DNA from: Carbonactinospora thermoautotrophica
Lineage (GTDB): Bacteria > Actinomycetota > Actinomycetes > Streptomycetales > Carbonactinosporaceae
DNA: 64,000 nucleotides
NCBI RefSeq assembly: GCF_001543895.1
Contig: NZ_JYIJ01000018.1
Span: forward strand, 62,001-126,000
Reading direction: 5' to 3'
Under the pieces are notes generated by a model. The model did not search any database and had not been told where the DNA came from. It worked only from the letters and a program-made list of their open reading frames with translations. The position numbers and the translations under genes are program-made. How positions within the stretch are numbered: position 1 is the stretch's first letter; the number at the start of each line of letters is the position of its first letter. This document shows, one piece after another, positions 1 to 64,000 of the stretch.

Positions 1-509
1 TGACCGTGATCAACGGCGAGGGCCTGGTCGGTCGCGTCACCACGGTCGGCCCGACCACCTCCACCGTGCTGCTGGCCATCGACCCCACTTCCTCGGTGGG
101 GGCGCGCCTGGCCAGCACGCTGGAGATCGGCCTGGTCAGCGGCGCCGGCTACGACCCGATGAGGCTGGAGCTGCTCAACTCCCAGGCCGGCCTCAAGAAA
201 GGGGACCGGCTCGTCACCTTCGGCTCGCGGGGCGCCAAGCCGTTCGTGCCCGGTCTGCCGATCGGCGAGGTCGTGTCGGTCGAGCAGACCCCGGGCCAGC
301 TCACCCGCAAGGCGCGCGTGCGGCCGTACGTGAACTTCGCCGCGCTCGACCTGGTGGGCGTGGTGGTGCAGCCGCCGCGCACCGACCCGCGTGACGCGCT
401 GCTGCCACCCAAACCCACACCACAGCCCACACCGCGGCTGACACGGCAGCCGACACCGCAGCCAACAGCCCAGTTCGCCTCGCCGTCCCCTAACCTCAGG
501 GAGTCGTGA
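1..509 (+). CDS. mreC: Rod-shape protein MreC, C-terminal part (5' end outside window)
   Basis: This is the C-terminal ~168 residues of MreC, the periplasm-facing scaffold of the elongasome that links MreB/MreD to peptidoglycan synthases. The frame is open from base 3. The visible GTG at 6 lies inside the conserved segment GEGLVGRVTTVGPTTSTVLL, so it is not the start. Beta-barrel segments are followed by a Pro/Thr/Gln-rich tail (about residues 130-167), which is typical of actinobacterial MreC. The stop (507-509) lies within a few bases of the mreD start, so the genes are probably translationally coupled in an mreC-mreD-mrdA-rodA operon. Identification rests on motif recognition and gene order. 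Confidence 0.9.
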   Translation, partial: TVINGEGLVGRVTTVGPTTSTVLLAIDPTSSVGARLASTLEIGLVSGAGYDPMRLELLNSQAGLKKGDRLVTFGSRGAKPFVPGLPIGEVVSVEQTPGQLTRKARVRPYVNFAALDLVGVVVQPPRTDPRDALLPPKPTPQPTPRLTRQPTPQPTAQFASPSPNLRES

Positions 510-511
510 CC

Positions 512-1021
512 ATGTCCGGCCTGCGCGTCGTCTACGTCTGCGGGCTGGTGGTCGCGGCGCTCACCCTGCAGCTCACCCTGCTGTCCCGGCTGGGACTGCC
601 CGGGGCGACCCCGGACCTGCTGCTCGTCGTCGTGGTCGCGCTCGCGCTCGTGTACGGGCCGCGGGCGGGCGCGCTGGTCGGGTTCGGCGCCGGCTTGGCC
701 GCCGACCTGGTCCCGCCGGCCGACCACGCGATCGGCCGGTTCGCATTCGTGCTCTGTCTGATCGGGTACCTGGCAGGTGCGGTGCGCACGGAGGCCGCCC
801 GGTCAGCGGTCGGGTCCATGGTGGTCATCGGGCTCGCCGCCGTCGGCGCCGCCCTCGTGGGAGCCGGGCTCGCCGAGGTGCTCGGGGAGGCCCATGGCGT
901 CGGCGCCGTGCTCGGGCTCATCCCCACGGCGGTGCTGTACGACGTGCTGCTCGCGCCGTTCGTCGTACCGGCCGTGACCGCCCTGGCCCGTCGCATCGAC
1001 CCAGACACGTTGACCTGGTGA
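512..1021 (+). CDS. mreD: Rod-shape-determining membrane protein MreD
   Basis: MreD is a small integral membrane protein of about 169 aa with five or six hydrophobic segments; it bridges MreC with the PBP2/RodA glycan-polymerising complex. The sequence is almost wholly hydrophobic, with short Arg/Glu loops (GPRAGALVGFGAGLAADL). I choose ATG 512 because AGGGAG at 498-503 is about 8 nt upstream. A GTG at 506 would overlap the mreC stop but sits too close to that ribosome site. It is followed after 13 nt by the PBP2 gene. No anomaly is seen. Confidence 0.88.
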   Translation: MSGLRVVYVCGLVVAALTLQLTLLSRLGLPGATPDLLLVVVVALALVYGPRAGALVGFGAGLAADLVPPADHAIGRFAFVLCLIGYLAGAVRTEAARSAVGSMVVIGLAAVGAALVGAGLAEVLGEAHGVGAVLGLIPTAVLYDVLLAPFVVPAVTALARRIDPDTLTW

Positions 1022-1034
1022 GGGGAGGTACCGG

Positions 1035-3242
1035 ATGAGTGATCGGTCCCGCGTGCGCATCGTGGTGCTGCAGATCCTGGTGCTCTCCCTGTTCGTCACG
1101 CTGCTCGGCAGGCTGTGGTACCTGCAGATTCCCGCTGGTGAGCGGTACGATCAGGCGGCGTCCGCCAACCAGGTCCGCGAGATCGTGACACCGGCCGTGC
1201 GGGGCCAGATCCTCGACCACCTGGGCCGTCCCCTGGTGAACAACCGCCCGGCGCTGGTGGTGTCCGTCAGCCGCACCGAGCTGCTCAAGCAGCCGGACAA
1301 GGGCAGGGCCGTCCTCCAGCGGCTGGCGAAGGTCCTTGGGATGCCGTACGAGGAACTGCGGCAGCGCATCTCCCTGTGCGGTCCGAACGTGCCGAAGCCG
1401 TGCTGGAACGGCTCGCCGTACCAGCCCATCCCGGTGACCGACGAGGCCGACACCCGGATGGCGTTGCAGATCATGGAACGCCGGGAGGACTTCCCCGGCG
1501 TGACGGCCGAGGTCCAGCCCGTGCGCAACTACCCGGCTCCCGAGGGCGCGAACGCCGCGCACATCCTGGGCTACCTGTCCCCGGTGAGCGAGGACGAGCT
1601 GCGCAGGCAGCGCGAGCCCGGCTATCGCGGCCCGCAGTATGAGCGCAGCGAGACGGTCGGCCGGGCCGGGCTGGAACGGGAGTACAACGACCAGTTGCGC
1701 GGGCAGCCCGGGGTCACCCGGGTCGCCGTCGACCACCTCGGTCGCGTCATCGACACCCTCGACGAGACCCCGCCCACGCCCGGCAACCACCTGGTGACCA
1801 GCATCGACGCCCGCGTCCAGGCGGTCGCCGAGCAGCAGTTGCTCGAGGCGATCAAGCGTGCCCGCCAGCAGCGGGACAAGGACGGCAAGGCGTACAAGGC
1901 CGACTCCGGCGCGGTCGTCGTGATGAACGCCAAGAACGGCCAGATCGTCGCGATGGCCAGCTACCCCACCTACGACCCGGCTGTCTGGGAGGGCGGCATC
2001 ACCAAGAAGGAGTACGAGCGGCTGATCAGTGAGGACACCGGGGTGCCCATGCTGTCCCGGGCCACCATGGGCGAGTTCGCGCCGGCGTCCACGTTCAAGG
2101 TGATCAGCACGGCGGCGGCGCTGGAGGCCGGGTACGGCATGGACCAGAAGTTCGACTGCAGCTCCAGCTACACGGTCGGCAACCGGGCGTTCAAGAACTG
2201 GGACTCCAAGGCGTTCGGGCCGATCACGCTCGCCCGCTCGCTCACGGTCTCCTGCGACACCGTCTACTACCGGATCGCGCACGAGATGTGGCTCAAGGAC
2301 GGCGGCACCCGGCCGGTCACCAAGCCAAAGGACTACATGATCAACATGGCCCAGGCCTTCGGTCTCGGTCAGAAGACCGGCATCGACCTGCCGGCCGAGC
2401 GTCCCGGGCGCGTCGTCACCCGGGAGTGGAAGAAGCGGGAGTGGGAGCGGCGCAAGGACGGCTGGTGCCGGCAGGCCAACGACCCCAAGGTGCCGGAGGG
2501 CTTCGCCAAGCAGATCGCCCGGGAGAACTGCGCCGACTACTACCGGTACCGCGCCGGCGACGCGGTCAACTTCTCCATCGGGCAGGGCGACACGGTCGCC
2601 ACGCCGCTGCAGATAGCCCGCGTGTACGCGGCGGTCGCCAACGGTGGCACCCTGTGGCGGCCCACCATCGGCAAGGCGATCGTCAGCCCGTCCGGCCAGG
2701 TCGTCGAATGGATCAAGCCCCAGGGCACCAAGGTGCCGGTGGACCCCAAGTACCTCGCCTACATCCGCAAGGGGCTCATGGACACCCCGGTCAACGGCAC
2801 CGCGGTCACGGCCTTCCAGGGGTGGCCGTTCGACAAGATCCCGGTGGCCGCCAAGACCGGTACCGGTGAGGCGTACGGCAAGCAGACCACCGCCTGGTTC
2901 GCCTCGTTCGTGCCCGCCAACGACCCCCAGTACGTCGTCGTCATGGTGGTCTCGCAGGGCGGCCAGGGCTCCCGCACCCCCGGCCCCTCGGTCGCCGCGC
3001 TGGAGCGCGCCCTCATGGGCGTGCAGCCCGACGGCGCCGTCGACCCGGCGAAGGCGCTGATCCCGGGGGTGAAGCCGCCGGCGAAGCTGCCCACGATCCG
3101 GCCCGACGGCGTGGTCGTCCAGCCCAAGCCGGCACCCACGACCACCGGCACCGGCTCGCCCAGCCCGCAGGCGCTCGCCGCCGAGCCGGTCGTGTTCAGC
3201 CGTCCTCGCGCTATCGGGAAGGGAGGCCGGGCATGGTCATGA
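1035..3242 (+). CDS. mrdA: Penicillin-binding protein 2 (elongasome transpeptidase)
   Basis: Class B PBP of 735 aa that cross-links peptidoglycan during lateral growth, working with RodA. There is an N-terminal membrane anchor at about residues 8-30, a dimerisation/pedestal region to about 260, then the transpeptidase domain. The catalytic motifs are visible: STFK at 352-355 (nucleophile Ser352), SCD at 406-408 in place of the usual SxN, and KTG at 607-609. The C-terminal ~60 residues are Pro/Thr-rich. A strong GGGGAGG site lies 7 nt before ATG 1035. The 3' end overlaps rodA by 10 bp, indicating coupled translation of the PBP2-RodA pair. Confidence 0.93.
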   Translation: MSDRSRVRIVVLQILVLSLFVTLLGRLWYLQIPAGERYDQAASANQVREIVTPAVRGQILDHLGRPLVNNRPALVVSVSRTELLKQPDKGRAVLQRLAKVLGMPYEELRQRISLCGPNVPKPCWNGSPYQPIPVTDEADTRMALQIMERREDFPGVTAEVQPVRNYPAPEGANAAHILGYLSPVSEDELRRQREPGYRGPQYERSETVGRAGLEREYNDQLRGQPGVTRVAVDHLGRVIDTLDETPPTPGNHLVTSIDARVQAVAEQQLLEAIKRARQQRDKDGKAYKADSGAVVVMNAKNGQIVAMASYPTYDPAVWEGGITKKEYERLISEDTGVPMLSRATMGEFAPASTFKVISTAAALEAGYGMDQKFDCSSSYTVGNRAFKNWDSKAFGPITLARSLTVSCDTVYYRIAHEMWLKDGGTRPVTKPKDYMINMAQAFGLGQKTGIDLPAERPGRVVTREWKKREWERRKDGWCRQANDPKVPEGFAKQIARENCADYYRYRAGDAVNFSIGQGDTVATPLQIARVYAAVANGGTLWRPTIGKAIVSPSGQVVEWIKPQGTKVPVDPKYLAYIRKGLMDTPVNGTAVTAFQGWPFDKIPVAAKTGTGEAYGKQTTAWFASFVPANDPQYVVVMVVSQGGQGSRTPGPSVAALERALMGVQPDGAVDPAKALIPGVKPPAKLPTIRPDGVVVQPKPAPTTTGTGSPSPQALAAEPVVFSRPRAIGKGGRAWS

Positions 3243-4426
3243 CCGGTTACCGGCCCGGCGCCTACGCCGTGGGCCGCCCGGCCCGTGTCTCCTGGTGGGA
3301 GCGGGTCCTCAACCCCGCCTCCCCGCTGTGGCGCGTGGACTGGCTGCTCCTGGGCTGCGTGCTCCTGCTGTGCGCGCTCGGCTCGCTGCTCGTCTGGTCC
3401 GCCACCCGCACCGCCCTGGCCAACGCCGGGGAGGACCCCCAGTCGTACTTCCACAAGCAGTTGCTCAACATCGGCATCGGGCTCGCCCTCGCCGTGCTCG
3501 CCGTGGTGGTCGACTACCGCAGCCTGCGGGTGTACGGCTGGGTCGTGTACGGGATCGCCATTCTCGGCCTGGTGCTGGTCCTCACCCCGCTCGGCTCCAC
3601 GATCAACGGCTCCCACTCGTGGATCGAGCTGGGCGGGGGCTTTTCCTTCCAGCCGTCGGAGTTCGCCAAGCTCGGCATCCTGCTCGCGATGGCGATCACG
3701 CTCGCCGAGCGCCGTGACCGCGAGGAGGCCCCCCGCACCGGTGACATCCTCGGCGCGCTCAGCATCGCCGCGCTTCCCATGGGCCTGGTCATGCTCCAGC
3801 CCGACCTCGGCACGACCATGGTGATGGCGTTCATCGTGCTCGGCGTGCTGACCGTCTCCGGTGCCCCCGCCCGCTGGCCGCTCGGCCTGATCGCCGCCGG
3901 GGTCGTCGCCGGCTTCGTCGTCGTCCGGCTCGGCCTGCTGTCCGAGTACCAGATGAACCGCTTCGCCGCGTTCGCCGACCCGACCCTCGATCCGCGGGGT
4001 GTCGGCTACAACACCATTCAATCCCGCATCGCGATCGGCGCCGGCGGCCTCACCGGCAAGGGCCTCTTCCACGGCTCCCAGACCACGGGGCAGTTCGTGC
4101 CCGAGCAGCAGACCGACTTCATCTTCACCGTCGCCGGGGAGGAACTCGGCTTCGTCGGGGCCGGCCTGATCATCGTGCTTTTCATCGTCCTCATCTGGCG
4201 CGCCTGCCGCATCGCCCTGCGCTCCGACGACCTGTTCGGGGCCCTCATCGCCGCCGGCGTGGTCAGCTGGTTCGGGTTCCAGGTCTTCGAGAACATCGGG
4301 ATGACGATCGGCATCATGCCCGTCACCGGCATCCCGCTCCCGTACGTCTCGTACGGCGGCTCCGCGATGTTCGCCAACCTCATCGCGGCCGGGCTCCTGT
4401 TGAACATCCAACTCCGGAGCGAGTGA
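3233..4426 (+). CDS. rodA: RodA (SEDS-family peptidoglycan glycosyltransferase)
   Basis: A 397-aa polytopic membrane protein of the SEDS family (RodA/FtsW), which polymerises lipid II with its partner PBP2. About ten transmembrane segments are visible, together with SEDS signatures such as NGSHSWIELGGGFSFQPSEF, the loop around PEQQTDFIFTVAGEELGF, and the C-terminal GIPLPYVSYGGS. It starts at ATG 3233 inside the end of mrdA, with GGGAGG at 3221-3226. Its place after mreCD-mrdA supports RodA over FtsW. Length is normal for the family. Confidence 0.93.
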   Translation: MVMTGYRPGAYAVGRPARVSWWERVLNPASPLWRVDWLLLGCVLLLCALGSLLVWSATRTALANAGEDPQSYFHKQLLNIGIGLALAVLAVVVDYRSLRVYGWVVYGIAILGLVLVLTPLGSTINGSHSWIELGGGFSFQPSEFAKLGILLAMAITLAERRDREEAPRTGDILGALSIAALPMGLVMLQPDLGTTMVMAFIVLGVLTVSGAPARWPLGLIAAGVVAGFVVVRLGLLSEYQMNRFAAFADPTLDPRGVGYNTIQSRIAIGAGGLTGKGLFHGSQTTGQFVPEQQTDFIFTVAGEELGFVGAGLIIVLFIVLIWRACRIALRSDDLFGALIAAGVVSWFGFQVFENIGMTIGIMPVTGIPLPYVSYGGSAMFANLIAAGLLLNIQLRSE

Positions 4427-4586
4427 GCGGCGAGGATTCGGGAGGTCGGCACGAGCGCGTTACGCTCTGTGATTGAGTATGGTGTCCAGGTCTGACCGGG
4501 TCTGGTGTCCAGGCCTGGTGACGTCCGCGGATGAAGGGGTTCCGCGGAGCGCCGCAGAGCCAATCCACTGCCGGAGGGCTTTTCCC

Positions 4587-6512
4587 ATGCCTGTCGAATC
4601 GCTGTTCGAACGTCTGGAACCGCTGCTGCCGCTGGTGCAGAAGCCGATCCAGTACGTCGGCGGCGAGCTCAACTCCCAGGTTAAGGACTGGGACGCCTGT
4701 GACGTCCGGTGGTGCCTGATGTACCCGGACGCGTACGAGGTCGGGCTGCCCAACCAGGGCATCCAGATCCTGTACGAGATCCTCAACGAGCAGGACGGCG
4801 TCCTGTGCGAGCGGACGTACTCGGTCTGGCCCGACATGGAACGGCTGATGCGGGAGCACGAGATTCCGCAGTTCACCGTGGACGGGCACCGGCCGGTCGG
4901 GGCGTTCGACGTGTTCGGCGTGAGCTTCGCGACCGAGCTGGGGTACACCAACCTGCTGACGGCGCTGGACCTGGCGGGCATCCCGCTGGACGCGGTCGAC
5001 CGCGGTGACGAGCACCCGATCGTGATCGCCGGGGGGCACGCGGCGTTCAACCCGGAGCCGATCGCGGACTTCATCGACGCGGCCGTGGTCGGCGACGGCG
5101 AGCAGATCGTGCTCACCATCACCGAGATCATCCGGGACTGGAAGCGGGAGGGCCGGCCCGGCGGCCGGGAGGAGCTGCTGTTCCGCCTGGCGAAGACCGG
5201 CGGCGTGTACGTGCCGCGGTTCTACACCGTGGAGTACCTGCCCGACGGGCGGATCCGGCGCGTCACCCCGAACCGGTCGGGCGTGCCGTGGCGGGTCTCC
5301 AAGCACACGGTGATGAACCTGGACGAGTGGCCGTACCCGAAGAAGCCGCTCGTCCCGCTGGCCGAGAGCGTGCACGAGCGGATGAGCGTGGAGATCTTCC
5401 GCGGCTGCACGCGGGGTTGCCGCTTCTGCCAGGCCGGCATGATCACCCGCCCGGTGCGGGAGCGGTCCATCACGACGATCGGCGAGATGGTGGAGCAGGG
5501 CCTGCGGGCGACCGGCTTCGAGGAGGTCGGCCTGCTGTCGCTGTCCAGCGCCGACCACTCCGAGATCCTGGACATCGCCAAGGGCCTGGCCGACCGGTAC
5601 GAGGGCTCGAAGACGTCGCTGTCGCTGCCGTCGACCCGGGTGGACGCGTTCAACGTGACCCTGGCCAACGAGCTGACCCGCAACGGCCGGCGCTCGGGCC
5701 TGACCTTCGCGCCGGAGGGCGGGTCGGAGCGGATCCGCAAGGTGATCAACAAGATGGTCACCGAGGACGACCTGATCCGCACCGTGACCACGGCGTACAG
5801 CAACGGCTGGCGGCACGTGAAGCTGTACTTCATGTGCGGCCTGCCCACCGAGACCGACGAGGACGTGCTGCAGATCGCGGTGCTGGCCAGGAAGGTCATC
5901 GAGGCCGGCCGGAAGGCCACCGGCAGCCGGGACATCCGCTGCACGGTGTCGATCGGCGGCTTCGTGCCCAAGCCGCACACCCCGTTCCAGTGGGCCGCGC
6001 AGGCCGACCACGAGACCGTGGACGCGCGCCTGCTCAAGCTGCGGGACGCGATCCGCAAGGACAAGCAGTACGGCCGGGCGATCGGCTACCGGTACCACGA
6101 CGGCAAGCCGAGCATCATCGAGGGGCTGCTGTCCCGGGGCGACCGGCGCGTCGGGAAGGTCATCCGGCGGGTCTGGGAGGACGGCGGCCGGTTCGACGGC
6201 TGGAGCGAGTACTTCGACTTCGACCGCTGGACGCGCTGCGCGGAGGAGGCGCTGCGTGACGAGCCGGTTGACCTGGACTGGTACACGACCCGGGAACGCG
6301 ATTACTCGGAGGTCCTGCCCTGGGACCACATAGACTCAGGGCTGGACAAGGACTGGCTCTGGAAGGATTGGCAGGACGCGCTCAACGAGGTCGAGGTCGA
6401 GGACTGCCGCTGGAACCCGTGCTACGACTGCGGCGTGTGCCCGCAGATGGGCACAGAGATCCAGATCGGCCCGACCGGCAAGAAGCTGCTGCCGCTGGTC
6501 GAGGTGAAGTAG
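4587..6512 (+). CDS. B12-binding/radical SAM protein, TIGR03960 family
   Basis: A 641-aa radical SAM protein of the TIGR03960 type, which occurs beside a DUF2344 protein in many bacteria. An N-terminal cobalamin-binding-like region (about 30-230) precedes the radical SAM core. The cluster motif is visible as RGCTRGCRFCQAGM (CxxxCxxC). A Cys-rich C-terminus (CRWNPCYDCGVCPQMG) may hold an auxiliary Fe-S centre. I choose ATG 4587 because GGAGG is 8 nt upstream and family similarity begins at PVESLFERLEPLLPLVQKP; an in-frame TTG at 4473 has no ribosome site. The exact reaction is not settled; a role in tRNA/ribosome or RNase-linked metabolism is only suggested by the neighbourhood of rne. Confidence 0.85.
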   Translation: MPVESLFERLEPLLPLVQKPIQYVGGELNSQVKDWDACDVRWCLMYPDAYEVGLPNQGIQILYEILNEQDGVLCERTYSVWPDMERLMREHEIPQFTVDGHRPVGAFDVFGVSFATELGYTNLLTALDLAGIPLDAVDRGDEHPIVIAGGHAAFNPEPIADFIDAAVVGDGEQIVLTITEIIRDWKREGRPGGREELLFRLAKTGGVYVPRFYTVEYLPDGRIRRVTPNRSGVPWRVSKHTVMNLDEWPYPKKPLVPLAESVHERMSVEIFRGCTRGCRFCQAGMITRPVRERSITTIGEMVEQGLRATGFEEVGLLSLSSADHSEILDIAKGLADRYEGSKTSLSLPSTRVDAFNVTLANELTRNGRRSGLTFAPEGGSERIRKVINKMVTEDDLIRTVTTAYSNGWRHVKLYFMCGLPTETDEDVLQIAVLARKVIEAGRKATGSRDIRCTVSIGGFVPKPHTPFQWAAQADHETVDARLLKLRDAIRKDKQYGRAIGYRYHDGKPSIIEGLLSRGDRRVGKVIRRVWEDGGRFDGWSEYFDFDRWTRCAEEALRDEPVDLDWYTTRERDYSEVLPWDHIDSGLDKDWLWKDWQDALNEVEVEDCRWNPCYDCGVCPQMGTEIQIGPTGKKLLPLVEVK

Positions 6513-6696
6513 GCCGCCGGACCCTTGGACGGCCGTGCCGGCCGGGTAGGCGGTGGCCCGGACCCGTCGCGTCAGCACGCCGTGCCAGTCCGACGGAACT
6601 TGTACTCTTAAAAGGTAAAGTCCGCACAGGACAGAAGGGATTCAGAAACTGGCCCGTACGCCCGAAGGCCCGCCGCCCGTAGCGGCGGTCCAGCGC

Positions 6697-7440
6697 ATGC
6701 GGTTGCGCTACGCCAAGCGCGGTCGGCTCCGCTTCACGAGTCACCGCGACTTTCAGCGCGCGTTCGAGCGGGCGCTGCGTCGCGTAGCCGTGCCTATGGC
6801 GTACTCCGCTGGCTTCACCCCCCACCCGAAGGTGTCATACGCGAACGCCGCGCCGACCGGAGCGGCGAGCGAGGCGGAGTACGTGGAGATCGCGCTAGTC
6901 GAGCGGCGGGACCCGGAGGAGATTCGCGAAGCGCTGGACGCGTCGCTGCCACCCGGCCTGGACGTGGTCGAGGTGGTGGAGGCGCGCACGGCGAACCTGG
7001 CCGACCGCCTGGAAGCGTCCGTCTGGAAGGTGGAGCTTCCCGGCGTCACGGCCGAAGCCGCGTCCGACGCGGTGGCGAAGTTCCTCGCCGCCGGGCCTGT
7101 GGAGGTCCAGCGGCAGACGAAGACTGGACTGCGCACGTTCGACGTGCGGGGCGCCGTCGTCAAGATCGAGACGGTTCCGTACGTTGACACTACGGTTTCC
7201 GAACCTTGTGCGATACTTCGGCTGGTCGTACGGCACACCACGCCCGCCGTACGACCAGATGACGTCCTTACCGGACTCCGTCAGGTGGCTGACCTGGCGC
7301 CGCCGACACCGCCTTTGGTGACGCGCTTGGCGCAGGGGCTGCTCGACCAGGAGACCGGCGAGGTGACCGACCCGTTGGCACCCGACCGGGACGCGCTGGA
7401 AATGAGCGCTGCCGGGTCTGGTGACAACATCGTCACCTGA
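6697..7440 (+). CDS. DUF2344 / TIGR03936 radical-SAM-linked protein
   Basis: A 247-aa protein of the DUF2344 family, the standard partner of the upstream radical SAM enzyme (fused to it in some bacteria). The family hallmark is the N-terminal MRLRYAKRGRLRFTSHRDFQ followed by VPMAYSAGFTPHPKVSYA. Its biochemical role is not known to me. ATG 6697 is used here, but it has no good ribosome site, and the frame stays open upstream through ARTPEGPPPVAAVQR, which resembles the extended N-terminus I recall for streptomycete homologues. AGAAGGGA at about 6632 would serve a CTG at 6649, so a non-canonical start is possible. Confidence 0.82.
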   Translation: MRLRYAKRGRLRFTSHRDFQRAFERALRRVAVPMAYSAGFTPHPKVSYANAAPTGAASEAEYVEIALVERRDPEEIREALDASLPPGLDVVEVVEARTANLADRLEASVWKVELPGVTAEAASDAVAKFLAAGPVEVQRQTKTGLRTFDVRGAVVKIETVPYVDTTVSEPCAILRLVVRHTTPAVRPDDVLTGLRQVADLAPPTPPLVTRLAQGLLDQETGEVTDPLAPDRDALEMSAAGSGDNIVT

Positions 7441-7677
7441 CCGCGCCGCAGTCCTGAACGCCGTGAGGAACGCGTGCCGATCGGACGCAGCGCAGTTTGA
7501 CATACCGACTTTCGTCGGTTCCGGGGACGGAGCCGACGAGCGCGACGACGAGCTCCCGCCCGGCGCCGTGCCCGCTGACGCAGCTGGTGCAGGTGCGCCA
7601 GCACGGCACGGGCGCCCACTGCAGGGCGGGCCGGCGAGCCCGGCCCTCAGCGGGAGCGTGACGGGAGACATGCCCGC

Positions 7678-10665
7678 ATGCTCGAAAACGAGCCGCAGGG
7701 CGTCACGCAACGTGACGCCGCAGAACTGAACGAAAACAACGGGGGTGCTGAACAGGCCGCGCCGCGTCGGCGCCGCCGGGCCGCGACCCGCCCCGCGGGA
7801 CCGCCCCAGGTGACGTCGCCAGAGCTGCAGGCCGCAGCGTTCGGCGCCGCCGAAGGCGCCGACGCCGCGCCGGGCGCCGCCAGCACCCAGACGAACGACG
7901 AGCAGGCCGCCGGGGAGACCCGGCCACCCGACGAGCCGGCCGCGCCGGACCAGGCCCCGCCCGCCCGCCGGCGCCGTACCCGCAGGGCCCCGGGCGCGGA
8001 GGACGCGGCGGCCGAGAGCGCCGAGCGCGAGACCGGCCAGGGCGCCGGAGCCGGCGCGGACACCGAGCAGGCCCAGCACGAGCCGGGTGGGTCGCCGGCG
8101 CCCGCCGCGGATGCCCCGGCCGCCGGCGAGGAGACGGCCGGGGAGCGGCGAACCCGGAGCACCCGCCGAACGCCGCGTCGGCGCAGCGCCGACCAGCCGG
8201 AGAAGCCCGGCGAGCCGGCGGACTCCGCCGAAGCCGGCTCGGAGAGCCAGCCGACCGGTGGGGACGCCGGCTCGCCATCAGCCGACGGGCGTCCGGCTCC
8301 GCCCGCCACGGTCCAGGGCGGGCCGGCGGCGGGTGCGGTGAGCGCCTTCGGCATCACCGAGTCCCCGGATGACGCGGCGCCCCCGGTGCGCCCACCGAGC
8401 ACGCCGTTGTTCCAGGCGCCCGTCTTCCAGGCGCCGGTGTTCCAGGAACCGGTGGCCGAGCCGGCGGAGCAGAAGACGGAGACAAAGCCCACGGCCGAGG
8501 TCCGCGAGGAGCAGCCCGCGCCCCAGGACCTTGGGGAGGCCGCGGAGCCGACCGAGACCTCGGAGGAGGAGGGTGGCAAGTCCGCCCGCCGTCGTCGCCG
8601 GGGTGGCCGCCGTCGGCGGCGGGCCGGCGGCGAGGTCCCGGAGGCGGCGGAAGCCGAGGAACAGGCGGCGGAGACCGCCGCACAGACCGCCGCCCCCGAG
8701 GGCGAGCCGGCGCAGGCACCGGCCGCCGAGGGCGAGCCGTTCGAGACCGGCGAGGTGCTCACGCTCGACGTCGGTGAACTGCTCTCGACGCTGGGCACGA
8801 CCCGGCGCCGGCGCCGGCGGCGGCGCCGGGGCACCTCGCCTGAGGTCCTGGAACCGAGCCCGGACGACCCGCCGAACACCGTCATCAAGATCCGGGAGCC
8901 GCGCAAGGTCACGATCGAGGAGATCGACGAGGTCCAGAGCGTCAAGGGCTCGACCCGCCTGGAGGCGAAGAGGCAGCGTCGCCGGGAGGGCCGCGAACTG
9001 GGCCGCCGCCGCGCCCCGATCATCACCGAGGCCGAGTTCCTGGCCCGCCGGGAGTTGGTCGAGCGGGTCATGGTGGTCCGCCAGATCGAGGGCCGCACCC
9101 AGATCGCGGTGCTGGAGGACGGCGTCCTGGTCGAGCACTACGTGAGCCGCGAGCAGCACTCCTCGCTCGTCGGCAACGTGTACCTCGGCAAGGTGCAGAA
9201 CGTGCTGCCCTCGATGGAGGCGGCGTTCGTCGACATCGGCAAGGGACGCAACGCCGTCCTGTACGCGGGCGAGGTCAACTTCGACGTGGCCGGCCTGGAG
9301 GGCCAGCCGAAGCGCATCGAGTCGGTGCTCAAGTCCGGCCAGTCGATCCTGGTCCAGGTGACCAAGGACCCGATCGGCCACAAGGGCGCGCGGTTGACCA
9401 GCCAGATCTCGCTGCCCGGACGGTACCTGGTGTACGTGCCCGAGGGCAGCATGACCGGCATCAGCCGCAAGCTCCCGGACACCGAGCGGACGCGGCTGAA
9501 GCAGATCCTCAAGAAGGTCGTCCCCGACAACGCGGGCGTCATCGTGCGTACCGCGGCCGAGGGCGCGACCGAGGAGGAGCTGGTCCGCGACATCGAGCGG
9601 CTCAACGCGCAGTGGGAGGACATCCAGCGCAAGGCCCGCAGTTCGTCGGCGCCGGCCCTGCTGTACGGCGAACCGGACCTCACCATCCGGGTGATCCGGG
9701 ACATCTTCAACGAGGACTTCAGCAAGCTGGTCGTCTCCGGCGACGAGGCCTGGGACACCATCGAGGCGTACATCTCGCACGTCGCGCCCGACCTGCTGCC
9801 ACGCCTCGAACGGTGGGTCGCCGAGGAAGACGTGTTCTCGGCGTACCGGATCGACGAGCAGCTCATGAAGGGGCTGGACCGCAAGGTGTGGCTGCCCTCG
9901 GGCGGTTCGTTGATCATCGACCGCACCGAGGCGATGACGGTGATCGACGTCAACACCGGCAAGTTCACCGGCAAGGGCGGCAACCTCGAGGAGACCGTCA
10001 CCAAGAACAACCTCGAGGCGGCCGAGGAGATCGTCCGTCAGCTACGGCTGCGCGACATCGGCGGGATCATCGTCATCGACTTCATCGACATGGTCCTGGA
10101 GAGCAACCGGGAGCTCGTGCTGCGCCGGCTGCTCGAATGCCTCGGCCGGGACCGCACCAAGCACCAGGTCGCCGAGGTCACCTCACTGGGCCTGGTGCAG
10201 ATGACCCGCAAGCGGGTCGGCCAGGGCCTGCTGGAGGCGTTCTCGGAGACCTGCGAGTGCTGCAACGGCCGCGGGGTCATCATCCGGATGGACCAGGTCG
10301 AGCCCAAGGCCAAGAAGAAGCGGAAGGGCACCGCGGAGCCGGCCGTGGCCCAGGCGGAGCCCGCGGCGGCCGTGGAGCCGGAACCGGCCCAAGAGCCGGT
10401 GACCGGCCCGGTCGTCGCCCTGACCGCGGCGACCGGGACCGAGGCGGCCGTCGAGCGACAGCCTGTCGAGCCGGAGGCCGAGACGGTCGCGCAGCCCGAC
10501 GAGGCCAAGCCTCAGCGCAAGCGCGCGGCCAAGAAGACGGGCGAGCCCAAGCCGCCCGCCAAGAAGGCGGACAAGCCCGCGACGAAGCGGGTGGCCCAGC
10601 GCCCGGCCAAGAAGGCCGACGAGACCTCGCCCGCCGGGGAGGCACGGGAAGAGGCTGCCAGCTGA
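7678..10665 (+). CDS. rne: Ribonuclease E/G family endoribonuclease
   Basis: A 995-aa RNase E/G, the main endonuclease for 5S/16S rRNA processing and mRNA decay. Long Ala/Glu/Pro/Arg-rich low-complexity arms flank the catalytic core, as in streptomycete RNase ES. The core starts near residue 465 with an S1 domain (SLVGNVYLGKVQNVLPSMEA). Catalytic Mg-binding regions are visible as VIDVNTGKFTGKGG and GGIIVIDFIDM, and the Zn-link as CECCNGRG. The arms contain RRRRRRRRG-type blocks and a Lys/Ala-rich tail that may bind RNA or partners. ATG 7678 follows GGGAGA by about 8 nt. It lies upstream of rplU-rpmA, the usual actinobacterial order. Confidence 0.93.
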   Translation: MLENEPQGVTQRDAAELNENNGGAEQAAPRRRRRAATRPAGPPQVTSPELQAAAFGAAEGADAAPGAASTQTNDEQAAGETRPPDEPAAPDQAPPARRRRTRRAPGAEDAAAESAERETGQGAGAGADTEQAQHEPGGSPAPAADAPAAGEETAGERRTRSTRRTPRRRSADQPEKPGEPADSAEAGSESQPTGGDAGSPSADGRPAPPATVQGGPAAGAVSAFGITESPDDAAPPVRPPSTPLFQAPVFQAPVFQEPVAEPAEQKTETKPTAEVREEQPAPQDLGEAAEPTETSEEEGGKSARRRRRGGRRRRRAGGEVPEAAEAEEQAAETAAQTAAPEGEPAQAPAAEGEPFETGEVLTLDVGELLSTLGTTRRRRRRRRRGTSPEVLEPSPDDPPNTVIKIREPRKVTIEEIDEVQSVKGSTRLEAKRQRRREGRELGRRRAPIITEAEFLARRELVERVMVVRQIEGRTQIAVLEDGVLVEHYVSREQHSSLVGNVYLGKVQNVLPSMEAAFVDIGKGRNAVLYAGEVNFDVAGLEGQPKRIESVLKSGQSILVQVTKDPIGHKGARLTSQISLPGRYLVYVPEGSMTGISRKLPDTERTRLKQILKKVVPDNAGVIVRTAAEGATEEELVRDIERLNAQWEDIQRKARSSSAPALLYGEPDLTIRVIRDIFNEDFSKLVVSGDEAWDTIEAYISHVAPDLLPRLERWVAEEDVFSAYRIDEQLMKGLDRKVWLPSGGSLIIDRTEAMTVIDVNTGKFTGKGGNLEETVTKNNLEAAEEIVRQLRLRDIGGIIVIDFIDMVLESNRELVLRRLLECLGRDRTKHQVAEVTSLGLVQMTRKRVGQGLLEAFSETCECCNGRGVIIRMDQVEPKAKKKRKGTAEPAVAQAEPAAAVEPEPAQEPVTGPVVALTAATGTEAAVERQPVEPEAETVAQPDEAKPQRKRAAKKTGEPKPPAKKADKPATKRVAQRPAKKADETSPAGEAREEAAS

Positions 10666-10676
10666 GCGCGTGGTTG

Positions 10677-10707
10677 GTGGGCCGCGGCCGGCAGGTGCGC
10701 GGCCCAC
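10677..10707 (+). terminator. Probable rne terminator hairpin
   Basis: GTGGGCCGC (10677-10685) pairs with GCGGCCCAC (10699-10707), giving a 9-bp GC stem with a 13-nt loop just after the rne stop. There is no U-tract, which is common for actinobacterial terminators. Confidence 0.5.
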
Positions 10708-10771
10708 GACCACCCGGCCCGGGAATTCCTCGCCCCGCCCGGACGCTGGAGCTCACAGACCTCGGGCCGGT

Positions 10772-10801
10772 TTGACCACATCGGGCGGGGGTCCGTAACC
10801 T
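10772..10801 (+). promoter_or_regulatory. Candidate promoter for rplU-rpmA
   Basis: TTGACC (10772-10777) and TAACCT (10796-10801) are separated by 18 bp, which fits a vegetative sigma-70-type promoter. It is followed by a leader of about 140 nt before rplU. It would separate ribosomal protein expression from rne. Confidence 0.5.
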
Positions 10802-10944
10802 TGTCCTTCGGCGCTTTCGTACGCGCGTTCTCGGGTACCCAGTGCTGAGGCGCCGGGATTACCCGCAGGATTCCGTCGGATCTGACAGGTGGGTCCGACA
10901 GTACCGGGAGAGCGACCCGGCAGTACCACGGAGAGGAAACCACG

Positions 10945-11262
10945 GTGTACGCGATCGTCCGCAGCGGCGGCAGGCAGCACAAGGTCGCGGTCGGCGACGT
11001 CGTCACTGTCGACCGCCTGAAGAAGGAGCCGGGTGAGACCGTCGAGTTCCCGGCGCTGCTTGTCGTCGACGGTGACTCGGTGACGAGCGACCCGTGGGTG
11101 CTGGCGGGCGTCAAGGTCACGGCCGAGGTCGTGGGCCAGACCAAGGGCCCGAAGATCGACATCCTGAAGTACAAGAGCAAGACCGGCTACCACAAGCGCC
11201 TGGGCCACCGTCAGCAGTACACCCAGGTCAAGGTCACCGGTATCGAGACCGGGAAGAAGTAG
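10945..11262 (+). CDS. rplU: 50S ribosomal protein L21
   Basis: A 105-aa L21 with the diagnostic N-terminus [18 protein letters not shown] and the C-terminal [19 protein letters not shown]. It binds 23S rRNA in the large subunit. The GTG start is preceded by GGAGAGGA at 10930-10937. L21 and L27 are co-transcribed in nearly all bacteria; rpmA begins only 3 nt after this stop. Confidence 0.97.
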
Positions 11263-11265
11263 AAG

Positions 11266-11526
11266 ATGGCTCACAAGAAGGGCGCCTCGTCCACTCGGAA
11301 CGGGCGGGACTCCAACGCCAAGCGTCTCGGCGTCAAGCGCTTCGGCGGCCAGGTGGTGAACGCCGGCGAGATCCTCGTCCGGCAGCGCGGCACGCGCTTC
11401 CACCCGGGTCTCAACGTCGGGCGTGGTGGCGACGACACGCTTTTCGCGCTGGTCTCCGGCGCTGTCGAGTTCGGCACCCGGCGCGGCCGCAAGGTCGTGA
11501 GCGTGGTTCCGGTCCCGGCGGAGTGA
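11266..11526 (+). CDS. rpmA: 50S ribosomal protein L27
   Basis: An 86-aa L27, whose N-terminal tail reaches the peptidyl transferase centre. The family start [20 protein letters not shown] is intact, with no Firmicute-type cleavable extension. It follows rplU by 3 nt and has only a weak ribosome site (GAAG), so translation is probably coupled to rplU. A strong hairpin follows before obgE. Confidence 0.97.
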
Positions 11527-11569
11527 GACCCGCCAGCGCGACCGTTCACGGACTCGAGCGAGATTTCCG

Positions 11570-11607
11570 CGAGGGCGGGCCAATACCGGGCCCGCCCTCG
11601 TTGTTTT
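11570..11607 (+). terminator. rpmA terminator or attenuator before obgE
   Basis: A 12-bp perfect stem (11570-11581 with 11589-11600; arms CGAGGGCGGGCC / GGCCCGCCCTCG) with a 7-nt loop, followed by TTGTTTT. It is the best intrinsic terminator in the left block. Because obgE starts 35 nt later without a clear promoter of its own, it may be partial and lower obgE expression relative to L21/L27. Confidence 0.75.
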
Positions 11608-11641
11608 GCCAAGGAGAACACCGAACGAGGAGGAAGCGGAC

Positions 11642-13027
11642 GTGACCACGTTCGTCGACCGCGTGGTGCTGCACGTGGCCGCGGGTAACGGTGGGAACGG
11701 CTGCGCCTCCATCCACCGGGAGAAGTTCAAGCCGCTCGGTGGTCCGGACGGGGGCAACGGCGGCCGGGGCGGCGACGTGATCCTGGTCGTCGACCCGAAC
11801 ACCACGACGCTGCTGGACTACCACCACCACCCGCACCGCCGCGCCACCAACGGCCGGCCGGGCCAGGGCAGCCACCGCCACGGCGCGGACGGCGAGGACC
11901 TGTACCTGCCGGTGCCGAACGGCACGGTCGTCAAGACCATGGACGGCGAGGTGATCGCCGACCTGGTGGGCGCCGGCACTCGGTTCGTGCTCGCGCGGGG
12001 CGGGCGCGGCGGGCTCGGCAACGCGGCGCTCGCCTCCCCGAAGCGCAAGGCGCCCGGCTTCGCGCTCAAGGGCGAGCCCGGTGAGTCCGGCGACTTCGTC
12101 CTGGAGCTGAAGACCGTCGCCGACGTGGGCCTGGTCGGCTACCCGAGCGCGGGCAAGTCCTCGCTGATCTCGGTGATCTCCGCGGCGCGGCCCAAGGTCG
12201 CCGACTACCCCTTCACGACCCTCGTCCCGCACCTGGGCGTCGTCGAGGCCGGTGACACCCGGTTCACCGTGGCCGACGTGCCCGGCCTCATCCCGGGCGC
12301 GAGCCAGGGCAAGGGGCTCGGCCTGGAGTTCCTGCGGCACATCGAACGCTGCGCCGCCCTGGTGCACGTCATCGACTGCGCCACGGTCGAGCCCGACCGG
12401 GATCCGATCAGCGACCTGGACGTGATCGAGGCGGAGCTGGCCGCGTACGGCGGGCTGGCGGACCGCCCCCGGCTCGTCGCGCTGAACAAGATCGACGTGC
12501 CGGACGCGCGTGAGCTGGCCGAACTGGTCAAACCCGACCTGGAGGCGCGCGGGCTGCGGGTCTTCCCGATCTCGGCGAAGTCCCGCGAGGGACTGCGCGA
12601 GCTGACCTACGCCATGGCGGAACTCGTCGAGCAGGCACGCCGCAGCCGGCCGCCGGAGGAGCCGACCCGGCTCGTGCTGCGGCCGCGCGCCATCGGTGAG
12701 AAGGGCTTCACCGTGACCCGCGAAGGCGACCGGTTCCGGGTACGCGGTGAGAAGCCGGAGCGCTGGGTCCGCCAGACCGACTTCGGCAACGACGAGGCCG
12801 TCGGGTACCTCGCCGACCGGCTGGCCCGCCTCGGGGTCGAGGACGAGCTGCGGGCGGTGGGCGCGCGACCCGGCGACGAGGTCGTCATCGGCGAGGGCGA
12901 CGACGCGGTCGTCTTCGACTGGGACCCGTCGGTGGCCGCCGGCGTGGAGCACCGGCTCGGCCCGCGGGGCGGCGACCTGCGGCTGGACCAGTACCGAGAG
13001 CACCACGAAGAGCACGAAGAGCAGTGA
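11642..13027 (+). CDS. obgE: GTPase ObgE/CgtA
   Basis: A 461-aa Obg GTPase, a ribosome-associated GTPase in 50S assembly and stress signalling that in Streptomyces also affects development. The Gly-rich Obg fold is at 1-160 ([20 protein letters not shown]), the G domain has Walker A GYPSAGKS at 166-173, a G3 VPGL and G4 NKID, and a C-terminal OCT domain from about 350 ends in an acidic His/Glu tail. I place the start at GTG 11642, after GAGGAGGA, rather than at an upstream in-frame start at 11606. The stop overlaps the proB start. Confidence 0.95.
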
Positions 13028-14154
13028 TCGAGAGCGAGGGGACACGTGAGGCGGTCCGCGCGGCCAAGCGGATCGTGGTCAAGGTCGGTTCCTCATCCCT
13101 GACCACCGCGGCGGGCGGGCTGGACGGCGAGCGGGTCGCAGCCCTGGTCGACGTCATCGCGCGTCGGCACCGGGCCGGCGCGGAGGTGGTGCTCGTCTCG
13201 TCCGGCGCGATCGCGGCCGGGCTGGCGCCGCTCGGGCTCAAGCGCCGGCCGCGCGACCTCGCCACCCAGCAGGCCGCGGCGAGCGTCGGCCAAGGCTTGC
13301 TGATCCACCAGTACACCGAGTCGTTCAAGCGGTACGGCCTGCGGGTCGGGCAGGTGCTGCTCACCGTGGACGACGTCACCCGCCGGGCGCACTACCGGAA
13401 CGCGTACCGCACCTTGCGCAAGCTCCTCGACCTGGGCGTGGTCCCGATCGTCAACGAGAACGACACGGTCGCCACCGAGGAGATCCGGTTCGGCGACAAC
13501 GACCGGCTGGCCGCGCTGGTCGCGTTGCTGGTCCACGCCGACCTGCTCGTGCTGCTCTCCGACGTGGACGCGCTCTACGACGGCGACCCGCGCAACCCGG
13601 GCGTACGCCGCATCGCCGAAGTGCGCGGCCCGGCCGATCTGGAAGGGGTGCGGCTCGGCAAGGCGGGCAAGGCTGGGGTCGGCACCGGCGGCATGGTCAC
13701 CAAGGTGGAGGCGGCCAGGATCGCGACCATCTCCGGCGTCCCGGTGGTGCTCACCTCCGCCGCGCTGGCCGCCGAGGCGCTGGCCGGGGCCGGGGTCGGG
13801 ACCTTCTTCCACGCCAGCGGTGAGCGCCCCCGGCAACGGCTGCTGTGGCTGGCCCACGCCACCACCCCGCGCGGCCGGCTGTACCTGGACGCCGGCGCCG
13901 TGCAGGCGGTGGTCGAGCGGCGGCTGTCGCTGCTCCCGGCGGGCGTCACCCGGGTGGACGGGATCTTCACCGCCGGCGACCCGGTCGACCTCGTGGACGA
14001 GAACGGCCACCCGGTCGCCCGCGGCCTGGTGAACTACGACGCGGTCGAGCTGCCCGGCCTGCTGGGGCGGTCCACCCGCGAGCTGGCTCGCGAGCTCGGC
14101 CCGGAGTACGAGCGTGAGGTCGTCCACCGGGACGACCTGGTGCTGCTGGGCTGA
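13024..14154 (+). CDS. proB: Glutamate 5-kinase (kinase plus PUA domain)
   Basis: A 376-aa ProB, which phosphorylates glutamate to labile gamma-glutamyl phosphate, the first step of proline synthesis. The amino-acid kinase domain has the N-terminal [13 protein letters not shown], the substrate region [17 protein letters not shown] and the lysine-rich [24 protein letters not shown] domain follows at about 275-365. The GTG start overlaps the obgE stop (GTGA). In many actinobacteria proA follows directly; here a 5-oxoprolinase operon follows instead, and no proA is seen in the window. Confidence 0.95.
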
Positions 14155-14209
14155 ACGGGTCGGACACGGCCTGGGGCGGGTACCCGTAGGGATAAGGAGA
14201 CCGTGACCG

Positions 14210-14965
14210 GTGCGCATCGACCTCAACAGCGACCTGGGCGAGGGCTTCGGCGTCTGGCGGCTCGGCGACGACGAGGCGCTGCTCGACGTGGTGACCAGTG
14301 CTAACGTCGCGTGCGGGTTCCACGCTGGCGACCCGACCGTGATGCGCCGGGTGTGCGCCCGCGCCGTCGAGCGGGGGGTCGTGATCGGCGCTCAGGTGGG
14401 GTACCGGGACCTGGCCGGCTTCGGGCGGCGGTTCCTCGACGTGGACCCTGCTGAGTTGGTGAACGACGTGCTGTACCAGATCGCCGCGCTGGACGGGTTC
14501 GCCCGCGTCGCCGGCGGCCGCGTCCAGTACGTCAAGCCGCACGGCGCCCTGTACAACGCGACCGTCCGGCACGCCGGGCAGGCCGCGGCGGTCGTCGAGG
14601 CGGTCCGCCTGTACGACCCGTCGCTGCCCATCCTCGGGCTGCCCGGCTCCGAGCTGCTGCGCCAAGCCGCTCAGGCGGGCATCCCTACCGTGGCCGAGGC
14701 GTTCGCCGACCGCGCCTACACGCCCGCCGGCGAGCTGGTCTCCCGGCGCGAACCCGGCGCGGTGATCCACGACGCCGAGGTCGTCGCCGCGCGGTGCGTG
14801 CGCATGGCCACCACCGGCGAGGTCGAGGCGGTCGACGGCACGGTCGTCAAGATCGAGCCGCGCTCCATCTGCGTCCACGGCGACACCCCGGGCGCGGTCG
14901 CCATGGCCCGGGCGGTCCGCGTGGCCCTGACCGCCGCCGGGGTGGAAGTGGCGGCGTTCACGTGA
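14210..14965 (+). CDS. pxpA: 5-oxoprolinase subunit A (LamB/YcsF family)
   Basis: A 251-aa LamB/YcsF protein, subunit A of the ATP-dependent prokaryotic 5-oxoprolinase PxpABC, which opens 5-oxoproline to glutamate. The family signatures are complete: [13 protein letters not shown] at the N-terminus, [34 protein letters not shown] and a C-terminal [14 protein letters not shown] 14210 is preceded by AAGGAG. It begins 55 nt after proB and precedes pxpB and pxpC, so the whole complex is present. Confidence 0.94.
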
Positions 14966-15013
14966 GGTTCCCGTGAGCGAGCGGAGTGAGCTCACCATCG
15001 GGAGCGGGTCACC

Positions 15014-15694
15014 ATGGGGCGGAGCAGCGGACGAAGCCAGCCCAGCATGGCCGGGGAGCGCGACGAGGCTCCGGTGAAGCCGCGGGTGCTGCCGTGTGGT
15101 GACGCGGCCGTGCTCGTCGAGCTGGACAGCCTGGAGGAGGTCGTCGGCCTGGCCGCCGCCCTCGCCGACCCCCTTCCGCCCGGCGTCACCGAACTGGTGC
15201 CGGCCGCGCGCACGATCCTCGTCCGGTACGACCCCGCCCGCACCGACCGGGACGCCGTCGCCCGGGCGGTACGGGAACGCCCGCCGAGGCCGCCCGGGGA
15301 GCGGGCGGGCGAGGTGGTCGAGATCCCCGTCGTGTACGACGGGCCCGACCTGGACGAGGTCGCCGCACTGGCCGGGCTCAGCCCCGAGGAGGTCGTCGCG
15401 CTGCACACGAGCGGCGAGTACGTGGTCGCGTTCTGCGGGTTCGCGCCCGGCTTCGGGTACCTGACCGGGCTCGACCCGCGCCTGCACGTGCCTCGGCGGT
15501 CCACCCCGCGCACCCGGGTGCCGGCCGGCGCGGTGGGGCTGGCCGGGGAGTTCACCGGCGTGTACCCGCGCGAGTCGCCCGGCGGGTGGCAGCTCATCGG
15601 CCGCACCGAGCGGCGGCTGTTCGACCTCGCGTGGGACCCCCCGGCGCTGCTGCGCCCGGGGACCCGGGTGCGGTTCGTCCGGGAGGGGGCGTGA
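15014..15694 (+). CDS. pxpB: 5-oxoprolinase subunit B (KipI-like)
   Basis: A 226-aa KipI/allophanate-hydrolase subunit 1-like protein, subunit B of PxpABC. The characteristic segments are LPCGDAAVLVEL near the N-terminus and FCGFAPGFGYLTGLDPRLHVPRR with VPAGAVGLAGEFTGVYPRES. ATG 15014 is the first start; ATG 15047 (MAGERDEAP) is an alternative, because homology starts near residue 20. The stop and the pxpC start share bases (TGATG), indicating translational coupling. Confidence 0.9.
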   Translation: MGRSSGRSQPSMAGERDEAPVKPRVLPCGDAAVLVELDSLEEVVGLAAALADPLPPGVTELVPAARTILVRYDPARTDRDAVARAVRERPPRPPGERAGEVVEIPVVYDGPDLDEVAALAGLSPEEVVALHTSGEYVVAFCGFAPGFGYLTGLDPRLHVPRRSTPRTRVPAGAVGLAGEFTGVYPRESPGGWQLIGRTERRLFDLAWDPPALLRPGTRVRFVREGA

Positions 15695-16557
15695 TGGCCG
15701 GCGAGATCGAGGTGCTGAAGGCCGGGCCGCTGACCACCGTGCAGGACCTCGGCCGGCCCGGCTACGCCGACCTGGGCATCGGGGAGTCCGGCGCGGCCGA
15801 CCGGCGCAGCTTCACGCTCGCCAACCGGCTGGTCGGCAACGCGGAGGGCGCGGCGGCCCTGGAATGCACCCTGGGCGGGCTGGCCGTGCGGTTCACCCGG
15901 CACACCACGGTCGCGCTCACCGGCGCGCCCGCGCCGGCCCGGCTGGACGGCCGGCCGGTCGGGCTCAACGCGCCGGTCCAGGTGGCGGCCGGCCAGGTGC
16001 TGCGGCTCGGCCTGCCGGCCGTGGGGCTGCGCACCTACCTCGCCGTACGCGGCGGAGTGGCCGTGCCGCCGGTGGCCGGGTCCCGCTCCTGCGACCTGCT
16101 GTCCGGCATCGGCCCCGCCGTGCTGCGCGACGGCGACCGGCTGCCGGTCGGGGACGAGACGGTCGGGCTCCCGGTCGTGGACGTCGCGCCGGTACCGCCG
16201 CTGCCCGCGGGGGAGATGGTGCTCCGCGTCGTCCTGGGCCCGCGCCACGACTGGTTCACGCCCGCCGCCGTGGCCACGCTGCTCGGCGAGCCGTACGAGG
16301 TGACCAGCGAGAGCAACCGGATCGGCGCGCGGCTCCACGGCCCGCCGCTGGACCGGGCCAGGGAGGGCGAGCTGCCCAGCGAGGGCATGGTGACCGGCGC
16401 GCTCCAGGTCCCCCCGTCCGGCCAGCCCGTGCTGTTCCTGGCCGACCATCCGGTGACCGGCGGGTACCCGGTGATCGGCGTGGTCGTGTCGGCTGACATC
16501 CCGCTCGCCGCCCAGGCCCGCCCCGGCCAGCGGCTGCGGTTCCAGGTGGCGCGGTAG
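15694..16557 (+). CDS. pxpC: 5-oxoprolinase subunit C (KipA-like, biotin-dependent carboxylase-like)
   Basis: A 287-aa KipA/urea-amidolyase-like protein, subunit C of the 5-oxoprolinase complex. Family motifs are EVLKAGPLTTVQDLGRPGY, GESGAADRRSF and the C-terminal PSEGMVTGALQVPPSGQP with HPVTGGYPVIGVV. It starts at ATG 15694 inside the pxpB stop. It ends the operon; the next gene begins 76 nt later without an obvious ribosome site. Confidence 0.92.
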   Translation: MAGEIEVLKAGPLTTVQDLGRPGYADLGIGESGAADRRSFTLANRLVGNAEGAAALECTLGGLAVRFTRHTTVALTGAPAPARLDGRPVGLNAPVQVAAGQVLRLGLPAVGLRTYLAVRGGVAVPPVAGSRSCDLLSGIGPAVLRDGDRLPVGDETVGLPVVDVAPVPPLPAGEMVLRVVLGPRHDWFTPAAVATLLGEPYEVTSESNRIGARLHGPPLDRAREGELPSEGMVTGALQVPPSGQPVLFLADHPVTGGYPVIGVVVSADIPLAAQARPGQRLRFQVAR

Positions 16558-16633
16558 AACCGTGCCGTGGTGCACGTACGGCCTGACCGCCGGGGGCTGC
16601 CGAGATCGCCCGAAGCGGGTAGCCTCTCCCACT

Positions 16634-18211
16634 ATGCCGGACGTGGTTGGCGCTTCTCAGAGTATGGGCGAACCAGACGGCTGGTGGGCTGCCCAGGATG
16701 ACACCGCCACGTTCGAGCCCACCCACGGGTCCTGGCCCGAGCCGGGGACGACATCGACGGCCGTGCCCGGGGCCGGCCATTCGTACCCGGGTGCTGCTGG
16801 GTCCGAGACGCGCGCACGCTGGTCCGCTGACGCGGATCTCATGGCGCCCGACGCGCCCCAGGAGGGTTGGGCGCTGGGCGCGCAGCAACCGCCCGCATCC
16901 GCCTGGCCGGACGCGGCCGAGCCCGCGCGGCGAGGATGGTCGGTCGAGGTGGACCCACAGGTGTACCAGCCGGGGCCCGCGTCGCCTGACGAGGCTTTCC
17001 TCGCCGCGCAACCGCGCGGTTGGCCCGGCTCCGACCCGGCCCTGCGGGGGACCGACTCGGAGGCAGGCCTGCCCGAGCAGGGCGTGACCGGCCGGCCGGC
17101 TGGGGAAGACTGGGCTAGGCCCGGGCCGGCTGGACGGCCCGGAGGCTGGCCGGCGCCAGACGCCCAGGGCGGCTCCGGCGAGTGGCCGGCGGACCGGCCC
17201 GCGGAACCGCCCGGCCCCACGCCATGGCTCGCGGCGCCGCCGGGTCTGCCCGAAGCGGGGCTCCCCACGGCTCGGTGGGAGGAGCCGGAGCCGCGGCAGG
17301 GCTACCGGGCCGCGGGTGGCAGCCGGCGCAACCGGCGGCGAGGACCGGCGCGGCGACCTGCTCCGGGGGAGCCGCGCGGGCGGCGCGGGCGGCCGAAGCC
17401 CAAGGGTTTCGTCAAGACCACCCTGGTGCTGGTGGTCGCGCTGGGCACGGTCCTGGGGCTGTACCAGTTCCAGGACCGGGACTCGTCCGGGACGGCCGCG
17501 GTCGTGGACGAGGTCGATCCGGCCGCGCCGTTCGCCGGGTCGCCGGCGGAGAGCTGGGCCGCCGGGCCGGCCGGGATCAGGGTGGCCGAGCCGCGCCAGG
17601 CCGGGTCGTTCTCCGCGCAGCAGGTGCGCACCGCTCTCGACACGGCGAAGAAGCTGCTGGTCGCGGCGAACCTGGACCCGGCGACGCTGCGCGGGGAGTA
17701 CCCGGCCGGGTACGTCAAGCTGCTCAACCCCTTGCAGCGGGCGGAGTTCGAGCAGGCGCTCAAGAACCCCTCCGGCGGCACCAGCCCGACCGCCTGGGTC
17801 ACCCGGTTCAACCCGAGCAAGAGCCGGCTGCACGGCAAGACCGTCAAGGTCCAGGGCGAGATCACCTACCAGGCGATCAAGACCACGCAACTGCGCGTGC
17901 ACGCGGATGTGATGTTCGTGTACCCGGTCCGGACCGGCGTCGGCCAGGGCGCGGTGGTGACCCGGATCGTGGTGCGTCGCATCGTGGACCTGGACTTCTA
18001 CCTGGGACGCGACCTGCCGTTGACCGTGGCGTCGCCGGAGCGGATGTGGTCCAGCTTCGCCGGTGCCGCCTGCCACGGCGCGGACGGGTACATCGAGCCG
18101 GTACTCAGCTCGACGGACCAGGGCGGCGGTGGCGTGGCGGCCCGCGACCCCTACGACCGCAGCGTCCGGTCGGACCAGCAGGAGGGCTGCGGCAGGGTAC
18201 GGGGCACATGA
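16634..18211 (+). CDS. Hypothetical Pro/Gly-rich single-pass membrane protein
   Basis: A protein of about 525 aa with no function I recognise. Residues 1-240 are a low-complexity cytoplasmic arm rich in Pro, Gly, Ala and Trp. A basic stretch (GSRRNRRRGPARRP) precedes one transmembrane helix (TTLVLVVALGTVLGLYQF). The roughly 250-residue extracytoplasmic part looks folded and contains a conserved-looking segment (NPSKSRLHGKTVKVQGEITY) and two late Cys. ATG 16634 has no clear ribosome site; an in-frame upstream ORF start at 16562 is less likely. The position between core genes and nadD suggests an envelope protein conserved in relatives (inference). Confidence 0.7.
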   Translation: MPDVVGASQSMGEPDGWWAAQDDTATFEPTHGSWPEPGTTSTAVPGAGHSYPGAAGSETRARWSADADLMAPDAPQEGWALGAQQPPASAWPDAAEPARRGWSVEVDPQVYQPGPASPDEAFLAAQPRGWPGSDPALRGTDSEAGLPEQGVTGRPAGEDWARPGPAGRPGGWPAPDAQGGSGEWPADRPAEPPGPTPWLAAPPGLPEAGLPTARWEEPEPRQGYRAAGGSRRNRRRGPARRPAPGEPRGRRGRPKPKGFVKTTLVLVVALGTVLGLYQFQDRDSSGTAAVVDEVDPAAPFAGSPAESWAAGPAGIRVAEPRQAGSFSAQQVRTALDTAKKLLVAANLDPATLRGEYPAGYVKLLNPLQRAEFEQALKNPSGGTSPTAWVTRFNPSKSRLHGKTVKVQGEITYQAIKTTQLRVHADVMFVYPVRTGVGQGAVVTRIVVRRIVDLDFYLGRDLPLTVASPERMWSSFAGAACHGADGYIEPVLSSTDQGGGGVAARDPYDRSVRSDQQEGCGRVRGT

Positions 18212-18281
18212 GACCCGGCTTCCGCACCGCCTGGCCCACCGGGGTAGGGTCACTGCTGGCGTCCGAGAAAGGATTGACCAG

Positions 18282-18464
18282 ATGCCGCTGCTGCTCGCCT
18301 GGCCGGCGCACCTGTCGGCGTCGCAGGCCGTGCAGAACACACCTGTGTTCGGCCACTTCCTGAGGTTCCTGGTCGTCGCCTCCGTGATCGCGGTCGGCGT
18401 CGGCGCGTACTTTCTGATCAGCGCGTACCGCGACGACGACGAGAACGGCCCCGGCAGGGAGTGA
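18282..18464 (+). CDS. Small single-pass membrane protein (60 aa)
   Basis: A 60-aa protein starting at ATG 18282, preceded by GAGAAAGGA. It has a single hydrophobic helix (FLRFLVVASVIAVGVGAYFL) followed by a short charged tail (SAYRDDDENGPGRE). Function is unknown. The ribosome site, codon use and neat topology argue that it is real; a longer in-frame reading from 18063 overlaps the preceding gene and is discarded. Confidence 0.65.
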   Translation: MPLLLAWPAHLSASQAVQNTPVFGHFLRFLVVASVIAVGVGAYFLISAYRDDDENGPGRE

Positions 18465-18593
18465 CCTGGGCGACCAGGTGTGACGCGACCAGGTGTGACA
18501 CCGTCCACGCCCCGCCCCGTACCATGCTGCCGTCTGCTGCGGCAGCGCCGCGTTGCGCGGATAGCTGGGATACGAAGGTGAGGGTGTACTGAC

Positions 18594-18737
18594 ATGGAGC
18601 AGGCCGTCTCGATGCTTCAACTGCTCGCCGCCGAGCACGGGGAGCACGCGGTCAACCCGTTCGCGACCGGTATCGGCGCGTTCGCGCTGCTGTTGCTGGC
18701 GCTTTGGATCACGACTCGGTTGAACCGCGACCGCTGA
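18594..18737 (+). CDS. Tiny conserved-type membrane protein (47 aa) before nadD
   Basis: A 47-aa ORF starting at ATG 18594: a short N-terminal helix with LLAAEHGEHAVNP, a hydrophobic helix (FATGIGAFALLLLALWITT), and the ending RLNRDR. From memory, streptomycetes carry a similar tiny protein at this locus, with a comparable AAEHG...NP start and WVTTRFNRDR end. A purine-rich AAGGTGAGG lies 11-12 nt upstream. ATG 18612 is an alternative start. Function is unknown. Confidence 0.68.
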   Translation: MEQAVSMLQLLAAEHGEHAVNPFATGIGAFALLLLALWITTRLNRDR

Positions 18738-18817
18738 TCTTCCGTTACCGTTGCGCCTTGACGCCGGTACCGGTCAGCGGTACCGGCGGAACTACAGGTA
18801 CGTAGGGATTCCCAGTC

Positions 18818-19420
18818 GTGGAGAAACGGCGGACACGCCTCGGGGTCATGGGCGGTACCTTCGACCCCATCCATCACGGTCACCTCGTGGCCGCGAGCGA
18901 GGTCGCGAGCCTGTTCCAGCTCGACGAAGTGGTGTTCGTGCCCACGGGCCAGCCCTGGCAGAAGGGCGACCGCCGGGTGTCGCCGGCTGAGGACCGGTAC
19001 CTGATGACGGTCATCGCGACCGCCTCCAACCCCCGGTTCTCGGTGAGTCGGGTCGACATCGACCGCGACGGCCCCACGTACACCATCGACACCTTGCGGG
19101 ACCTGCGCGCCGAGCGTGGCCCCGACGTGGACCTCTTCTTCATCACCGGAGCCGACGCGCTGGCGCAGATCCTGTCCTGGCACCGGGCGGAGGAACTGTT
19201 CCAGCTGGCGCACTTCATCGGGTGCACACGGCCGGGGCACAAGCTGGAGGACCCGGGCTTCCCCGACGGGGGCGTGAGCCTGGTCGAGGTGCCGGCGCTG
19301 GCCATCTCGTCGACCGACTGTCGGGAGCGGGTCCACGCCGGGGAGCCGATCTGGTACCTGGTACCGGACGGCGTCGTCCAGTACATCTACAAGCGAGGGC
19401 TGTACCGGGACGAGGTGTGA
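18818..19420 (+). CDS. nadD: Nicotinate-nucleotide adenylyltransferase
   Basis: A 200-aa NadD, which adenylates nicotinate mononucleotide in NAD synthesis. The nucleotidyltransferase signature [15 protein letters not shown] is intact, with [21 protein letters not shown] and the C-terminal [16 protein letters not shown] (ISST motif). The start is GTG 18818. The nadD-LytR_C-rsfS-phosphatase order is the common actinobacterial arrangement. Confidence 0.95.
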
Positions 19421-19499
19421 GCGGGCGGCGACGCACTGGTTCAACCGTGTGGTTGAACCGAGTGGTTGAACAGAGCCCCGAACGGAGCGAGGAGAGCGC

Positions 19500-20741
19500 G
19501 TGACGGGTACCGGAACCGGGCGGCACCGCGACGCGTCGAAGACGTACGAGACCGCGCAGTTCTCGTTCGTCGAGGACGAGAACTCCGGCGACGTACTTGA
19601 CTGGCTGGCGTTCGCCGAGACCCGGGCCGAGCGGCGTGAGGAGCGCCGCCGGCGGTTCCGCAACCGGCTCATCGCGTTGGGGGTGCTGCTCGCGGTCTGC
19701 GTCGTCACCTTCGGCGGGTACCTGCTGTGGCGCGCCCGAAGCTCCGGGGAGGAGCAGGACGCCAGGCCCCGGGCCACGTTGCTGCTCCAGATCCGCGACG
19801 CCCAGGGCGGCGCCGCGGCCAGCGCGTTGCTCGTGTACCACCGGGAGGCCCGGCAGGGCTTCGCCCTGTACATCCCGCCGCGCCTGCTGGTGGACGCCCC
19901 CGGCCAGGGGCGACTGCAGTTCCGCGACACCATGTCCGCGATCGGGCCGTCGCTGTCCCGGGACGCGCTGAGCGACATCCTGGGCGTGCCGATCGGCGGG
20001 TCCTGGGTGCTCGACCAGGCCTCCTTCGCGTCCCTGGTCGACCGGTTGGGCGGGGTGGAGGCCGCGGTCGACCAGGGCCGCGGCGAGATGCCCGCCCGAC
20101 GGCTCACCGGCGCGCAGGCGGCCGCGTACGCCACGGACGCGGGGGAGGACCCAGCCCGCCAGAAGGCGCGTTTCCAGCAGGTTCTGGACGGTGTGCTCCG
20201 CGGTCTGCCCGGCACCGCCGACGGGGTGAAGACCCTGATCAACGAGGCCGCTCTCGGCGCCGACGCGACGTTGCCCGTCGACCAGCTCGCCGCCTTCCTG
20301 GTCGGGCTGCGCACGTCGATCGACGAGCAGCGTTTCGCCGTGGAGGCACTGCCCGTACACGCCAGCGGGGCGCTGGACGTGGAGCGGGCCGGGCCGCTGG
20401 TGCACAAGCTGTTCGGCAGCTCGCTGAAGGCGCGCCAGGACTCCGGCCCGCCGCGGGTGGCGGTGCGCAACGGCAGCGGCGACCCCGAGCGCGCCGAAGC
20501 CGCGCGCATCCGGCTGCTCAACGCCGGCTACCGGTACATCGACGCCGGCCAGGTCGAGGGCCAGCGGTTCAAGAAGTCGGTCGTCCAGGTCGGCGACGAC
20601 TCCCCGGGGGCGCGCGAGGAGGCGGTCCAGGTCGCGCTCACCCTCGGGCTGCCGTCCTCGGCCGTCCAGGTGAAGCCCGGCGAGCAGACCGTGGCCAGCA
20701 TCGTCGTCATCCTGGGCAAGGACTTCCGCGGCACCCCCTGA
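19500..20741 (+). CDS. LCP-like membrane protein with LytR_C domain
   Basis: A 413-aa protein of the LytR-CpsA-Psr-related type. An acidic cytoplasmic N-terminus leads to a transmembrane helix (LIALGVLLAVCVVTFGGYLLW) and an extracytoplasmic LCP-like domain (about 90-310). A C-terminal LytR_C domain (about 320-410) includes VAVRNGSGDPERAEAARIRL. The conserved Arg/Asp pattern of active LCP phosphotransferases is weak here, so enzymatic transfer of glycopolymers to peptidoglycan is uncertain. GTG 19500 follows GGAGAG. It sits between nadD and rsfS as in related genomes. Confidence 0.8.
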   Translation: MTGTGTGRHRDASKTYETAQFSFVEDENSGDVLDWLAFAETRAERREERRRRFRNRLIALGVLLAVCVVTFGGYLLWRARSSGEEQDARPRATLLLQIRDAQGGAAASALLVYHREARQGFALYIPPRLLVDAPGQGRLQFRDTMSAIGPSLSRDALSDILGVPIGGSWVLDQASFASLVDRLGGVEAAVDQGRGEMPARRLTGAQAAAYATDAGEDPARQKARFQQVLDGVLRGLPGTADGVKTLINEAALGADATLPVDQLAAFLVGLRTSIDEQRFAVEALPVHASGALDVERAGPLVHKLFGSSLKARQDSGPPRVAVRNGSGDPERAEAARIRLLNAGYRYIDAGQVEGQRFKKSVVQVGDDSPGAREEAVQVALTLGLPSSAVQVKPGEQTVASIVVILGKDFRGTP

Positions 20742-20855
20742 ACCCGGACGATCCTCGAGTGGCTCGCACCCGGTGGGGCATACCCTTGAAAGCGAAGCAT
20801 TGCCCGCGATGCCGTGAGAGGCTGAGGAAGTAGTCCCCGAACAGAGAGCTTGCCT

Positions 20856-21269
20856 GTGACCGCATCCGCCAGATCAGTCGAGCTGGCCAGGGCCGCGGCT
20901 GAGGCCGCAGCCGAGAAGCTCGCCCAGGACATCGTCGCGTTCGACGTCAGCGAGCAGTACGTCATCACCGATGTCTTCGTGCTCGCCTCCGCCGCCAACG
21001 ACCGGCAGGTACGGGCGGTCATCGACGAGATCGAGGACCGGCTCCGGGAGCTCGACGCCAAGCCGGTACGCCGTGAGGGCGAGCGCGAGGGCCGTTGGGT
21101 GCTGCTGGACTACATTGACGTCGTCATCCACATCCAGCAGCACGAAGAGCGGGAGTACTACTCGCTGGAGCGGCTGTGGAAGGACTGCCCGGTCCTCGAG
21201 CTGCCCGAGTCCGTACGGCGGGCGAACGAGCAGGCCCGGGCCCGGTCGGCGAGCGAGGTGGCCAGCTGA
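20856..21269 (+). CDS. rsfS: Ribosomal silencing factor RsfS
   Basis: A 137-aa RsfS (Iojap family), which binds L14 and blocks subunit joining in starvation. Motifs are ITDVFVLASAANDRQV, DEIEDRLRE, GRWVLLDYIDVVIHI and YYSLERLWKDCP. I choose GTG 20856, which matches the usual actinobacterial N-terminus; a TTG two codons upstream is possible. The stop TGA (21267-21269) overlaps the putative CTG start of the phosphatase gene. Confidence 0.93.
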   Translation: MTASARSVELARAAAEAAAEKLAQDIVAFDVSEQYVITDVFVLASAANDRQVRAVIDEIEDRLRELDAKPVRREGEREGRWVLLDYIDVVIHIQQHEEREYYSLERLWKDCPVLELPESVRRANEQARARSASEVAS

Positions 21270-21913
21270 GCGAGCGTCAGCAGGCCCGCCGGATCGTCAT
21301 CTGGCGGCATGGCCGGACCTTGTGGAATCTGGAACGGCGTCACCAGGGCCAAAGCGACGTCCCTCTCGACGAGACCGGGATCGCGCAGGCCGAGCGGGCT
21401 GCCCGCCTGCTGGCCGCGCTGAAGCCTGACGCCATCATCGCCTCCGACCTGCAACGGGCCGCCGACACGGCCGCCGCCCTGGCGCGTGTCACCGGCTTGG
21501 AGGTGAACCTCGACAAGGGCCTGCGCGAGACGTACACCGGCAGCTGGCAGGGCCTGACCATGGCCGAGATCGAGGAGCGGTACCCCGAGGAGGTCGCCGC
21601 CTGGCGGCGCGGCGAGCTGGTGCGGCGCGGCGGCGGGGAGCTGGAGACCGAGGTCGCGGAGCGCGCGGTGGCGGCGATCCAGCGCGGCCTGGCGATGATC
21701 CCGCCCGGCGGCACCCTCGTCGCGGTCTCCCACGGCGGCGCCGCCCGGGTCACCATCGGCGCCCTGCTCGGCCTGGCCCCGTCGATGTGGCGCGTCCTGG
21801 GCGCGCTGTCGAACTGCTGCTGGTCGGTGCTAGGGGAGAGCAGCCACGGCTGGCGGCTCCTGGAGCACAACGCCGGGTCGCTCCCGCAGCCGGTCCTGGG
21901 CGACGACCGGTGA
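21266..21913 (+). CDS. Histidine phosphatase family protein (phosphoglycerate-mutase-like), probable CTG start
   Basis: About 215 aa with the phosphohistidine motif IVIWRHGRTLWN (RHG), the second conserved region LRETYTGSWQGLT and the catalytic VAVSHGGAARV. The substrate is unknown; the family covers cofactor-dependent mutases and small phosphatases. No ATG/GTG/TTG lies in frame between the rsfS body and the RHG motif. The only frame start further up is an ATG at 21176 inside rsfS. CTG 21266 overlaps the rsfS stop as CTGA, with GAGGTGG 6-12 nt upstream. It ends 104 nt before tRNA-Ala. Confidence 0.85.
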   Translation: MSERQQARRIVIWRHGRTLWNLERRHQGQSDVPLDETGIAQAERAARLLAALKPDAIIASDLQRAADTAAALARVTGLEVNLDKGLRETYTGSWQGLTMAEIEERYPEEVAAWRRGELVRRGGGELETEVAERAVAAIQRGLAMIPPGGTLVAVSHGGAARVTIGALLGLAPSMWRVLGALSNCCWSVLGESSHGWRLLEHNAGSLPQPVLGDDR

Positions 21914-21960
21914 CGGCTCGCTGCGCAGACAAGGACCCTGACCTGCGGAAACAGCTGGAT

Positions 21961-21990
21961 TTCAGGATCCGGCCCCGGATTCGCTAAACT
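21961..21990 (+). promoter_or_regulatory. Candidate promoter of tRNA-Ala
   Basis: TTCAGG (21961-21966) and TAAACT (21985-21990) with 18-bp spacing lie 28 nt before the tRNA. The fit is moderate and based on inspection only. Confidence 0.4.
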
Positions 21991-22017
21991 GACTCCGCCA
22001 ACGGGGCGAAGCGACAA

Positions 22018-22090
22018 GGGGCTGTAGCTCAGCTGGTAGAGCACTTGCTCGGCAGGCAAGGGGTCAGGGGTTCAAGTCCCCTCAGCTCCA
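22018..22090 (+). tRNA. tRNA-Ala (anticodon GGC), AICE integration site
   Basis: A 73-nt cloverleaf that folds without mismatches apart from G-U pairs. The acceptor GGGGCTG/CAGCTCC contains the alanine identity pair G3-U70. The D stem is GCTC/GAGC, the anticodon stem CTTGC/GCAAG and the T stem AGGGG/CCCCT with loop TTCAAGT. The anticodon GGC reads GCC/GCU. Position 33 reads C instead of the near-universal U. The CCA end is not encoded. Bases from the anticodon stem onward (22047-22091) form the left attachment site of the AICE, so the 3' half now in use came with the element. Confidence 0.95.
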
Positions 22091-22091
22091 C
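22047..22091 (+). repeat. attL: 45-bp direct repeat overlapping tRNA-Ala
   Basis: These 45 bp are identical to 30553-30597. They start in the anticodon stem of tRNA-Ala and run one base past its end, the usual attachment geometry of tyrosine-integrase AICEs. Confidence 0.93.
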
Positions 22092-22098
22092 CTCGACG

Positions 22099-22132
22099 AA
22101 AAGGCCCGGACCAAGAGCAGTCCGGGCCTTTT
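22099..22132. terminator. Bidirectional terminator between tRNA-Ala and int
   Basis: AAAAGGCCCGGAC (22099-22111) pairs with GTCCGGGCCTTTT (22120-22132) around an 8-nt loop. The A-tract and T-tract allow termination from both sides: tRNA from the left and the int operon from the right. It belongs to the inserted element, so the AICE supplies a terminator to the tRNA it occupies. Confidence 0.85.
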
Positions 22133-22155
22133 GACACCTACGGCTGACACCAACA

Positions 22156-23295
22156 TCAGTCGCCGAGCGCTTCGGCCACCCTCCGCACGGCCTCACGGCG
22201 ACTCGCGGCACTCGCCCGCTGGTAGACCTCCAGCGTCACCGCGGAACGGCTGTGTCCCAGGATCTCCATCGCGGTACGCGGGTCCACGCCCAGCTCCGCC
22301 AGCAGCGACGCGCACGTATGCCGGGCATCGTGCGGGCGGAACTCGCGCAGGCCCAGCTTGGTCCGAATGCGGGTGAACGAGCGGTTGAAGTTGCGCGGCT
22401 CCACCCAGCCGCCCTTGCGCGTGCTGAGCACGAGGGCGCCCGCGTCCCAGGCATCGCCGGCAGCATCGCACCATTCCGCCTGCCGATCGGCCTGCTCCTT
22501 CAGCGCATCACGGACGACCCCGAGCAGCGGCAGAACGCGACGACCGGCCCGGCTCTTCACCGGCCGCCGCTGAAGCCTGCCGTTCACCCGCTGGAGCTGC
22601 CACCGGACGCGGATCTCGCCAGCATCCCAGTCCACGTCATCCCACCCCAGCCCGAGCGCTTCCCCGCGCCGAAGCCCGAGGTAGAAGATCAACACGAAGG
22701 CCGGGTAGAGCATGTCCGAGCGAGCCTCGGCCAGGAACCGCCGCACCGCCGAGGTAGACCACTCGCCCGGCTCCCGAGGAACCGCCTCAGGCACCTCCAC
22801 CAGGCGCGCGACGTTACGGCTCACCAGCTCCTCACGCATCGCCCGCGTCAGCGCCGAGCTGAGCACCGTACGCATCACCTGGACCTTGCGCGCGCTGTGC
22901 CCGGCGGCAGTCTGGGCGTTGAGAAACGCCTGCACCGTCGCCACCCCGAGCCGGCCAAGCGCGTACTTGCCCAGCCCCGGCTTCAGGTACAGCCGGACGA
23001 TCGTCTCATACAGGTCATACGTCGCCGGACGCTTGGACACCCTGACCACGTGCTCAAGCCAGTAGTCCAGATACTCACCGACCTTCCACGACCTGTCCGG
23101 CACCGGGATGCCCTGGCGTTCGTTGCTCAGGAGCTTCACCAGCTCCTCATGCGCCTCCTCCCACGTCCTGCCGTAGACGTACTTGCGCACCCGCTCACCG
23201 GAGGCGGTCGTCACATAGGCCCGGCCCATGTAGCGGCCATCCTTGCGCCGAGTGATCGAACCCGCGCCGTTCGGGTTCCGCTTGCGCTTGGGCAT
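22156..23295 (-). CDS. int: Site-specific tyrosine integrase of the AICE
   Basis: A 379-aa tyrosine recombinase that integrates the element into tRNA-Ala. A Lys/Arg-rich AP2-like arm-binding region (1-60) is followed by a SAM-like core-binding domain (70-170) and a catalytic domain. Active-site residues are visible: R209 in LGLRRGEAL, H322 and R325 in HDARH, H348 in ILGHS and nucleophile Y358. The start ATG overlaps the xis stop (ATGA), so both are made from one message. It sits next to attL as usual. Confidence 0.95.
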   Translation of the reverse strand: MPKRKRNPNGAGSITRRKDGRYMGRAYVTTASGERVRKYVYGRTWEEAHEELVKLLSNERQGIPVPDRSWKVGEYLDYWLEHVVRVSKRPATYDLYETIVRLYLKPGLGKYALGRLGVATVQAFLNAQTAAGHSARKVQVMRTVLSSALTRAMREELVSRNVARLVEVPEAVPREPGEWSTSAVRRFLAEARSDMLYPAFVLIFYLGLRRGEALGLGWDDVDWDAGEIRVRWQLQRVNGRLQRRPVKSRAGRRVLPLLGVVRDALKEQADRQAEWCDAAGDAWDAGALVLSTRKGGWVEPRNFNRSFTRIRTKLGLREFRPHDARHTCASLLAELGVDPRTAMEILGHSRSAVTLEVYQRASAASRREAVRRVAEALGD

Positions 23296-23471
23296 CAGGC
23301 GGCCTCCTCCAACCGAGCCTGAATGAACGCCGCAACGGCAGCCGCGGGAACGAGGCGACGCCGGCCGATGGTGATCGAGGCCAGCTCGCGGGAGCGGATC
23401 AGGTCGTAGACCTTGGCACGGGACAGCCGCAGCGCGGCCATGACCTCGGGCACGGTGAGCAGTTCAGGCAT
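23295..23471 (-). CDS. xis: Excisionase (MerR-like HTH, 58 aa)
   Basis: A 58-aa winged-helix DNA-binding protein of the AlpA/MerR-like excisionase class: LLTVPEVMAALRLSRAKVYD followed by a basic wing (IGRRRLVP). It should bend attL/attR and steer Int toward excision. ATG at 23471 has AAGGAGG 10 nt upstream. The stop overlaps int and the start overlaps the end of the replication gene by 8 bp, giving the typical repSA-xis-int operon. Confidence 0.9.
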   Translation of the reverse strand: MPELLTVPEVMAALRLSRAKVYDLIRSRELASITIGRRRLVPAAAVAAFIQARLEEAA

Positions 23472-24939
23472 GGTCGTTGCCTCCTTCCGGGGTCGATGGG
23501 TCGGGGTCGGGTTGGGGGTCGCCGGCGAGGGCGGCGGCCAGGATCGACTCCCCGGGGGTGAAGCCCTGGCCGGCGAAGCTCCAGTGCGCGACGACGAGGA
23601 TCGACTCCTCGTCGACGGGCAGGCCGAGGCGTTCCCGGGCCTGCCGTTCGCGGTGCTCGACACGGGCGGCACGCAGCGCGCCGAAGGTGGTGGAGTAGCG
23701 GCGGGCCTTGGTGAGGAAGTGGCCGCGGAAGCCGAGCATGTGCGCCCACCGCTTCAGGTGCAGGGCGGCGTACTCCGGCCGGTCGCCCAGCGCCCAGCAG
23801 GTCGCGATCATCCGCAGGGCGTGGTCGGTGACCCCGGGTGGAAGCCGGTCGGGGTCGATGAACTCCAGGACCCGGGCGGTGATCCCGTCGGAGGTACGTT
23901 CGACGGTCTTCACGCGGTGCAGGTGCCGGGCCTGGATGGGCCGGTCCAGGGTGCCGGCGGCTTCGGCGGCCTTGGTGGCGTACTTGGCGATGTAGCCGGC
24001 GATGCGCTCCGGGGTGAGGTCCCCGGCACCCAGCGCGGTGAGGGGGCGGACGTCGAGCTGGTCCCCGAAGCGCAGCACGCGGACCCCGTACAGCGGGGAG
24101 CGGGGGGAGCGCACCTCGACCCGGGCGGCCGCCGCGCGGATCGCCCGCTCCAGGAGTGCGACGGTGGCCCAGGCGGGTGGGGGAACGATCCGGTCGGGGT
24201 CGTCTGGGTGGCGGCCGTCGAGGCGGATCACGGCGTGGAAGTGGACCAGGCCCCGGCGTTGGAACTCCCCGACCTTGGCGTAGGCGAGTCGACACTGCCG
24301 GGTGAACTGGCGCAGGGTGAGCCCGGCGAGCCGGGCGAGTTCGCGGCGCAGGTAGACGGTGAACCGGTGCCACAGCTTGCCGGCGTGGGCGTTCCACAGC
24401 ACCGCGCCCACGTAGTCGTAGGCGTGCGGGTCCAACGGTTGGCCGATCAGCGGATCGTCCGCGGCGTGCCTGCGCCAGCAGGCCGGCCCCGAGCGGGCGG
24501 GGTGGCAGACCTCGACCCGGCCAGCGTGTTCCACCCGGCGGTGCACCGGCCCGAACGACGGGGCGGTGAACGTGGCGAACACCCGCGGGTGCGCCTGGAC
24601 GGCCTCGGGCACCGTCTTGCCGCCCGCGAGGCCGGCCCAGACCAGGTGGAAGGCGTCGCGCCGGTACACCGCCGAGCAGGCCGGGCAGCGGGTCTCGCGC
24701 CGGTTCCCGCAGCGGATCAACAGGTGCCCGTGCGGCTCTGCGTCGGTGGTGTAGGCGTGCAGCACCTCCCCGGTGGTCTGGTCGACCAGCAGCCGGGAGC
24801 CGGTCAGCCGGACCGGTTCCCGGCAGCCGCCCAGGGCGCGGACCTGGCGCTGCCAGCGGTCGAGGTCGGTGGGGGAGTGGCGGGCCAGGTCGGCCAGGAC
24901 CCGGCCCGCCAGCTCAGCCGCGGCGGCCGGTGCGGTCAC
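23464..24939 (-). CDS. repSA: RepSA-type rolling-circle replication initiator
   Basis: A 491-aa initiator like pSAM2 RepSA, which nicks the double-strand origin of the excised circle. A Cys motif (RCPACSAVYRRD) lies near residue 85. The HUH metal motif is HFH at 233-235 (RRGLVHFHAVIRLDG), and the nicking region is YIAKYATK at 316-323. It starts with GTG at 24939, overlapping the stop of the tiny upstream gene. Loss of function is not evident. Confidence 0.9.
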   Translation of the reverse strand: MTAPAAAAELAGRVLADLARHSPTDLDRWQRQVRALGGCREPVRLTGSRLLVDQTTGEVLHAYTTDAEPHGHLLIRCGNRRETRCPACSAVYRRDAFHLVWAGLAGGKTVPEAVQAHPRVFATFTAPSFGPVHRRVEHAGRVEVCHPARSGPACWRRHAADDPLIGQPLDPHAYDYVGAVLWNAHAGKLWHRFTVYLRRELARLAGLTLRQFTRQCRLAYAKVGEFQRRGLVHFHAVIRLDGRHPDDPDRIVPPPAWATVALLERAIRAAAARVEVRSPRSPLYGVRVLRFGDQLDVRPLTALGAGDLTPERIAGYIAKYATKAAEAAGTLDRPIQARHLHRVKTVERTSDGITARVLEFIDPDRLPPGVTDHALRMIATCWALGDRPEYAALHLKRWAHMLGFRGHFLTKARRYSTTFGALRAARVEHRERQARERLGLPVDEESILVVAHWSFAGQGFTPGESILAAALAGDPQPDPDPSTPEGGNDHA

Positions 24940-25100
24940 CGGGCCTCACCACCCCGGCGGGCGTGCCAGGCCTCGGCGCAGGTCTTGTGCACCGGCTTGC
25001 CGCGCGGCGAGATGACCAAGGCGGGCTTGCCGCACAGGACGCACCGGCGGGGGGTGTCGGACACGTCGGCCGTGTGCCGCCAGTCGAGGATTGCGGGCAT
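24936..25100 (-). CDS. Tiny zinc-ribbon-like protein upstream of repSA (54 aa)
   Basis: A 54-aa protein: MPAILDWRHTADVSDTPRR, then CVLCGKPA and a later HKTCAEAWHARR. The Cys/His pattern (CxxC ... H, C) suggests one zinc site. Similar tiny proteins lie just upstream of repSA-like genes in other AICEs (from memory). Its role in replication or transfer is unknown. It overlaps the GTG of the initiator (GTGA), so the two are translationally coupled. Confidence 0.72.
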   Translation of the reverse strand: MPAILDWRHTADVSDTPRRCVLCGKPALVISPRGKPVHKTCAEAWHARRGGEAR

Positions 25101-25208
25101 GATGGGGGCACGACTCCCTTCCGTGTTTCGTGGGTGGTTCGCGGAACTGGGGGTTGGCCCCGGCCCGGCGGCGTTCTTGGCGGGACAGACGCCGGGCCGG
25201 GGGCGTTC

Positions 25209-25316
25209 CTAGCGGCGGCCGGTGCCGTGGCAGGCCGGGCAGCGGACGGTGACGAGACGGCCCTGCCGGCGGGTCTTGGCCTCGGCGAAGCCGCCGCAGT
25301 CGGGGCAGACGCGCAC
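25209..25316 (-). CDS. Tiny two-CxxC zinc-finger protein (35 aa)
   Basis: A 35-aa protein with two CxxC motifs: CPDCGG near the N-terminus and CPACHGTGR near the end, like half of a DnaJ-type zinc finger. The GTG start is preceded by AAAGGAGGTGA, a nearly perfect Shine-Dalgarno, which strongly supports expression. It is common in AICEs and actinomycete plasmids (from memory); function is unknown. Confidence 0.75.
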   Translation of the reverse strand: MRVCPDCGGFAEAKTRRQGRLVTVRCPACHGTGRR

Positions 25317-25332
25317 CAAAGGTCACCTCCTT

Positions 25333-26085
25333 TCACGCGGTCTGGGGCGCGGGTGTGCCGAGTTGGCGGAGCAGGTCGGCGGCGACGGTGGAGGAGACCC
25401 GCAGCCGCACCCCGAGCGCGGCCGGGGTGATGTCGGTCCCGTGGCGGGCACGGTGCTCCTCGGCCACCCGGCGGGCGAACGCCAGCAGCGGATGCGCGGC
25501 AGGACCCTCTGCCGGGGCCGGAGACGCGGCCGCAGGCTGAGCCGCCGGAGCCGGGGTCGGGGCCGGCTCGGGGTCAACCGGAGCCGGGACTGGTTCGATG
25601 GCGGGGGTTTCGGCCGGGGGCACCTCGCGGTCTGCGGGGGCGCGCTCGACGACGACCCGCGCTGGCTCCGGGTCGGGGTCGGCGGGCTGGCGGGTGCCGC
25701 GTCGTTCGATGAGGGAGACGGCGATGAGGAACGCGCCGGCCGGGACGGCGGCGACGACCTTGCCCCAGGGGCCGGGGCCGGCCTGTTCCAGGTTCGCCGC
25801 CAGCGACAGGCCGATGCTGGCCACGAGGACGACCAGTGGCCAGGAGAGGCGCAGCCGGTTGCGGGGTGTACGGCCGAGTTTTTTGTCCCGGCGGATCTCC
25901 CGGCCGGCCATGACCGCCATCAGGTCGATGCAGATCGCCACCGCCCAGGCCATCCACCCGTCCTGGCCGTGCTCGGCGGCGGTGGTCTTGATGTGGGTGA
26001 ACGAGCCGGCCCCAGCGATGCCGGCCAGCGCGACCAGCGGCCCGACGTCGACCACGGCCGCGAGCAGGCGGCGAACCCGCGACAT
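25333..26085 (-). CDS. DUF2637 membrane protein (Spd/transfer-associated)
   Basis: A 250-aa protein with an N-terminal block of about four transmembrane helices (VVDVGPLVALAGIAGAGSF, MAWAVAICIDLMAVMAG and others). A Pro/Ala/Glu-rich linker (about 145-215) and a C-terminal helical segment with HTH-like character (ITPAALGVRLRVSSTVAADL) follow. DUF2637 proteins are standard in AICEs between rep and tra and are thought to help intramycelial spreading or transfer. ATG 26085 follows AAGGAGG; longer in-frame starts upstream are less likely. Confidence 0.8.
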   Translation of the reverse strand: MSRVRRLLAAVVDVGPLVALAGIAGAGSFTHIKTTAAEHGQDGWMAWAVAICIDLMAVMAGREIRRDKKLGRTPRNRLRLSWPLVVLVASIGLSLAANLEQAGPGPWGKVVAAVPAGAFLIAVSLIERRGTRQPADPDPEPARVVVERAPADREVPPAETPAIEPVPAPVDPEPAPTPAPAAQPAAASPAPAEGPAAHPLLAFARRVAEEHRARHGTDITPAALGVRLRVSSTVAADLLRQLGTPAPQTA

Positions 26086-26178
26086 GGGGAGCCTCCTTCC
26101 GGTTTTGGGCATGAGTCGGGTAGGGACCTGGCGCGATGAGGGCTCGCGCCGAGCCATCGGGAGTTGGGGTGTGGAGCC

Positions 26179-27639
26179 TTAGGCAGCTTCGGCCGGGGGA
26201 CCCTCGAAGCCAGCGGGCAGCGCGGGCGGGGTGTCGGCGGGGGTCAACGCGCGGCCGGGGGCGTATTCGGCCGCCAGGGCGCGGATGTCCTCGTCGGTGA
26301 GGTAGGCGGCCCGGACCCGGAAGGGTTCGCGGACCCCGTCGAGCTTGACGTAGCCGACACCAGGGAGCGCGTGGGGGATGCGGTCGCAGTACGCGCCCCG
26401 GTCCCGCGCGCCGTCGCCGAGCACCATGTCCACTTGGGTGGGCTCGTCCAGGCGCAGTGCGACCCGGGTGGGGAACAGGTTCCGGTAGGGGATCACGTCC
26501 TTGGACGGGTCCTGCAACGCGCCCACCACCGTGTACCCGACCGCCCGGCCCTTGGTCAGCAAGTGACCCAGCGCGTCATCGATGCGCACCGCGACCCGGC
26601 GGTCCCCCACCAGGGCGGTGAGGCTGGCCAGCTCGTCGATGATGATCAGCCGGAACGGGTCGCCGGGGGTGGGGGTGTGCTGGCGGGTCTTGCCCTTCAA
26701 CCGGGCCGCCCGAGCGTTCATCCCCTCAACGGCCTGTTCCAGCAGGTCCGCGAAGTCGGCGGGGTCGGTGTCGGCGAAGCGGGTGAACAGCGGCTCCCCG
26801 AAGGACAGTTCCATCCCGCCCTTGGGGTCGATCACCCACAGCTCGACCAGCCCGGAGCGAATCGCGGGAGCCAGGCCCCGGATCAGCGACCACAGCACCG
26901 AGCCCTTGCCCGCGCCGGTCGCGCCCGCGATCAGCACATGCGTGCCCAGCAGCCGCAGCCGCCACAGCTCCCCGTCTTCTCGACGCCCGACCGGCACGCC
27001 GCGCAGGTCCACCACGCGCGGGACCGGCAACGGCGGAACCGTCTCCCGCAGCGGGTCCCGGCGTAGCAGGTCCACCCACACCTCACCCGGGCGGGACACC
27101 CGGACCCGGCAGTCCTCGGCCTTGACCGCGTGGGCCAGCGCCTCCGCCGCCTGCTCGAAGTCCGCCGGGGCGAGCCCGGTGGGGATGCCCACCCGCAGCC
27201 GATCCACCGCCCCGGTGCAACGGACCTCCCGCAACGCGGCCAGCTCCTCGGTCCCGTCATCGCGCACGAACAGCCCATGGCGGGACATCAGCCGCCGCCA
27301 CCGGGGGGCGTACACCACCCAGCGCCGCCACACCGACCGCGCCCCGTCCGCGAGGCGGCGGGTGAACCGGTCACGGGCCACCACCAGCAGCACCGCGACC
27401 GGCACCCCCACCCCCACCACGCCGGCCACCGCCAGGCCGGGCAGGCCCCACCGCGCCCACACGGCCAGGCCCACCGTTAGGACCACGGTCTTGGCCGGGT
27501 TGCGGACCGCCCACCACGCCACCCGGCCGGCGAGCCGGAGCGTCTTCCAGGTCAACCACAGCCAGGTAACCGCCAGCAGGACCGGCCAGCCGACCTCGAC
27601 GTCGAGCACCGGGCCGACCCGCACACGCTTCGATGCCAT
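26179..27639 (-). CDS. tra: FtsK/SpoIIIE-type conjugal DNA translocase (TraSA-like)
   Basis: A 486-aa septal DNA translocase that moves double-stranded AICE DNA to the recipient; a single protein does the transfer in these elements. Two N-terminal hydrophobic stretches lie at about 20-90. Walker A is GATGAGKGS (about residue 240) and Walker B is FRLIIIDE. Conserved VELWVIDPKGGMEL and GRAVGYTVVGALQDPSKD also match the family. ATG 27639 follows AGGAAGGA. The fold is complete, so it is likely functional. Confidence 0.92.
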   Translation of the reverse strand: MASKRVRVGPVLDVEVGWPVLLAVTWLWLTWKTLRLAGRVAWWAVRNPAKTVVLTVGLAVWARWGLPGLAVAGVVGVGVPVAVLLVVARDRFTRRLADGARSVWRRWVVYAPRWRRLMSRHGLFVRDDGTEELAALREVRCTGAVDRLRVGIPTGLAPADFEQAAEALAHAVKAEDCRVRVSRPGEVWVDLLRRDPLRETVPPLPVPRVVDLRGVPVGRREDGELWRLRLLGTHVLIAGATGAGKGSVLWSLIRGLAPAIRSGLVELWVIDPKGGMELSFGEPLFTRFADTDPADFADLLEQAVEGMNARAARLKGKTRQHTPTPGDPFRLIIIDELASLTALVGDRRVAVRIDDALGHLLTKGRAVGYTVVGALQDPSKDVIPYRNLFPTRVALRLDEPTQVDMVLGDGARDRGAYCDRIPHALPGVGYVKLDGVREPFRVRAAYLTDEDIRALAAEYAPGRALTPADTPPALPAGFEGPPAEAA

Positions 27640-27730
27640 ACTGAAAGTCCTTCCTAGGAGATCGCGCACCCTGGGGAGGGATCAGAGGGGCAGCCGATGG
27701 CGGTCGGACTGCCCCTCACCCGTTGCCCGG

Positions 27731-27985
27731 CTAGCCCGCCCGGGACAGCCGCTTGTGCACCACCAGCAGGGTCATCAACAGCGCGTCCACCGCCCGGGCC
27801 GCCTGCACCGCCACATACTCCAGCTCCGGATCAGGCACCCCCACCAGCGCCCGCGCCAGACCCTGCAAACACTCATGGGCCTGTTCGACGTCCTTCACAT
27901 ACCGGCGCAGCTCCTCAGCCACCCCCACCCCGGAGAGCACCCCCAGAGCCTGCGCCCACCGCATGACGTCCTGATCCCTCACCAC
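27731..27985 (-). CDS. Small AICE protein of unknown function (84 aa)
   Basis: An 84-aa, all-helical-looking protein (VAVQAARAVDALLMTLLVVH near the C-terminus) without a recognised motif. It overlaps the end of the upstream gene by 7 nt, which supports an operon. GTG 27985 is taken as the start; another GTG (27982) and an ATG at codon 8 are alternatives. Confidence 0.6.
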   Translation of the reverse strand: MVRDQDVMRWAQALGVLSGVGVAEELRRYVKDVEQAHECLQGLARALVGVPDPELEYVAVQAARAVDALLMTLLVVHKRLSRAG

Positions 27986-28323
27986 CGTCCACCCCTCTCA
28001 CGACCACCGGACCGTGCCGCCACCCCCACCGGCGCGGCCTTCTTCAGCACCGTCATCACGTACATGGGCAGCTCACCGAGCCGGCCGTGCACCTCGTAGT
28101 GGCAGTACTCCCCGTTCGGCTCGACCCGCACCACCGGGTCCGCCAGGATCGCCGAGGCCAGCTCCCACGTCGCGGCCACCGCGTCCACGTCGTCATCCTT
28201 GCTCGACACCTGCACATAGGCCTCCCACGAGGTGACGTGCACCGTGACCAGCCCCGGCAGGTTCTCCCGCGCCGCCAACGCCTCACGCAGCGCGTCCAGG
28301 CCAGCCAACACCGCAGCCGACAT
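27979..28323 (-). CDS. Small AICE protein of unknown function (114 aa)
   Basis: A 114-aa protein with an alternating beta/alpha pattern (LPGLVTVHVTSWEAYVQVS, EYCHYEVHG). No known domain is recognised. The ATG overlaps the stop of the upstream gene (TGATG), so it is part of the same message as its neighbours between the regulator and tra. Confidence 0.62.
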   Translation of the reverse strand: MSAAVLAGLDALREALAARENLPGLVTVHVTSWEAYVQVSSKDDDVDAVAATWELASAILADPVVRVEPNGEYCHYEVHGRLGELPMYVMTVLKKAAPVGVAARSGGRERGGRW

Positions 28324-28673
28324 CACGCCGCCCCCTTCACACTCGCGGCCAGCGGCGTGACCGACGCCGCGCGGAAGGCGATCCCGTGCCGCAGCTCACC
28401 GGTCCGCGGGTCCTTGGTCTCCCAGCCGAACGCCTCCAGGCCCTCCACCCGCACCGGCATGCCGGCCCGGAACACCGGCGGCTCACTCGCAGCGACGGTG
28501 ACCTTGACCTGCTCGCCCTCGTCATCGCGGATCGCCATCAGCACGACCGTGTACAAGGTCCGGCCATCCTCGGTCACCCGCACCTCACCGGTCCTCGGGT
28601 CCTTGATCTTCGGCTTCGCGCCACCCATCGCCACGAACGTCATCGCCGACGTATCCACCGGGATGTACCTCAC
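28323..28673 (-). CDS. Conserved AICE protein, possible OB-fold (116 aa)
   Basis: A 116-aa protein beginning MRYIPVDTSAMTFVAMG. From memory, similar proteins occur beside korSA/tra in many Streptomyces AICEs. The beta-rich pattern (TLYTVVLMAIRD, EQVKVTVAA, FRAGMPVRVEGLEAF) would fit an OB-like fold and possibly single-strand DNA binding; this is inference. The GTG start is preceded by GAGAGGAG. It is the first gene of the transfer operon and lies directly downstream of three operator palindromes, so it is probably repressed by the GntR protein. Confidence 0.68.
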   Translation of the reverse strand: MRYIPVDTSAMTFVAMGGAKPKIKDPRTGEVRVTEDGRTLYTVVLMAIRDDEGEQVKVTVAASEPPVFRAGMPVRVEGLEAFGWETKDPRTGELRHGIAFRAASVTPLAASVKGAA

Positions 28674-28693
28674 TGCAACTCCTCTCGGTTTGG

Positions 28694-28755
28694 ACCTCTA
28701 GAGGTTTCTAGTGAAGCACGAACCTCTAGAGGTTCGCAAGTAACCTCTAGAGGTT
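28694..28755. promoter_or_regulatory. Triple operator (ACCTCTAGAGGT palindromes) in front of the transfer operon
   Basis: Three copies of the same palindrome: ACCTCTAGAGGT at 28694-28705, and AACCTCTAGAGGTT at 28721-28734 and 28742-28755. The last two are centred 21 bp apart (two helical turns); the first is 28 bp away. They lie between the 3' end of gntR and the start of the 116-aa gene, exactly where the tra-operon promoter should be. A fourth copy precedes gntR itself, so the binding protein is very probably the AICE GntR repressor. Confidence 0.85.
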
Positions 28756-28773
28756 TTACCGAGGCATTAAAGA

Positions 28774-28799
28774 ACCCCTCCGTCCGGAGCCGGAGGGGT
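28774..28799 (-). terminator. Terminator of the gntR repressor gene
   Basis: ACCCCTCCG (28774-28782) pairs with CGGAGGGGT (28791-28799), and on the minus strand is followed by TCTTTAATG. It lies just after the gntR stop and would isolate the repressor transcript from the operator region. Confidence 0.7.
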
Positions 28800-28814
28800 C
28801 AGAGGGGCAGCGGG

Positions 28815-29576
28815 TCAGCTATCGAACTCGTAGCGAAGGACGTACGCCCATGCGTCGAGCGTCATCTCGTTGACCTCGACGGCGCGGCCATCCTCCGTGT
28901 ACGCGGTCCGCACGATCACTACGACCGGCGTCCCAGGATGGAGCCGCAAACGTTCGGCTTCCTCCGGTCGAGGCATGCGCGCCCGGATGTCCTCACGGAA
29001 ATGCTTCGGCTCGTGACCGAGATCCTTGAGGCGTGCATAGATGCCGCCTTCCCCGGTGTCGACTTCCATAATCCGGGAGCCAGCCACGAGATCAGCCGGC
29101 AGGTAAGACGTCGCGAGCATCACCGGCTTGTCCTCAACCACGTATCGGCGCGACCGCACGCATACGCGCGCAGGAGGGTCAAGCTCCAGGATCCTGGCAA
29201 CCCAGGTCGGGGCGTCTTCGACGGTGACAGTGACGTCCTCGGTCTTCGGACGACCGTCGAGGTCGATCTCCCAGATCGAGCGGCCGGACCCCCACTGCCG
29301 GGCGGACAACCGCTTGATGCCGTCGCGGAGCAGCGGCCTGAACTCGCGCACGAAGGTGCCCCCGCGTGCCCCCTGCTTCGCGAACACCAAGCCTTCAGCC
29401 TTCAGGACGGCCAGCGCCTTACGGGCAGTCTCGCGTGCCACGTTGTACTTGGCCATCAACTCGTCTTCGCCCGGAACCCGAGCACCGGGGCCTAGCTCGC
29501 CAGAGTCGATAGCCGCCCGCAACTCAGCCGCGATCCGCTCGTAGATCGCCGGATCGTTCCTATGCGTAGCAGCCAT
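28815..29576 (-). CDS. GntR/HutC-type transcriptional repressor (KorSA-like)
   Basis: A 253-aa GntR-family regulator with an N-terminal winged helix (YERIAAELRAAIDSGELGPG, then ARETARKALAVLKAEGL) and a C-terminal UTRA effector domain. In pSAM2 the equivalent KorSA represses the element's activation and transfer genes. ATG 29576 follows GGGAGG. An operator copy overlaps its leader (29588-29599), indicating autorepression, and three copies face the transfer operon. The UTRA domain implies a small-molecule inducer, not identified. Confidence 0.88.
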   Translation of the reverse strand: MAATHRNDPAIYERIAAELRAAIDSGELGPGARVPGEDELMAKYNVARETARKALAVLKAEGLVFAKQGARGGTFVREFRPLLRDGIKRLSARQWGSGRSIWEIDLDGRPKTEDVTVTVEDAPTWVARILELDPPARVCVRSRRYVVEDKPVMLATSYLPADLVAGSRIMEVDTGEGGIYARLKDLGHEPKHFREDIRARMPRPEEAERLRLHPGTPVVVIVRTAYTEDGRAVEVNEMTLDAWAYVLRYEFDS

Positions 29577-29587
29577 CAGACCTCCCA

Positions 29588-29599
29588 AACCTCTAGAGG
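29588..29599. promoter_or_regulatory. Autoregulatory operator of the GntR repressor
   Basis: AACCTCTAGAGG, the fourth copy of the element's palindrome (one arm truncated by two bases), lies about 12 nt upstream of the repressor start, immediately before its ribosome site. Confidence 0.75.
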
Positions 29600-30227
29600 C
29601 CCACAGTACCCGGTTGCGGCCACGAGAAACACACTCGGAGGAGCTGCACGCCAGATGCACCAGGGGAGCTGTTCAAACTTTCTCTACGGGATCAAGCCGG
29701 CCCGCAAGCGGGCCGGAGGCGGGCGGCCGGGGCGCGCTGTGCGCCCGGCCCGCGCCGCTCGCGCCGGGCGTGCGGCCTGCCCGGCCGGTCCCGGCGCGGC
29801 GTCGCGGACCGGCCCGGCCGCCCGCCACACAGACAGCAGGCCGGTTGCCCGCCGCACGAACGGTGACCGTCGCCGCCCACCCGACAGGCGATCTTCGGGG
29901 CCGTCGCCTGCGCGTCAAGGCCAAGCCGCTCGAGCAACGCTCGAGCGGTCGGCCTCGCGGCCGAGCCTTGACGCTCCGGCTCTGGCCCTACGATGCGGCA
30001 CCTGTCGGGTGGGCGGCTCAGAGTGGCTACGGCTCGCGTCCGATTTGCGAAGCTTGTTCTATCGGGTGTGCGGGTACGGCGGCCCTGTTGTCGAGGCCGA
30101 GCACAACCGGGCAGACTGCCCCGTGTGCAGCGACACGCCGACCCCTGATGCACGACCGGAGGTTCACTGCACATCCGGGCACGACCTGGCCCGGTGGACA
30201 CGTCCCCATCTGCGGCTTTACCCTCGG
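29600..30227. other. Non-coding, strongly structured AICE end with a three-way-junction element
   Basis: No convincing gene lies in this 630-bp stretch. It contains dense inverted repeats. CCGGCCCGC/GCGGGCCGG forms a hairpin at 29697-29716. An exact 17-bp inverted repeat (29872-29888 with 30001-30017) encloses CAGGCGA/TCGCCTG (29885-29910) and a perfect three-way junction at 29912-29974. The junction has an outer 10-bp stem (29912-29921/29965-29974), a 10-bp hairpin (29926-29948) and a 6-bp hairpin with TCGC loop (29949-29964), abutting without gaps on one side. It may be a replication or transfer origin of the AICE or a structured RNA. Confidence 0.75.
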
Positions 30228-30388
30228 GTCCACAACCGCCCGACAGGGCATAGAAACCTGTGGACTTGGCCGACTTGGGGCGCTTGTGGGAGTCCACAAC
30301 CGCCCGACAGGGCATAGAAACGCACGGATCCGCTCGCGGTCCATCGTGGTGGTGCCCCGTCCACAACCGCCCGACAGGGCATAGAGGG
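30228..30388 (+). CRISPR. CRISPR mini-array: 3 repeats, 2 spacers, no cas genes
   Basis: A 30-bp repeat starting GTCCACAACCGCCCGACAGG and ending GCATAGAAAC occurs at 30228-30257 and 30292-30321 (identical) and at 30359-30388 (last four bases AGGG instead of AAAC). Spacers are 34 bp (30258-30291) and 37 bp (30322-30358) and unrelated to each other. The repeat has a GCCC/GGGC mini-stem and an 8-nt ATAGAAAC end like the 5' handle of type I/III crRNAs. This, with the degenerate last repeat, places the leader on the left and transcription on the plus strand. No cas gene lies in the window. Confidence 0.75.
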
Positions 30389-30418
30389 GCGAGGCCGCCG
30401 GCCGGCCTCCCCCTCGGC

Positions 30419-30447
30419 TTCTTCCCCACGCACGTGGGGGTGAGCGA
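30419..30447 (+). repeat. Single type I-E-like CRISPR repeat unit (possible remnant)
   Basis: The dyad CCCCACG/CGTGGGG (30424-30439) is followed by GTGAGC and preceded by TTCTT. It resembles a 29-nt actinobacterial type I-E repeat (pattern CTCCCCGCG..CGCGGGG-TGAGC). There is only one copy, so this is suggestive only. Confidence 0.35.
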
Positions 30448-30552
30448 CTGACACCAGCCCCGACACCAACGAGGGCGGATCCGGCTACACGGTGGCGGAT
30501 CTCGGCGGAACCGAGATCCGCAGGTGAGAAGGCCGGGCACCCGAACGCGCGG

Positions 30553-30597
30553 GCTCGGCAGGCAAGGGGTCAGGGGTTCAAGTCCCCTCAGCTCCAC
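30553..30597 (+). repeat. attR: second copy of the 45-bp tRNA-Ala 3' segment
   Basis: Identical to 22047-22091. It contains only the 3' part of tRNA-Ala (anticodon loop to acceptor end) and lacks the 5' half, so it is not a tRNA gene. It marks the right end of the AICE. Confidence 0.93.
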
Positions 30598-30606
30598 AAG
30601 CTCGGT

Positions 30607-30632
30607 GGGCCACCGGAGATCTCCGGTGGCCC
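30607..30632. terminator. 26-bp perfect palindrome, original tRNA-Ala terminator
   Basis: GGGCCACCGGAGA and its exact complement form a 26-bp palindrome 9 nt after attR. Before the AICE inserted it probably terminated the tRNA transcript; it is now separated from the tRNA by 8.5 kb. Confidence 0.65.
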
Positions 30633-31185
30633 GCTGGCATATCAGGGGCATCGCCGGTACCGGCGCGCGGAGCGGCTGGGGGAAAGCGCCATCCGGGCGT
30701 GGGCGGTGAAGCGTCCCTGGTACCGGGTCGTCGCCGGAGGGCTGTCTCGTGATCCTGGCGGGGTCGCGGGAACGACAGTCGCCCATGATCTGTGATCTTC
30801 ATCGGTCCTGGTGGAGCCCCTGAGCAATCGGAAGACCGAAGCTGAGGATGGCCTAAGCCTTGGTGCGGCGGTCCGCTTCGGAAGGGTGTCCGCCTGGGCT
30901 GCACCGAGTTGTCGAAATCCGCTGGTGCTCGCACGTCGTCGCGGGAAACTCGGCACGCACCAGAACGCCAGGGATGTCAAGACCGCTTACGCCAAATGGC
31001 TGCTCGACGTGGAGAACCGAGCGTTCGCGGGTTGCGCCGAGCGGGTCAACCATCGTTCCGAAATCGGTACTGGACGCGCATCCACTTTGCGTCGGCTTCC
31101 GAAAAGAAGGCATCTCGGCCGCATGAAAATAATATGAATACCTCTTAAGGATTTCTGTCGTTCTCGCAGGTGGGGGTGCATCGGT
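30633..31185. other. Intergenic stretch without recognisable gene
   Basis: Short ORFs such as 30811-31137 (plus) have no ribosome site, motif or typical codon use. The right part (31090-31185) becomes AT-rich and leads into the promoter of the first secreted-protein gene; its AAAATA...TTAAGGAT segment resembles sequence upstream of the third paralogue. Confidence 0.5.
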
Positions 31186-31329
31186 TTGATCATGGATTTT
31201 TAATGGCGTCCATTAGGGTGAGGATGGGTGCTTTTTGTCGGGTGCGGTGTTAGCTTGCTAATGCCAGGCCCGCTTATTCGGTGGGGCTTGGGACACTCTC
31301 GTATTTACTCCAGAAGAAGGAGTGGCAGC
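31186..31329 (+). promoter_or_regulatory. Promoter and conserved leader of secreted paralogue 1
   Basis: TTGATC (31186-31191) and CCATTA (31210-31215) are 18 bp apart, followed by an untranslated leader of about 110 nt. The leader contains TTAGC/GCTAA and AGGCCC/GGGCTT hairpins and AGAAGGAG before the start. It is almost identical to the leader at 31721-31863 and related to that before 34682. Confidence 0.6.
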
Positions 31330-31596
31330 ATGCGTAAGATCAGGAATTCGGTCGCGCTGGTTCTGATTGCGGGCAGCATGCTGGTCGCCGGTGCCGGCAC
31401 CGCGGCCGCTGTCAACGACAACAACGCGGCCTCCGCTGCGAACGTGTGCCACAACGCGACCAACAGTGGGGTTCTCAACATCCTGAACAACGTCGACGCC
31501 AACGTCGCCGTCATCGGCACGGTCGCGGACAACGACCCCTGCGCCGCCGCTGCCGCCATCGACGACCGGGACCTCTCCGGCGGTAAGGGTCACTGA
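31330..31596 (+). CDS. Small secreted protein, Cys-x30-Cys paralogue 1 (88 aa)
   Basis: An 88-aa precursor with a clear signal peptide (MRKIRNSVALVLIAGSMLV, cleavage after TAAA likely). The mature part of about 60 aa has a pair of Cys 30 residues apart, framing an Asn/Val/Ile-rich segment (SGVLNILNNVDANVAVIG), and a short DDRDLSGGKGH tail. I do not recognise the family. It differs from chaplins, whose Cys pair is about 16-17 residues apart, and from rodlins. A strong AGAAGGAG precedes ATG 31330. It shares leader, coding and terminator sequence with the next gene, pointing to a recent tandem duplication. Confidence 0.8.
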   Translation: MRKIRNSVALVLIAGSMLVAGAGTAAAVNDNNAASAANVCHNATNSGVLNILNNVDANVAVIGTVADNDPCAAAAAIDDRDLSGGKGH

Positions 31597-31653
31597 GGCA
31601 ACGTGTTCTGCGTCGGTCGCGGTTGCCGGTGACGGCACACCGGACCGGTCGTC

Positions 31654-31684
31654 GAGGGGCTCCGGGCGCTACCCGGGGCCCCTC
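31654..31684 (+). terminator. Terminator of secreted paralogue 1
   Basis: GAGGGGC...GCCCCTC with an inner CCGGG/CCCGG stem, followed by TTCTTATG. The same hairpin in related form follows the other two paralogues. Confidence 0.75.
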
Positions 31685-31720
31685 TTCTTATGAAGAACGG
31701 TAAATTAACGGCGCATCGAT

Positions 31721-31863
31721 TTGATCACGAATTTTGATGGCGTCCATTAGGGTGAGAATGAGTGCTTTTTGTTGGGTGCGGTGTTAGCTTGCTAATGCCA
31801 GGCCCGCTTATTCGGTGGGGCTTGGGACACTCTCGTATTTACTCCGGAAGAAGGAGTGGCAGC
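31721..31863 (+). promoter_or_regulatory. Promoter and conserved leader of secreted paralogue 2
   Basis: TTGATC (31721-31726), 17 bp, CCATTA (31744-31749), then a leader nearly identical to that of paralogue 1, including TTAGCTTGCTAA and the AGAAGGAG ribosome site. Conservation of untranslated sequence suggests a regulatory function or very recent duplication. Confidence 0.6.
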
Positions 31864-32202
31864 ATGCGTAAGATCAGGAATTCGGTCGCGCTGGTTCTGA
31901 TTGCGGGCAGCATGCTGGTTGCCGGTGCTGGCACCGCGGCCGCTAGTGACGACGAGAACGTGGCCTTCGCTTCGAATGTGTGCCACAACCAGTCCAACGA
32001 AGGCATCCTGAACATCCTGAACAACGTCGACGCCAACGTCGCCATCCTCGGTACGGTCGAGGACAACGACCCCTGCGTCTCCACCGCCATCGTGGATGAC
32101 GAGGACAACGACAAGGGCAAGAAGGACAAGGGCAAGAAGGGCAAGCACGACCACAAGGAAAAGAACAACAAGGGTAAGCACGGCCACGGGGACGACAAGT
32201 AA
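31864..32202 (+). CDS. Small secreted protein, Cys-x30-Cys paralogue 2 with Lys/His/Asp tail (112 aa)
   Basis: A 112-aa precursor whose signal peptide is identical to that of paralogue 1. The Cys pair again brackets 30 residues (GILNILNNVDANVAILG). It differs in the tail: about 35 residues of alternating Asp, Lys, Gly and His (KGKKDKGKKGKHDHKEKN), which could bind metal, nucleic acid or the anionic wall (inference). It is preceded by AGAAGGAG. Function is unknown. Confidence 0.8.
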   Translation: MRKIRNSVALVLIAGSMLVAGAGTAAASDDENVAFASNVCHNQSNEGILNILNNVDANVAILGTVEDNDPCVSTAIVDDEDNDKGKKDKGKKGKHDHKEKNNKGKHGHGDDK

Positions 32203-32262
32203 GTCAGGTCTGTCGTGCGTGTCGATCACGATCGCCGGTGACGGCACACCGGACCGGTCGTC

Positions 32263-32293
32263 GAGGGGCTCCGGGCGCCACTCGGGGTCCCTC
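32263..32293 (+). terminator. Terminator of secreted paralogue 2
   Basis: GAGGG...CCCTC hairpin at the same distance after the stop as in paralogue 1, with several compensated or wobble changes, followed by GTTCATT. Confidence 0.6.
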
Positions 32294-33030
32294 GTTCATT
32301 CCCGTGAACGAGCGAAGTAACCGGGACTGCTTTCCCCTATGGACCGTCGGGATGAATGCGAGCGCGGCCGCGCACGGCGGGATTCTTCTGGGTGAGGCCG
32401 GCGCAGACGCGTCATCCGCCCGCGGCCAGCAGAACCCTGCCGGTGGTCCCCTGACCGGGGCCCGGCTGGTTTTCCGCTGTTCTCGGGCCACGTGTCTGAT
32501 GCGGGACTGAGCGGCGGGGGCTGATCGTTGACAGCTCGTTCCCAGGTCATGCCCGACGCCTTCGACCCCGGATCCTTGGTGATCAAGGGCCGTGCCGTGG
32601 AAGGCGATCACACCTGTGGTTGGAGATCCCGAGGTGCCCGGCCCGTCCTGGGCTGACGGCGGCCGAGACGTGCCGCCGGATCTCAGCCGGGATGTTCTCC
32701 GGCACCGGCGCCGGCCGTGCCCAGGGCCGGGAGGGGTTGGCGCCGCGCTTCCCCGGTCGGGTTCGCCCCGGACACCGGGCGGCAGGCCAGCAAGACCGTC
32801 CCGCCGCGCGCACCCGGTGAGCAGCAGCGAGGTGACCCGCTGCCGCGATTGGCGGATCACCGTCGGCAGGCAGCCTGGCGGGCACGGCCCTGCACGTCCG
32901 AACGTCGGCATCGTCCGCGTCTACTCGGCCACGAACTGCCATGCGAACTCCTGCTCAGACCCAAGGGCACCCACCACAGCAACGGCGTGCCCCGCGGACG
33001 CCCGAAGACGAAGAGTCACTGATGTCCTGC
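32294..33030. other. Intergenic stretch of about 740 bp, no supported gene
   Basis: Several overlapping open frames exist on both strands (for example 32583-32942 minus, 32592-33047 plus). None has a ribosome site, recognisable motif or plausible protein composition. It may be decayed sequence between the secreted-protein gene and the insertion sequence. Confidence 0.45.
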
Positions 33031-33922
33031 TAAAGGCTGTCACGTAACTGGTCTTCTGGGTTGCGTGCGATGCTGGCCGGCGCCTGCTCTGATCAACCAG
33101 TGAGGGCGAGGTTGTGCAGGAAGGCGATGCCGGCGGCGGTGTCGCGCAGGGTATGGGCCTTGCGCCGGTAATCGCGCAGGATCTTCCAACACTTCATCCT
33201 CGCCAGGGTGTGCTCGATCCGAGCCCGGACGCTGCGATGGACCGCGTTGAGCTCCTCCTGCCACTCCGGCAGGGGCGTGCCGTCCCGGGGCCTACGGTAG
33301 GGGATGATCACGCCCGGGTTGCCCTGATAGCCCCCGTCGGCCATGACAGGCCTGCCAGCCAGGACCTGGTCAATGCCGGACTCGCGGTAGGCCCGGCAGT
33401 CGTTGCGGTTGCCCGGCTGGGGGTCCCCGACGGCGACGACCAGGCGGGTGTCGGCGTCGATCGCGACCTGGAGGTTGGTCGAGTACCGGTAGTTCTTGCT
33501 GCGCTCCGCCAGGCGGCGATCCCGGGTGGGCACCAGGGTGCCGTCCACGATGCACACCTGATCGACGCTGCGGCGCCGGGCCGGGGCCAGGGCCAGCAGC
33601 GGCCCCACCGTCTCCACGACCCGGTGCGCCGCGGCATGGGAGATCCCGAACAGCGGGCCGACCTGCCGCAACGTCAGGTTCGTGCGCCAGTACACCGCGA
33701 CCAGCAACACCCGATCCGCCAGACACAATCGCCACGGCCGGCAGGCGCGACCGTCGGCGATCCTGTCCCCGCCCCGCTCGGCCACGGTACGCACCAGCTT
33801 GCGGAACTGCCGGGGTGTCAACCCGGTGAACGGAGTGATCCACCCCGCCTGAGCAGCAGAGATCACCTGACCCATACCCCGACCAACGGCCGACACCGCC
33901 CCGAGTTACGAGACAACCTTTA
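33031..33922 (-). mobile_element. IS5-family insertion sequence with 19-bp terminal inverted repeats
   Basis: An 892-bp element. The left end, TAAAGGCTGTCACGTAACT, matches the right end read from the other strand, TAAAGGTTGTCTCGTAACT, at 17 of 19 positions. One transposase ORF fills it. No exact target duplication is evident, so the flanks may have diverged or recombined. It sits between secreted paralogues 2 and 3. Confidence 0.85.
33093..33896 (-). CDS. IS5-family DDE transposase (DDE_Tnp_4 type)
   Basis: A 267-aa transposase with an N-terminal HTH region (LTLRQVGPLFGISHAAAHRV) and a DDE core. The first Asp is in CIVDGTLVPT, the second in VMADGGYQGN and the Glu in RARIEHTLARMKCW. KNYRYSTNLQVAIDADTRLV and the other motifs match the IS427/ISL2-like branch of IS5. 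The frame is intact from GTG 33896 (ATG 33875 possible), so the element may be active. Confidence 0.92.
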   Translation of the reverse strand: MSAVGRGMGQVISAAQAGWITPFTGLTPRQFRKLVRTVAERGGDRIADGRACRPWRLCLADRVLLVAVYWRTNLTLRQVGPLFGISHAAAHRVVETVGPLLALAPARRRSVDQVCIVDGTLVPTRDRRLAERSKNYRYSTNLQVAIDADTRLVVAVGDPQPGNRNDCRAYRESGIDQVLAGRPVMADGGYQGNPGVIIPYRRPRDGTPLPEWQEELNAVHRSVRARIEHTLARMKCWKILRDYRRKAHTLRDTAAGIAFLHNLALTG

Positions 33923-34527
33923 ACAACGGTGTCACGCGTCTTCCCGGGCCGCACAAGATCAATAGGACCTCCGACAGATCACAATTCACCAGTCGCTAAC
34001 GGGCGCAGATTCGCCGTCGCCTTCGAGATGCTCCGCGTGGCGTGTCCGAGAGGGGGGAGCGGATGCCGCCGTGGGTGCTGTTCGACACCGGTTGAGGCCG
34101 AGGCTGCCCTGTCGCCGGCTATGTCCGCGGAGATCGTGAAAAGGTTGGGAGATCGTTTTTCTCCGGTCACGCCCGGAAGATCTTCACTGCTTCTGATCCA
34201 CTTCAGCGGATGCGCGCCGTGATCGTGGATCTCGCTCGCCGAGTATGCGCAGATGGATCGAAAGTGAGCCGCATCACTTCACACGACATCTTTCGCCTGT
34301 GGTTCTGATGTGCCACGGGCGGCCTCCGTAGGAGGTCGCCCGGATGTTCGCCGGGCGAGTGACGGCCGTGCGGTCCGGCCAGAATCCCAGGAAACAGCGT
34401 CGGGCAGGTATACGCATTCGACCGCGTGGATCACGAAAAAGAAGTACACCATCACCGCGCGAAAAGCGAAAATAGTATGAGCGAATTTTAAGGATCTTTA
34501 TGATTTCGCAGATGACGGCACAGCAAT
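33923..34527. other. AT-richer intergenic region upstream of secreted paralogue 3
   Basis: No supported gene; the 97-aa ORF at 33929-34222 lacks motif and ribosome site. Its GC content drops clearly after 34380. The AAAATAGTATGAGCG...TTAAGGATC segment at 34470-34500 resembles the region upstream of paralogue 1, so the duplicated control region is longer than the basal promoter. Confidence 0.5.
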
Positions 34528-34681
34528 TTGATCGCGAATTGGATGTGATCCATTAGTAATGGCCGCCATTAGGGTGAGGATGGGTGCTTTTTTCTTGTTC
34601 GTTGTTAACGTGCTGATGCCGGGTCAGTCCGAAGGACTCGGCCTGGGAAATAGTCACATTTCTTGCAGAAGGAGTGGCAGC
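34528..34681 (+). promoter_or_regulatory. Promoter and leader of secreted paralogue 3
   Basis: TTGATC (34528-34533) and CCATTA (34550-34555), with a second CCATTAGGGT at 34565-34574 that matches the other two copies. The leader hairpin here is AGTCC/GGACT (around 34625-34640). Its position is kept but its sequence differs from paralogues 1 and 2, consistent with selection on structure. AGAAGGAG precedes the GTG start. Confidence 0.5.
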
Positions 34682-35086
34682 GTGCGTAAGACCGTTAATT
34701 CCCTCGCGATGGCTCTGCTGGCGGGTAGCATGCTGATCGGCGGTGCCGGTGTCGCGAGCGCGAGCGACGCTGGCTTCGACGAGGACGAGCAGACCATCAC
34801 CCAGTCCAGCTCCAACGCGTGCGGCAACGACGTCGCGACTTCGGAGATCTGGGTCATCGGCGACGGTAAGGCCGAGGCCGTCGTCACCGGTTCGGCCAGC
34901 GACGACACGTCTTGCTCCAACAGCAGCAGCGCCTCCAACGAGGACAACGACGACGTCGACATCGACATCAACAAGGGCAAGAAGCACGACAAGAAGCACG
35001 ACGACAAGAAGCACGACGACAAGAAGCAGGACGACAAGAAGCACGACGGCAAGAAGGACGACAAGAAGCACGACGACAAGAAGTGA
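34682..35086 (+). CDS. Small secreted protein, Cys-x30-Cys paralogue 3 with KHDDK repeat tail (134 aa)
   Basis: A 134-aa precursor starting at GTG 34682. The signal peptide is related to those of paralogues 1 and 2 (MALLAGSMLIGGAGVASA). The Cys pair spacing of 30 is kept (NACGNDVATSEIWV ... DDTSCSN), although most residues between have changed. The C-terminal ~40 residues are near-perfect repeats of the pentapeptide KHDDK/KKHDD. Such Lys/His/Asp arrays suggest metal or polyanion binding (inference). Divergence from the other two copies indicates an older duplication. Confidence 0.78.
   Translation: MRKTVNSLAMALLAGSMLIGGAGVASASDAGFDEDEQTITQSSSNACGNDVATSEIWVIGDGKAEAVVTGSASDDTSCSNSSSASNEDNDDVDIDINKGKKHDKKHDDKKHDDKKQDDKKHDGKKDDKKHDDKK
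34974..35083 (+). repeat. 15-bp tandem repeats encoding KKHDD
   Basis: Repeats of AAGAAGCACGACGAC with minor changes (CAG for CAC, GGC for GAC) encode the tail of paralogue 3. Such an array can change copy number by slippage, so tail length may vary between strains. Confidence 0.75.
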
Positions 35087-35113
35087 CGTGACTTCTGTCC
35101 GGATCGGTCGTGA

Positions 35114-36952
<1,839 letters not shown>

Positions 36953-36997
36953 CGCCCGGGGCCGCCCCAGCCGCGGGGTGGCCGGCGCACCACCGGC

Positions 36998-37528
36998 TCA
37001 GGCGCTGAGCAGCCGGTTGAAGAACGAGCGGTACCGCCGGAGCGCGTTTCGCAGGTCCTCCGTCGCGACCTGTTCGCCTCGCTGCCACTGGCCCTCGAGG
37101 CCCTGCTTGTGCGCGTCGAACGTCTGCGCCAGCGTCTGCATCAGCTCGGCGACGAGCTGGTCGGCCGACTGCACGGCGCTGCGCGGGTCGTCGATGAAAC
37201 CGGCCTGGATGTCGTGCCAGCGCGTCCGGAACGGCTCCGCGTCGTCGGCTGGCAGCAGCGGCTGCTCCGCCTCCGGGGGCGGGGCTTGCGCGGCGGCGGG
37301 GGCCTCGGCCGCGTCCGGGCCGGGTTCGGCCGGCTGCGCCGCGGGGGCGGCTGCGGTCTTCTCGCTGGTCACGGCCGGTGCCTCCGCGTACGGCTCGGTC
37401 GGCTCCGGCGGGGGTTGCTCGGTACCCGGCCGCGTTGCCGCCGGCTCCGCGCGCGGGGGCTCTTCGACGCCTGCCAGGTCCGAGGTCGTGACCCGACGCT
37501 CGGCGGAGGCGTCTTCGGGGTGAGTCAT
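36998..37528 (-). CDS. Hypothetical protein with disordered N-terminus (176 aa)
   Basis: Residues 1-105 are a Pro/Ala/Glu-rich disordered arm. The C-terminal ~70 residues are helical: FRTRWHDIQAGFIDDPRSAV, ADQLVAELMQTLAQTFD, then LRNALRRYRSFFNRLL. The same helical module ends the next gene (37613-38140), so the two are paralogues over that region. ATG 37528 is preceded by GGGAGA. Function is unknown; a similar module is, from memory, common in actinobacteria. Confidence 0.75.
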   Translation of the reverse strand: MTHPEDASAERRVTTSDLAGVEEPPRAEPAATRPGTEQPPPEPTEPYAEAPAVTSEKTAAAPAAQPAEPGPDAAEAPAAAQAPPPEAEQPLLPADDAEPFRTRWHDIQAGFIDDPRSAVQSADQLVAELMQTLAQTFDAHKQGLEGQWQRGEQVATEDLRNALRRYRSFFNRLLSA

Positions 37529-37612
37529 GGTCGTATCTCCCATTCGGGGTATCGCTTCACCGGGGCCGCGAACCGGGGGAGGTGTCCGGCCGCTGGCCGC
37601 GTGCCCTGCCCG

Positions 37613-38140
37613 CTACAGCAGCTCGGCGAACAGCTCCCGGTAGTGCACGAGCGCGCGGCGCTGGTCCTCGGTCGAGGCCTCGCGGCGGCTGTTGCGGACG
37701 CTGATCTCGTGCGCGACCCGGTAGTGGTCCAGTGTCTGCGCGTGCTCGACGGAAAGGTCCCGGATCCGCTGCTCATACCCCTCGGTGGGGTAGCCGCGTT
37801 CGGCCATGAGCGCGGTGACGAGCCGGTCGGCCTCCTCGACCGTCCGATCGGGAGCGTCCACGAACCGCTCCTGGATTCTCGTCCATTCCTGCGCGTACCG
37901 GTCCCGGGTGGCCGGCGGGAGCGGGCGGAGCTCCAGCCGCTCGTGCCGCTCCTCGCGGCGTGTCAGGTCGCGCTCTGCCTGGGCGCGACTGTCATGGGCT
38001 TCGACGGCTCGGTCGTACTCCGGCCCGAACCGCTCCTTCAAGTGACGCTGCCTCGCCGTTCTCTGCCGGAAGAAGAACAGCGCGAGGAGGAGCAGCACCA
38101 CGACGGCGGCGATGATCAAAATTACGACCCACGTAGGCAT
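37613..38140 (-). CDS. Membrane-anchored paralogue of the preceding helical protein (175 aa)
   Basis: A single N-terminal transmembrane helix (VVILIIAAVVVLLLLALFFF), a basic/charged linker, then the shared helical module (YAQEWTRIQERFVDAPDRTV, EEADRLVTALMAERGYP, ALVHYRELFAELL). ATG 38140 follows GGAGG. It lies upstream of the disordered paralogue in the same direction (84 nt apart), so the two probably form a two-gene operon of a membrane-bound and a soluble partner. Function is unknown. Confidence 0.78.
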   Translation of the reverse strand: MPTWVVILIIAAVVVLLLLALFFFRQRTARQRHLKERFGPEYDRAVEAHDSRAQAERDLTRREERHERLELRPLPPATRDRYAQEWTRIQERFVDAPDRTVEEADRLVTALMAERGYPTEGYEQRIRDLSVEHAQTLDHYRVAHEISVRNSRREASTEDQRRALVHYRELFAELL

Positions 38141-38414
38141 GGGGTCCTCCACTCGACATGTCGCCTCCCCCGCGCCGTTGTGCGGTGTGCCCGCATCGTC
38201 GCTGGTCAAACAAGCTCGAAGGATCCGGGGAGGGGCGGGACCCGCTGCGACGGGTTCAGCTCGCGGCGCCCGACAGCCGCGCCCGCACTTCCATGAGCGC
38301 GAAACCGGGCAGGTTCAGCCCCCGCTACGCGGACGGCCGAGGTACGCGCGGAGGGCGAACATCCCGGTCGGCGAGGTGGCCCAGGATCGAGGCGGTCGGC
38401 CTAGACTCGGAGTC

Positions 38415-40136
38415 ATGGCCCGGCCGAACGAGGAGGTCGCGGCGCTCCTGCAGGAGTACGCGGACCTCATCTCGATCACCGGTGGCGACGCGTACAAGGC
38501 GCGCGCGTACGAGAAGGCCGCGCGGGCGATCGGCGGGTACCACGAGGACGTCTCCACGCTGGATCTCAAGGGGCTGCAACGGATCCCCGGCGTGGGGAAG
38601 TCGATCGCCGAGAAGGTGCTCGAGTACTTCGAGACCGGGAGCGTGCACGCGGTCGAGGAGCTGCGGGCGAAGATCCCGGCCGGGGTGCGGCGACTCACCG
38701 AGATCCCGACGCTGGGGCCCAAGCGGGCGATGACGCTGTACGAGGAGCTGGGCGTCGCCTCGGTCGAGGAGCTGGTCGACGCGATCCACGCGGGCAGGTT
38801 GCGCGGCCTGAAGGGGTTCGGGGAGAAGACCGAGGAGAACATCCTGCGCGGCGTCCGGCTCCTGCGGCAGGCGGGCGAGCGGGTGCCCGTGAACGTGGCG
38901 ATGGAGCTGGCGGAGGAGATCGTCGCCGAGCTGTCGCGGGTCGCCGGGTGCCGGCGATGCGTCTACGCCGGCTCGCTGCGCCGGTGGCGGGAGACGATCG
39001 GGGACATCGACATCCTGGCCGCCGCGCAGCAGCCCGGGCCGCTCATGGACGCGTTCACCAGCCTGCCGTACGTGGACTACGTGGTCGCGCACGGCGACAC
39101 CAAGAGCTCGATCCGTACGACCAAGGGGCTGCAGGTGGACCTGCGGGTGGTGGCGCCGGACGCGTGGGGCGCGGCGCTGCAGTACTTCACCGGGTCCAAG
39201 CAGCACAACATCCGCATCCGGGAGATCGCGGTCCACAAGAAGTTGAAGCTGTCCGAGTACGGGCTGTTCGACGCCCGGAGCGGGGAGCGGATCGTCTCGG
39301 AGTCGGAGGAGGAGGTGTACGAGCGGCTGGGCCTGCCGTGGATCGACCCGGCGCTGCGTGAGGACCGGGGCGAGATCGAGGCGGCGCTGCGGGGCGAGCT
39401 GCCCCGGCTGGTGACCGAGCGGGACATCCGCGGCGACCTGCACACGCACACCGACCTCACCGACGGGCTGTGCAGCCTGGAGGAGATGGTCGAGGCGGCG
39501 GCGCGGCGCGGGTACGCGTACTACGCGATCACCGACCACGCGCCGAACCTGCGCATGCAGCGGATGTCGGACGAGAAGATGCTCGCCCAGCGCGAGCGCG
39601 TCCGGGAGCTGGACGGCCGGTACCGGGGCATGCGTCTGCTGCACGGCGCCGAGCTGAACATCGACCCGGAGGGGAACGTGGACTGGCCGGACGCGTTCCT
39701 CGCGGGGTTCGACCTGTGCGTGGCGTCGGTGCACTCGCACTTCAACCTGCCCCGTGAGGAGATGACCCGCCGGCTGGTCCGGGCGTGCGAAAACCCGTAC
39801 GTGAACATCATCGGCCACCCCACGGCCCGGCTGATCGGCCGGCGGCCGGGGATCGACGCCGACTTCGACGAGGTGTTCCGGGCGTGCGCGCGCACCGGCA
39901 CGGCGCTGGAGGTCAACGCGTTCCCCGACCGGCTCGACCTCAACGACGAGCTGATCCTGCGCGCGAAGCGGTACGGGGTGAAGTTCGCGATCGACAGCGA
40001 CGCGCACTCGACCGTGCACCTGGGGCTGCTGCGGTACGGGGTGGGCACCGCCCAGCGCGGCTGGCTCACGCCCGACGACGTGATCAATACCTGGCCGCTG
40101 GCGAGGCTGCGGGAGTTCCTGCGTAAGGGTCGCTAG
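38415..40136 (+). CDS. polX: PolX-like DNA polymerase/3'-5' exonuclease (helix-hairpin-helix, NTase, PHP)
   Basis: A 573-aa family X polymerase, likely in base-excision or end-joining repair. HhH motifs are visible at about 55-75 (LQRIPGVGKSIAEKVLEY) and about 130 (LKGFGEKTEENIL). The polymerase palm has GSLRRWRETIGDIDIL with the metal Asp pair. The C-terminal PHP domain (about 335-570) has HTHTDLTDG and ends in IDSDAHSTVHLG, the metal-dependent 3'-5' exonuclease. ATG 38415 fits the usual N-terminus; no strong ribosome site is seen. It is divergent from the 175-aa membrane protein gene. Confidence 0.92.
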   Translation: MARPNEEVAALLQEYADLISITGGDAYKARAYEKAARAIGGYHEDVSTLDLKGLQRIPGVGKSIAEKVLEYFETGSVHAVEELRAKIPAGVRRLTEIPTLGPKRAMTLYEELGVASVEELVDAIHAGRLRGLKGFGEKTEENILRGVRLLRQAGERVPVNVAMELAEEIVAELSRVAGCRRCVYAGSLRRWRETIGDIDILAAAQQPGPLMDAFTSLPYVDYVVAHGDTKSSIRTTKGLQVDLRVVAPDAWGAALQYFTGSKQHNIRIREIAVHKKLKLSEYGLFDARSGERIVSESEEEVYERLGLPWIDPALREDRGEIEAALRGELPRLVTERDIRGDLHTHTDLTDGLCSLEEMVEAAARRGYAYYAITDHAPNLRMQRMSDEKMLAQRERVRELDGRYRGMRLLHGAELNIDPEGNVDWPDAFLAGFDLCVASVHSHFNLPREEMTRRLVRACENPYVNIIGHPTARLIGRRPGIDADFDEVFRACARTGTALEVNAFPDRLDLNDELILRAKRYGVKFAIDSDAHSTVHLGLLRYGVGTAQRGWLTPDDVINTWPLARLREFLRKGR

Positions 40137-40273
40137 GCGGCCGTGCCGTCGAACGCGCCGGTGATGCCGGCCGTGCCGCGGCTCAGGTGGCCTCGGGTGG
40201 ATCATTCCACGAGGCAGCGAGAGTAACACCGAATTTCGTACTTTCTCCATGAAGTGGAATAGCTTCGCTAAAA

Positions 40274-40315
40274 GGTGTATGGCGCTCGTACCCGTACACC
40301 AAGATCACCTATGAT
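40274..40315 (+). promoter_or_regulatory. Inverted repeat and -10 element of the marR gene
   Basis: GGTGTA (40274-40279) and TACACC (40295-40300) form an inverted repeat, and TATGAT (40310-40315) is a good -10. The GTG start at 40324 would then be at or next to +1, giving a leaderless mRNA. The repeat overlaps the -35 position, so autorepression by the MarR protein is plausible. Confidence 0.5.
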
Positions 40316-40323
40316 CGTTTGTC

Positions 40324-40851
40324 GTGCACAGCGTTGAGGGTGTTGATGGTCCGGCCAACAGCGCTTCGTCCAGCAGCGCCTCCCGGACCTCGGCCGGGAC
40401 CCTGCCCCCGGACCTCGCGGCCAGCACGGGGTTCCTGCTCGGCAAGGTCGGCGCGAGCGTCACGCGCCGGCTGGCGAACGCGCTGTCCCTCCTGGGACTG
40501 CGGCAGAAGCACTTCGCGGTCCTCGCGCTGCTGGAGGACAGCGGCTCCTGCGCGCAACAGAGCGTGGCGGCGCGGCTCAACCTGGATCCCAGCGGGTTGG
40601 TCAGCGTCATCGACGACCTGAGACGCCGGGGAGCGGTGGAGCGGGAGCGCGATCCGGAAGACCGCCGCCGGCACACCGTGCGCCTCACCGAGGTGGGCCG
40701 CGCCCTGCTCGCCGAGTGCCGCGAGCTGGTGGCGTCGGTGGATGCGGAATGGCTGGCGCCGCTGAGCGAGGAGCAGCGCCGGCAACTGCACGCGATCCTG
40801 CTGCGGCTGGCCGAGGCCGACCCGGTGATCCCCAGCCCGCGGATCTCCTGA
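40324..40851 (+). CDS. MarR-family transcriptional regulator
   Basis: A 175-aa winged-helix regulator with a Ser/Ala-rich N-terminal extension of about 30 residues. The body contains LGLRQKHFAVLALLEDSG, QQSVAARLNLDPSGLVSVID, and the wing RERDPEDRRRHTVRLTEVG, the MarR hallmark. There is no ribosome site before GTG 40324; see the promoter entry for the leaderless proposal. The target is unknown; the following genes are not an obvious regulon. Confidence 0.88.
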   Translation: MHSVEGVDGPANSASSSSASRTSAGTLPPDLAASTGFLLGKVGASVTRRLANALSLLGLRQKHFAVLALLEDSGSCAQQSVAARLNLDPSGLVSVIDDLRRRGAVERERDPEDRRRHTVRLTEVGRALLAECRELVASVDAEWLAPLSEEQRRQLHAILLRLAEADPVIPSPRIS

Positions 40852-41056
40852 TCTCCAGCCCTAGCCTCGCCAAGACACCGAGCCTTGCTTTTTAGCAGAC
40901 GGAACCCAGCGTCGGGTGACCGACGGTTCCGGAATTCACCCGTATGGGGGAACAAGGGCACATGAAAGGGACCATGGAGACGCCCGCGGGGCGTAGCTGT
41001 CCGGCGTGATCTCGGCTTACATCCCTGCCATCCGCACTTCACCGAAAAGGAGCGAG

Positions 41057-41776
41057 ATGCACATGATCTTCCGCAAACTGGTCGGCCAGTCGAGCCTGGT
41101 CGAGTCGGCGCTTTTCTACGCGCGGGTGCGGCACTGGGACGTATATCCGGGTACGCGCCGGATACGCCGCGGCAGGACGCTCGCCTGCTCGTGCGGCCAC
41201 GCCGACTGCCCTACCCCCGGGGAACATCCCGACGCCCAGGACTGGCACCGCCACGCGAGCACACATCCGCAGACGATCCGCTGGTGGTGGGGATTACATC
41301 CGGACGCCTCGATCATCGTCCCGGTCGGTCGGACCTTCGACGTCATCGACATACCGGCCACCGTCGGGCAGGCGGCGCTGGGCCGGATCGCCCGGCTCGG
41401 GCTGCGCGTGGGACCCGTGCTCGCCGCGCACGACCGCTACCGTTTCCTCGTCGTGCCGGGTGCCCGCCAGGACCTGCCCGAGCTGCTCGGCTGGCTCGAC
41501 TGGCCCTACACCGACCTGCTCGACCTACGCTGCTACGGCGAGGGCGACCACATGGCCGTGCCCGCGCTCGACACCGGCCCCAAGGCCCCGCTGTACTGGG
41601 TCATCCCTCCCACCCCGGACAACATGGTCCTGCCGTACGCCCGGGACATCGTGCCCACGATCACGTACTCCTACCTGGGCGTGGTGCGCGACCAGCGCTC
41701 CGAGACCCGGCTCGACCAGGGGCCCGCGCCGTTGCCCGTCCAGCGCGCCGGGAGCCGTCTGGAGGGGGACTTGTGA
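41057..41776 (+). CDS. Prim-Pol (bifunctional DNA primase/polymerase N-terminal-like) protein
   Basis: A 239-aa stand-alone protein resembling the N-terminal primase-polymerase domain of plasmid/phage-type enzymes: ACSCGHADCPTPGEHP near residue 50 (Cys/His zinc-like motif), then WWWGLHPDASIIVPVGRTFDVIDIP. The Asp-based catalytic pair of active Prim-Pol enzymes is only partly recognisable (FDVID), so activity is uncertain. AAAAGGAG precedes ATG 41057. Such short actinobacterial versions are often described as regulatory or development-linked; that is not shown here. Its stop overlaps the next start. Confidence 0.7.
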   Translation: MHMIFRKLVGQSSLVESALFYARVRHWDVYPGTRRIRRGRTLACSCGHADCPTPGEHPDAQDWHRHASTHPQTIRWWWGLHPDASIIVPVGRTFDVIDIPATVGQAALGRIARLGLRVGPVLAAHDRYRFLVVPGARQDLPELLGWLDWPYTDLLDLRCYGEGDHMAVPALDTGPKAPLYWVIPPTPDNMVLPYARDIVPTITYSYLGVVRDQRSETRLDQGPAPLPVQRAGSRLEGDL

Positions 41777-42087
41777 TGGGACGTGAGTCGCTGGCGGTCG
41801 CCTGGCGCCGCATCACCGAGCGCCATCCGGAGCTGCGGGAGCTGATCCCGGAGGAGCCGAGCGAGAGCGATCTGCTGGACGCGGTCGAGCGGGTGTTCCT
41901 GCGGCACCGGCCGGTCAGCGTGGGGGAGATGTTCGGCCAGCCCATCCGGCACCTGCCGGAACGGCCCGGCGGCTGGCGGCCCCGCTGGTGCCTGGCCTGC
42001 GTCGGGAAGGCCGACGGTACCCGCCCGATGTGGCCGTGCCCGCCGCTGCGCGCCTTGACCGGCGTGCTGCACGCGACCGTGTGCTGA
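41776..42087 (+). CDS. Hypothetical protein coupled to the Prim-Pol gene (103 aa)
   Basis: A 103-aa protein with a helical N-terminal part (LAVAWRRITERHPELRELIP) and a Cys-containing C-terminus (RWCLACVGKADGTRPMWPCP). The start ATG shares bases with the stop of the preceding gene (TGATG), so the two are co-translated. No known function. Confidence 0.7.
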   Translation: MGRESLAVAWRRITERHPELRELIPEEPSESDLLDAVERVFLRHRPVSVGEMFGQPIRHLPERPGGWRPRWCLACVGKADGTRPMWPCPPLRALTGVLHATVC

Positions 42088-42197
42088 CGCCGGAGCCGGG
42101 CCCGGACCACTCGTCCCCGGAACACCGGGCGGGAGTGACGTCCTCCTGATCGCTCAGTAGCCTGGGGGCGATCAGTTGCCCGAGCGGGGGTATCGCC

Positions 42198-42515
42198 ATG
42201 GGGGATGGATTCCGTATCGATCCGGGGCATGTGCGGGGGCTCGCCCCGCGTTTCGGCCACGCGTCCGACGATCTCGACCAAGCCCGCCAGGAGCTGAGTT
42301 CCGTGCTCGCCGGGCTCGGCGAGGCCTGGGGCGGTGACGAGGTCGGCCAGGCGTTCGCCGCCGAGTACCTGCCGCTGGCCGACAAGGTGCTCCGGTCCCT
42401 GGAGACCCTGTCGCGCGGCATGGGCGGCATCGAGGAGGCGCTGCGCGCCATCGCCGCGAACGTCGAGCGCACCGACCACGCCGCCAGTGCGCGTTTCGGG
42501 GGTGTCCGGCCGTGA
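42198..42515 (+). CDS. WXG100/ESX-type small helical protein
   Basis: A 105-aa helical hairpin protein of the WXG100 superfamily: two helices around LGEAWGGDEVGQAFAAEYLP, where WGG is the WXG turn. Such proteins are type VII secretion substrates or chaperone partners. It overlaps the next gene by 4 bp (GTGA), the large multidomain deaminase-toxin candidate, so it probably pairs with it for secretion. No ESX machinery genes lie in the window. Confidence 0.82.
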   Translation: MGDGFRIDPGHVRGLAPRFGHASDDLDQARQELSSVLAGLGEAWGGDEVGQAFAAEYLPLADKVLRSLETLSRGMGGIEEALRAIAANVERTDHAASARFGGVRP

Positions 42516-44896
42516 CCATCCAGCCGTCCCGGGCGTTGACGCAGCTGTTCGGCGCGGGCTTCCCCTGGCCGCGAGCGGACGAGGAGAAGCTCGAGGAGCT
42601 CGCCCGGTACTGGCGCCGCGCCGCCGACCGGATCGAGGAGGCGGCCGAGCCCGCGGGCCGGGCCGCGCGCGATATCACGTACCACAACGAGGGCGCGGCG
42701 ATCGAACGGTTCGCCGAGTTCTACCGCCGCTACGAGAACGGCGCGAACGGCCACGTGTACGACGTGGTCGAGGCGTGCCGCCGACTCGGCGACCTGCTGG
42801 ACCGGTTCGCCGACCGGGTCCGCGAGACCAAGCGGCGGATCAACGACAAGGCCCGTGAGACCGAGCACCGGCTGACCGTCAACCGCGCCGTCGGCGCTCA
42901 GGGAGCGGTCGGCGTGGCGGCTGACCTGCTCCAAGACCTGACGCGGGACATCACCGAAGCCGTCAACGACCTCACCCACCAGGTACGCGAGGTGGTCCGC
43001 GAGGTCCACACCGACGCCTTCGCCGCGCTCGACCAGGTCGACGAGAGCCTGATCCCGCAGGCGGTGCAGACCCAGTCCGGGGGTGGCACGCTCGTCCAGT
43101 GGGGCCTGGGCGCCCCGCCGGTCGACTTGCACGGCAACCCGGTGCCTGGCGCGACCAGCGGGCCGGCCAGCCAGCTGCTCCCGGTCGCGGGCAGCGACGG
43201 GCTGTTCTACGACCCGCAGACCGGCCAGTACTGGGACGCGGTGACCGGCAAGTACCTGGTCCAGGACCGCAAGACCGGTCAATGGCTGCTCACGGACGGC
43301 ACCCCGTACCCGGGGGAGGTCCCGGCCGTTCCCCCGTCAGCGGGCCCGCCGGTGTCCACCGGCGGGCGGCCGGACGACGCGCCGCTGAACCGGGACCGGC
43401 TGCTGGAGACCGTCCAGGCCGGCGTGACCGACACCGTCGGCATCGGCGCGGGCCGCTCCGACGGGCACCACGGCGGCGGTGGCCACCTCGGCGGCGACTC
43501 CGGGCGCTCCAGCATCATCGGCGCCCTCGTCACCGTACCCGCCCAGCCGGCCGGCGGTGGCGGTGCCAGCGGCGTCAGCCACATCAGCAGTGAGCTGTCG
43601 GGCGGGGTCCGGCCTCGCGGGCCGGACCTGGGCTCCGGTGGCTGGAGCGGCGGTTCTCCCGACCCGGTTTCCGGGCCGGTCGGCGACGACCTGAGCGGCC
43701 CGGCCGGCACAGCCCCAGGCAGCGGCGCGTCCCCGGGCGGTGCAGCCCCGGGCGGCGGCCCCGCACCGGGAGGTGGAGGCGCCGTGCCCGGCCGGCCCGG
43801 CGACGCGTCCGGGGCGCGGCCCGGCGGCGCCACCCCGCCGGGGTACGGGGGCGTGCTGCCCGGCCTCGGCGCGCCCGGTGTCGGCGCGGGCGGCGGGACG
43901 GGCGGCGCGGTTCCCCGCCTGCCGGCCGGCGCGGGCATACCCCCTATGGTCATCGACCCGCAGCAGCCCGGGCGCTCCGGCGTCATCGGCGGCGCGCCCG
44001 GCCAGCCTCCGGTCGCGGCCCCGCGCCCGGACCTGCCGCCCGGCGGCGGCCGGCTGCCGGGCGAGCCGCCCGCCGGGTACGTGGACGCCCCGCACGACCA
44101 CCGCGACGGCCCCGGCACGGCCCCGCCCGTGCTGGTCGTGCCCGTTCATCCGGTCCGGTCGCCCGGCCAGCGTTCCGGCCCCGGCGCGAGCCCGGACGAC
44201 GGCCCGGGAACCGTCGCGGCGGCCGCCGAGGCGGTCCACGGGCCGGCCGCGCGCCCGTCGCAGGGACCCAGCGGCCGGGGCACCCTCGGGTACGAGCTCC
44301 CCGCCCGCCCGGTGGTCGGCGATCCGGCCGTCGCGCTCGCTCGCGCCTGCCGCGACCTCGCCGGCGGCATGGTCGGCGTCGCCACGCCGCACGGCGTGAC
44401 CACCCGGGGGCGCCGGCGCGACCTGGGCCCGGTCGCGGGCGCGCTCCAGCTCGCCTCCGGCGCCATCCGCACCGGCGCCAGCCGCAAGATCACCAGCCTG
44501 GACGCGCCGGCCCCGGTCCACTCGCTCGTCCGGGAAGTGCTCGACCGGGTGGCGCGACAGGCCGCGGAGGCCGGGCGGGCCGTGGAGCTCGGCCACGGCT
44601 ACTGCGCAGAGGTCGTGCTGCTGTCGGAGCAGCTACGGCTGCTGTCCCGCGCCTGGCGTGACGAGGGCGAGCCGGGCGAGTTCCGGGAGTACGCCACGCG
44701 CGCCCTCGCCGGCGCTCGGATCGCCACCCGGCAGGTGGGCGACACCCCCATCCACCGGCACGGGCAGTTCCGCGCGCCCTGCCCCTCCTGCCGGCCGGTG
44801 CTGGACGCCTTCGGCGTCACGGCGGTCGGCGCGACGGCCGGCACGGTATCGGAACGCGAGCCGCAGCTCGTCGGCGCGGCCAGGAGCGGCGCGTGA
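42512..44896 (+). CDS. Large WXG-like polymorphic toxin with C-terminal YwqJ-type deaminase domain
   Basis: 794 aa. The N-terminal ~190 residues are helical (WXG/LXG-like: LEELARYWRRAADRIEEAA). A short region with repeated tyrosines (LFYDPQTGQYWDAVTGKYL) resembles an OCRE-like motif. Residues 260-580 are a Pro/Gly linker. The C-terminal ~180 residues carry deaminase signatures: HGYCAEVVLLSEQL (Cys-Ala-Glu) and PCPSCRPVLDAFGV (PCxxC), as in YwqJ-type deaminases proposed to attack nucleic acids or nucleotides. It is followed immediately by a SUKH gene, the usual immunity partner. Domain assignment is by motif; activity is untested. Confidence 0.8.
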   Translation: MTIQPSRALTQLFGAGFPWPRADEEKLEELARYWRRAADRIEEAAEPAGRAARDITYHNEGAAIERFAEFYRRYENGANGHVYDVVEACRRLGDLLDRFADRVRETKRRINDKARETEHRLTVNRAVGAQGAVGVAADLLQDLTRDITEAVNDLTHQVREVVREVHTDAFAALDQVDESLIPQAVQTQSGGGTLVQWGLGAPPVDLHGNPVPGATSGPASQLLPVAGSDGLFYDPQTGQYWDAVTGKYLVQDRKTGQWLLTDGTPYPGEVPAVPPSAGPPVSTGGRPDDAPLNRDRLLETVQAGVTDTVGIGAGRSDGHHGGGGHLGGDSGRSSIIGALVTVPAQPAGGGGASGVSHISSELSGGVRPRGPDLGSGGWSGGSPDPVSGPVGDDLSGPAGTAPGSGASPGGAAPGGGPAPGGGGAVPGRPGDASGARPGGATPPGYGGVLPGLGAPGVGAGGGTGGAVPRLPAGAGIPPMVIDPQQPGRSGVIGGAPGQPPVAAPRPDLPPGGGRLPGEPPAGYVDAPHDHRDGPGTAPPVLVVPVHPVRSPGQRSGPGASPDDGPGTVAAAAEAVHGPAARPSQGPSGRGTLGYELPARPVVGDPAVALARACRDLAGGMVGVATPHGVTTRGRRRDLGPVAGALQLASGAIRTGASRKITSLDAPAPVHSLVREVLDRVARQAAEAGRAVELGHGYCAEVVLLSEQLRLLSRAWRDEGEPGEFREYATRALAGARIATRQVGDTPIHRHGQFRAPCPSCRPVLDAFGVTAVGATAGTVSEREPQLVGAARSGA

Positions 44897-45399
44897 TCGG
44901 GGAAAAGCCCACCGCGCACGAGCGGTTCCCCGGGGATGTCGCCGCGGTGCTCACCGCCGCCGGGTGGGCCTCGGACCGGGACGTCCGCGAGTCGGTCGAG
45001 CGGTGGCTGGACGAGCTGGCCGCGCACACCTCACCGCGCGGGTACCGGCACGAGCCGTTCCCGGCCGCGGTCGAGGCGCTGGCCGAGTTCGGCGGCCTGC
45101 GCGTCGAGCAGGCGGGCCGGGGGGTCGCCATTGGCCGGTACGGGTTCTGGTTCAACCCGGCCCCCGGCGTGGCGAACCCGGAGGACTTCGACGGGTTCGC
45201 CCAGGTGATCGGGGCGCGGGTGTTCCCGCTCGGCGGGTACGACGACGGGCCGGGCGACCTGGCGATCGACGAGAGCGGCCGGGTCTTCCTGCTGCACCCG
45301 GCCGGGGACTTCTTCCTCGGCGAGACGCTGGACGCCGCGCTGATCACCCTGATCCACGGCGCGCGACCAGCGCTGGTCCGCGATGACGGCACCTGGTGA
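44893..45399 (+). CDS. SUKH-3-like immunity protein 1
   Basis: A 168-aa SUKH-superfamily protein (SUKH-3 type): FPGDVAAVLTAAGWASDRDV at the N-terminus, a core with FPAAVEALAEFGGLRVEQAG, and VFPLGGYDDGPGDLAIDESG followed by a Gly-rich end (FLLHPAGDFFLGETLDAALI). SUKH proteins neutralise linked deaminase and nuclease toxins. The GTG start overlaps the toxin stop (GTGA), giving tightly coupled expression of toxin and immunity. Confidence 0.85.
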   Translation: MIGEKPTAHERFPGDVAAVLTAAGWASDRDVRESVERWLDELAAHTSPRGYRHEPFPAAVEALAEFGGLRVEQAGRGVAIGRYGFWFNPAPGVANPEDFDGFAQVIGARVFPLGGYDDGPGDLAIDESGRVFLLHPAGDFFLGETLDAALITLIHGARPALVRDDGTW

Positions 45400-45403
45400 G
45401 GCG

Positions 45404-45796
45404 ATGACGTACGAGCTACCCAACGTCGCGGGCGCGCTCCTGTGGGACGGCCAGGTTTACGCGCACACCGCGGTCAAGGGCGACCGGGAGCCCAACCTGC
45501 ACCCGCACGTGCGGGACTTCCTGGCCCGGCTGCCGGCCGAGCGGCGTGAGCGGTACGCCGGTCGCTGCCCGGAGGTGGTCTTGGTGTCCGACCGGCTGTG
45601 GGCGCTGGACGCGCGGCGCGAGGCCGAGTCGCTGGAGCCGCTCAGCGCCGAGGAGGCCCGGGAAGCGCTGCGCGGCGCCCGGCTCACGCTGTGCCGGGTT
45701 CGCGAGCCCGGGGACCCGGCCCACGGCACGTACCAGCAGCCGTGCCGCACCTGCGACGCGCTGCTCACCGCGTTCGGCATCGAGGTGGTCCGATGA
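45404..45796 (+). CDS. Stand-alone YwqJ-type deaminase domain (orphan toxin cassette)
   Basis: A 130-aa protein consisting only of a deaminase-like domain: RCPEVVLVSDRLWALDAR (Cys-Pro-Glu in place of Cys-Ala-Glu) and PCRTCDALLTAFGIEVVR (PCxxC). It lacks any secretion or WXG module, as expected for a displaced toxin tip in a polymorphic toxin array. It could recombine onto the upstream toxin, or act as a small toxin or decoy. It starts 4 nt after the first SUKH gene and overlaps the second one. Confidence 0.75.
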   Translation: MTYELPNVAGALLWDGQVYAHTAVKGDREPNLHPHVRDFLARLPAERRERYAGRCPEVVLVSDRLWALDARREAESLEPLSAEEAREALRGARLTLCRVREPGDPAHGTYQQPCRTCDALLTAFGIEVVR

Positions 45797-46338
45797 GGTT
45801 TCCCGAACAGGTCGCGGCCGTGCTGCGCGAGGCGGGCTGGGCACCCGGTCGCCGCGACGAGGAGCGGGCGCGCCGCTGGGGGCTGGAGCTGTCCGCGTAC
45901 GCCTCGTGGGACGGCCGCCAGCACACGTTCTTCGCGGCGGCGCACGACGCGCTGGCCGAGTTCGGCGGCCTGGCGGTCAAGCAGTCCGGGCCCGGCGCGG
46001 AGGTGGCTCGCAGCCCGTTCACGCTCGACCCGACCCGTGCCCTGCACACCGCCGGCACCCTGGCGGAGTTCGGCCGGCTGCTCGGCACGCGCCTGTTCCC
46101 GCTCGGGGAGGAGGACGACGGCACGGCGTACCTCGCGATCGACGAGGGCGGCCGGGTCTTCGCCCTGGACCACGCCGGCGAGTGGTACCTCGGCGCGTCG
46201 ATCGACGAAGCCCTGGTCACCCTGGTCACCGGCCGCCGGCCCGCCCGCGTCCGCGAGGACGGCACCTGGGCGGCGCCGGCCGAGCCCGCCGCGGAGGCCG
46301 GCCCCGCGGAGCAGGCCGAGAGCGAGGCGTCCGCGTAA
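45793..46338 (+). CDS. SUKH-3-like immunity protein 2
   Basis: A 181-aa paralogue of the first SUKH protein: FPEQVAAVLREAGWAPGRRD, AAHDALAEFGGLAVKQSG, LFPLGEEDDGTAYLAIDEGG, with an Ala/Glu-rich tail. It overlaps the stand-alone deaminase stop (ATGA). It should protect against that deaminase variant. The two deaminase-SUKH pairs are clearly homologous, so the second is a duplicated and diverged cassette. Confidence 0.85.
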   Translation: MRFPEQVAAVLREAGWAPGRRDEERARRWGLELSAYASWDGRQHTFFAAAHDALAEFGGLAVKQSGPGAEVARSPFTLDPTRALHTAGTLAEFGRLLGTRLFPLGEEDDGTAYLAIDEGGRVFALDHAGEWYLGASIDEALVTLVTGRRPARVREDGTWAAPAEPAAEAGPAEQAESEASA

Positions 46339-46341
46339 GGT

Positions 46342-46824
46342 TCAGGCGGCCCGGGTGTGGGCCAGCCGGGCTTCCGGGGGCCGCAGGCGGGCGATCTCGG
46401 CGGTGACCCAGCCAGCAGGTCCCAGGCGAGGCCGAACACGGCGGTGAACTGGTACAACGCGAAGTCGAACACCTGGGTCACCAGCACGCTCGTGAGCAGC
46501 GCCAACCGGAACGCCTGGAACGCGGCGAGCCGGTGCCCGCGCAGCGCGAACACCCCGCGGATGACGAACGCCGCCGAGAACAGCCCGAACCCGGCCCCGC
46601 CCAGCACCGCGGTCAGGAGCCGTGCGCGGGCCGAGTCAGGTCAGCCCGATCGCGAGGGCGACGAGCATGAGCAGCCCGCCCCAGAGCACGTGGGCGATGT
46701 GCAGGCCGCCCCCGCCGATCTGCGGACACCCGGTGGCCGCGAGGTACGCCCGGGTCAGCAGCACCGTGCTGATCCCCGCTACGACGAACTGCTGCAGGTG
46801 CGCCGCCCCGTCCGGGTCGCGCAC
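46342..46824 (-). pseudogene. Frameshifted membrane protein gene
   Basis: Hydrophobic coding sequence continues across three frames. The first is DGAAHLQQFVVAGISTVLL ... HIAHVLWGGLLMLVALAIGL (46824-46636). The second is LLTAVLGGAGFGLFSAAFVI ... QVFDFALYQFTAVFGLAWDL (46636-46407). The last resembles WVTAEIARLRPPEARLAH (to 46342). From memory the N-terminal part matches a conserved actinobacterial membrane family. At least two frameshifts, and perhaps an internal deletion that joined two families, make it non-functional. Sequencing error cannot be excluded. Confidence 0.6.
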
Positions 46825-46977
46825 GAACCCGCTCAGGCTCAGTCGCCGTGTTCAGCCGATCATGATCCCGATAGGATCCCTGGCTTCCACGGTAACCCGG
46901 GGCGAAATACCGGGCGGACTCCGGGAATCGCCTCGCCTGCCTGGGACCGGCCATCGGGTCGTGCGGTAGCTCCGGTC

Positions 46978-47029
46978 GCGTCGAGTGTGCGTGTCGTCCC
47001 ACGCGTGGGACGACACGCACACTCGACGC
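46978..47029. repeat. 52-bp perfect palindrome
   Basis: GCGTCGAGTGTGCGTGTCGT begins a 26-base arm whose exact reverse complement follows directly, with no loop and no mismatch. It lies in the decayed region between a frameshifted membrane protein gene and other broken genes. It can form a cruciform or a very stable RNA hairpin, and also makes near-identical ORFs on both strands. Confidence 0.9.
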
Positions 47030-47056
47030 CAAGGGTGCCGCCCGGCGCGGAGGAGG

Positions 47057-47377
47057 CTAGGGAATGCGCCGGGCGGCCGGGCCGGTGACGTGCTGCGGGT
47101 TGGCGGGGGCCCAGCACGCCGACCGGTGAACAGGCTCACCAGCGCGGCGAGGTGCCCGGTGGCGGTGGTGATCCGATCGAGGGCGCGCGCGGGCAGGTGT
47201 TCGCCGCGGCCGGGCGTGACCAGCAGGCCGCACAGGTGGTCTTTGACGGCGGCCTCCTCGCCGACTCGCGCAGGCAGGGTCTCGGCGCTGGCGCGAAGCT
47301 CCCCCAGCAGGCGGCTGAGGTAGTGGGCCTGCTCGGCGCGCTGGGGCTTCCTCGTCGCCGTGGCGGGGACCGATCAT
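47057..47377 (-). pseudogene. Broken small helical protein gene
   Basis: ATG 47377 overlaps the stop of the upstream ATP-binding gene (ATGA), but after MIGPRHGDEEAP the coding sense continues in another frame: RAEQAHYLSRLLGELRASAE ... ALDRITTATGHLAALVSLF. That frame has no start of its own and no proper stop before the palindrome. A single-base frameshift near 47335 explains it. The family is unknown. Confidence 0.5.
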
Positions 47378-47879
47378 GACTCGGCTCCGGGCAGGTCGAG
47401 GGAGGCCCAGACGATCTTGCGGCGGCCGTCGTGGCGCACGCCCCAGCCGGCGGCGAGCGCGGCGACGAGCTGGAGGCCGCGCCTGTGCTCGTCGTCCGGG
47501 TCGGGGCCACGCGGGCGGGGTGCGTCGGGGTGTCCGCCGTGGACCTCGATTACCACGGTGCCGGGTTCACGTCGGACGCTCACCAGGTGGATGCCTCCGG
47601 CGTGCTGTTCGGCGTTGGCGGCGAGTTCGCCAACCAATAACCTTGAGCGACGGCGGTGAGTTCGACGAGTCCCCAGCGGGTGAGCACGTCGCGGGCGAAC
47701 TGGCGGGCGGCCTGCACGTGGCAGCCGCCTGAGAGGAAGACGCGGGTCCCGAAGTGGTCGTTGACCGGGTGGACCGGCGTCTGGGCCTGGGCGGTGCCGT
47801 GGGCCTGCTGGTCGGTGTGTGTCCTGGTTGCGATCACCCGTGCCCCCTCGGATTTGCCTGAGCGTGACCTGCCGGTCAC
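47374..47879 (-). pseudogene. Frameshifted RsbW-like ATP-binding (HATPase_c) protein gene
   Basis: The N-terminal part (VQAARQFARDVLTRWGLVEL) lies in one frame. The N-box region LLVGELAANAEQHAGGIHL and the rest (VVIEVHGGHPDAPRPR) lie in another. The shift is at about 47640 (CAAGG, followed by TTATTGGTTGGC). Intact homologues are anti-sigma-factor-like serine kinases that usually neighbour an XRE regulator, which is also broken here (47979-49180). Confidence 0.65.
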
Positions 47880-47978
47880 GTAACGTCGGTAGGTGAGAGG
47901 GACGGTAGAAAGCTGAGAACGGCAGAAGGGTGACGAACCGTCGCCCTTCTCGTTCGAGTGAATCTGCTAGACGCGGCC

Positions 47979-49180
47979 CTAGACGATGCCCATGCGCAGC
48001 CCGAGCCCGATGAGGTCCTGCTTGCGGGCCGACCGCTTGGTCAGCGCCTGGACGGTTTCGCGGTCGGCCTGGTGGTTGCGCACGTGCTGGGGGGCGAGGT
48101 CTTCGGCCCGCAGCAGGGCGCGCAGCGCCTCGTCGCGGTTGCCGCGGTAGTGGTGGGCGCGGGCGACGTCGATCCAGTGATGGCTGACGCGCTCCCGGGA
48201 CAGGTGGCTGGGCGGGTCGACGTCCTGAGCCTTGGTGAGGGCAAGCTTGCCGTCACGCATCTCGACGGGGATGGCGACGGAGTAGATCTGCACGTTGGCC
48301 AGGCCGAAGCACAGGTTCCAGTACGGGGTCTCGTCGACGTCGAGGGTCTCGGCGGTGGCGGCGGCCTGCTGCCAGTGGGACCAGGCGGTGTCGCGGTCAC
48401 TGGCGCGGGCGGCGACGAGGGCGGCCTTGAGGTGGTGGGCGCCCCACAGGGCGAGCACGTCGGGCCGGTCGTCGGCCAGTTGCGGGGCGAGGGTGTCGAG
48501 GGTGTCGGAGATGATGCTCAGGGCGTCGTCGTAGGCGCCAGCGCACATGAACTCGCCGGCGTAGTGCCACTGGGCTGCGGCGAGGCGCAGCGGGTCGCCA
48601 GAACGCTCGGCGGCCCACAGCACCCGCTCCACCGCGATGCTGGCCTCGGTGGTGTAGCCGAGCTTGTACAGCATGACCTCGGCGGCCTCCAGCGCGTCGC
48701 ACCATAGCCCGTACACGGTGGACAGGTCGGGCTCGGGCAGCACGTGTGGGCGGCGATCCGCAGGTCCCGTAGCAACGGCGGCACCTGTGCGCCCAGCTTG
48801 CTGTAGCGGGCGGCCTGGCGCAGCCGGGACACCTGGGTAGTGCGGCGGCGCAGGTCAGCGAGGGTGATCTGATCGGCCTCGGCGGCGCTGATCCGGGGTG
48901 GGCGGTTGTAGGCGAGCAGCTCCAGTTTGATCGCGCCCACGGCGGTGTGTCCGGCGTCCTGCTCGGGGCTGGCGGGCACGAACGGCTGGCCGGTGATCTC
49001 GGTGGCGTGCGCGCCGAGCACCTGGGCGAGATGGACGATCACCGAGACCGAGTCCAAGCTGCGGCGGCCCTGCTCCCACGCCTTGATCGTGGCCACCGTG
49101 TACCCGGACTCATCCGCCAGCCGCCGCTGCGTCCAGCCCTTGCGCAACCGCAGCCGCGCCAGTCGTTGCCCGTTGGTCAT
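47979..49180 (-). pseudogene. Frameshifted XRE-family regulator with TPR-like C-terminus
   Basis: The N-terminal part from 49180 (LARLRLRKGWTQRRLADESG, an HTH_3 domain, to about residue 145) and the C-terminal helical-repeat part (47979-48743: DLSTVYGLWCDALEAAEVML ... HWIDVARAHHYRGNRDEALR) are in different frames, joined by a one-base shift near 48740. Together they would make a regulator of about 400 aa of the kind paired with RsbW-like ATP-binding proteins in actinomycetes. It is probably inactive, unless the N-terminal HTH alone is used. Confidence 0.7.
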
Positions 49181-49480
49181 GCTGGTCAGCTGGGCCCCTC
49201 CTCGTGATCGAGGGCATGTCGTTGATCCACCGCACGCCGCGATAGCGGACGAAACCTACCGCAGGGTGCTTACCGTGCTCTTACTGTGGCTCTTACTGTC
49301 CGCGCAGAGGCGGCGTATGGCCGGCTCGGGCCTGGTCGGGTCGCCGGCTGTGGTGCTGGCTCGGAAGGCCGGGCCGACCTACGCGACACCGACGTGGTGA
49401 TCAAAGCGATCCTCGACACCGTCCCTGTGGCCTGAGCCGGCCACTGCGCCAGCCAGGTCCACCGACCCGATCCGCCGAAC

Positions 49481-49508
49481 TTGGCTGGACCCCTGCCTGC
49501 GGTACCCT
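49481..49508 (+). promoter_or_regulatory. Promoter of the leuS leader
   Basis: TTGGCT (49481-49486) and TACCCT (49503-49508) with 16-bp spacing. The leader-peptide ATG (49516) lies 7 nt after the -10, so it coincides with the predicted transcription start. Confidence 0.55.
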
Positions 49509-49515
49509 TTCTCAC

Positions 49516-49551
49516 ATGCGAGCCGTGCAGCTCCTTACCGGGCCGCGCTGA
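49516..49551 (+). CDS. leuS leader peptide (11 aa, tandem Leu codons)
   Basis: The short ORF encodes MRAVQLLTGPR with adjacent leucine codons CTC CTT; CTT is rare in this GC-rich genome. It has no ribosome site and appears leaderless. Its stop codon lies inside the left arm of the first attenuator stem. Slow translation at the Leu codons would signal low charged tRNA-Leu. Confidence 0.65.
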   Translation: MRAVQLLTGPR

Positions 49552-49645
49552 CAGCGGCAGGCGCCGGCCGTCGTCGAATCACACGGCCTGAGCCGGCGCC
49601 CGGTCAGCGCGGCGACCCCTCGTGACTCGATCGAGGGGCTTTTTT
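49543..49645 (+). promoter_or_regulatory. Transcription attenuator of leuS
   Basis: The first structure is an outer stem CCGCGCTGAC (49543-49552) with GTCAGCGCGG (49603-49612), containing an inner stem GGCGCCGG (49560-49567) with CCGGCGCC (49593-49600). The second is an intrinsic terminator: CCCCTCG (49616-49622), CGAGGGG (49632-49638) and a T-tract at 49640-49645. leuS begins 38 nt later. The layout fits ribosome-mediated attenuation. The antiterminator pairing is not obvious by eye. Confidence 0.65.
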
Positions 49646-49683
49646 GTTGGTTCCGGACGGAGCGACCGAGCGATGAGGACCCG

Positions 49684-52539
49684 ATGACCGAGACGACGCA
49701 GAACAGCAGCCCCGGTACCAGCACCGCGCCGTACCGGTACACCGCCAAGCTGGCGGGTGAGATCGAGGCCAAGTGGCAGGACCGCTGGGAGCGGGAGGGA
49801 ACCTTCCAGGCCCCGAACCCGGCCGGTCCGTTGGCCGAGCCGGAGAAGGTCGCCGGGCGCCCGAAGCTGTACGTGCTGGACATGTTCCCGTACCCGTCGG
49901 GCGCGGGCCTGCACGTAGGCCACCCGCTCGGGTACATCGCCACGGACGTGTACGGCCGCTTCAAGCGGATGACCGGCCACAACGTGTTGCACGCGCTGGG
50001 GTACGACGCGTTCGGCCTGCCGGCGGAGCAGTACGCGGTCCAGACCGGTCAGCACCCGCGGATCACCACTGAGAGCAACATCGCGAACATGCGCCGCCAG
50101 CTGCGCCGCCTGGGCCTGGCGCACGACAAGCGGCGCAGCGTGGCGACCACGGACGTCCAGTTCTACCGCTGGACGCAGTGGATCTTCCTGCAGATCTACA
50201 ACGCCTGGTACGACAAGGAGCAGGACAAGGCCCGCCCGATCCATGAGCTGGTCGAGGAGTTCGAGTCCGGGCGGCGGCCCACCCCGGACGGGCGTCCGTG
50301 GCGCGAGCTGACCGAGATCGAGCGCCGCAAGCTGATCGACGACCACCGGCTGGCGTACCTGTCCGAGGCGCCGGTGAACTGGTGTCCGGGCCTGGGCACG
50401 GTGCTGGCCAACGAGGAGGTCACCGCCGACGGGCGCAGCGAGCGCGGCAACTTCCCGGTCTTCAAGCGCAGCCTGCGCCAGTGGATGATGCGCATCACCG
50501 CGTACGCGGACCGGCTGCTGGCCGACCTGGACAAGCTGGACTGGCCCGAGCCGATCAAGCTGATGCAGCGCAACTGGATCGGCCGGTCCGAGGGCGCGCA
50601 CATCGACTTTCCGGTCACCGCGCCGGACGGCTCAGAACGCAAGATCCGGGTGTTCACCACGCGCCCGGATACCGTGTTCGGCGCTACGTACATGGTGCTG
50701 GCGCCCGAACATCCGCTGGTCGACGAGCTGGTGCCCGAGGAGTGGCCGGCCGACGTGCCCGAGAAGTGGACCGGCGGCGCGCCGAACCCGCTGGCGGCGG
50801 TGTCGGGGTACCGCAAGGTGGCGCAGGCCAAGAGCGACGTCGAGCGCCAGGCCGGGGACCGGGACAAGACCGGCGTGTTCATCGGCGTGTACGCGACCAA
50901 CCCGGTCAACGGGGCGCGGATCCCGGTCTTCATCGCCGACTACGTGCTGATGGGGTACGGCACCGGCGCGATCATGGCGGTGCCCGGCGAGGACGAGCGG
51001 GACTGGGAGTTCGCCGAGACCTTCGATCTGCCGATCATCCGCACGGTCCAGCCGCCGGCCGACTTCGACGGCAAGGCGTATGCCGGCGACGGGCCGGCCA
51101 TCAACTCCGGCTTCCTGGACGGCCTGCACGTGGCCGACGCCAAGCGCAAGATCATCGAGTGGCTGGAGGCGAACGGCGTCGGCGAGGGCACGGTCACGTA
51201 CAAGCTGCGCGACTGGCTGTTCAGCCGCCAGCGGTACTGGGGCGAGCCGTTCCCGATCGTGTACGACGAGCACGACATGCCGGTGGCGCTGCCGGAGTCG
51301 ATGCTGCCGGTCGAGCTACCGGAGGTCGCGGACTACTCGCCGCGCACGTTCGACCCCGATGACGCGGACACCGACCCCGAGCCGCCGCTGGCCCGCGCCA
51401 AGGACTGGGTCGAGGTGACCCTGGACCTGGGCGACGGTCCCAAGCGGTACCGCCGGGAGACCAACACGATGCCCCAGTGGGCGGGCTCGTGCTGGTACGA
51501 GCTGCGCTACCTGGACCCAACCAACGAGGAACGGTTCTGCGACCCGGAGAACGAGCGGTACTGGATGGGCCCGCGCGGGGAAGGCCACCCGGGCGGCGTC
51601 GACCTGTACGTGGGCGGCGTCGAGCACGCGGTGCTGCACCTGCTGTACGCGCGGTTCTGGCACAAGGTGCTGTACGACCTGGGCCACGTGTCGTCGAGCG
51701 AGCCGTTCTACCGGCTGTTCAACCAGGGCTACATCCAGGCGTACGCGTACACCGACGAGCGCGGCGCGTACGTCCCGGCGGCCGAGGTCGAGGAGATCGA
51801 CGGCAAGTTCTACTGGCAGGGCAAGCCCGTCCGCCAGGAGTACGGCAAGATGGGCAAGTCCCTGAAGAACGTGGTCACCCCCGACGAGATGTGCGAGGAG
51901 TACGGGGCGGACACGTTCCGGTTGTACGAGATGTCCATGGGCCCGCTGGACGTGTCCCGGCCCTGGGAGACCCGCGCGGTCGTCGGCTCGTTCCGGTTCC
52001 TGCAGCGGGTGTGGCGCAACCTGATCGACGAGGAGACCGGCGCGATCCGGGTCGTCGACGAGCCCGCCGACGACGACACCCGCAAGCTCCTGCACCGGAC
52101 CATCGACGGGGTGCGGGCCGACATGGAGAACCTGCGGTTCAACACCGCGATCGCCAAGATCATCGAGCTGAACAACCATCTGGTGAAGCTGGACCGCCCG
52201 GTGCCGCGCGAGGTCGCCGAGCCGCTGGTGCTGATGCTGGCCCCGCTGGCCCCGCACGTCGCCGAGGAGCTGTGGGAGCAGTTGGGGCACGACAAGTCGC
52301 TGGCGTACGAGCCGTTCCCGGTCGCCGACCCGCGCTGGCTGGTCGAGGACGAGGTCACCTGCGTGGTCCAGGTCGCCGGCAAGCTGCGCGACCGCCTGCA
52401 GGTGCCGCCGACGATCTCTGAGGCCGAGCTGGAGAAGCTGGCCCTGGAGTCGGCCGCGGTGCAGCGGGCGCTCGGCGGCAAGCCGGTCCGCAAGGTGATC
52501 GTGCGCGCGCCCAAGCTGGTGAACGTGGTGCCGGGCTGA
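49684..52539 (+). CDS. leuS: Leucyl-tRNA synthetase
   Basis: A 951-aa class I synthetase charging tRNA-Leu. The HIGH-type motif is [10 protein letters not shown] (about residue 75). A CP1 editing domain with [20 protein letters not shown] (about 320-345) hydrolyses mischarged tRNA. The KMSKS motif appears as KMGKSLKN (about 722). A C-terminal anticodon-binding domain follows. ATG 49684 is preceded by GAGGA. It is controlled by the attenuator upstream. In related genomes it lies close to tRNA-Ala; here 27 kb of accessory DNA separates them. Confidence 0.96.
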
Positions 52540-52552
52540 CGTTGTCGCGTGT

Positions 52553-52579
52553 CCGCCCCCGCCGTCCCGGCGGGGGCGG
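52553..52579 (+). terminator. leuS terminator hairpin
   Basis: CCGCCCCCGCC (52553-52563) pairs perfectly with GGCGGGGGCGG (52569-52579) around a 5-nt loop, 13 nt after the leuS stop. No T-tract. Confidence 0.65.
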
Positions 52580-52706
52580 CGTCCTGGTTCACGTCTTCTG
52601 GCGCTGCTGGTTCGTCCGGGTCGTGCCCTGTCCCCCGATTGCCGGATGGGGTGGACTTCAGGTATGCGCTGACGTGAACTGATCGGCCCGCGAATAACCT
52701 GCCTGT

Positions 52707-53549
52707 ATGAGGCAACGTGTCGCGATCGTCACGGACTCCACCGCGTGCCTGCCGCAGGAGTTCGCGGCGCGGTTGGGCGTCACCGTCGTCCCGCTCAAGG
52801 TCCAGATCGGCGAGCGGTCGCTGGACGAGGACCGGGTGACCCCTGGCGCCGTGGCCGCGGCGCTGCGCGAGAAGGCGCGCGTCGCCACCTCGCAGCCTCC
52901 GCCGTCGGCGTTCTTCGGGGCCTACCGGCAGGCGGTCGCGGCCGGGGCCGGGGCGATCGTGTCGATCCACCTGTCCGGCGAGCTGTCCGGGACCTGCGAC
53001 TCCGCGCGGCTGGCCGCCGAGCAGGTCGAGGTGCCGGTGCGGGTGATCGACTCACGGCTGGTCGGGATGGGGCTCGGGTACGCGGTCATGACCGCGGCGG
53101 AGGCCGCCCGCGCCGGTGCGGGCCTCGACGACGTCGTCGCCGCGGCCGAGCGGCGCTGCCGGGTCACGACCGGCTACTTCTACGTGGACACGCTGGAGTA
53201 CCTGCGGTGCGGCGGGCGCATCGGCGCCGCCCAGGCGTTCCTGGGGTCGGCGCTCGCGATCAAGCCGCTGCTGCACCTCGTGGACGGCCGCATCCAGCCG
53301 TTGGAGAAGGTCCGTACCGCGACCCGCGCGATCTGCCGGCTGGAGGAGATCGTCGTCGAACAGGCCGGCGACCGGCCGGTCGACCTCGCGGTGCACCACC
53401 TGGCCGCACCGGAACGCGCCGCCGCGCTGGCCGCACGGCTGCGGGCGAGGATCCCGGCGGTGGGTGAGGCGTACGTGGCCGAGGTGGGGGCCGTCATCGG
53501 CGCCCACGTCGGTCCGGGTTTGCTCGCGGTCGTGCTCGCGCCGCGCTGA
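52707..53549 (+). CDS. DegV family fatty-acid-binding protein
   Basis: A 280-aa DegV/FakB-type protein. These proteins bind a fatty acid and present it to a DAK-type kinase. Conserved features are VAIVTDSTACLP at the N-terminus, TSQPPPSAFFGAYRQAV, VSIHLSGELSGTCDSARLAA, DTLEYLRCGGRIGAAQAFLG and a Gly-rich C-terminus. It lies downstream of leuS in the usual actinobacterial order; no kinase partner is in the window. ATG 52707. Confidence 0.9.
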   Translation: MRQRVAIVTDSTACLPQEFAARLGVTVVPLKVQIGERSLDEDRVTPGAVAAALREKARVATSQPPPSAFFGAYRQAVAAGAGAIVSIHLSGELSGTCDSARLAAEQVEVPVRVIDSRLVGMGLGYAVMTAAEAARAGAGLDDVVAAAERRCRVTTGYFYVDTLEYLRCGGRIGAAQAFLGSALAIKPLLHLVDGRIQPLEKVRTATRAICRLEEIVVEQAGDRPVDLAVHHLAAPERAAALAARLRARIPAVGEAYVAEVGAVIGAHVGPGLLAVVLAPR

Positions 53550-53624
53550 CCCGCTGGGTGGCGGCCGGCAGGTGGTCGCGGCAGGCGGCTCCCGGGCCGC
53601 CCGGCGGTCGCGGGCGAGCCGGCC

Positions 53625-54821
53625 TCACCAGGTGACCGGAAGCGCCTCCAGGCCGCCGGTCAGGAGAGAGTCGCGCAGCCGCAGCTCCTCCAGCGGTACG
53701 GCGAGCCGCAGCGTCGGGAAGCGCCAAAACAGTGTGCCGAACACCGCCTGCAGCTCGACCCGGGCCAGGCTCGCCCCGGCGCAGAACCGTGGCCCGTGTC
53801 CGAACATCACGTGCGGGTTCTGCTCACGCGTGACGTCGAACCGGTCCGGCTCCGGGAAGACCGCCTCGTCCCGGTTGGCGGGCTCGAGGGCGAGCAGGAC
53901 GAGGTCGCCGGCCCGGATCGTCACGCCGCCGATCTCGATGTCGGCGCGCGCGTACCGGGGGATCACACCCTGGCTCGGGGCGGCCACGCGCAGGATCTCC
54001 TCCACGGTGCGCGGCACGAGGGAGGGGTCGGCCTGGAGGGCCGCGCGCTGCTCAGGGTGGGTCAGCAGGAGCAGCACGCCGAAGTCGATCCTGGCCACGG
54101 TGGTCTCGTGCCCGGCGAACAGCAGGCCGACCGCCAGCTGGATCATCTCGTCCTCGCTGAGCTGCCCGTGCTCGTCGCGGGCGGCGACCAGGTCGGAGAT
54201 CACGTCCTCGCCGGGGTGCCGCCGCTTGCGCTCGATGAGCCCATACATGTACTCGGCGAGCTGCTGGTACGCCGCGGCAGCCCGGGTGCCGTCGAACATC
54301 TCGGCGGACTCGTCGGCCCACGTGCGGAAGACCTGCCGGTCCTCGTATGGCACGCCGAGCAGCTCGCAGATGACCAGCACCGGCAGCGGGAACGAGAATG
54401 TCTCGTGGAAATCGGCGGGCGGCGCCTGGCGCTCCAGCTCGTCCAGCAGCTCGTCGACCAGGGCCTGCACCCGGGGCCGCAGCATCTCCATGCGACGGGC
54501 CGTGAACGACCGGGTCATCAGCCGGCGGAGACGCGCGTGGTCTTCCTCCTCGGTCGTGTAGTTCCCGGTCGGGCCGCCCAGGAACGCCGAGTTCGAGAAC
54601 CGCGCCGCCTGGTCCGGGTCCGGGTGCGAGCGGCCCAGCCGCCGGTCCGCGAGCAGGGTCTTCACGTCCTCGTACCGGGTCACGAGCCAGCCTACGTCAC
54701 CGGCTGGTGTCCGTACCGGTGTGATGGGGTGCGTCTTCTGCAGCTGGTGGAACAACGGCGCGGTCCGCAGGAGGTCCGGGCGGTCGAACGGGAGGGCGGG
54801 AAGCTCGTCGAAGACGGTCAT
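53625..54821 (-). CDS. Cytochrome P450
   Basis: A 398-aa bacterial P450. The I-helix oxygen-activation motif is AGHETT at 236-241, the ExxR is E275-R278 (EEILR), and the heme loop is FGHGPRFCAGASLAR with axial Cys347. Overall it resembles CYP105/107-like enzymes that hydroxylate small molecules. No ferredoxin gene is adjacent. Its ATG overlaps the stop of the upstream marR gene (ATGA), so the two form an operon. The substrate is unknown; control by a MarR protein suggests induction by a xenobiotic or natural product. Confidence 0.92.
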   Translation of the reverse strand: MTVFDELPALPFDRPDLLRTAPLFHQLQKTHPITPVRTPAGDVGWLVTRYEDVKTLLADRRLGRSHPDPDQAARFSNSAFLGGPTGNYTTEEEDHARLRRLMTRSFTARRMEMLRPRVQALVDELLDELERQAPPADFHETFSFPLPVLVICELLGVPYEDRQVFRTWADESAEMFDGTRAAAAYQQLAEYMYGLIERKRRHPGEDVISDLVAARDEHGQLSEDEMIQLAVGLLFAGHETTVARIDFGVLLLLTHPEQRAALQADPSLVPRTVEEILRVAAPSQGVIPRYARADIEIGGVTIRAGDLVLLALEPANRDEAVFPEPDRFDVTREQNPHVMFGHGPRFCAGASLARVELQAVFGTLFWRFPTLRLAVPLEELRLRDSLLTGGLEALPVTW

Positions 54822-55336
54822 GGGCGCTGCCTTTCGGGTCGGGTGCGGTGGGTGTCCTCGGGCTGGCCGTAGGGGCGGTACGGGAGCAGGACGGGAACCG
54901 TCTCGGGCTCCTCGTGGCCGACGACCAGCGCCTGGTACAGACCGTCGAGGGCGTCGAGCAGCTGGGTGGCCTGTTCCGCCGGCTGGTCCCGAAGCAGCCG
55001 GCGCAGCGCGTCGTCGACGGGGCGCTGGACACGCTCGGCGATGACGGCCCGAACCTGGTCCGGCGGGCGGACGAGCGTGCGCCGCCGGTCCGCGGGGTCC
55101 GGCACGGTCTCGAGCGCGCCGAGAGCGCGCAACCTCGCGACCGCCGTGGACACGCGGCTCTGGGCGAAGCCGGTGCGCGCGGTGATCTCGCCGATGGTCG
55201 AGTCCGGGTGCTGCAGGACATCGGCGACGACCGCCACCTCGCCCGAGGAGAGGCGGGGATCGGTCGTGTCCCGCAACTCGCTCATGGCGATGTCTACCAG
55301 TTTCCGGCCGAGGAGCAGGAGTTCGCGAGCATTCAT
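54818..55336 (-). CDS. MarR-family regulator of the P450 operon
   Basis: A 172-aa winged-helix protein: IGEITARTGFAQSRVSTAVA (recognition helix) and the wing DPADRRRTLVRPPD. ATG 55336 was chosen because the operator-like palindrome lies directly upstream; the open frame continues much further upstream but is then antisense to comEA. Translation is coupled to the P450 gene. Confidence 0.87.
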   Translation of the reverse strand: MNARELLLLGRKLVDIAMSELRDTTDPRLSSGEVAVVADVLQHPDSTIGEITARTGFAQSRVSTAVARLRALGALETVPDPADRRRTLVRPPDQVRAVIAERVQRPVDDALRRLLRDQPAEQATQLLDALDGLYQALVVGHEEPETVPVLLPYRPYGQPEDTHRTRPERQRP

Positions 55337-55337
55337 A

Positions 55338-55359
55338 TCTCCAAAGATATATCTGGAGA
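55338..55359. promoter_or_regulatory. Operator-like palindrome at the marR-P450 start
   Basis: TCTCCA (55338-55343) and TGGAGA (55354-55359) are separated by a 10-bp AT-rich core containing ATATAT. In a GC-rich genome this AT-rich dyad next to the marR start and in the intergenic region shared with comEA is a good candidate MarR operator. Confidence 0.6.
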
Positions 55360-55456
55360 GATGAGCTATCAGGATTCTGGCGATGTAGCGGCTACTTCGT
55401 CCACAGTTTTTTCCGCCATCCTGCTTCACACGCTTTGCCGCACCTAGCGTCGAAGC

Positions 55457-56548
55457 ATGACGATCTTCGTGCGTCACCAGTCGCCCCCGCCGCTCGCTGA
55501 GATAGCCCGGCGCCGGCTCCTGGCCCTGTCCGGCTTGCCCAGCTCGCCGCCGGGGCCAGCCGAGGCCGCGCCGCCCGAGGAGCCGGCGATGGACGAGCAC
55601 GCCAGCGGACGCGCCGCCGCTGCGCCCGCGTCCGGTACGCCGGGGGCCACGGTGAACGAGGGCGGTCCGGCGCCGGGCACGGGACCGGACACCGGAGTCC
55701 GGGGAACAGCACCGGGATCGGGTGGCCCGGCGGCGGACGCGGACGGCCCGGATGACGACGGCGTGGAGGCGGGCACCGGCGGCCGGCGAGCACGCGGCGG
55801 TGCGGCGGCGCGTCCCGGTCCGCCGGGGCCGAGCCCAGGCAGGCCGGTGGCGAGCCGGCTCCGCGACGCCGTCGCCGATCACGTCCCGCTCCCGCTCCGC
55901 GCCGCCCGCTGGGACCTGCCCGCGAGGGCTTTGGGCGTGCTGGCGTTGATCCTCGCCGGCGGTGTCGCCTGGAGCCTGGTCCACCTGTGGCGATCCCAGC
56001 CCGAACCGGTCGCCCCCGCGCGGGTACCCGTCGTCGCCACCGGGATCCGCGCCGGCCCTGCCCCACCGGCCGCGCTCCCGTCCACCGGTCCGCCCGCCAG
56101 CCCGGCGCTCATCGTGGTTCACGTCGCGGGCAAGGTACGCCACCCGGGCATCGTGCGCCTCCCCGCTGGCTCCCGGGTCATCGACGCCCTCGCCGCCGCC
56201 GGCGGCCCCGCCCAGGGTGTCGACCTGACCTCGCTCAATCTGGCCCGCCTCCTCACGGACGGGGAGCAGGTTCTGGTCGGCGTCGCCGCGGGAGCCGGCT
56301 CGGGTGCCGGCCAGCAGGCTGTTGGCACCGGCCCACCGCCGTCCGGCGCCGGCGGCCTGGTGGACCTCAACACGGCCACCCTGGAACAGCTGGAACAGCT
56401 CCCCGGCGTCGGCTCGGTGCTCGCCCAGCGGATCCTCGACTGGCGCGCCCAGCACGGGCGCTTCACCTCCATCGACCAGCTCCGCGAGGTCAGCGGCATC
56501 GGCGAGCGCCGGTTCACCGACCTGAAGCACCGCGTCCGGGTGTCCTGA
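55457..56548 (+). CDS. comEA: ComEA-type DNA-binding competence protein
   Basis: 363 aa. A long disordered cytoplasmic N-terminus (1-150) leads to one transmembrane helix (LGVLALILAGGVAWSLVHLW). An SLBB-like domain (IVVHVAGKVRHPGIVRLPAG) and a C-terminal double helix-hairpin-helix (VDLNTATLEQLEQLPGVGSV, QLREVSGIGERRFTDLK) follow. It binds incoming double-stranded DNA outside the membrane. It is followed by comEC and holA, the standard arrangement. The ATG 55457 ribosome site is weak. Confidence 0.92.
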   Translation: MTIFVRHQSPPPLAEIARRRLLALSGLPSSPPGPAEAAPPEEPAMDEHASGRAAAAPASGTPGATVNEGGPAPGTGPDTGVRGTAPGSGGPAADADGPDDDGVEAGTGGRRARGGAAARPGPPGPSPGRPVASRLRDAVADHVPLPLRAARWDLPARALGVLALILAGGVAWSLVHLWRSQPEPVAPARVPVVATGIRAGPAPPAALPSTGPPASPALIVVHVAGKVRHPGIVRLPAGSRVIDALAAAGGPAQGVDLTSLNLARLLTDGEQVLVGVAAGAGSGAGQQAVGTGPPPSGAGGLVDLNTATLEQLEQLPGVGSVLAQRILDWRAQHGRFTSIDQLREVSGIGERRFTDLKHRVRVS

Positions 56549-56689
56549 AAGACCCGCCTGCCCGGGCTCTACCCACCTGCCCGGGTCTCTTCGCCGGGGT
56601 GATGCCGGCTCGCGGCAGTCTCGGTTCGCCGGCTGGCCGGGCAGCGTTCGTCGGCTGGGCGGTTCCCGGCCCCCGGAGGTGATGTCCCT

Positions 56690-59227
56690 GTGCGCGTAGA
56701 TCCACGCGATGACTCCCGGCCGGCGCACCTGTTGACCCGGTGGCACCGGGCTCTCGACCGGTTACCCGATGGAGGGCGCCTGGACCGGCAGCCGGCGCGT
56801 TCGCGACCGGCCCGCGAAGTGCCCGCCGAGATACCCCCTGACCTGCGGCTGGTACCGGGAACGCTCGCGCTGTGGGCGGGGAACGGGGTGTGCCTGGGCC
56901 TGCCGCCGCCGGCGGCGCTGGCGGGCGGCGGATGCGTCCTGGCGGTGGCCGGGCTGCTCCTGCTGTCATGGCGGCGCCGGTGGACGCGCATCCTGGCCGG
57001 GGCGCTCGCCTGCGCAGCGGCCGGCGCCTCGGTGGCGGGCATCCGGGTGGCCGGGCTGCTCGCCGGGCCGGTGCCGGAGCTGGCCGGGCAGTCGGTCGTT
57101 GCAGAGCTGGTCGTCACGGGGGATCCGGAACGGGGGGAACCGCGGGTCCGCGGCTCTGCTCTCGCCCGGGCCGTGGTCACCGTCCCCGCCCGCCTGGTCT
57201 CGGTGACGTCCGGCCGACGGACGTACGCCGTGCGCAGCCCGGTGATCGTGCGGGCCTACGGGCCCGGCTGGAGCGACCTGGTTCCCAGCACGCGGGTGCG
57301 GGTGAGCGGCCGGCTCGATCCCGGCCGGCCCGAACGCGGGGTCGTGGCCACTCTGACCCCGCGCGGCCCGGTGGCCGTCGTGGCCGGACCGTCACGGGTC
57401 CAGGAGCTGGCCAGCCGGTTGCGTTCCGGGCTACGCGGGGCGGTCGGCGAACTGCCACCGGACGTGCGCGGGCTGGTGCCGGCCCTGGTCGTCGGCGACA
57501 CCAGCGGGATGCCGGCCGACCTGGTCGAGGACTTCCGCACGGCTGGGCTCAGCCACGTGACTGCTGTCTCGGGTTTCAACGTCGCCGTGGTCTTCGGGGT
57601 CGCCCTGCTGGCCGCGCGCTGGTGCGGCCTGACCAGGACCGCGCCGCTGGTGGGGGCGGCGGCGATCGCCGGATTCGTGCTGCTCGCCCGGCCGCAGCCC
57701 AGCGTGTTGCGCGCCGCCGCCATGGGCCTGCTCACCGTGGTCGCTCTCCTGACGGGGCGCCGCAAGCAAGCGGTGTCCGCGCTGTGCGTCGCCGTACTGG
57801 TGCTGCTGCTCGCCGACCCGTGGCTCGCGCGTTCGTACGGGTTCGCGCTGTCCGTTCTCGCGACGTGCGGGATCCTGCTGCTGGCTCCGCGGTGGCGCGC
57901 GGCGCTCGCCCGCCGGCTGCCCGGCCCGCTGGCCGACGGGATCGCCGTCCCGGCGGCGGCTGAGGTGGCCTGCGCCCCGGTGGTCGCGATGCTGTCCGCC
58001 CACGTGAGCCTGGTGGCGATACCCGCCAATCTGCTCGCCGCCCCGGCCGTGGCACCCGCCACGATCTTCGGGCTGCTCGCCACGCTGGCCGCCCCGATCC
58101 ACCACGGCGCCGCCGAGCTGCTGGGCCGGCTCGCCGGGCTGGCCGCCCGCTGGATCGTGACCGTGGCGCGGCACGCCGCCGCGCTTCCCGGCGCGGCGGT
58201 GAGCTGGCCCGGCGGGGTGACGGGCGCCGTCACCCTGGCGGGTGTGCTGCTGGTTGTGCTGCTCCTCGCGCCGTACGCGCTGCGGCACCGGGCGGTGACC
58301 GCGCTCACCGTCGCGCTGGTGGCCGTGTGGGCCGTGCGGCCCGTCCTCCCCGACGGCTGGCCGCCGCGGGGATGGGTGGCGGTGGCGTGCGACGTGGGCC
58401 AAGGCGACGCACTCGTCTTGGCCGCCGGAGAAGGGGTCGGCATCGTGGTCGACACCGGGCCGGACCCGCGTGCCGTCGACCGGTGCTTGCGTGATCTCGG
58501 CGTCCGGCGCGTCCCGCTGATCCTGCTCACCCACTTTCACGCCGACCACGTCGAAGGGCTCCCCGGGGTGCTGCGCGGCCGCCACGTGGGTGAGATCGAG
58601 GTGGGTCTGGTGCCCGAGCCTCGTGGCGAGGTGCGGCGGGTCGAACGCTGGGCCCGGGCGGCCGGTGTCCCGGTGACCCGCGCCGCGATCGGGGAGCAAC
58701 GCCGGATCGGCGACCTGAGCTGGCGCGTGCTGTGGCCGGCCCGCGTGATCCGCGGCGAGGGGTCCGTGCCGAACAACGCCAGCCTGGTGGTACTCGCCGA
58801 ACGCGCCGGCGTGCGGATGCTGCTCACCGGCGACCTCGAGACCGCCGCCCAGCGGGCCCTGCTGCAGCAGGAGCCGACCCTCCGCGCGGACGTACTCAAG
58901 GTTCCGCATCACGGCTCCGCGTTCCAGGACCCGCGCCTTACCTGGACGGTTCAGCCGCGCCTCGCGCTGATCCCGGTCGGTCGCGACAACCCCTACGGCC
59001 ATCCGGCGCCCAGCACGCTCGTCCTGCTTCGGGCCACGGGCGCGCGCGTGCTGCGCACCGACACCGACGGGGAGATCGCCGTCGTGGGGTCTGCCGGCCG
59101 GCTCGGGGTGGTGACCCGCTCGACCTCGAAGCGCCGGGCGCGTCGCCGCCGGTTCCCGGGGCCGCCCATCACGGTGGCGGCGGAGGGTTGCCGGACCGTC
59201 CCCGGGACGTGGAATGCTGGCTTTTGA
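56690..59227 (+). CDS. comEC: ComEC DNA-uptake channel
   Basis: An 845-aa polytopic protein. An N-terminal DUF4131-like region is followed by the competence channel domain (GLSHVTAVSGFNVAVVFGVA is the family signature) with about ten transmembrane helices. A C-terminal metallo-beta-lactamase-like domain with HFHADHVEGLPG and KVPHHGSAFQDP probably degrades the non-transported strand. GTG 56690 follows GGAGGTGA by 7 nt. The stop overlaps the holA start. Confidence 0.93.
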   Translation: MRVDPRDDSRPAHLLTRWHRALDRLPDGGRLDRQPARSRPAREVPAEIPPDLRLVPGTLALWAGNGVCLGLPPPAALAGGGCVLAVAGLLLLSWRRRWTRILAGALACAAAGASVAGIRVAGLLAGPVPELAGQSVVAELVVTGDPERGEPRVRGSALARAVVTVPARLVSVTSGRRTYAVRSPVIVRAYGPGWSDLVPSTRVRVSGRLDPGRPERGVVATLTPRGPVAVVAGPSRVQELASRLRSGLRGAVGELPPDVRGLVPALVVGDTSGMPADLVEDFRTAGLSHVTAVSGFNVAVVFGVALLAARWCGLTRTAPLVGAAAIAGFVLLARPQPSVLRAAAMGLLTVVALLTGRRKQAVSALCVAVLVLLLADPWLARSYGFALSVLATCGILLLAPRWRAALARRLPGPLADGIAVPAAAEVACAPVVAMLSAHVSLVAIPANLLAAPAVAPATIFGLLATLAAPIHHGAAELLGRLAGLAARWIVTVARHAAALPGAAVSWPGGVTGAVTLAGVLLVVLLLAPYALRHRAVTALTVALVAVWAVRPVLPDGWPPRGWVAVACDVGQGDALVLAAGEGVGIVVDTGPDPRAVDRCLRDLGVRRVPLILLTHFHADHVEGLPGVLRGRHVGEIEVGLVPEPRGEVRRVERWARAAGVPVTRAAIGEQRRIGDLSWRVLWPARVIRGEGSVPNNASLVVLAERAGVRMLLTGDLETAAQRALLQQEPTLRADVLKVPHHGSAFQDPRLTWTVQPRLALIPVGRDNPYGHPAPSTLVLLRATGARVLRTDTDGEIAVVGSAGRLGVVTRSTSKRRARRRRFPGPPITVAAEGCRTVPGTWNAGF

Positions 59228-60195
59228 TGACCAGCAACATCACGGTACCCGGACCCGTCACGCTCGTGGTGGGCCAGGAAGAGCTCCTCCTCGACCGGGC
59301 GGTCGCCGGCCTGACCGCCGCCGTGCGCGCGCAGGACCAGGACGCCGACGTGCGCGACGTCACCGGCCTCGCCGCGGGGGAGTTCGGCGAGCTGGTGAGC
59401 CCTTCGCTGTTCGCCACCCGCAAGGTCGTGGTGATCCGGGCCGCACAGGACCTGCCGGCCGCGGTGGCGAACGAGGTGATCGCGTACCTGGCCGACCCGT
59501 CCGAGGACGTGGCGCTCATCTTGGTGCATGCCGGAGCCGCCAAGGGCAAGGCGCTGCTGGAGGCGGCGAAGAAGGCCGGGGCTCGGGAGATCGCGTGCCC
59601 GAAGATCACCAAACCGAGCGAGCGGATCGCGTTCGTGCGAGGTGAGTTCCAGGCGGCCAAGCGCAAGATCAGTGAGGACGCGGCGCGCGCCCTCCTGGAC
59701 GCGGTCGGCACCGATCTGCGCGAGCTCGCGGCTGCCTGCAGCCAGCTGATCGCCGACACAGAGGGGCCGATCACGGCCGAGGTGGTGGGCAGGTACTACA
59801 CCGGCCGCGTCGAGGTCACCAGCTTCACCGTGGCCGACCGGGCAGTCGAGGGACGCACCGCCGAGGCGCTCGAGCAGCTGCGCTGGGCCCTGTCGATCGG
59901 TGTCGCCCCCGTGCTCATCACGAGCGCCCTCGCGCAGGGGGTCCGGAGCATCGCCAAGGTGGCCGGCGCGCCCCGCGGCATGCGTCCGGCCGACCTGGCG
60001 AAGGAGCTCGGCATGCCGCCCTGGAAGCTCGACCGGGTGCGCCAGCAGGCCCGCGGCTGGACCGGAGAGTCGATCGCCCGCGCCCTCCAGGCGGTCGCCG
60101 AAGCCGACGCCGCGGTCAAGGGCGGTGGCGGTGACCCGGATTACGCGCTCGAAAGGGCCGTGGTGACCGTCGCCCGCTGCCGCGGAGGACGCTGA
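59227..60195 (+). CDS. holA: DNA polymerase III subunit delta
   Basis: A 322-aa clamp-loader delta subunit that opens the beta clamp. The N-terminal AAA-like domain without Walker function begins GPVTLVVGQEELLLDRAV. Conserved SPSLFATRKVVVIRAAQDLP and the C-terminal helical collar (MPPWKLDRVRQQARGW) match actinobacterial HolA. ATG 59227 shares bases with the comEC stop (TGATG). An upstream in-frame extension to 58732 is inside comEC and rejected. Confidence 0.93.
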   Translation: MTSNITVPGPVTLVVGQEELLLDRAVAGLTAAVRAQDQDADVRDVTGLAAGEFGELVSPSLFATRKVVVIRAAQDLPAAVANEVIAYLADPSEDVALILVHAGAAKGKALLEAAKKAGAREIACPKITKPSERIAFVRGEFQAAKRKISEDAARALLDAVGTDLRELAAACSQLIADTEGPITAEVVGRYYTGRVEVTSFTVADRAVEGRTAEALEQLRWALSIGVAPVLITSALAQGVRSIAKVAGAPRGMRPADLAKELGMPPWKLDRVRQQARGWTGESIARALQAVAEADAAVKGGGGDPDYALERAVVTVARCRGGR

Positions 60196-60320
60196 CCACC
60201 CGCCACCGGCTGCCGGCCAGCGGTCGGTCGCCCGGCGGGAGCCCGGGCGGTGGAACCCCCGTCGGCGGGCAGGGGGTCACCCGGCTGGAAAAGGCGAAAA
60301 GACAGCGGAAAAGGACAGTA

Positions 60321-60342
60321 GCCCCTGCCGCGAAGCAGGGGC
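60321..60342 (-). terminator. rpsT terminator
   Basis: GCCCCTGC (60321-60328) and GCAGGGGC (60335-60342) with a 6-nt loop, 28 nt after the rpsT stop on the minus strand. A CCTTTTCC run follows on that strand. It may also stop readthrough from holA. Confidence 0.65.
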
Positions 60343-60369
60343 CGAAGGCGAGGAGCCGTGCCAGGCGGC

Positions 60370-60636
60370 TCAGCTGGCCAGCGTGGTCAGCTTCCTGGCC
60401 ATAGCCGACTTCTTGTTCGCGGCCTGGTTCTTGTGGATCACGCCCTTGCTGACGGCCTTGTCGAGCTTGCGCGCGGCCTCGCGCTGCAGCAGCGTGGCCT
60501 TCTCGACGTCGCCGGCCTCGGCCGCTTCACGGAACTTGCGGATAGCGGTCTTCAGCGACGACTTGACCGCCTTGTTGCGCAGGCGCCGCTTCTCGTTCTG
60601 CTTGATGCGCTTGATCTGCGACTTGATGTTTGCCAC
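60370..60636 (-). CDS. rpsT: 30S ribosomal protein S20
   Basis: An 88-aa S20 with the classic start [20 protein letters not shown] and the C-terminal [19 protein letters not shown]. It binds 16S rRNA early in assembly. Convergent to holA and divergent from lepA, as in most actinobacteria. Confidence 0.97.
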
Positions 60637-60964
60637 GTTGCGATCCTCTACCAGGCCTCGTTGCGATCCTCACCGGACCTTCAAGAAGCCTCGGTGACGT
60701 CATCGGGATTAGGGACGTGGGCAGCACGCAGGCGCCACACGTGGTGAAACAGGGTAGCAATCAACCCGTACGACGCTCAAACCGAGCGTGGTCCCCGCAG
60801 GCGGTCCCCGCTGCGGGCCGTCTGCGGGGCCGCATCACACCTCGTTCGGTGAGATCGTCGAACGTTCGCGCCCCTCCCACTGGTTGAAGCTGAGGAACCG
60901 GGCCAGGCGTGCGACCATATGGGCGTAGGTGAATCCCCGACATGACGCGAGACTGGACACCCGA

Positions 60965-62815
<1,851 letters not shown>

Positions 62816-62891
62816 CGAGCCGTCGGCCGCCCCGACGCCCGGGCGGCGAAACCGGAAGCCGCGGGCCCGCGCACCCATTAAGGTCTGATCC

Positions 62892-63527
62892 ATGCCGTAT
62901 GTGCGTTCCGTGAACGTGGGCGGTCCGCAGGAGGTCACCTGGCTGGGCCGGCCGGTGGTGACCGGGATCTTCAAGCGTCCGGTCGAGGGCCGGGTCCGGG
63001 TGAGGCGGCACAACCTGGAGGGCGACGGCCAGGCGGACCTGGAGAAGCACGGCGGGGAGTACAAGGCGGTCTACGCCTACGCGCGGGAGGACCTGGACTT
63101 CTGGGCCGGCGAGCTGGGCCGCGACCTGTCGGACTCGGCGATGGGGGAGAACCTGACCACGGTCGGCCTCGACGTGACCGGGGCGGTCATCGGCGAGCGG
63201 TGGCGGATCGGGAGCGCGCTGCTGGAGGTGGTGCAGCCCCGCCGTCCCTGCTTCAAGCTGGGCCTGCGGCTGGGTGATCCCGATTTTCCCCAACGGTTCG
63301 GCCCGGCCGCCCGGCCGGGCGCGTACCTGCGCGTGCTGGAGGAGGGCGAGCTGGGTGCCGGGGACGAGATCGTGGTCGAGCACCGGCCGGCGCACGGCGT
63401 CACGGTCGGGCTCGTGGCGTACGCCTACTTCCACGACAAGAGCCTCGCCCCGCGCGTCCTCGCCGCCCCCGAGCTGGCGCCCGGCGCCCGGCAGACCTGG
63501 GAGCGGTTCCGCCGGCACGCCGGCTGA
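62892..63527 (+). CDS. MOSC domain protein (YiiM-like)
   Basis: A 211-aa MOSC-domain protein. Motifs are GIFKRPVEGRVRVRRHNLEG, QADLEKHGGEYKAVYAY, SAMGENLTTVGLDV and the conserved Cys in RRPCFKLGLRLGDP, the sulfur-carrying residue of the fold. YiiM-type proteins reduce N-hydroxylated substrates with a molybdenum cofactor; that activity is assumed from family. ATG 62892. Confidence 0.9.
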   Translation: MPYVRSVNVGGPQEVTWLGRPVVTGIFKRPVEGRVRVRRHNLEGDGQADLEKHGGEYKAVYAYAREDLDFWAGELGRDLSDSAMGENLTTVGLDVTGAVIGERWRIGSALLEVVQPRRPCFKLGLRLGDPDFPQRFGPAARPGAYLRVLEEGELGAGDEIVVEHRPAHGVTVGLVAYAYFHDKSLAPRVLAAPELAPGARQTWERFRRHAG

Positions 63528-63705
63528 GCCTGGCCGGCGGGCTCGCCCGGGGCCTGCCCGCCTCGGCCACGGCGCCGGTCACGGCGCTACGGACCCGGGC
63601 GGCGTACGGACGGTCGCCGCGTGAAGAGCCCGCCGGTGCTGAGCCTGCCGGAGAATCGCGGTCCGGATCGCTCGGTTCGTCTTGGCCCGGACCACTCGGA
63701 GGTCC

Positions 63706-64000
63706 ATGGTGCGTGGTAATGGTCGCCCGCTCGTCCTGGTCGTCCTCGCCCTCCTCGTCCTTCTCCTCAGCGTGCTCCTCGCCGTGCGTGTCCTCGTTGA
63801 GGAGCCCACCGCACGGCCGGACGAGGCGTTGGCCCAGTTGCGCGAGCTGCCGGTCCGCCCGCCCGCGTCCATGCGCGGCTACAGCCGGGCGCGGTTCCCG
63901 CACTGGATCGACCAGGGCGACCAGTGCGACACCCGAGACGTCGTGCTGCGGCGCGACGGGCAGGGCGTGCGCACGGACAGCCGCTGCGAGCCGGTCGCCG
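63706..64000 (+). CDS. Secreted HNH endonuclease family protein (DUF1524), N-terminal part
   Basis: The gene runs off the window. A hydrophobic signal/anchor (PLVLVVLALLVLLLSVLLAV) is followed by YSRARFPHWIDQGDQCDTRDVVLRRDG, the start of the DUF1524/HNH nuclease domain found in secreted actinobacterial nucleases. The catalytic HNH residues lie beyond the end. ATG 63706 is very close to GGAGG (63698-63702); GTG 63709 would have better spacing. Confidence 0.78.
   Translation, partial: MVRGNGRPLVLVVLALLVLLLSVLLAVRVLVEEPTARPDEALAQLRELPVRPPASMRGYSRARFPHWIDQGDQCDTRDVVLRRDGQGVRTDSRCEPVA

Follow-up and report, generated by a model that had tools for sequence, protein, structure and literature searches.

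Single-strand origins (ssos) are folded, non-coding, strand-specific signals present on elements with single-stranded intermediates, and the classic and best-known example in Streptomyces is sti of plasmid pIJ101. A single-stranded intermediate is common to elements that carry RepSA together with an FtsK-like protein and to plasmids that carry a relaxase together with a VirD4-like protein. To our knowledge, the conversion of these single strands to duplex has been little characterized in AICEs and in mobilizable actinomycete plasmids. An orientation-specific sso is already known from an ICE, namely sso1 of ICEBs1 (PMC4595007). Actinobacteria go unmentioned in the text of Samuel et al. (2024) on Frpo/ssi single-stranded DNA promoters (PMC11541004), and a word search of an AICE survey that covers pSAM2-type elements (PMC3218068) returned no structured element of the layout described here. 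The covariance models of Rfam 15 do not match the element, and in the open-access literature no paper was found that reports its core in a pertinent context or presents such an actinobacterial family. The family of structured DNA reported here is apparently undescribed so far. The original prediction that no AICE element with this layout had been described therefore stands with respect to Rfam and published papers, although the element is not peculiar to the AICE in which it was noticed.

The window, which is the whole stretch of 64,000 nucleotides analysed from the Carbonactinospora thermoautotrophica genome, contains an AICE bounded by a tRNA-Ala gene (22018-22092). The 3′ part of this gene forms the att core (22047..22092, plus strand), and a copy of it on the same strand at 30553..30598 forms the opposite att end. 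The AICE integrase (22156..23295; Pfam PF00589), the RepSA rolling-circle initiator (23464..24939; PF20199, E 6e-160), the FtsK/SpoIIIE-like transfer protein (26179..27669; PF01580), and a KorSA-like GntR/UTRA regulator (28815..29660) are all encoded on the minus strand, while the structured element lies on the plus strand, opposite to RepSA. The features by which an AICE is recognized, namely an integrase, RepSA, an FtsK-like Tra protein, and a tRNA att duplicate, are all present. The palindrome AACCTCTAGAGGTT occurs twice, 21 bp apart, at 28721-28755, with a partial copy around 29586 beside the start of the GntR gene; these palindromes are likely operators of the KorSA-like regulator.

The structured element spans 29872..30017 on the plus strand, which is the orientation of the family consensus. 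Its outer stem is a 17-bp inverted repeat whose arms (29872..29888 and 30001..30017) are 100% complementary. Nested inside is the core stem, formed by GCGTCAAGGC (29912..29921) and GCCTTGACGC (29965..29974), which take the forms gTCAAGG and CCTTGAc in the family. The core stem encloses a CAAG linker (29922-29925), a 10-bp hairpin with an AAC loop (hairpin 1, 29926..29948), and a 6-bp hairpin, TCGGCC-TCGC-GGCCGA (hairpin 2, 29949..29964), with zero spare bases. The nested layout of arms, stem, linker, and two abutting hairpins had been proposed from the letters of the DNA and proved exact in every coordinate, as did the absence of a gene: the overlapping open reading frames have no Pfam match and the segment is intergenic. 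In the right arm, GGCACCTGTCGGG (29997-30009) is similar to GGCA-n-YTATCGGG, a motif that follows the element on its 3′ side in plasmid members of the family. With DNA parameters, the plus strand folds at -66 kcal/mol (z -8.35 relative to dinucleotide shuffles). With RNA parameters, the values are -110.6 (z -8.6) for the plus strand and -116.6 (z -9.2) for the minus strand, and none of 200 shuffles folds as well. Twenty local shuffles of the whole window contain zero perfect inverted repeats of at least 17 bp within 150 bp, whereas the real window contains two, the 17-bp repeat of the element and a 52-bp palindrome at 46978. The latter sequence belongs to a set of perfect 50-54-bp palindromes (CGTCGAGTGTGCGTGTCGTC.../reverse complement) that are dispersed in the genome (window 46978-47029; L066 1435-1488; L069 1901-1950).

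A search of the C. thermoautotrophica genome for sister copies of the window element (copy A) revealed two more full copies, B (C17:720799-720938, in L014) and C (C15:4006-4137, in L015), and several partial ones, of which D, E, and F retain the 3′ half only. Identity to copy A is 88% for B and 82% for C, and the fold is kept in all three. In the outer stem of copy C, a C-G pair is replaced by T-A with both sides exchanged, a compensatory change. Comparison of the three copies further shows that hairpins 1 and 2 are shortened on both sides, hairpin 1 being longest in the window. Uncompensated changes are present too: the outer left arm is incomplete in copy B, and the core stem of copy C contains a mismatch.

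From the window segment, relatives in other genomes were reached by a covariance model only; blastn of the window segment against 98 relatives gave no convincing match, and none in plasmids. A covariance model built from copies A, B, and C (R1) was run over 247 Actinomycetes genomes. Full-length matches were obtained in four genomes of one genus in another family and in one genome of a further family, with E-values of 1e-6 to 8e-4 per genome, which are rough for such custom models. All four members from one genus belong to AICEs that carry RepSA and/or FtsK; they lie close to a tRNA and are placed between a 99-aa open reading frame or a gap and the integrase. The neighbors of the fifth match include genes for FtsK and for an Abi-like protein. 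One R1 match, in genome G441, has a good score with model R2, yet lies among chromosomal genes. The core GTCAAGGGC...TCGGCCTACGGCCGACCCTTGAC is visible by eye in the R1 matches, and in three of the four AICE members GTCAAGG/CCTTGAC is changed to GTCCAGG/CCTGGAC on both sides of the stem. An exact pattern of the conserved 3′ half has no match in viral contigs; its single match in genome contigs falls in a Frankia coding region and was dismissed as chance. BLAST with the core of the AICE members retrieved 38 plasmid records, with nearly all matches outside annotated genes, and zero phage matches. The plasmid hosts are Micromonospora, Cutibacterium, Pseudonocardia, Mycobacterium, several Micrococcales, and Acidiphilium (three plasmids), and the core is also present on a 1,579-bp plasmid that carries one annotated gene.

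Membership of the window copy was assessed independently with model R3, which was trained on 27 members from other genomes with the host genome excluded. In 236 kb, R3 recovers copy B (E 8.2e-9), the window copy at 29893..29993 on the plus strand (E 8.6e-5), and copy C (1e-4), each at the expected coordinates, although the E-values are approximate. Model R2 places the family in 98 of 395 Actinomycetes genomes and in 32 of 138 genera. The covariance-model search that the original prediction had proposed thus yields homologous segments with compensatory changes.

The structure of the family is under selection. In an alignment of 30 members, 28 of 36 pairs are changed on both sides, the covariation score is 0.391 (0.132 for shuffled alignments, with 0/500 reaching the real value; ≤0.146 in slid controls), and 79.1% of the cells pair, as opposed to 61.4% after shuffling. 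The lower stem is nearly free to vary in sequence while its complementarity is largely kept; in the core stem and in hairpin 1 the sequence itself is conserved, and double changes are rare. On the consensus strand, 3-nt loops are often GCTNCGC. A loosely defined 3′ motif, GGCA-n-YTA-GG, is present in 17 of 50 members (6.4 expected), mostly 23-26 nt past TTGAC. The window copy fits the family layout, with a gTCAAGG/CCTTGAc core stem around the hairpins and a complementary lower stem. Before hairpin 1, where most members have the conserved segment GGGCGCTnCGCG, copies A, B, and C carry CAAG(C), which is shorter; the segment is typical, not universal, and is absent from G487 as well. The window copy is a member of a diverged sub-group without the conserved GGGCGCT segment.

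The genomic context links the family to AICEs with RepSA and to plasmids with relaxases. In a sample of 31 element loci examined over 14-18 kb, RepSA is present within about 8 kb at 16; among control loci, taken from a comparable group of genomes, the count is 1 of 20. Of the 16 loci, 15 have the element and RepSA on opposite strands, the exception being a 50-aa RepSA fragment. Addition of the window, G583, G542 (whose rep gene was placed by synteny with G428), G428, and the Rep plasmid pPA43082 brings the count opposite to RepSA/Rep to 20 of 21, a figure that is not to be read as a probability because members of the same genus are non-independent. In relaxase plasmids, the element is opposite to the relaxase/mobC genes in 10 of 10 cases, 0.2-1.5 kb from mobC, and in seven of them it lies past a small open reading frame on its own strand. 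On a linear plasmid of Streptomyces sp. NBC_00663 (L116 4001-4055), an element is located about 0.6 kb from the plasmid end. Some copies occupy chromosomal intergenic spots without recognized mobile genes; among those in chromosomal spacers, L163, L164, L166, and L170 contain convergent inverted pairs 0.3-1.4 kb apart, and genome G017 harbors a unit of roughly 775 bp at three places (83-85% identical). Such copies could be remnants or a transposable derivative.

On balance, the window segment is probably the single-strand origin of the AICE (an sso or an ssi-type priming site). The hosts of this module differ in their proteins and have a single-stranded intermediate in common, which favors this function. 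The intermediate is indicated by RepSA in the window AICE and by relaxases in the ten mobilizable plasmids. As is also expected of an sso, the element keeps one orientation in both sets with respect to the genes for replication or transfer. Rolling-circle replication would leave the AICE single-stranded, and the strand would fold into an outer stem, the gTCAAGG/CCTTGAc core stem, and a set of two or three hairpins. This fold would be recognized by a host enzyme, either RNA polymerase or a primase, which would make the primer of the complementary strand. All three parts of this mechanism are inferred by us: a single-stranded active form, the priming of synthesis, and the identity of the enzyme. 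Several points are in tension with the single-strand origin. Should replication proceed in the direction of repSA transcription, AICEs would have the reverse complement of the element on their displaced strand and mobilizable plasmids would have the consensus. Also on this side of the balance are the chromosomal copies away from recognized mobile genes, the lack of a match in pIJ101, the diverged state of the window copy, and the fact that the element tracks CRISPR leaders within the host genome. A broader proposal, which we put forward tentatively, is that one module common to FtsK-type rolling-circle AICEs and relaxase plasmids may serve as a general actinomycete signal for single-strand initiation, read by a shared host factor, and may in this lineage also have become joined to the leaders of CRISPR mini-arrays at AICE ends.

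The nearest rival is a single-stranded DNA promoter of the Frpo type, in which RNA polymerase would use -35 and -10 boxes in the stem to express nearby genes and would prime once the DNA is single-stranded. In its favor, TTGAC is almost invariant on the 3′ strand of the core stem, plasmid members lie near mob genes, the window has TTGACG - 15 nt - TACGAT in its 3′ arm (29968..29994, plus strand), and Frpo elements are known from leading regions (PMC11541004). The hexamer pair of the window is not family-wide, however, and was not picked up by a sigma-70 scan with 16-18 spacing. A TANNNT placed 15-19 nt after TTGAC is restricted to 5 of 50 members, including the three sister copies of the host genome (shuffled mean 0.75), and in several AICE members TTGAC has become TGGAC with a matching change in the partner strand, so that pairing seems to matter more than the box. 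Such a promoter is considered unlikely. The fixed orientation speaks against a dispersed, selfish palindrome of the MITE or REP kind that is carried along by mobile elements, as do the recurrent proximity to mobC or integrase genes and the long-term covariation across families. This explanation is improbable, even with multiple copies in some Streptomyces-like genomes, chromosomal intergenic sites, and convergent inverted pairs in its favor. The same core is found on elements with RepSA and FtsK and on plasmids with unrelated relaxases, hence none of these proteins can be its sole ligand, and the distance to mobC is variable. A double-strand origin, oriT, or clt, as a nicking target of RepSA or of a relaxase or as a binding site of the FtsK-like Tra, would explain the mob genes near the plasmid copies and the int or rep genes near the AICE copies, but is decidedly improbable. 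Among the functions offered in the original prediction, the single-strand origin thus has the best support, from RepSA AICEs, relaxase plasmids, and fixed orientation, and the double-strand origin or clt fits less well.

Two further explanations involve RNA. The strong RNA fold and the covariation would suit a trans-acting non-coding RNA gene with three hairpins; yet no general promoter or terminator was found at the ends, the lower stem is complementary while near-free in sequence, and Rfam offers no match, which leaves the chance of such a gene very small indeed. Slightly more credible, though still highly improbable, is that the element forms the upstream part of a CRISPR leader, as a promoter or regulatory RNA of mini-arrays on mobile elements of the host genome. 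This idea initially came from the host-genome copies, since the full copies A, B, and C and the partial copies D, E, and F are all followed, about 200-320 bp downstream, by CRISPR repeats that run the same way. It was demoted by a survey of 61 element loci, in which a CRISPR array within 1.5 kb is present at host-genome loci only, making the association local; moreover, the cas1/cas2-adjacent arrays on C9 have the leader core and lack the element. The structured RNA tied to the CRISPR array that had been suggested is, as a general function, unsupported by the same survey. The local association is probably caused by arrays and elements that travel on the same AICE ends, and the mini-array next to the window element (three repeats, 30228..30388, plus strand) is probably outside the function of the element.

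Between 30228 and 30445 in the window, three repeats (the last decayed to GAGGG) are followed by a single type I-E-like repeat before the att end, and at C19:906617 (L033) five such repeats, with the same tail and AICE end, occur without a leader. No full-length match to a CRISPR spacer was detected in the host-genome loci examined. Islands between a tRNA gene and a copy of its 3′ end (tRNA-Val, L015 3718-5712; tRNA-Pro, L016 5010-10798) contain the leader and one or two CRISPR repeats, and in the Val island there is little besides the element, the leader, the repeats, and an IS that has inserted. A DDE transposase element is 99.9% identical between window 33030-33922 and L015 4470-5362 and has therefore moved recently. 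Relatives of the same order (L038-L062; G239, G293, and G388) have degenerate arrays whose repeats agree with those of the host genome in the 3′ end, GGGCATAGAAAC, and differ from them at the 5′ end; no RepSA was found near them. An apparent array beside the element in L159 is a 52-bp tandem repeat.

The presence of the family in about a quarter of the sampled Actinomycetes genomes makes the question of single-strand conversion directly testable. It also provides a sequence handle for the annotation of origins, transfer regions, and element remnants, and the family is present on pTZC1, a resistance plasmid of Cutibacterium acnes.

In gene content, the host element resembles pSAM2-type AICEs, with an integrase, RepSA, an FtsK-like Tra, a GntR/UTRA regulator, and tRNA att sites. 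Like the Frpo/ssi single-stranded DNA promoters (PMC11541004), the family consists of folded DNA near plasmid mob genes with TTGAC in a stem; unlike them, it has no general -10 box and is also found on AICEs without a relaxase. Plasmid pIJ101 (L101) has no R2 or R3 match, and hence no homology to sti was detected. The closest likeness is to the ssoA, ssoU, and ssoT types, sso1 of ICEBs1, and sti of pIJ101, all of which are non-coding, folded, fixed in orientation, and associated with single-stranded intermediates. Distinctive features of the family are its shared gTCAAGG...CCTTGAc core and its variable but complementary lower stem. A further difference is that it occurs on RepSA AICEs and relaxase plasmids alike, where its predicted role is that of an sso.

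Follow-up and report, generated by a model that had tools for sequence, protein, structure and literature searches.

Transcription attenuators have been predicted upstream of leuS in Streptomyces avermitilis and Streptomyces coelicolor, and the accessible text of that report labels them as classical (Seliverstov 2005, PMC1262725). In Streptomyces lividans, leuS is preceded by the leader leuL2 (MRAVRLLLSEPR), which is described as a leaderless transcript followed by a hairpin and a uridine stretch, and most of the eight leaders of this species are described as leaderless, according to the accessible part of the study (PMC8079986, 2021). Leaderless leaders would thus be the rule in S. lividans and not the exception and, since leuS of Streptomyces has already been described in print as regulated by a leaderless attenuator, the leader analyzed here is a further member of an existing series. 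Leaderless poly-Cys attenuators are reportedly present in mycobacteria, to go by the title of a cited study; together with the S. lividans leaders, this gives no support to the original prediction for the present locus where it considered a leaderless attenuator peptide to be uncommon. A literature search, with most subscription journals outside its reach, found no wider survey of the leuS leader.

Other described systems share part of this design. The Corynebacterium ilvB-II motif (ilvBNC) also shows an upstream ORF across a P1 stem and a terminator with a U run behind it, and its medium-dependent reporter expression has been published; however, it precedes another gene, contains Ile, Leu and Val codons, and its proposed antiterminator overlaps the terminator, as described in the accessible text (PMC10272879). 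The LEU element of actinobacterial leuA has a leader ORF with Leu codons, as in our leader, but the accessible text describes it as a pseudoknot whose base stem involves the Shine-Dalgarno box of leuA (PMC1262725). Membership of the LEU element, which is defined by a position upstream of leuA, was rejected because the gene at this locus is leuS. Finally, trp-type attenuation shares a leader peptide with control codons and a terminator before the gene, and differs in its competing antiterminator helix, which was not detected in our leader.

The window analyzed, a stretch of 64,000 nucleotides from Carbonactinospora thermoautotrophica, shows the following features in and behind the leader:

49503-49508, + strand: -10 box TACCCT (TANNNT), read from the sequence, with a spacer of 7 nt to the ATG
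49516-49551, + strand: leader-peptide ORF of 11 codons, MRAVQLLTGPR and stop, from sequence and order comparison
49531-49536, + strand: control Leu codons CTC CTT, from sequence and comparison
49542-49552, + strand: 5' arm of stem P1, GCCGCGCTGAC, with the stop codon inside at 49549-49551, from covariation
49603-49613, + strand: 3' arm of P1, GTCAGCGCGGC, from sequence and covariation
49616-49622, + strand: 5' arm of terminator P3, CCCCTCG, 2 nt (GA) after P1
49632-49645, + strand: 3' arm of P3, CGAGGGG, followed by C and TTTTTT, from sequence and covariation
49684-52539, + strand: leuS, leucyl-tRNA synthetase, the gene behind the leader (NCBIfam TIGR00396 leuS_bact)

The ORF reads ATG CGA GCC GTG CAG CTC CTT ACC GGG CCG CGC TGA. 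P1 is an 11-bp stem whose 5' arm starts 8 nt downstream of the C of CTT, and P3 is a 7-bp stem with a 9-nt loop, its 3' arm at 49632-49638 and the Ts at 49640-49645. The leuS product reached 934.7 bits against TIGR00396, with a cut-off of 548.4. With a TANNNT box at this distance (7 nt) from the ATG, the transcript is expected to begin with this codon or next to it. The parts of the leader claimed in the original prediction were largely recovered: the promoter 7 nt 5' of an 11-codon ORF is read directly from the sequence, and the long stem containing the ORF stop codon corresponds to P1, with the TGA inside its 5' arm. The tandem Leu codons with a rare CTT are borne out by codon counts, CTT being absent from the 78 Leu codons of leuS and accounting for 22 of 1112 (2.0%) in the long high-GC3 open frames of the window. 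A stem and six Ts do stand before leuS, but to call this terminator perfect was slightly generous, as one C separates the stem from the Ts.

Judged by its sequence, the peptide MRAVQLLTGPR is plainly a relative of LeuL2, one codon shorter. The two leaders share their position directly 5' of leuS, a leaderless-type ORF of the form MRAVxLL(L)xxPR with a Leu run (the 5' end in the window being predicted), a stem over the ORF end, and a terminator with a T run. The window leader differs in having one Leu codon fewer, a longer P1 loop and the 9-nt terminator loop. The overlapping antiterminator that the label classical implies for Streptomyces leuS was not found in the leaders analyzed. We propose, with a probability of roughly 70%, that the leader is a transcription attenuator in which translation of a leaderless leader peptide would report the charging of leucyl-tRNA and set the readthrough into leuS, with a switching step between adjacent stems as the preferred form; that it is an attenuator, by any switching step, is very probable. 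The leaderless leader-peptide attenuator of leuS claimed at the outset is thus supported by conservation, by compensatory changes in both stems and by the leaderless ortholog of S. lividans described in the accessible text of PMC8079986. The further suggestion that leaderless initiation is itself part of the sensing found nothing in its favour, given that a conserved spacing of 6-7 nt is expected of any leaderless gene.

Tests on the single sequence were silent. The folding energy of the 220-nt leader was no better than that of shuffles (z -0.49), and a simple promoter and terminator scan of the leader detected neither a consensus promoter nor a terminator, its settings being too strict for elements of this kind; P3 was missed because the scan had a loop limit of 8 nt and the P3 loop has 9 nt. 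The leader had no match in Rfam, where one tRNA alone reached the gathering score in the window, and a T-box or other known RNA family was rejected on this ground. The case for the leader therefore rests on comparison.

The order set contains 60 leuS upstream regions, own genome included, chosen via the LeuS protein, which is present in all 60 order genomes. Alignment of leuS leaders in relatives, proposed earlier as a check, shows the same design in all 60 regions: a TANNNT box followed after 6 or 7 nt by the start codon of a short ORF encoding Leu-Leu, CTT as the last Leu codon, and GCCGCGCTGA with a matching 3' arm. In one leader (L018), a second, longer candidate ORF start fits too. Three leaders (L052, L059 and L061) have an ORF that closes with TAG ahead of the P1 5' arm and nonetheless keep the arm, which argues that it is kept as RNA and not as code. 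Covariation of P1 and P3 was not shown within the order alone, where 94 of 500 shuffles were as good, since both stems are too invariant there, and the class-wide set was needed.

A covariance model (R1) built from 30 of the 60 order leaders matches 157 of 394 class genomes and 64 of 138 genera. Sixty R1 matches were fetched and 55 of them precede leuS; the exceptions are L132, at a contig end, L146, before a gene that is LeuA-like by eye, L150, before leuC, and L148 and L151, before citramalate synthase. The L150 leader (G215:C53), MRTVLLLLSGRDETSF, has four Leu codons and was thus found before leuC by the model of the leuS leader. Furthermore, a 23-base pattern representing the non-Streptomyces form of the leader was scanned in named genomes and occurs in at least 120 loci, including Amycolatopsis, Jiangella, Kitasatospora, Streptacidiphilus, Georgenia and Actinopolymorpha. 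Among the matches listed, leuS lies behind 116 of 121 pattern places, and the remaining five have just 47-345 nt of sequence. Two LeuS types are found behind the leaders (n=55): 26 show 61-80% and 29 show 32-42% identity to the window LeuS over the aligned part. One genome (G251; L093 and L094) has two LeuS genes, 34 and 76% identical to the window LeuS, each with its own leader. Among the class genomes that lack an R1 match, 20 were scanned: two (L281 and L287) carry a diverged leader ORF and abutting hairpins, so that the model misses some leaders, and the scan found no abutting hairpin pair in the other 18, among them G071 and G093, each with a LeuS 75-77% identical to that of the window. 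As promoter and stems are part of the model that picked the class set, the 60 order leuS regions are the only set free of selection bias.

The class-wide alignment contains 91 rows aligned to the structure, five of them antisense matches, and 11 of the 16 pairs of P1 and P3 have changed on both sides in it. Pairs 4-8 and 10 of P1 show one standard pair swapped for another across the 109 distinct leaders, with both sides changed. Changes on both sides were counted in 61 cells of P1 and P3 versus 7.9 in shuffles, with none of 500 shuffles as high, and the columns are 98.4% paired, a value that falls to 40-55% when they are slid by 1-3 columns. By these compensatory changes, P1 and P3 are real stems, as far as sequence comparison tells.

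For the geometry counts, 112 of 120 leaders were kept, 109 of them distinct; the eight dropped (L108, L141, L145, L146, L148, L149, L150 and L151) lacked a start codon or frame that the script could recognize, had a P1 below 6 bp, or preceded a gene other than leuS. Of the 112, 109 have CTT as the last Leu codon and three have CTC. P1 starts 8 nt after the first base of this codon, a distance demanded by the search pattern. P3 was sought in the range of 0-6 nt from the end of P1, and the two stems are separated by 0-2 nt in 109 leaders, by 3 nt in two and by 4 nt in one. The spacing from box to start codon is 6 nt in 97 leaders and 7 nt in 15. The position of the stop codon is freer: measured from the start of the last Leu codon, it begins at 6 nt in nine leaders, at 15 nt in 93 and at 18-33 nt in 10, that is, just before or at the base of P1 in the nine and farther downstream than usual in the 10, so a stop codon within the stem is usual and not required. 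Of the 63 terminators behind the leader pattern among the matches listed, 62 adjoin a hairpin of 9 bp or more, versus three of 23 other terminators at the same loci and one of 23 with shuffled upstream DNA, which makes for a small control. The useful yield is the breadth of the leader (64 of 138 sampled genera), together with a constant geometry, a free stop position and no overlapping antiterminator found.

Textbook attenuation, with an antiterminator overlapping the terminator, is the reading in print for Streptomyces leuS: antiterminator and terminator hairpins are described for S. avermitilis and S. coelicolor in the accessible text of Seliverstov 2005 (PMC1262725), and the Corynebacterium ilvB-II motif has P1 over the upstream ORF, a terminator, and an antiterminator using the right shoulder of the terminator, according to the accessible text of PMC10272879. 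We consider it improbable here, as the classical overlapping antiterminator was not found by constrained folds, an anchored helix scan or complementarity counts. The constrained folds, with the ribosome placed along the ORF, covered 14 of the 60 order sequences. Folding with the ribosome stalled on the Leu codons had been named as a check in the original prediction, and in these 14 sequences P1 and P3 coexist with the ribosome at any Leu codon. P3 stays formed at nearly all ribosome positions in the 14, with a lowest value of 0.34 (L043, ribosome at the stop codon). Until its 3' arm has been transcribed, the 5' arm of P3 is largely unpaired, wherever the ribosome stands (means 0.03-0.31, n=60). 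The anchored scan of 109 leaders found no conserved helix at a fixed place that competes with P3; the best fixed-place helix beyond P1, P3 and shifted P1 registers occurs in 59 of 109 leaders, joins the ORF start to the P1 3' arm and leaves P3 untouched. Segments complementary to the P3 5' arm are less frequent than in shuffles, both in the leader (1 of 112 versus 11.0) and in the P1 loop (1 of 112 versus 18.1), and P1 loops complementary to the P3 3' arm are only somewhat more frequent (44 of 112 versus 32.3). The leader region including the Leu codons pairs with the P3 3' arm in 96 of 112 leaders versus 55.5 shuffled, in several registers; taken alone, this pairing would work in the wrong direction for a leucine switch. 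As no conserved helix that would overlap P3 as an antiterminator was found, the folds lend no support to the label classical, which suggests that the mechanism is less settled than the printed label. These are equilibrium folds, blind to kinetics and to polymerase contacts.

Antitermination by an adjacent and not an overlapping stem, in which P1 would hinder P3, is the switching step we favour, if only tentatively and at somewhat worse than even odds. In all 112 leaders, the distance from the last Leu codon to the stop codon is 6 nt or more, and a ribosome at the stop codon would, by its usual footprint, cover the P1 5' arm. With enough Leu-tRNA, the ribosome would proceed to the stop codon and block P1, P3 would form, and transcription would end before leuS. 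When Leu-tRNA is scarce, the ribosome would stall on the Leu codons and P1 would be the first to form; because P1 sits directly on the base of P3, it may impede the closing of P3 where the RNA leaves the polymerase, and leuS would be transcribed. This raises the question of whether a stem that adjoins a terminator, sharing no bases with it, can decide termination. Against the account, the equilibrium folds show P1 and P3 to be compatible, and the outer part of P1 would lie under a ribosome that stands at the last CUU. In the opposite proposal, P1 would aid termination by shielding its own 3' arm from P3 or by stacking on P3; a ribosome stalled at the last CUU would cover the outer half of P1, which would fail and leave P3 weaker, whereas after completion of the peptide and departure of the ribosome both stems would form. 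In favour of this proposal, the two stems are compatible and abutting, masking P1 weakens P3 in a few folds (0.34 in L043, 0.74 in L003 and 0.80 in L051), and with P1 starting 8 nt from CUU the edge of a stalled ribosome would fall inside P1, taking its footprint from general knowledge. However, masking P1 leaves P3 at 0.97-1.00 in 11 of 14 folds, and the ribosome would have to be released before the polymerase gets to the T run. We regard a helper role of P1 as less likely than not. A constitutive upstream terminator beside a small ORF unresponsive to leucine is very improbable: although leader codon changes at ilvB and leuA of S. coelicolor behaved non-classically, according to the accessible text of Seliverstov 2005 (PMC1262725), the Leu codons and the rare CTT (109 of 112) are conserved here, as are the frame and the distance to P1, and leuS stands behind nearly all of the pattern places listed above.

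The adjacent-stem arrangement occurs a second time in the same genome (G000:C16, L272), where a leader VQHQLGLIISRARRHRG with tandem Ile codons lies upstream of cimA at 56690 (- strand). Its start codon, GTG, lies 6 nt after CAGACT, and a 10-bp stem is followed by an abutting terminator with six Ts. Among the cimA upstream regions of the order (n=30), four show the abutting design together with an ORF (L272, L312, L317 and L321) and L302 has the abutting design before cimA without an ORF; the leaders before citramalate synthase in L148 and L151 are similar. The literature search returned, among the matches listed, no paper joining citramalate synthase and a leader peptide. To judge by this parallel, the design would not be restricted to leucine. 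An attenuator class extending across the Actinomycetes, in which a ribosome-controlled stem abuts the terminator (0-2 nt) and acts on it through contact at the exit of the polymerase instead of through competing pairs, is a doubtful extension; if true, the design would span Leu codons before leuS and Ile codons before cimA, with two LeuS types that differ in most of their residues, and would be a class without an Rfam match in the window.

Many class-wide leaders have a TGTCCGGAC-like stretch after the T run, just behind it in L092, L098, L099 and L145, and the window has GGTTCCGGACGGAG at 49649-49662. A divergent ORF at 48518-49180 (- strand) adjoins the leader, and its start (MTNGQRLARLRLRKGWTQRRLADESG...) resembles, by eye only, a helix-turn-helix regulator.
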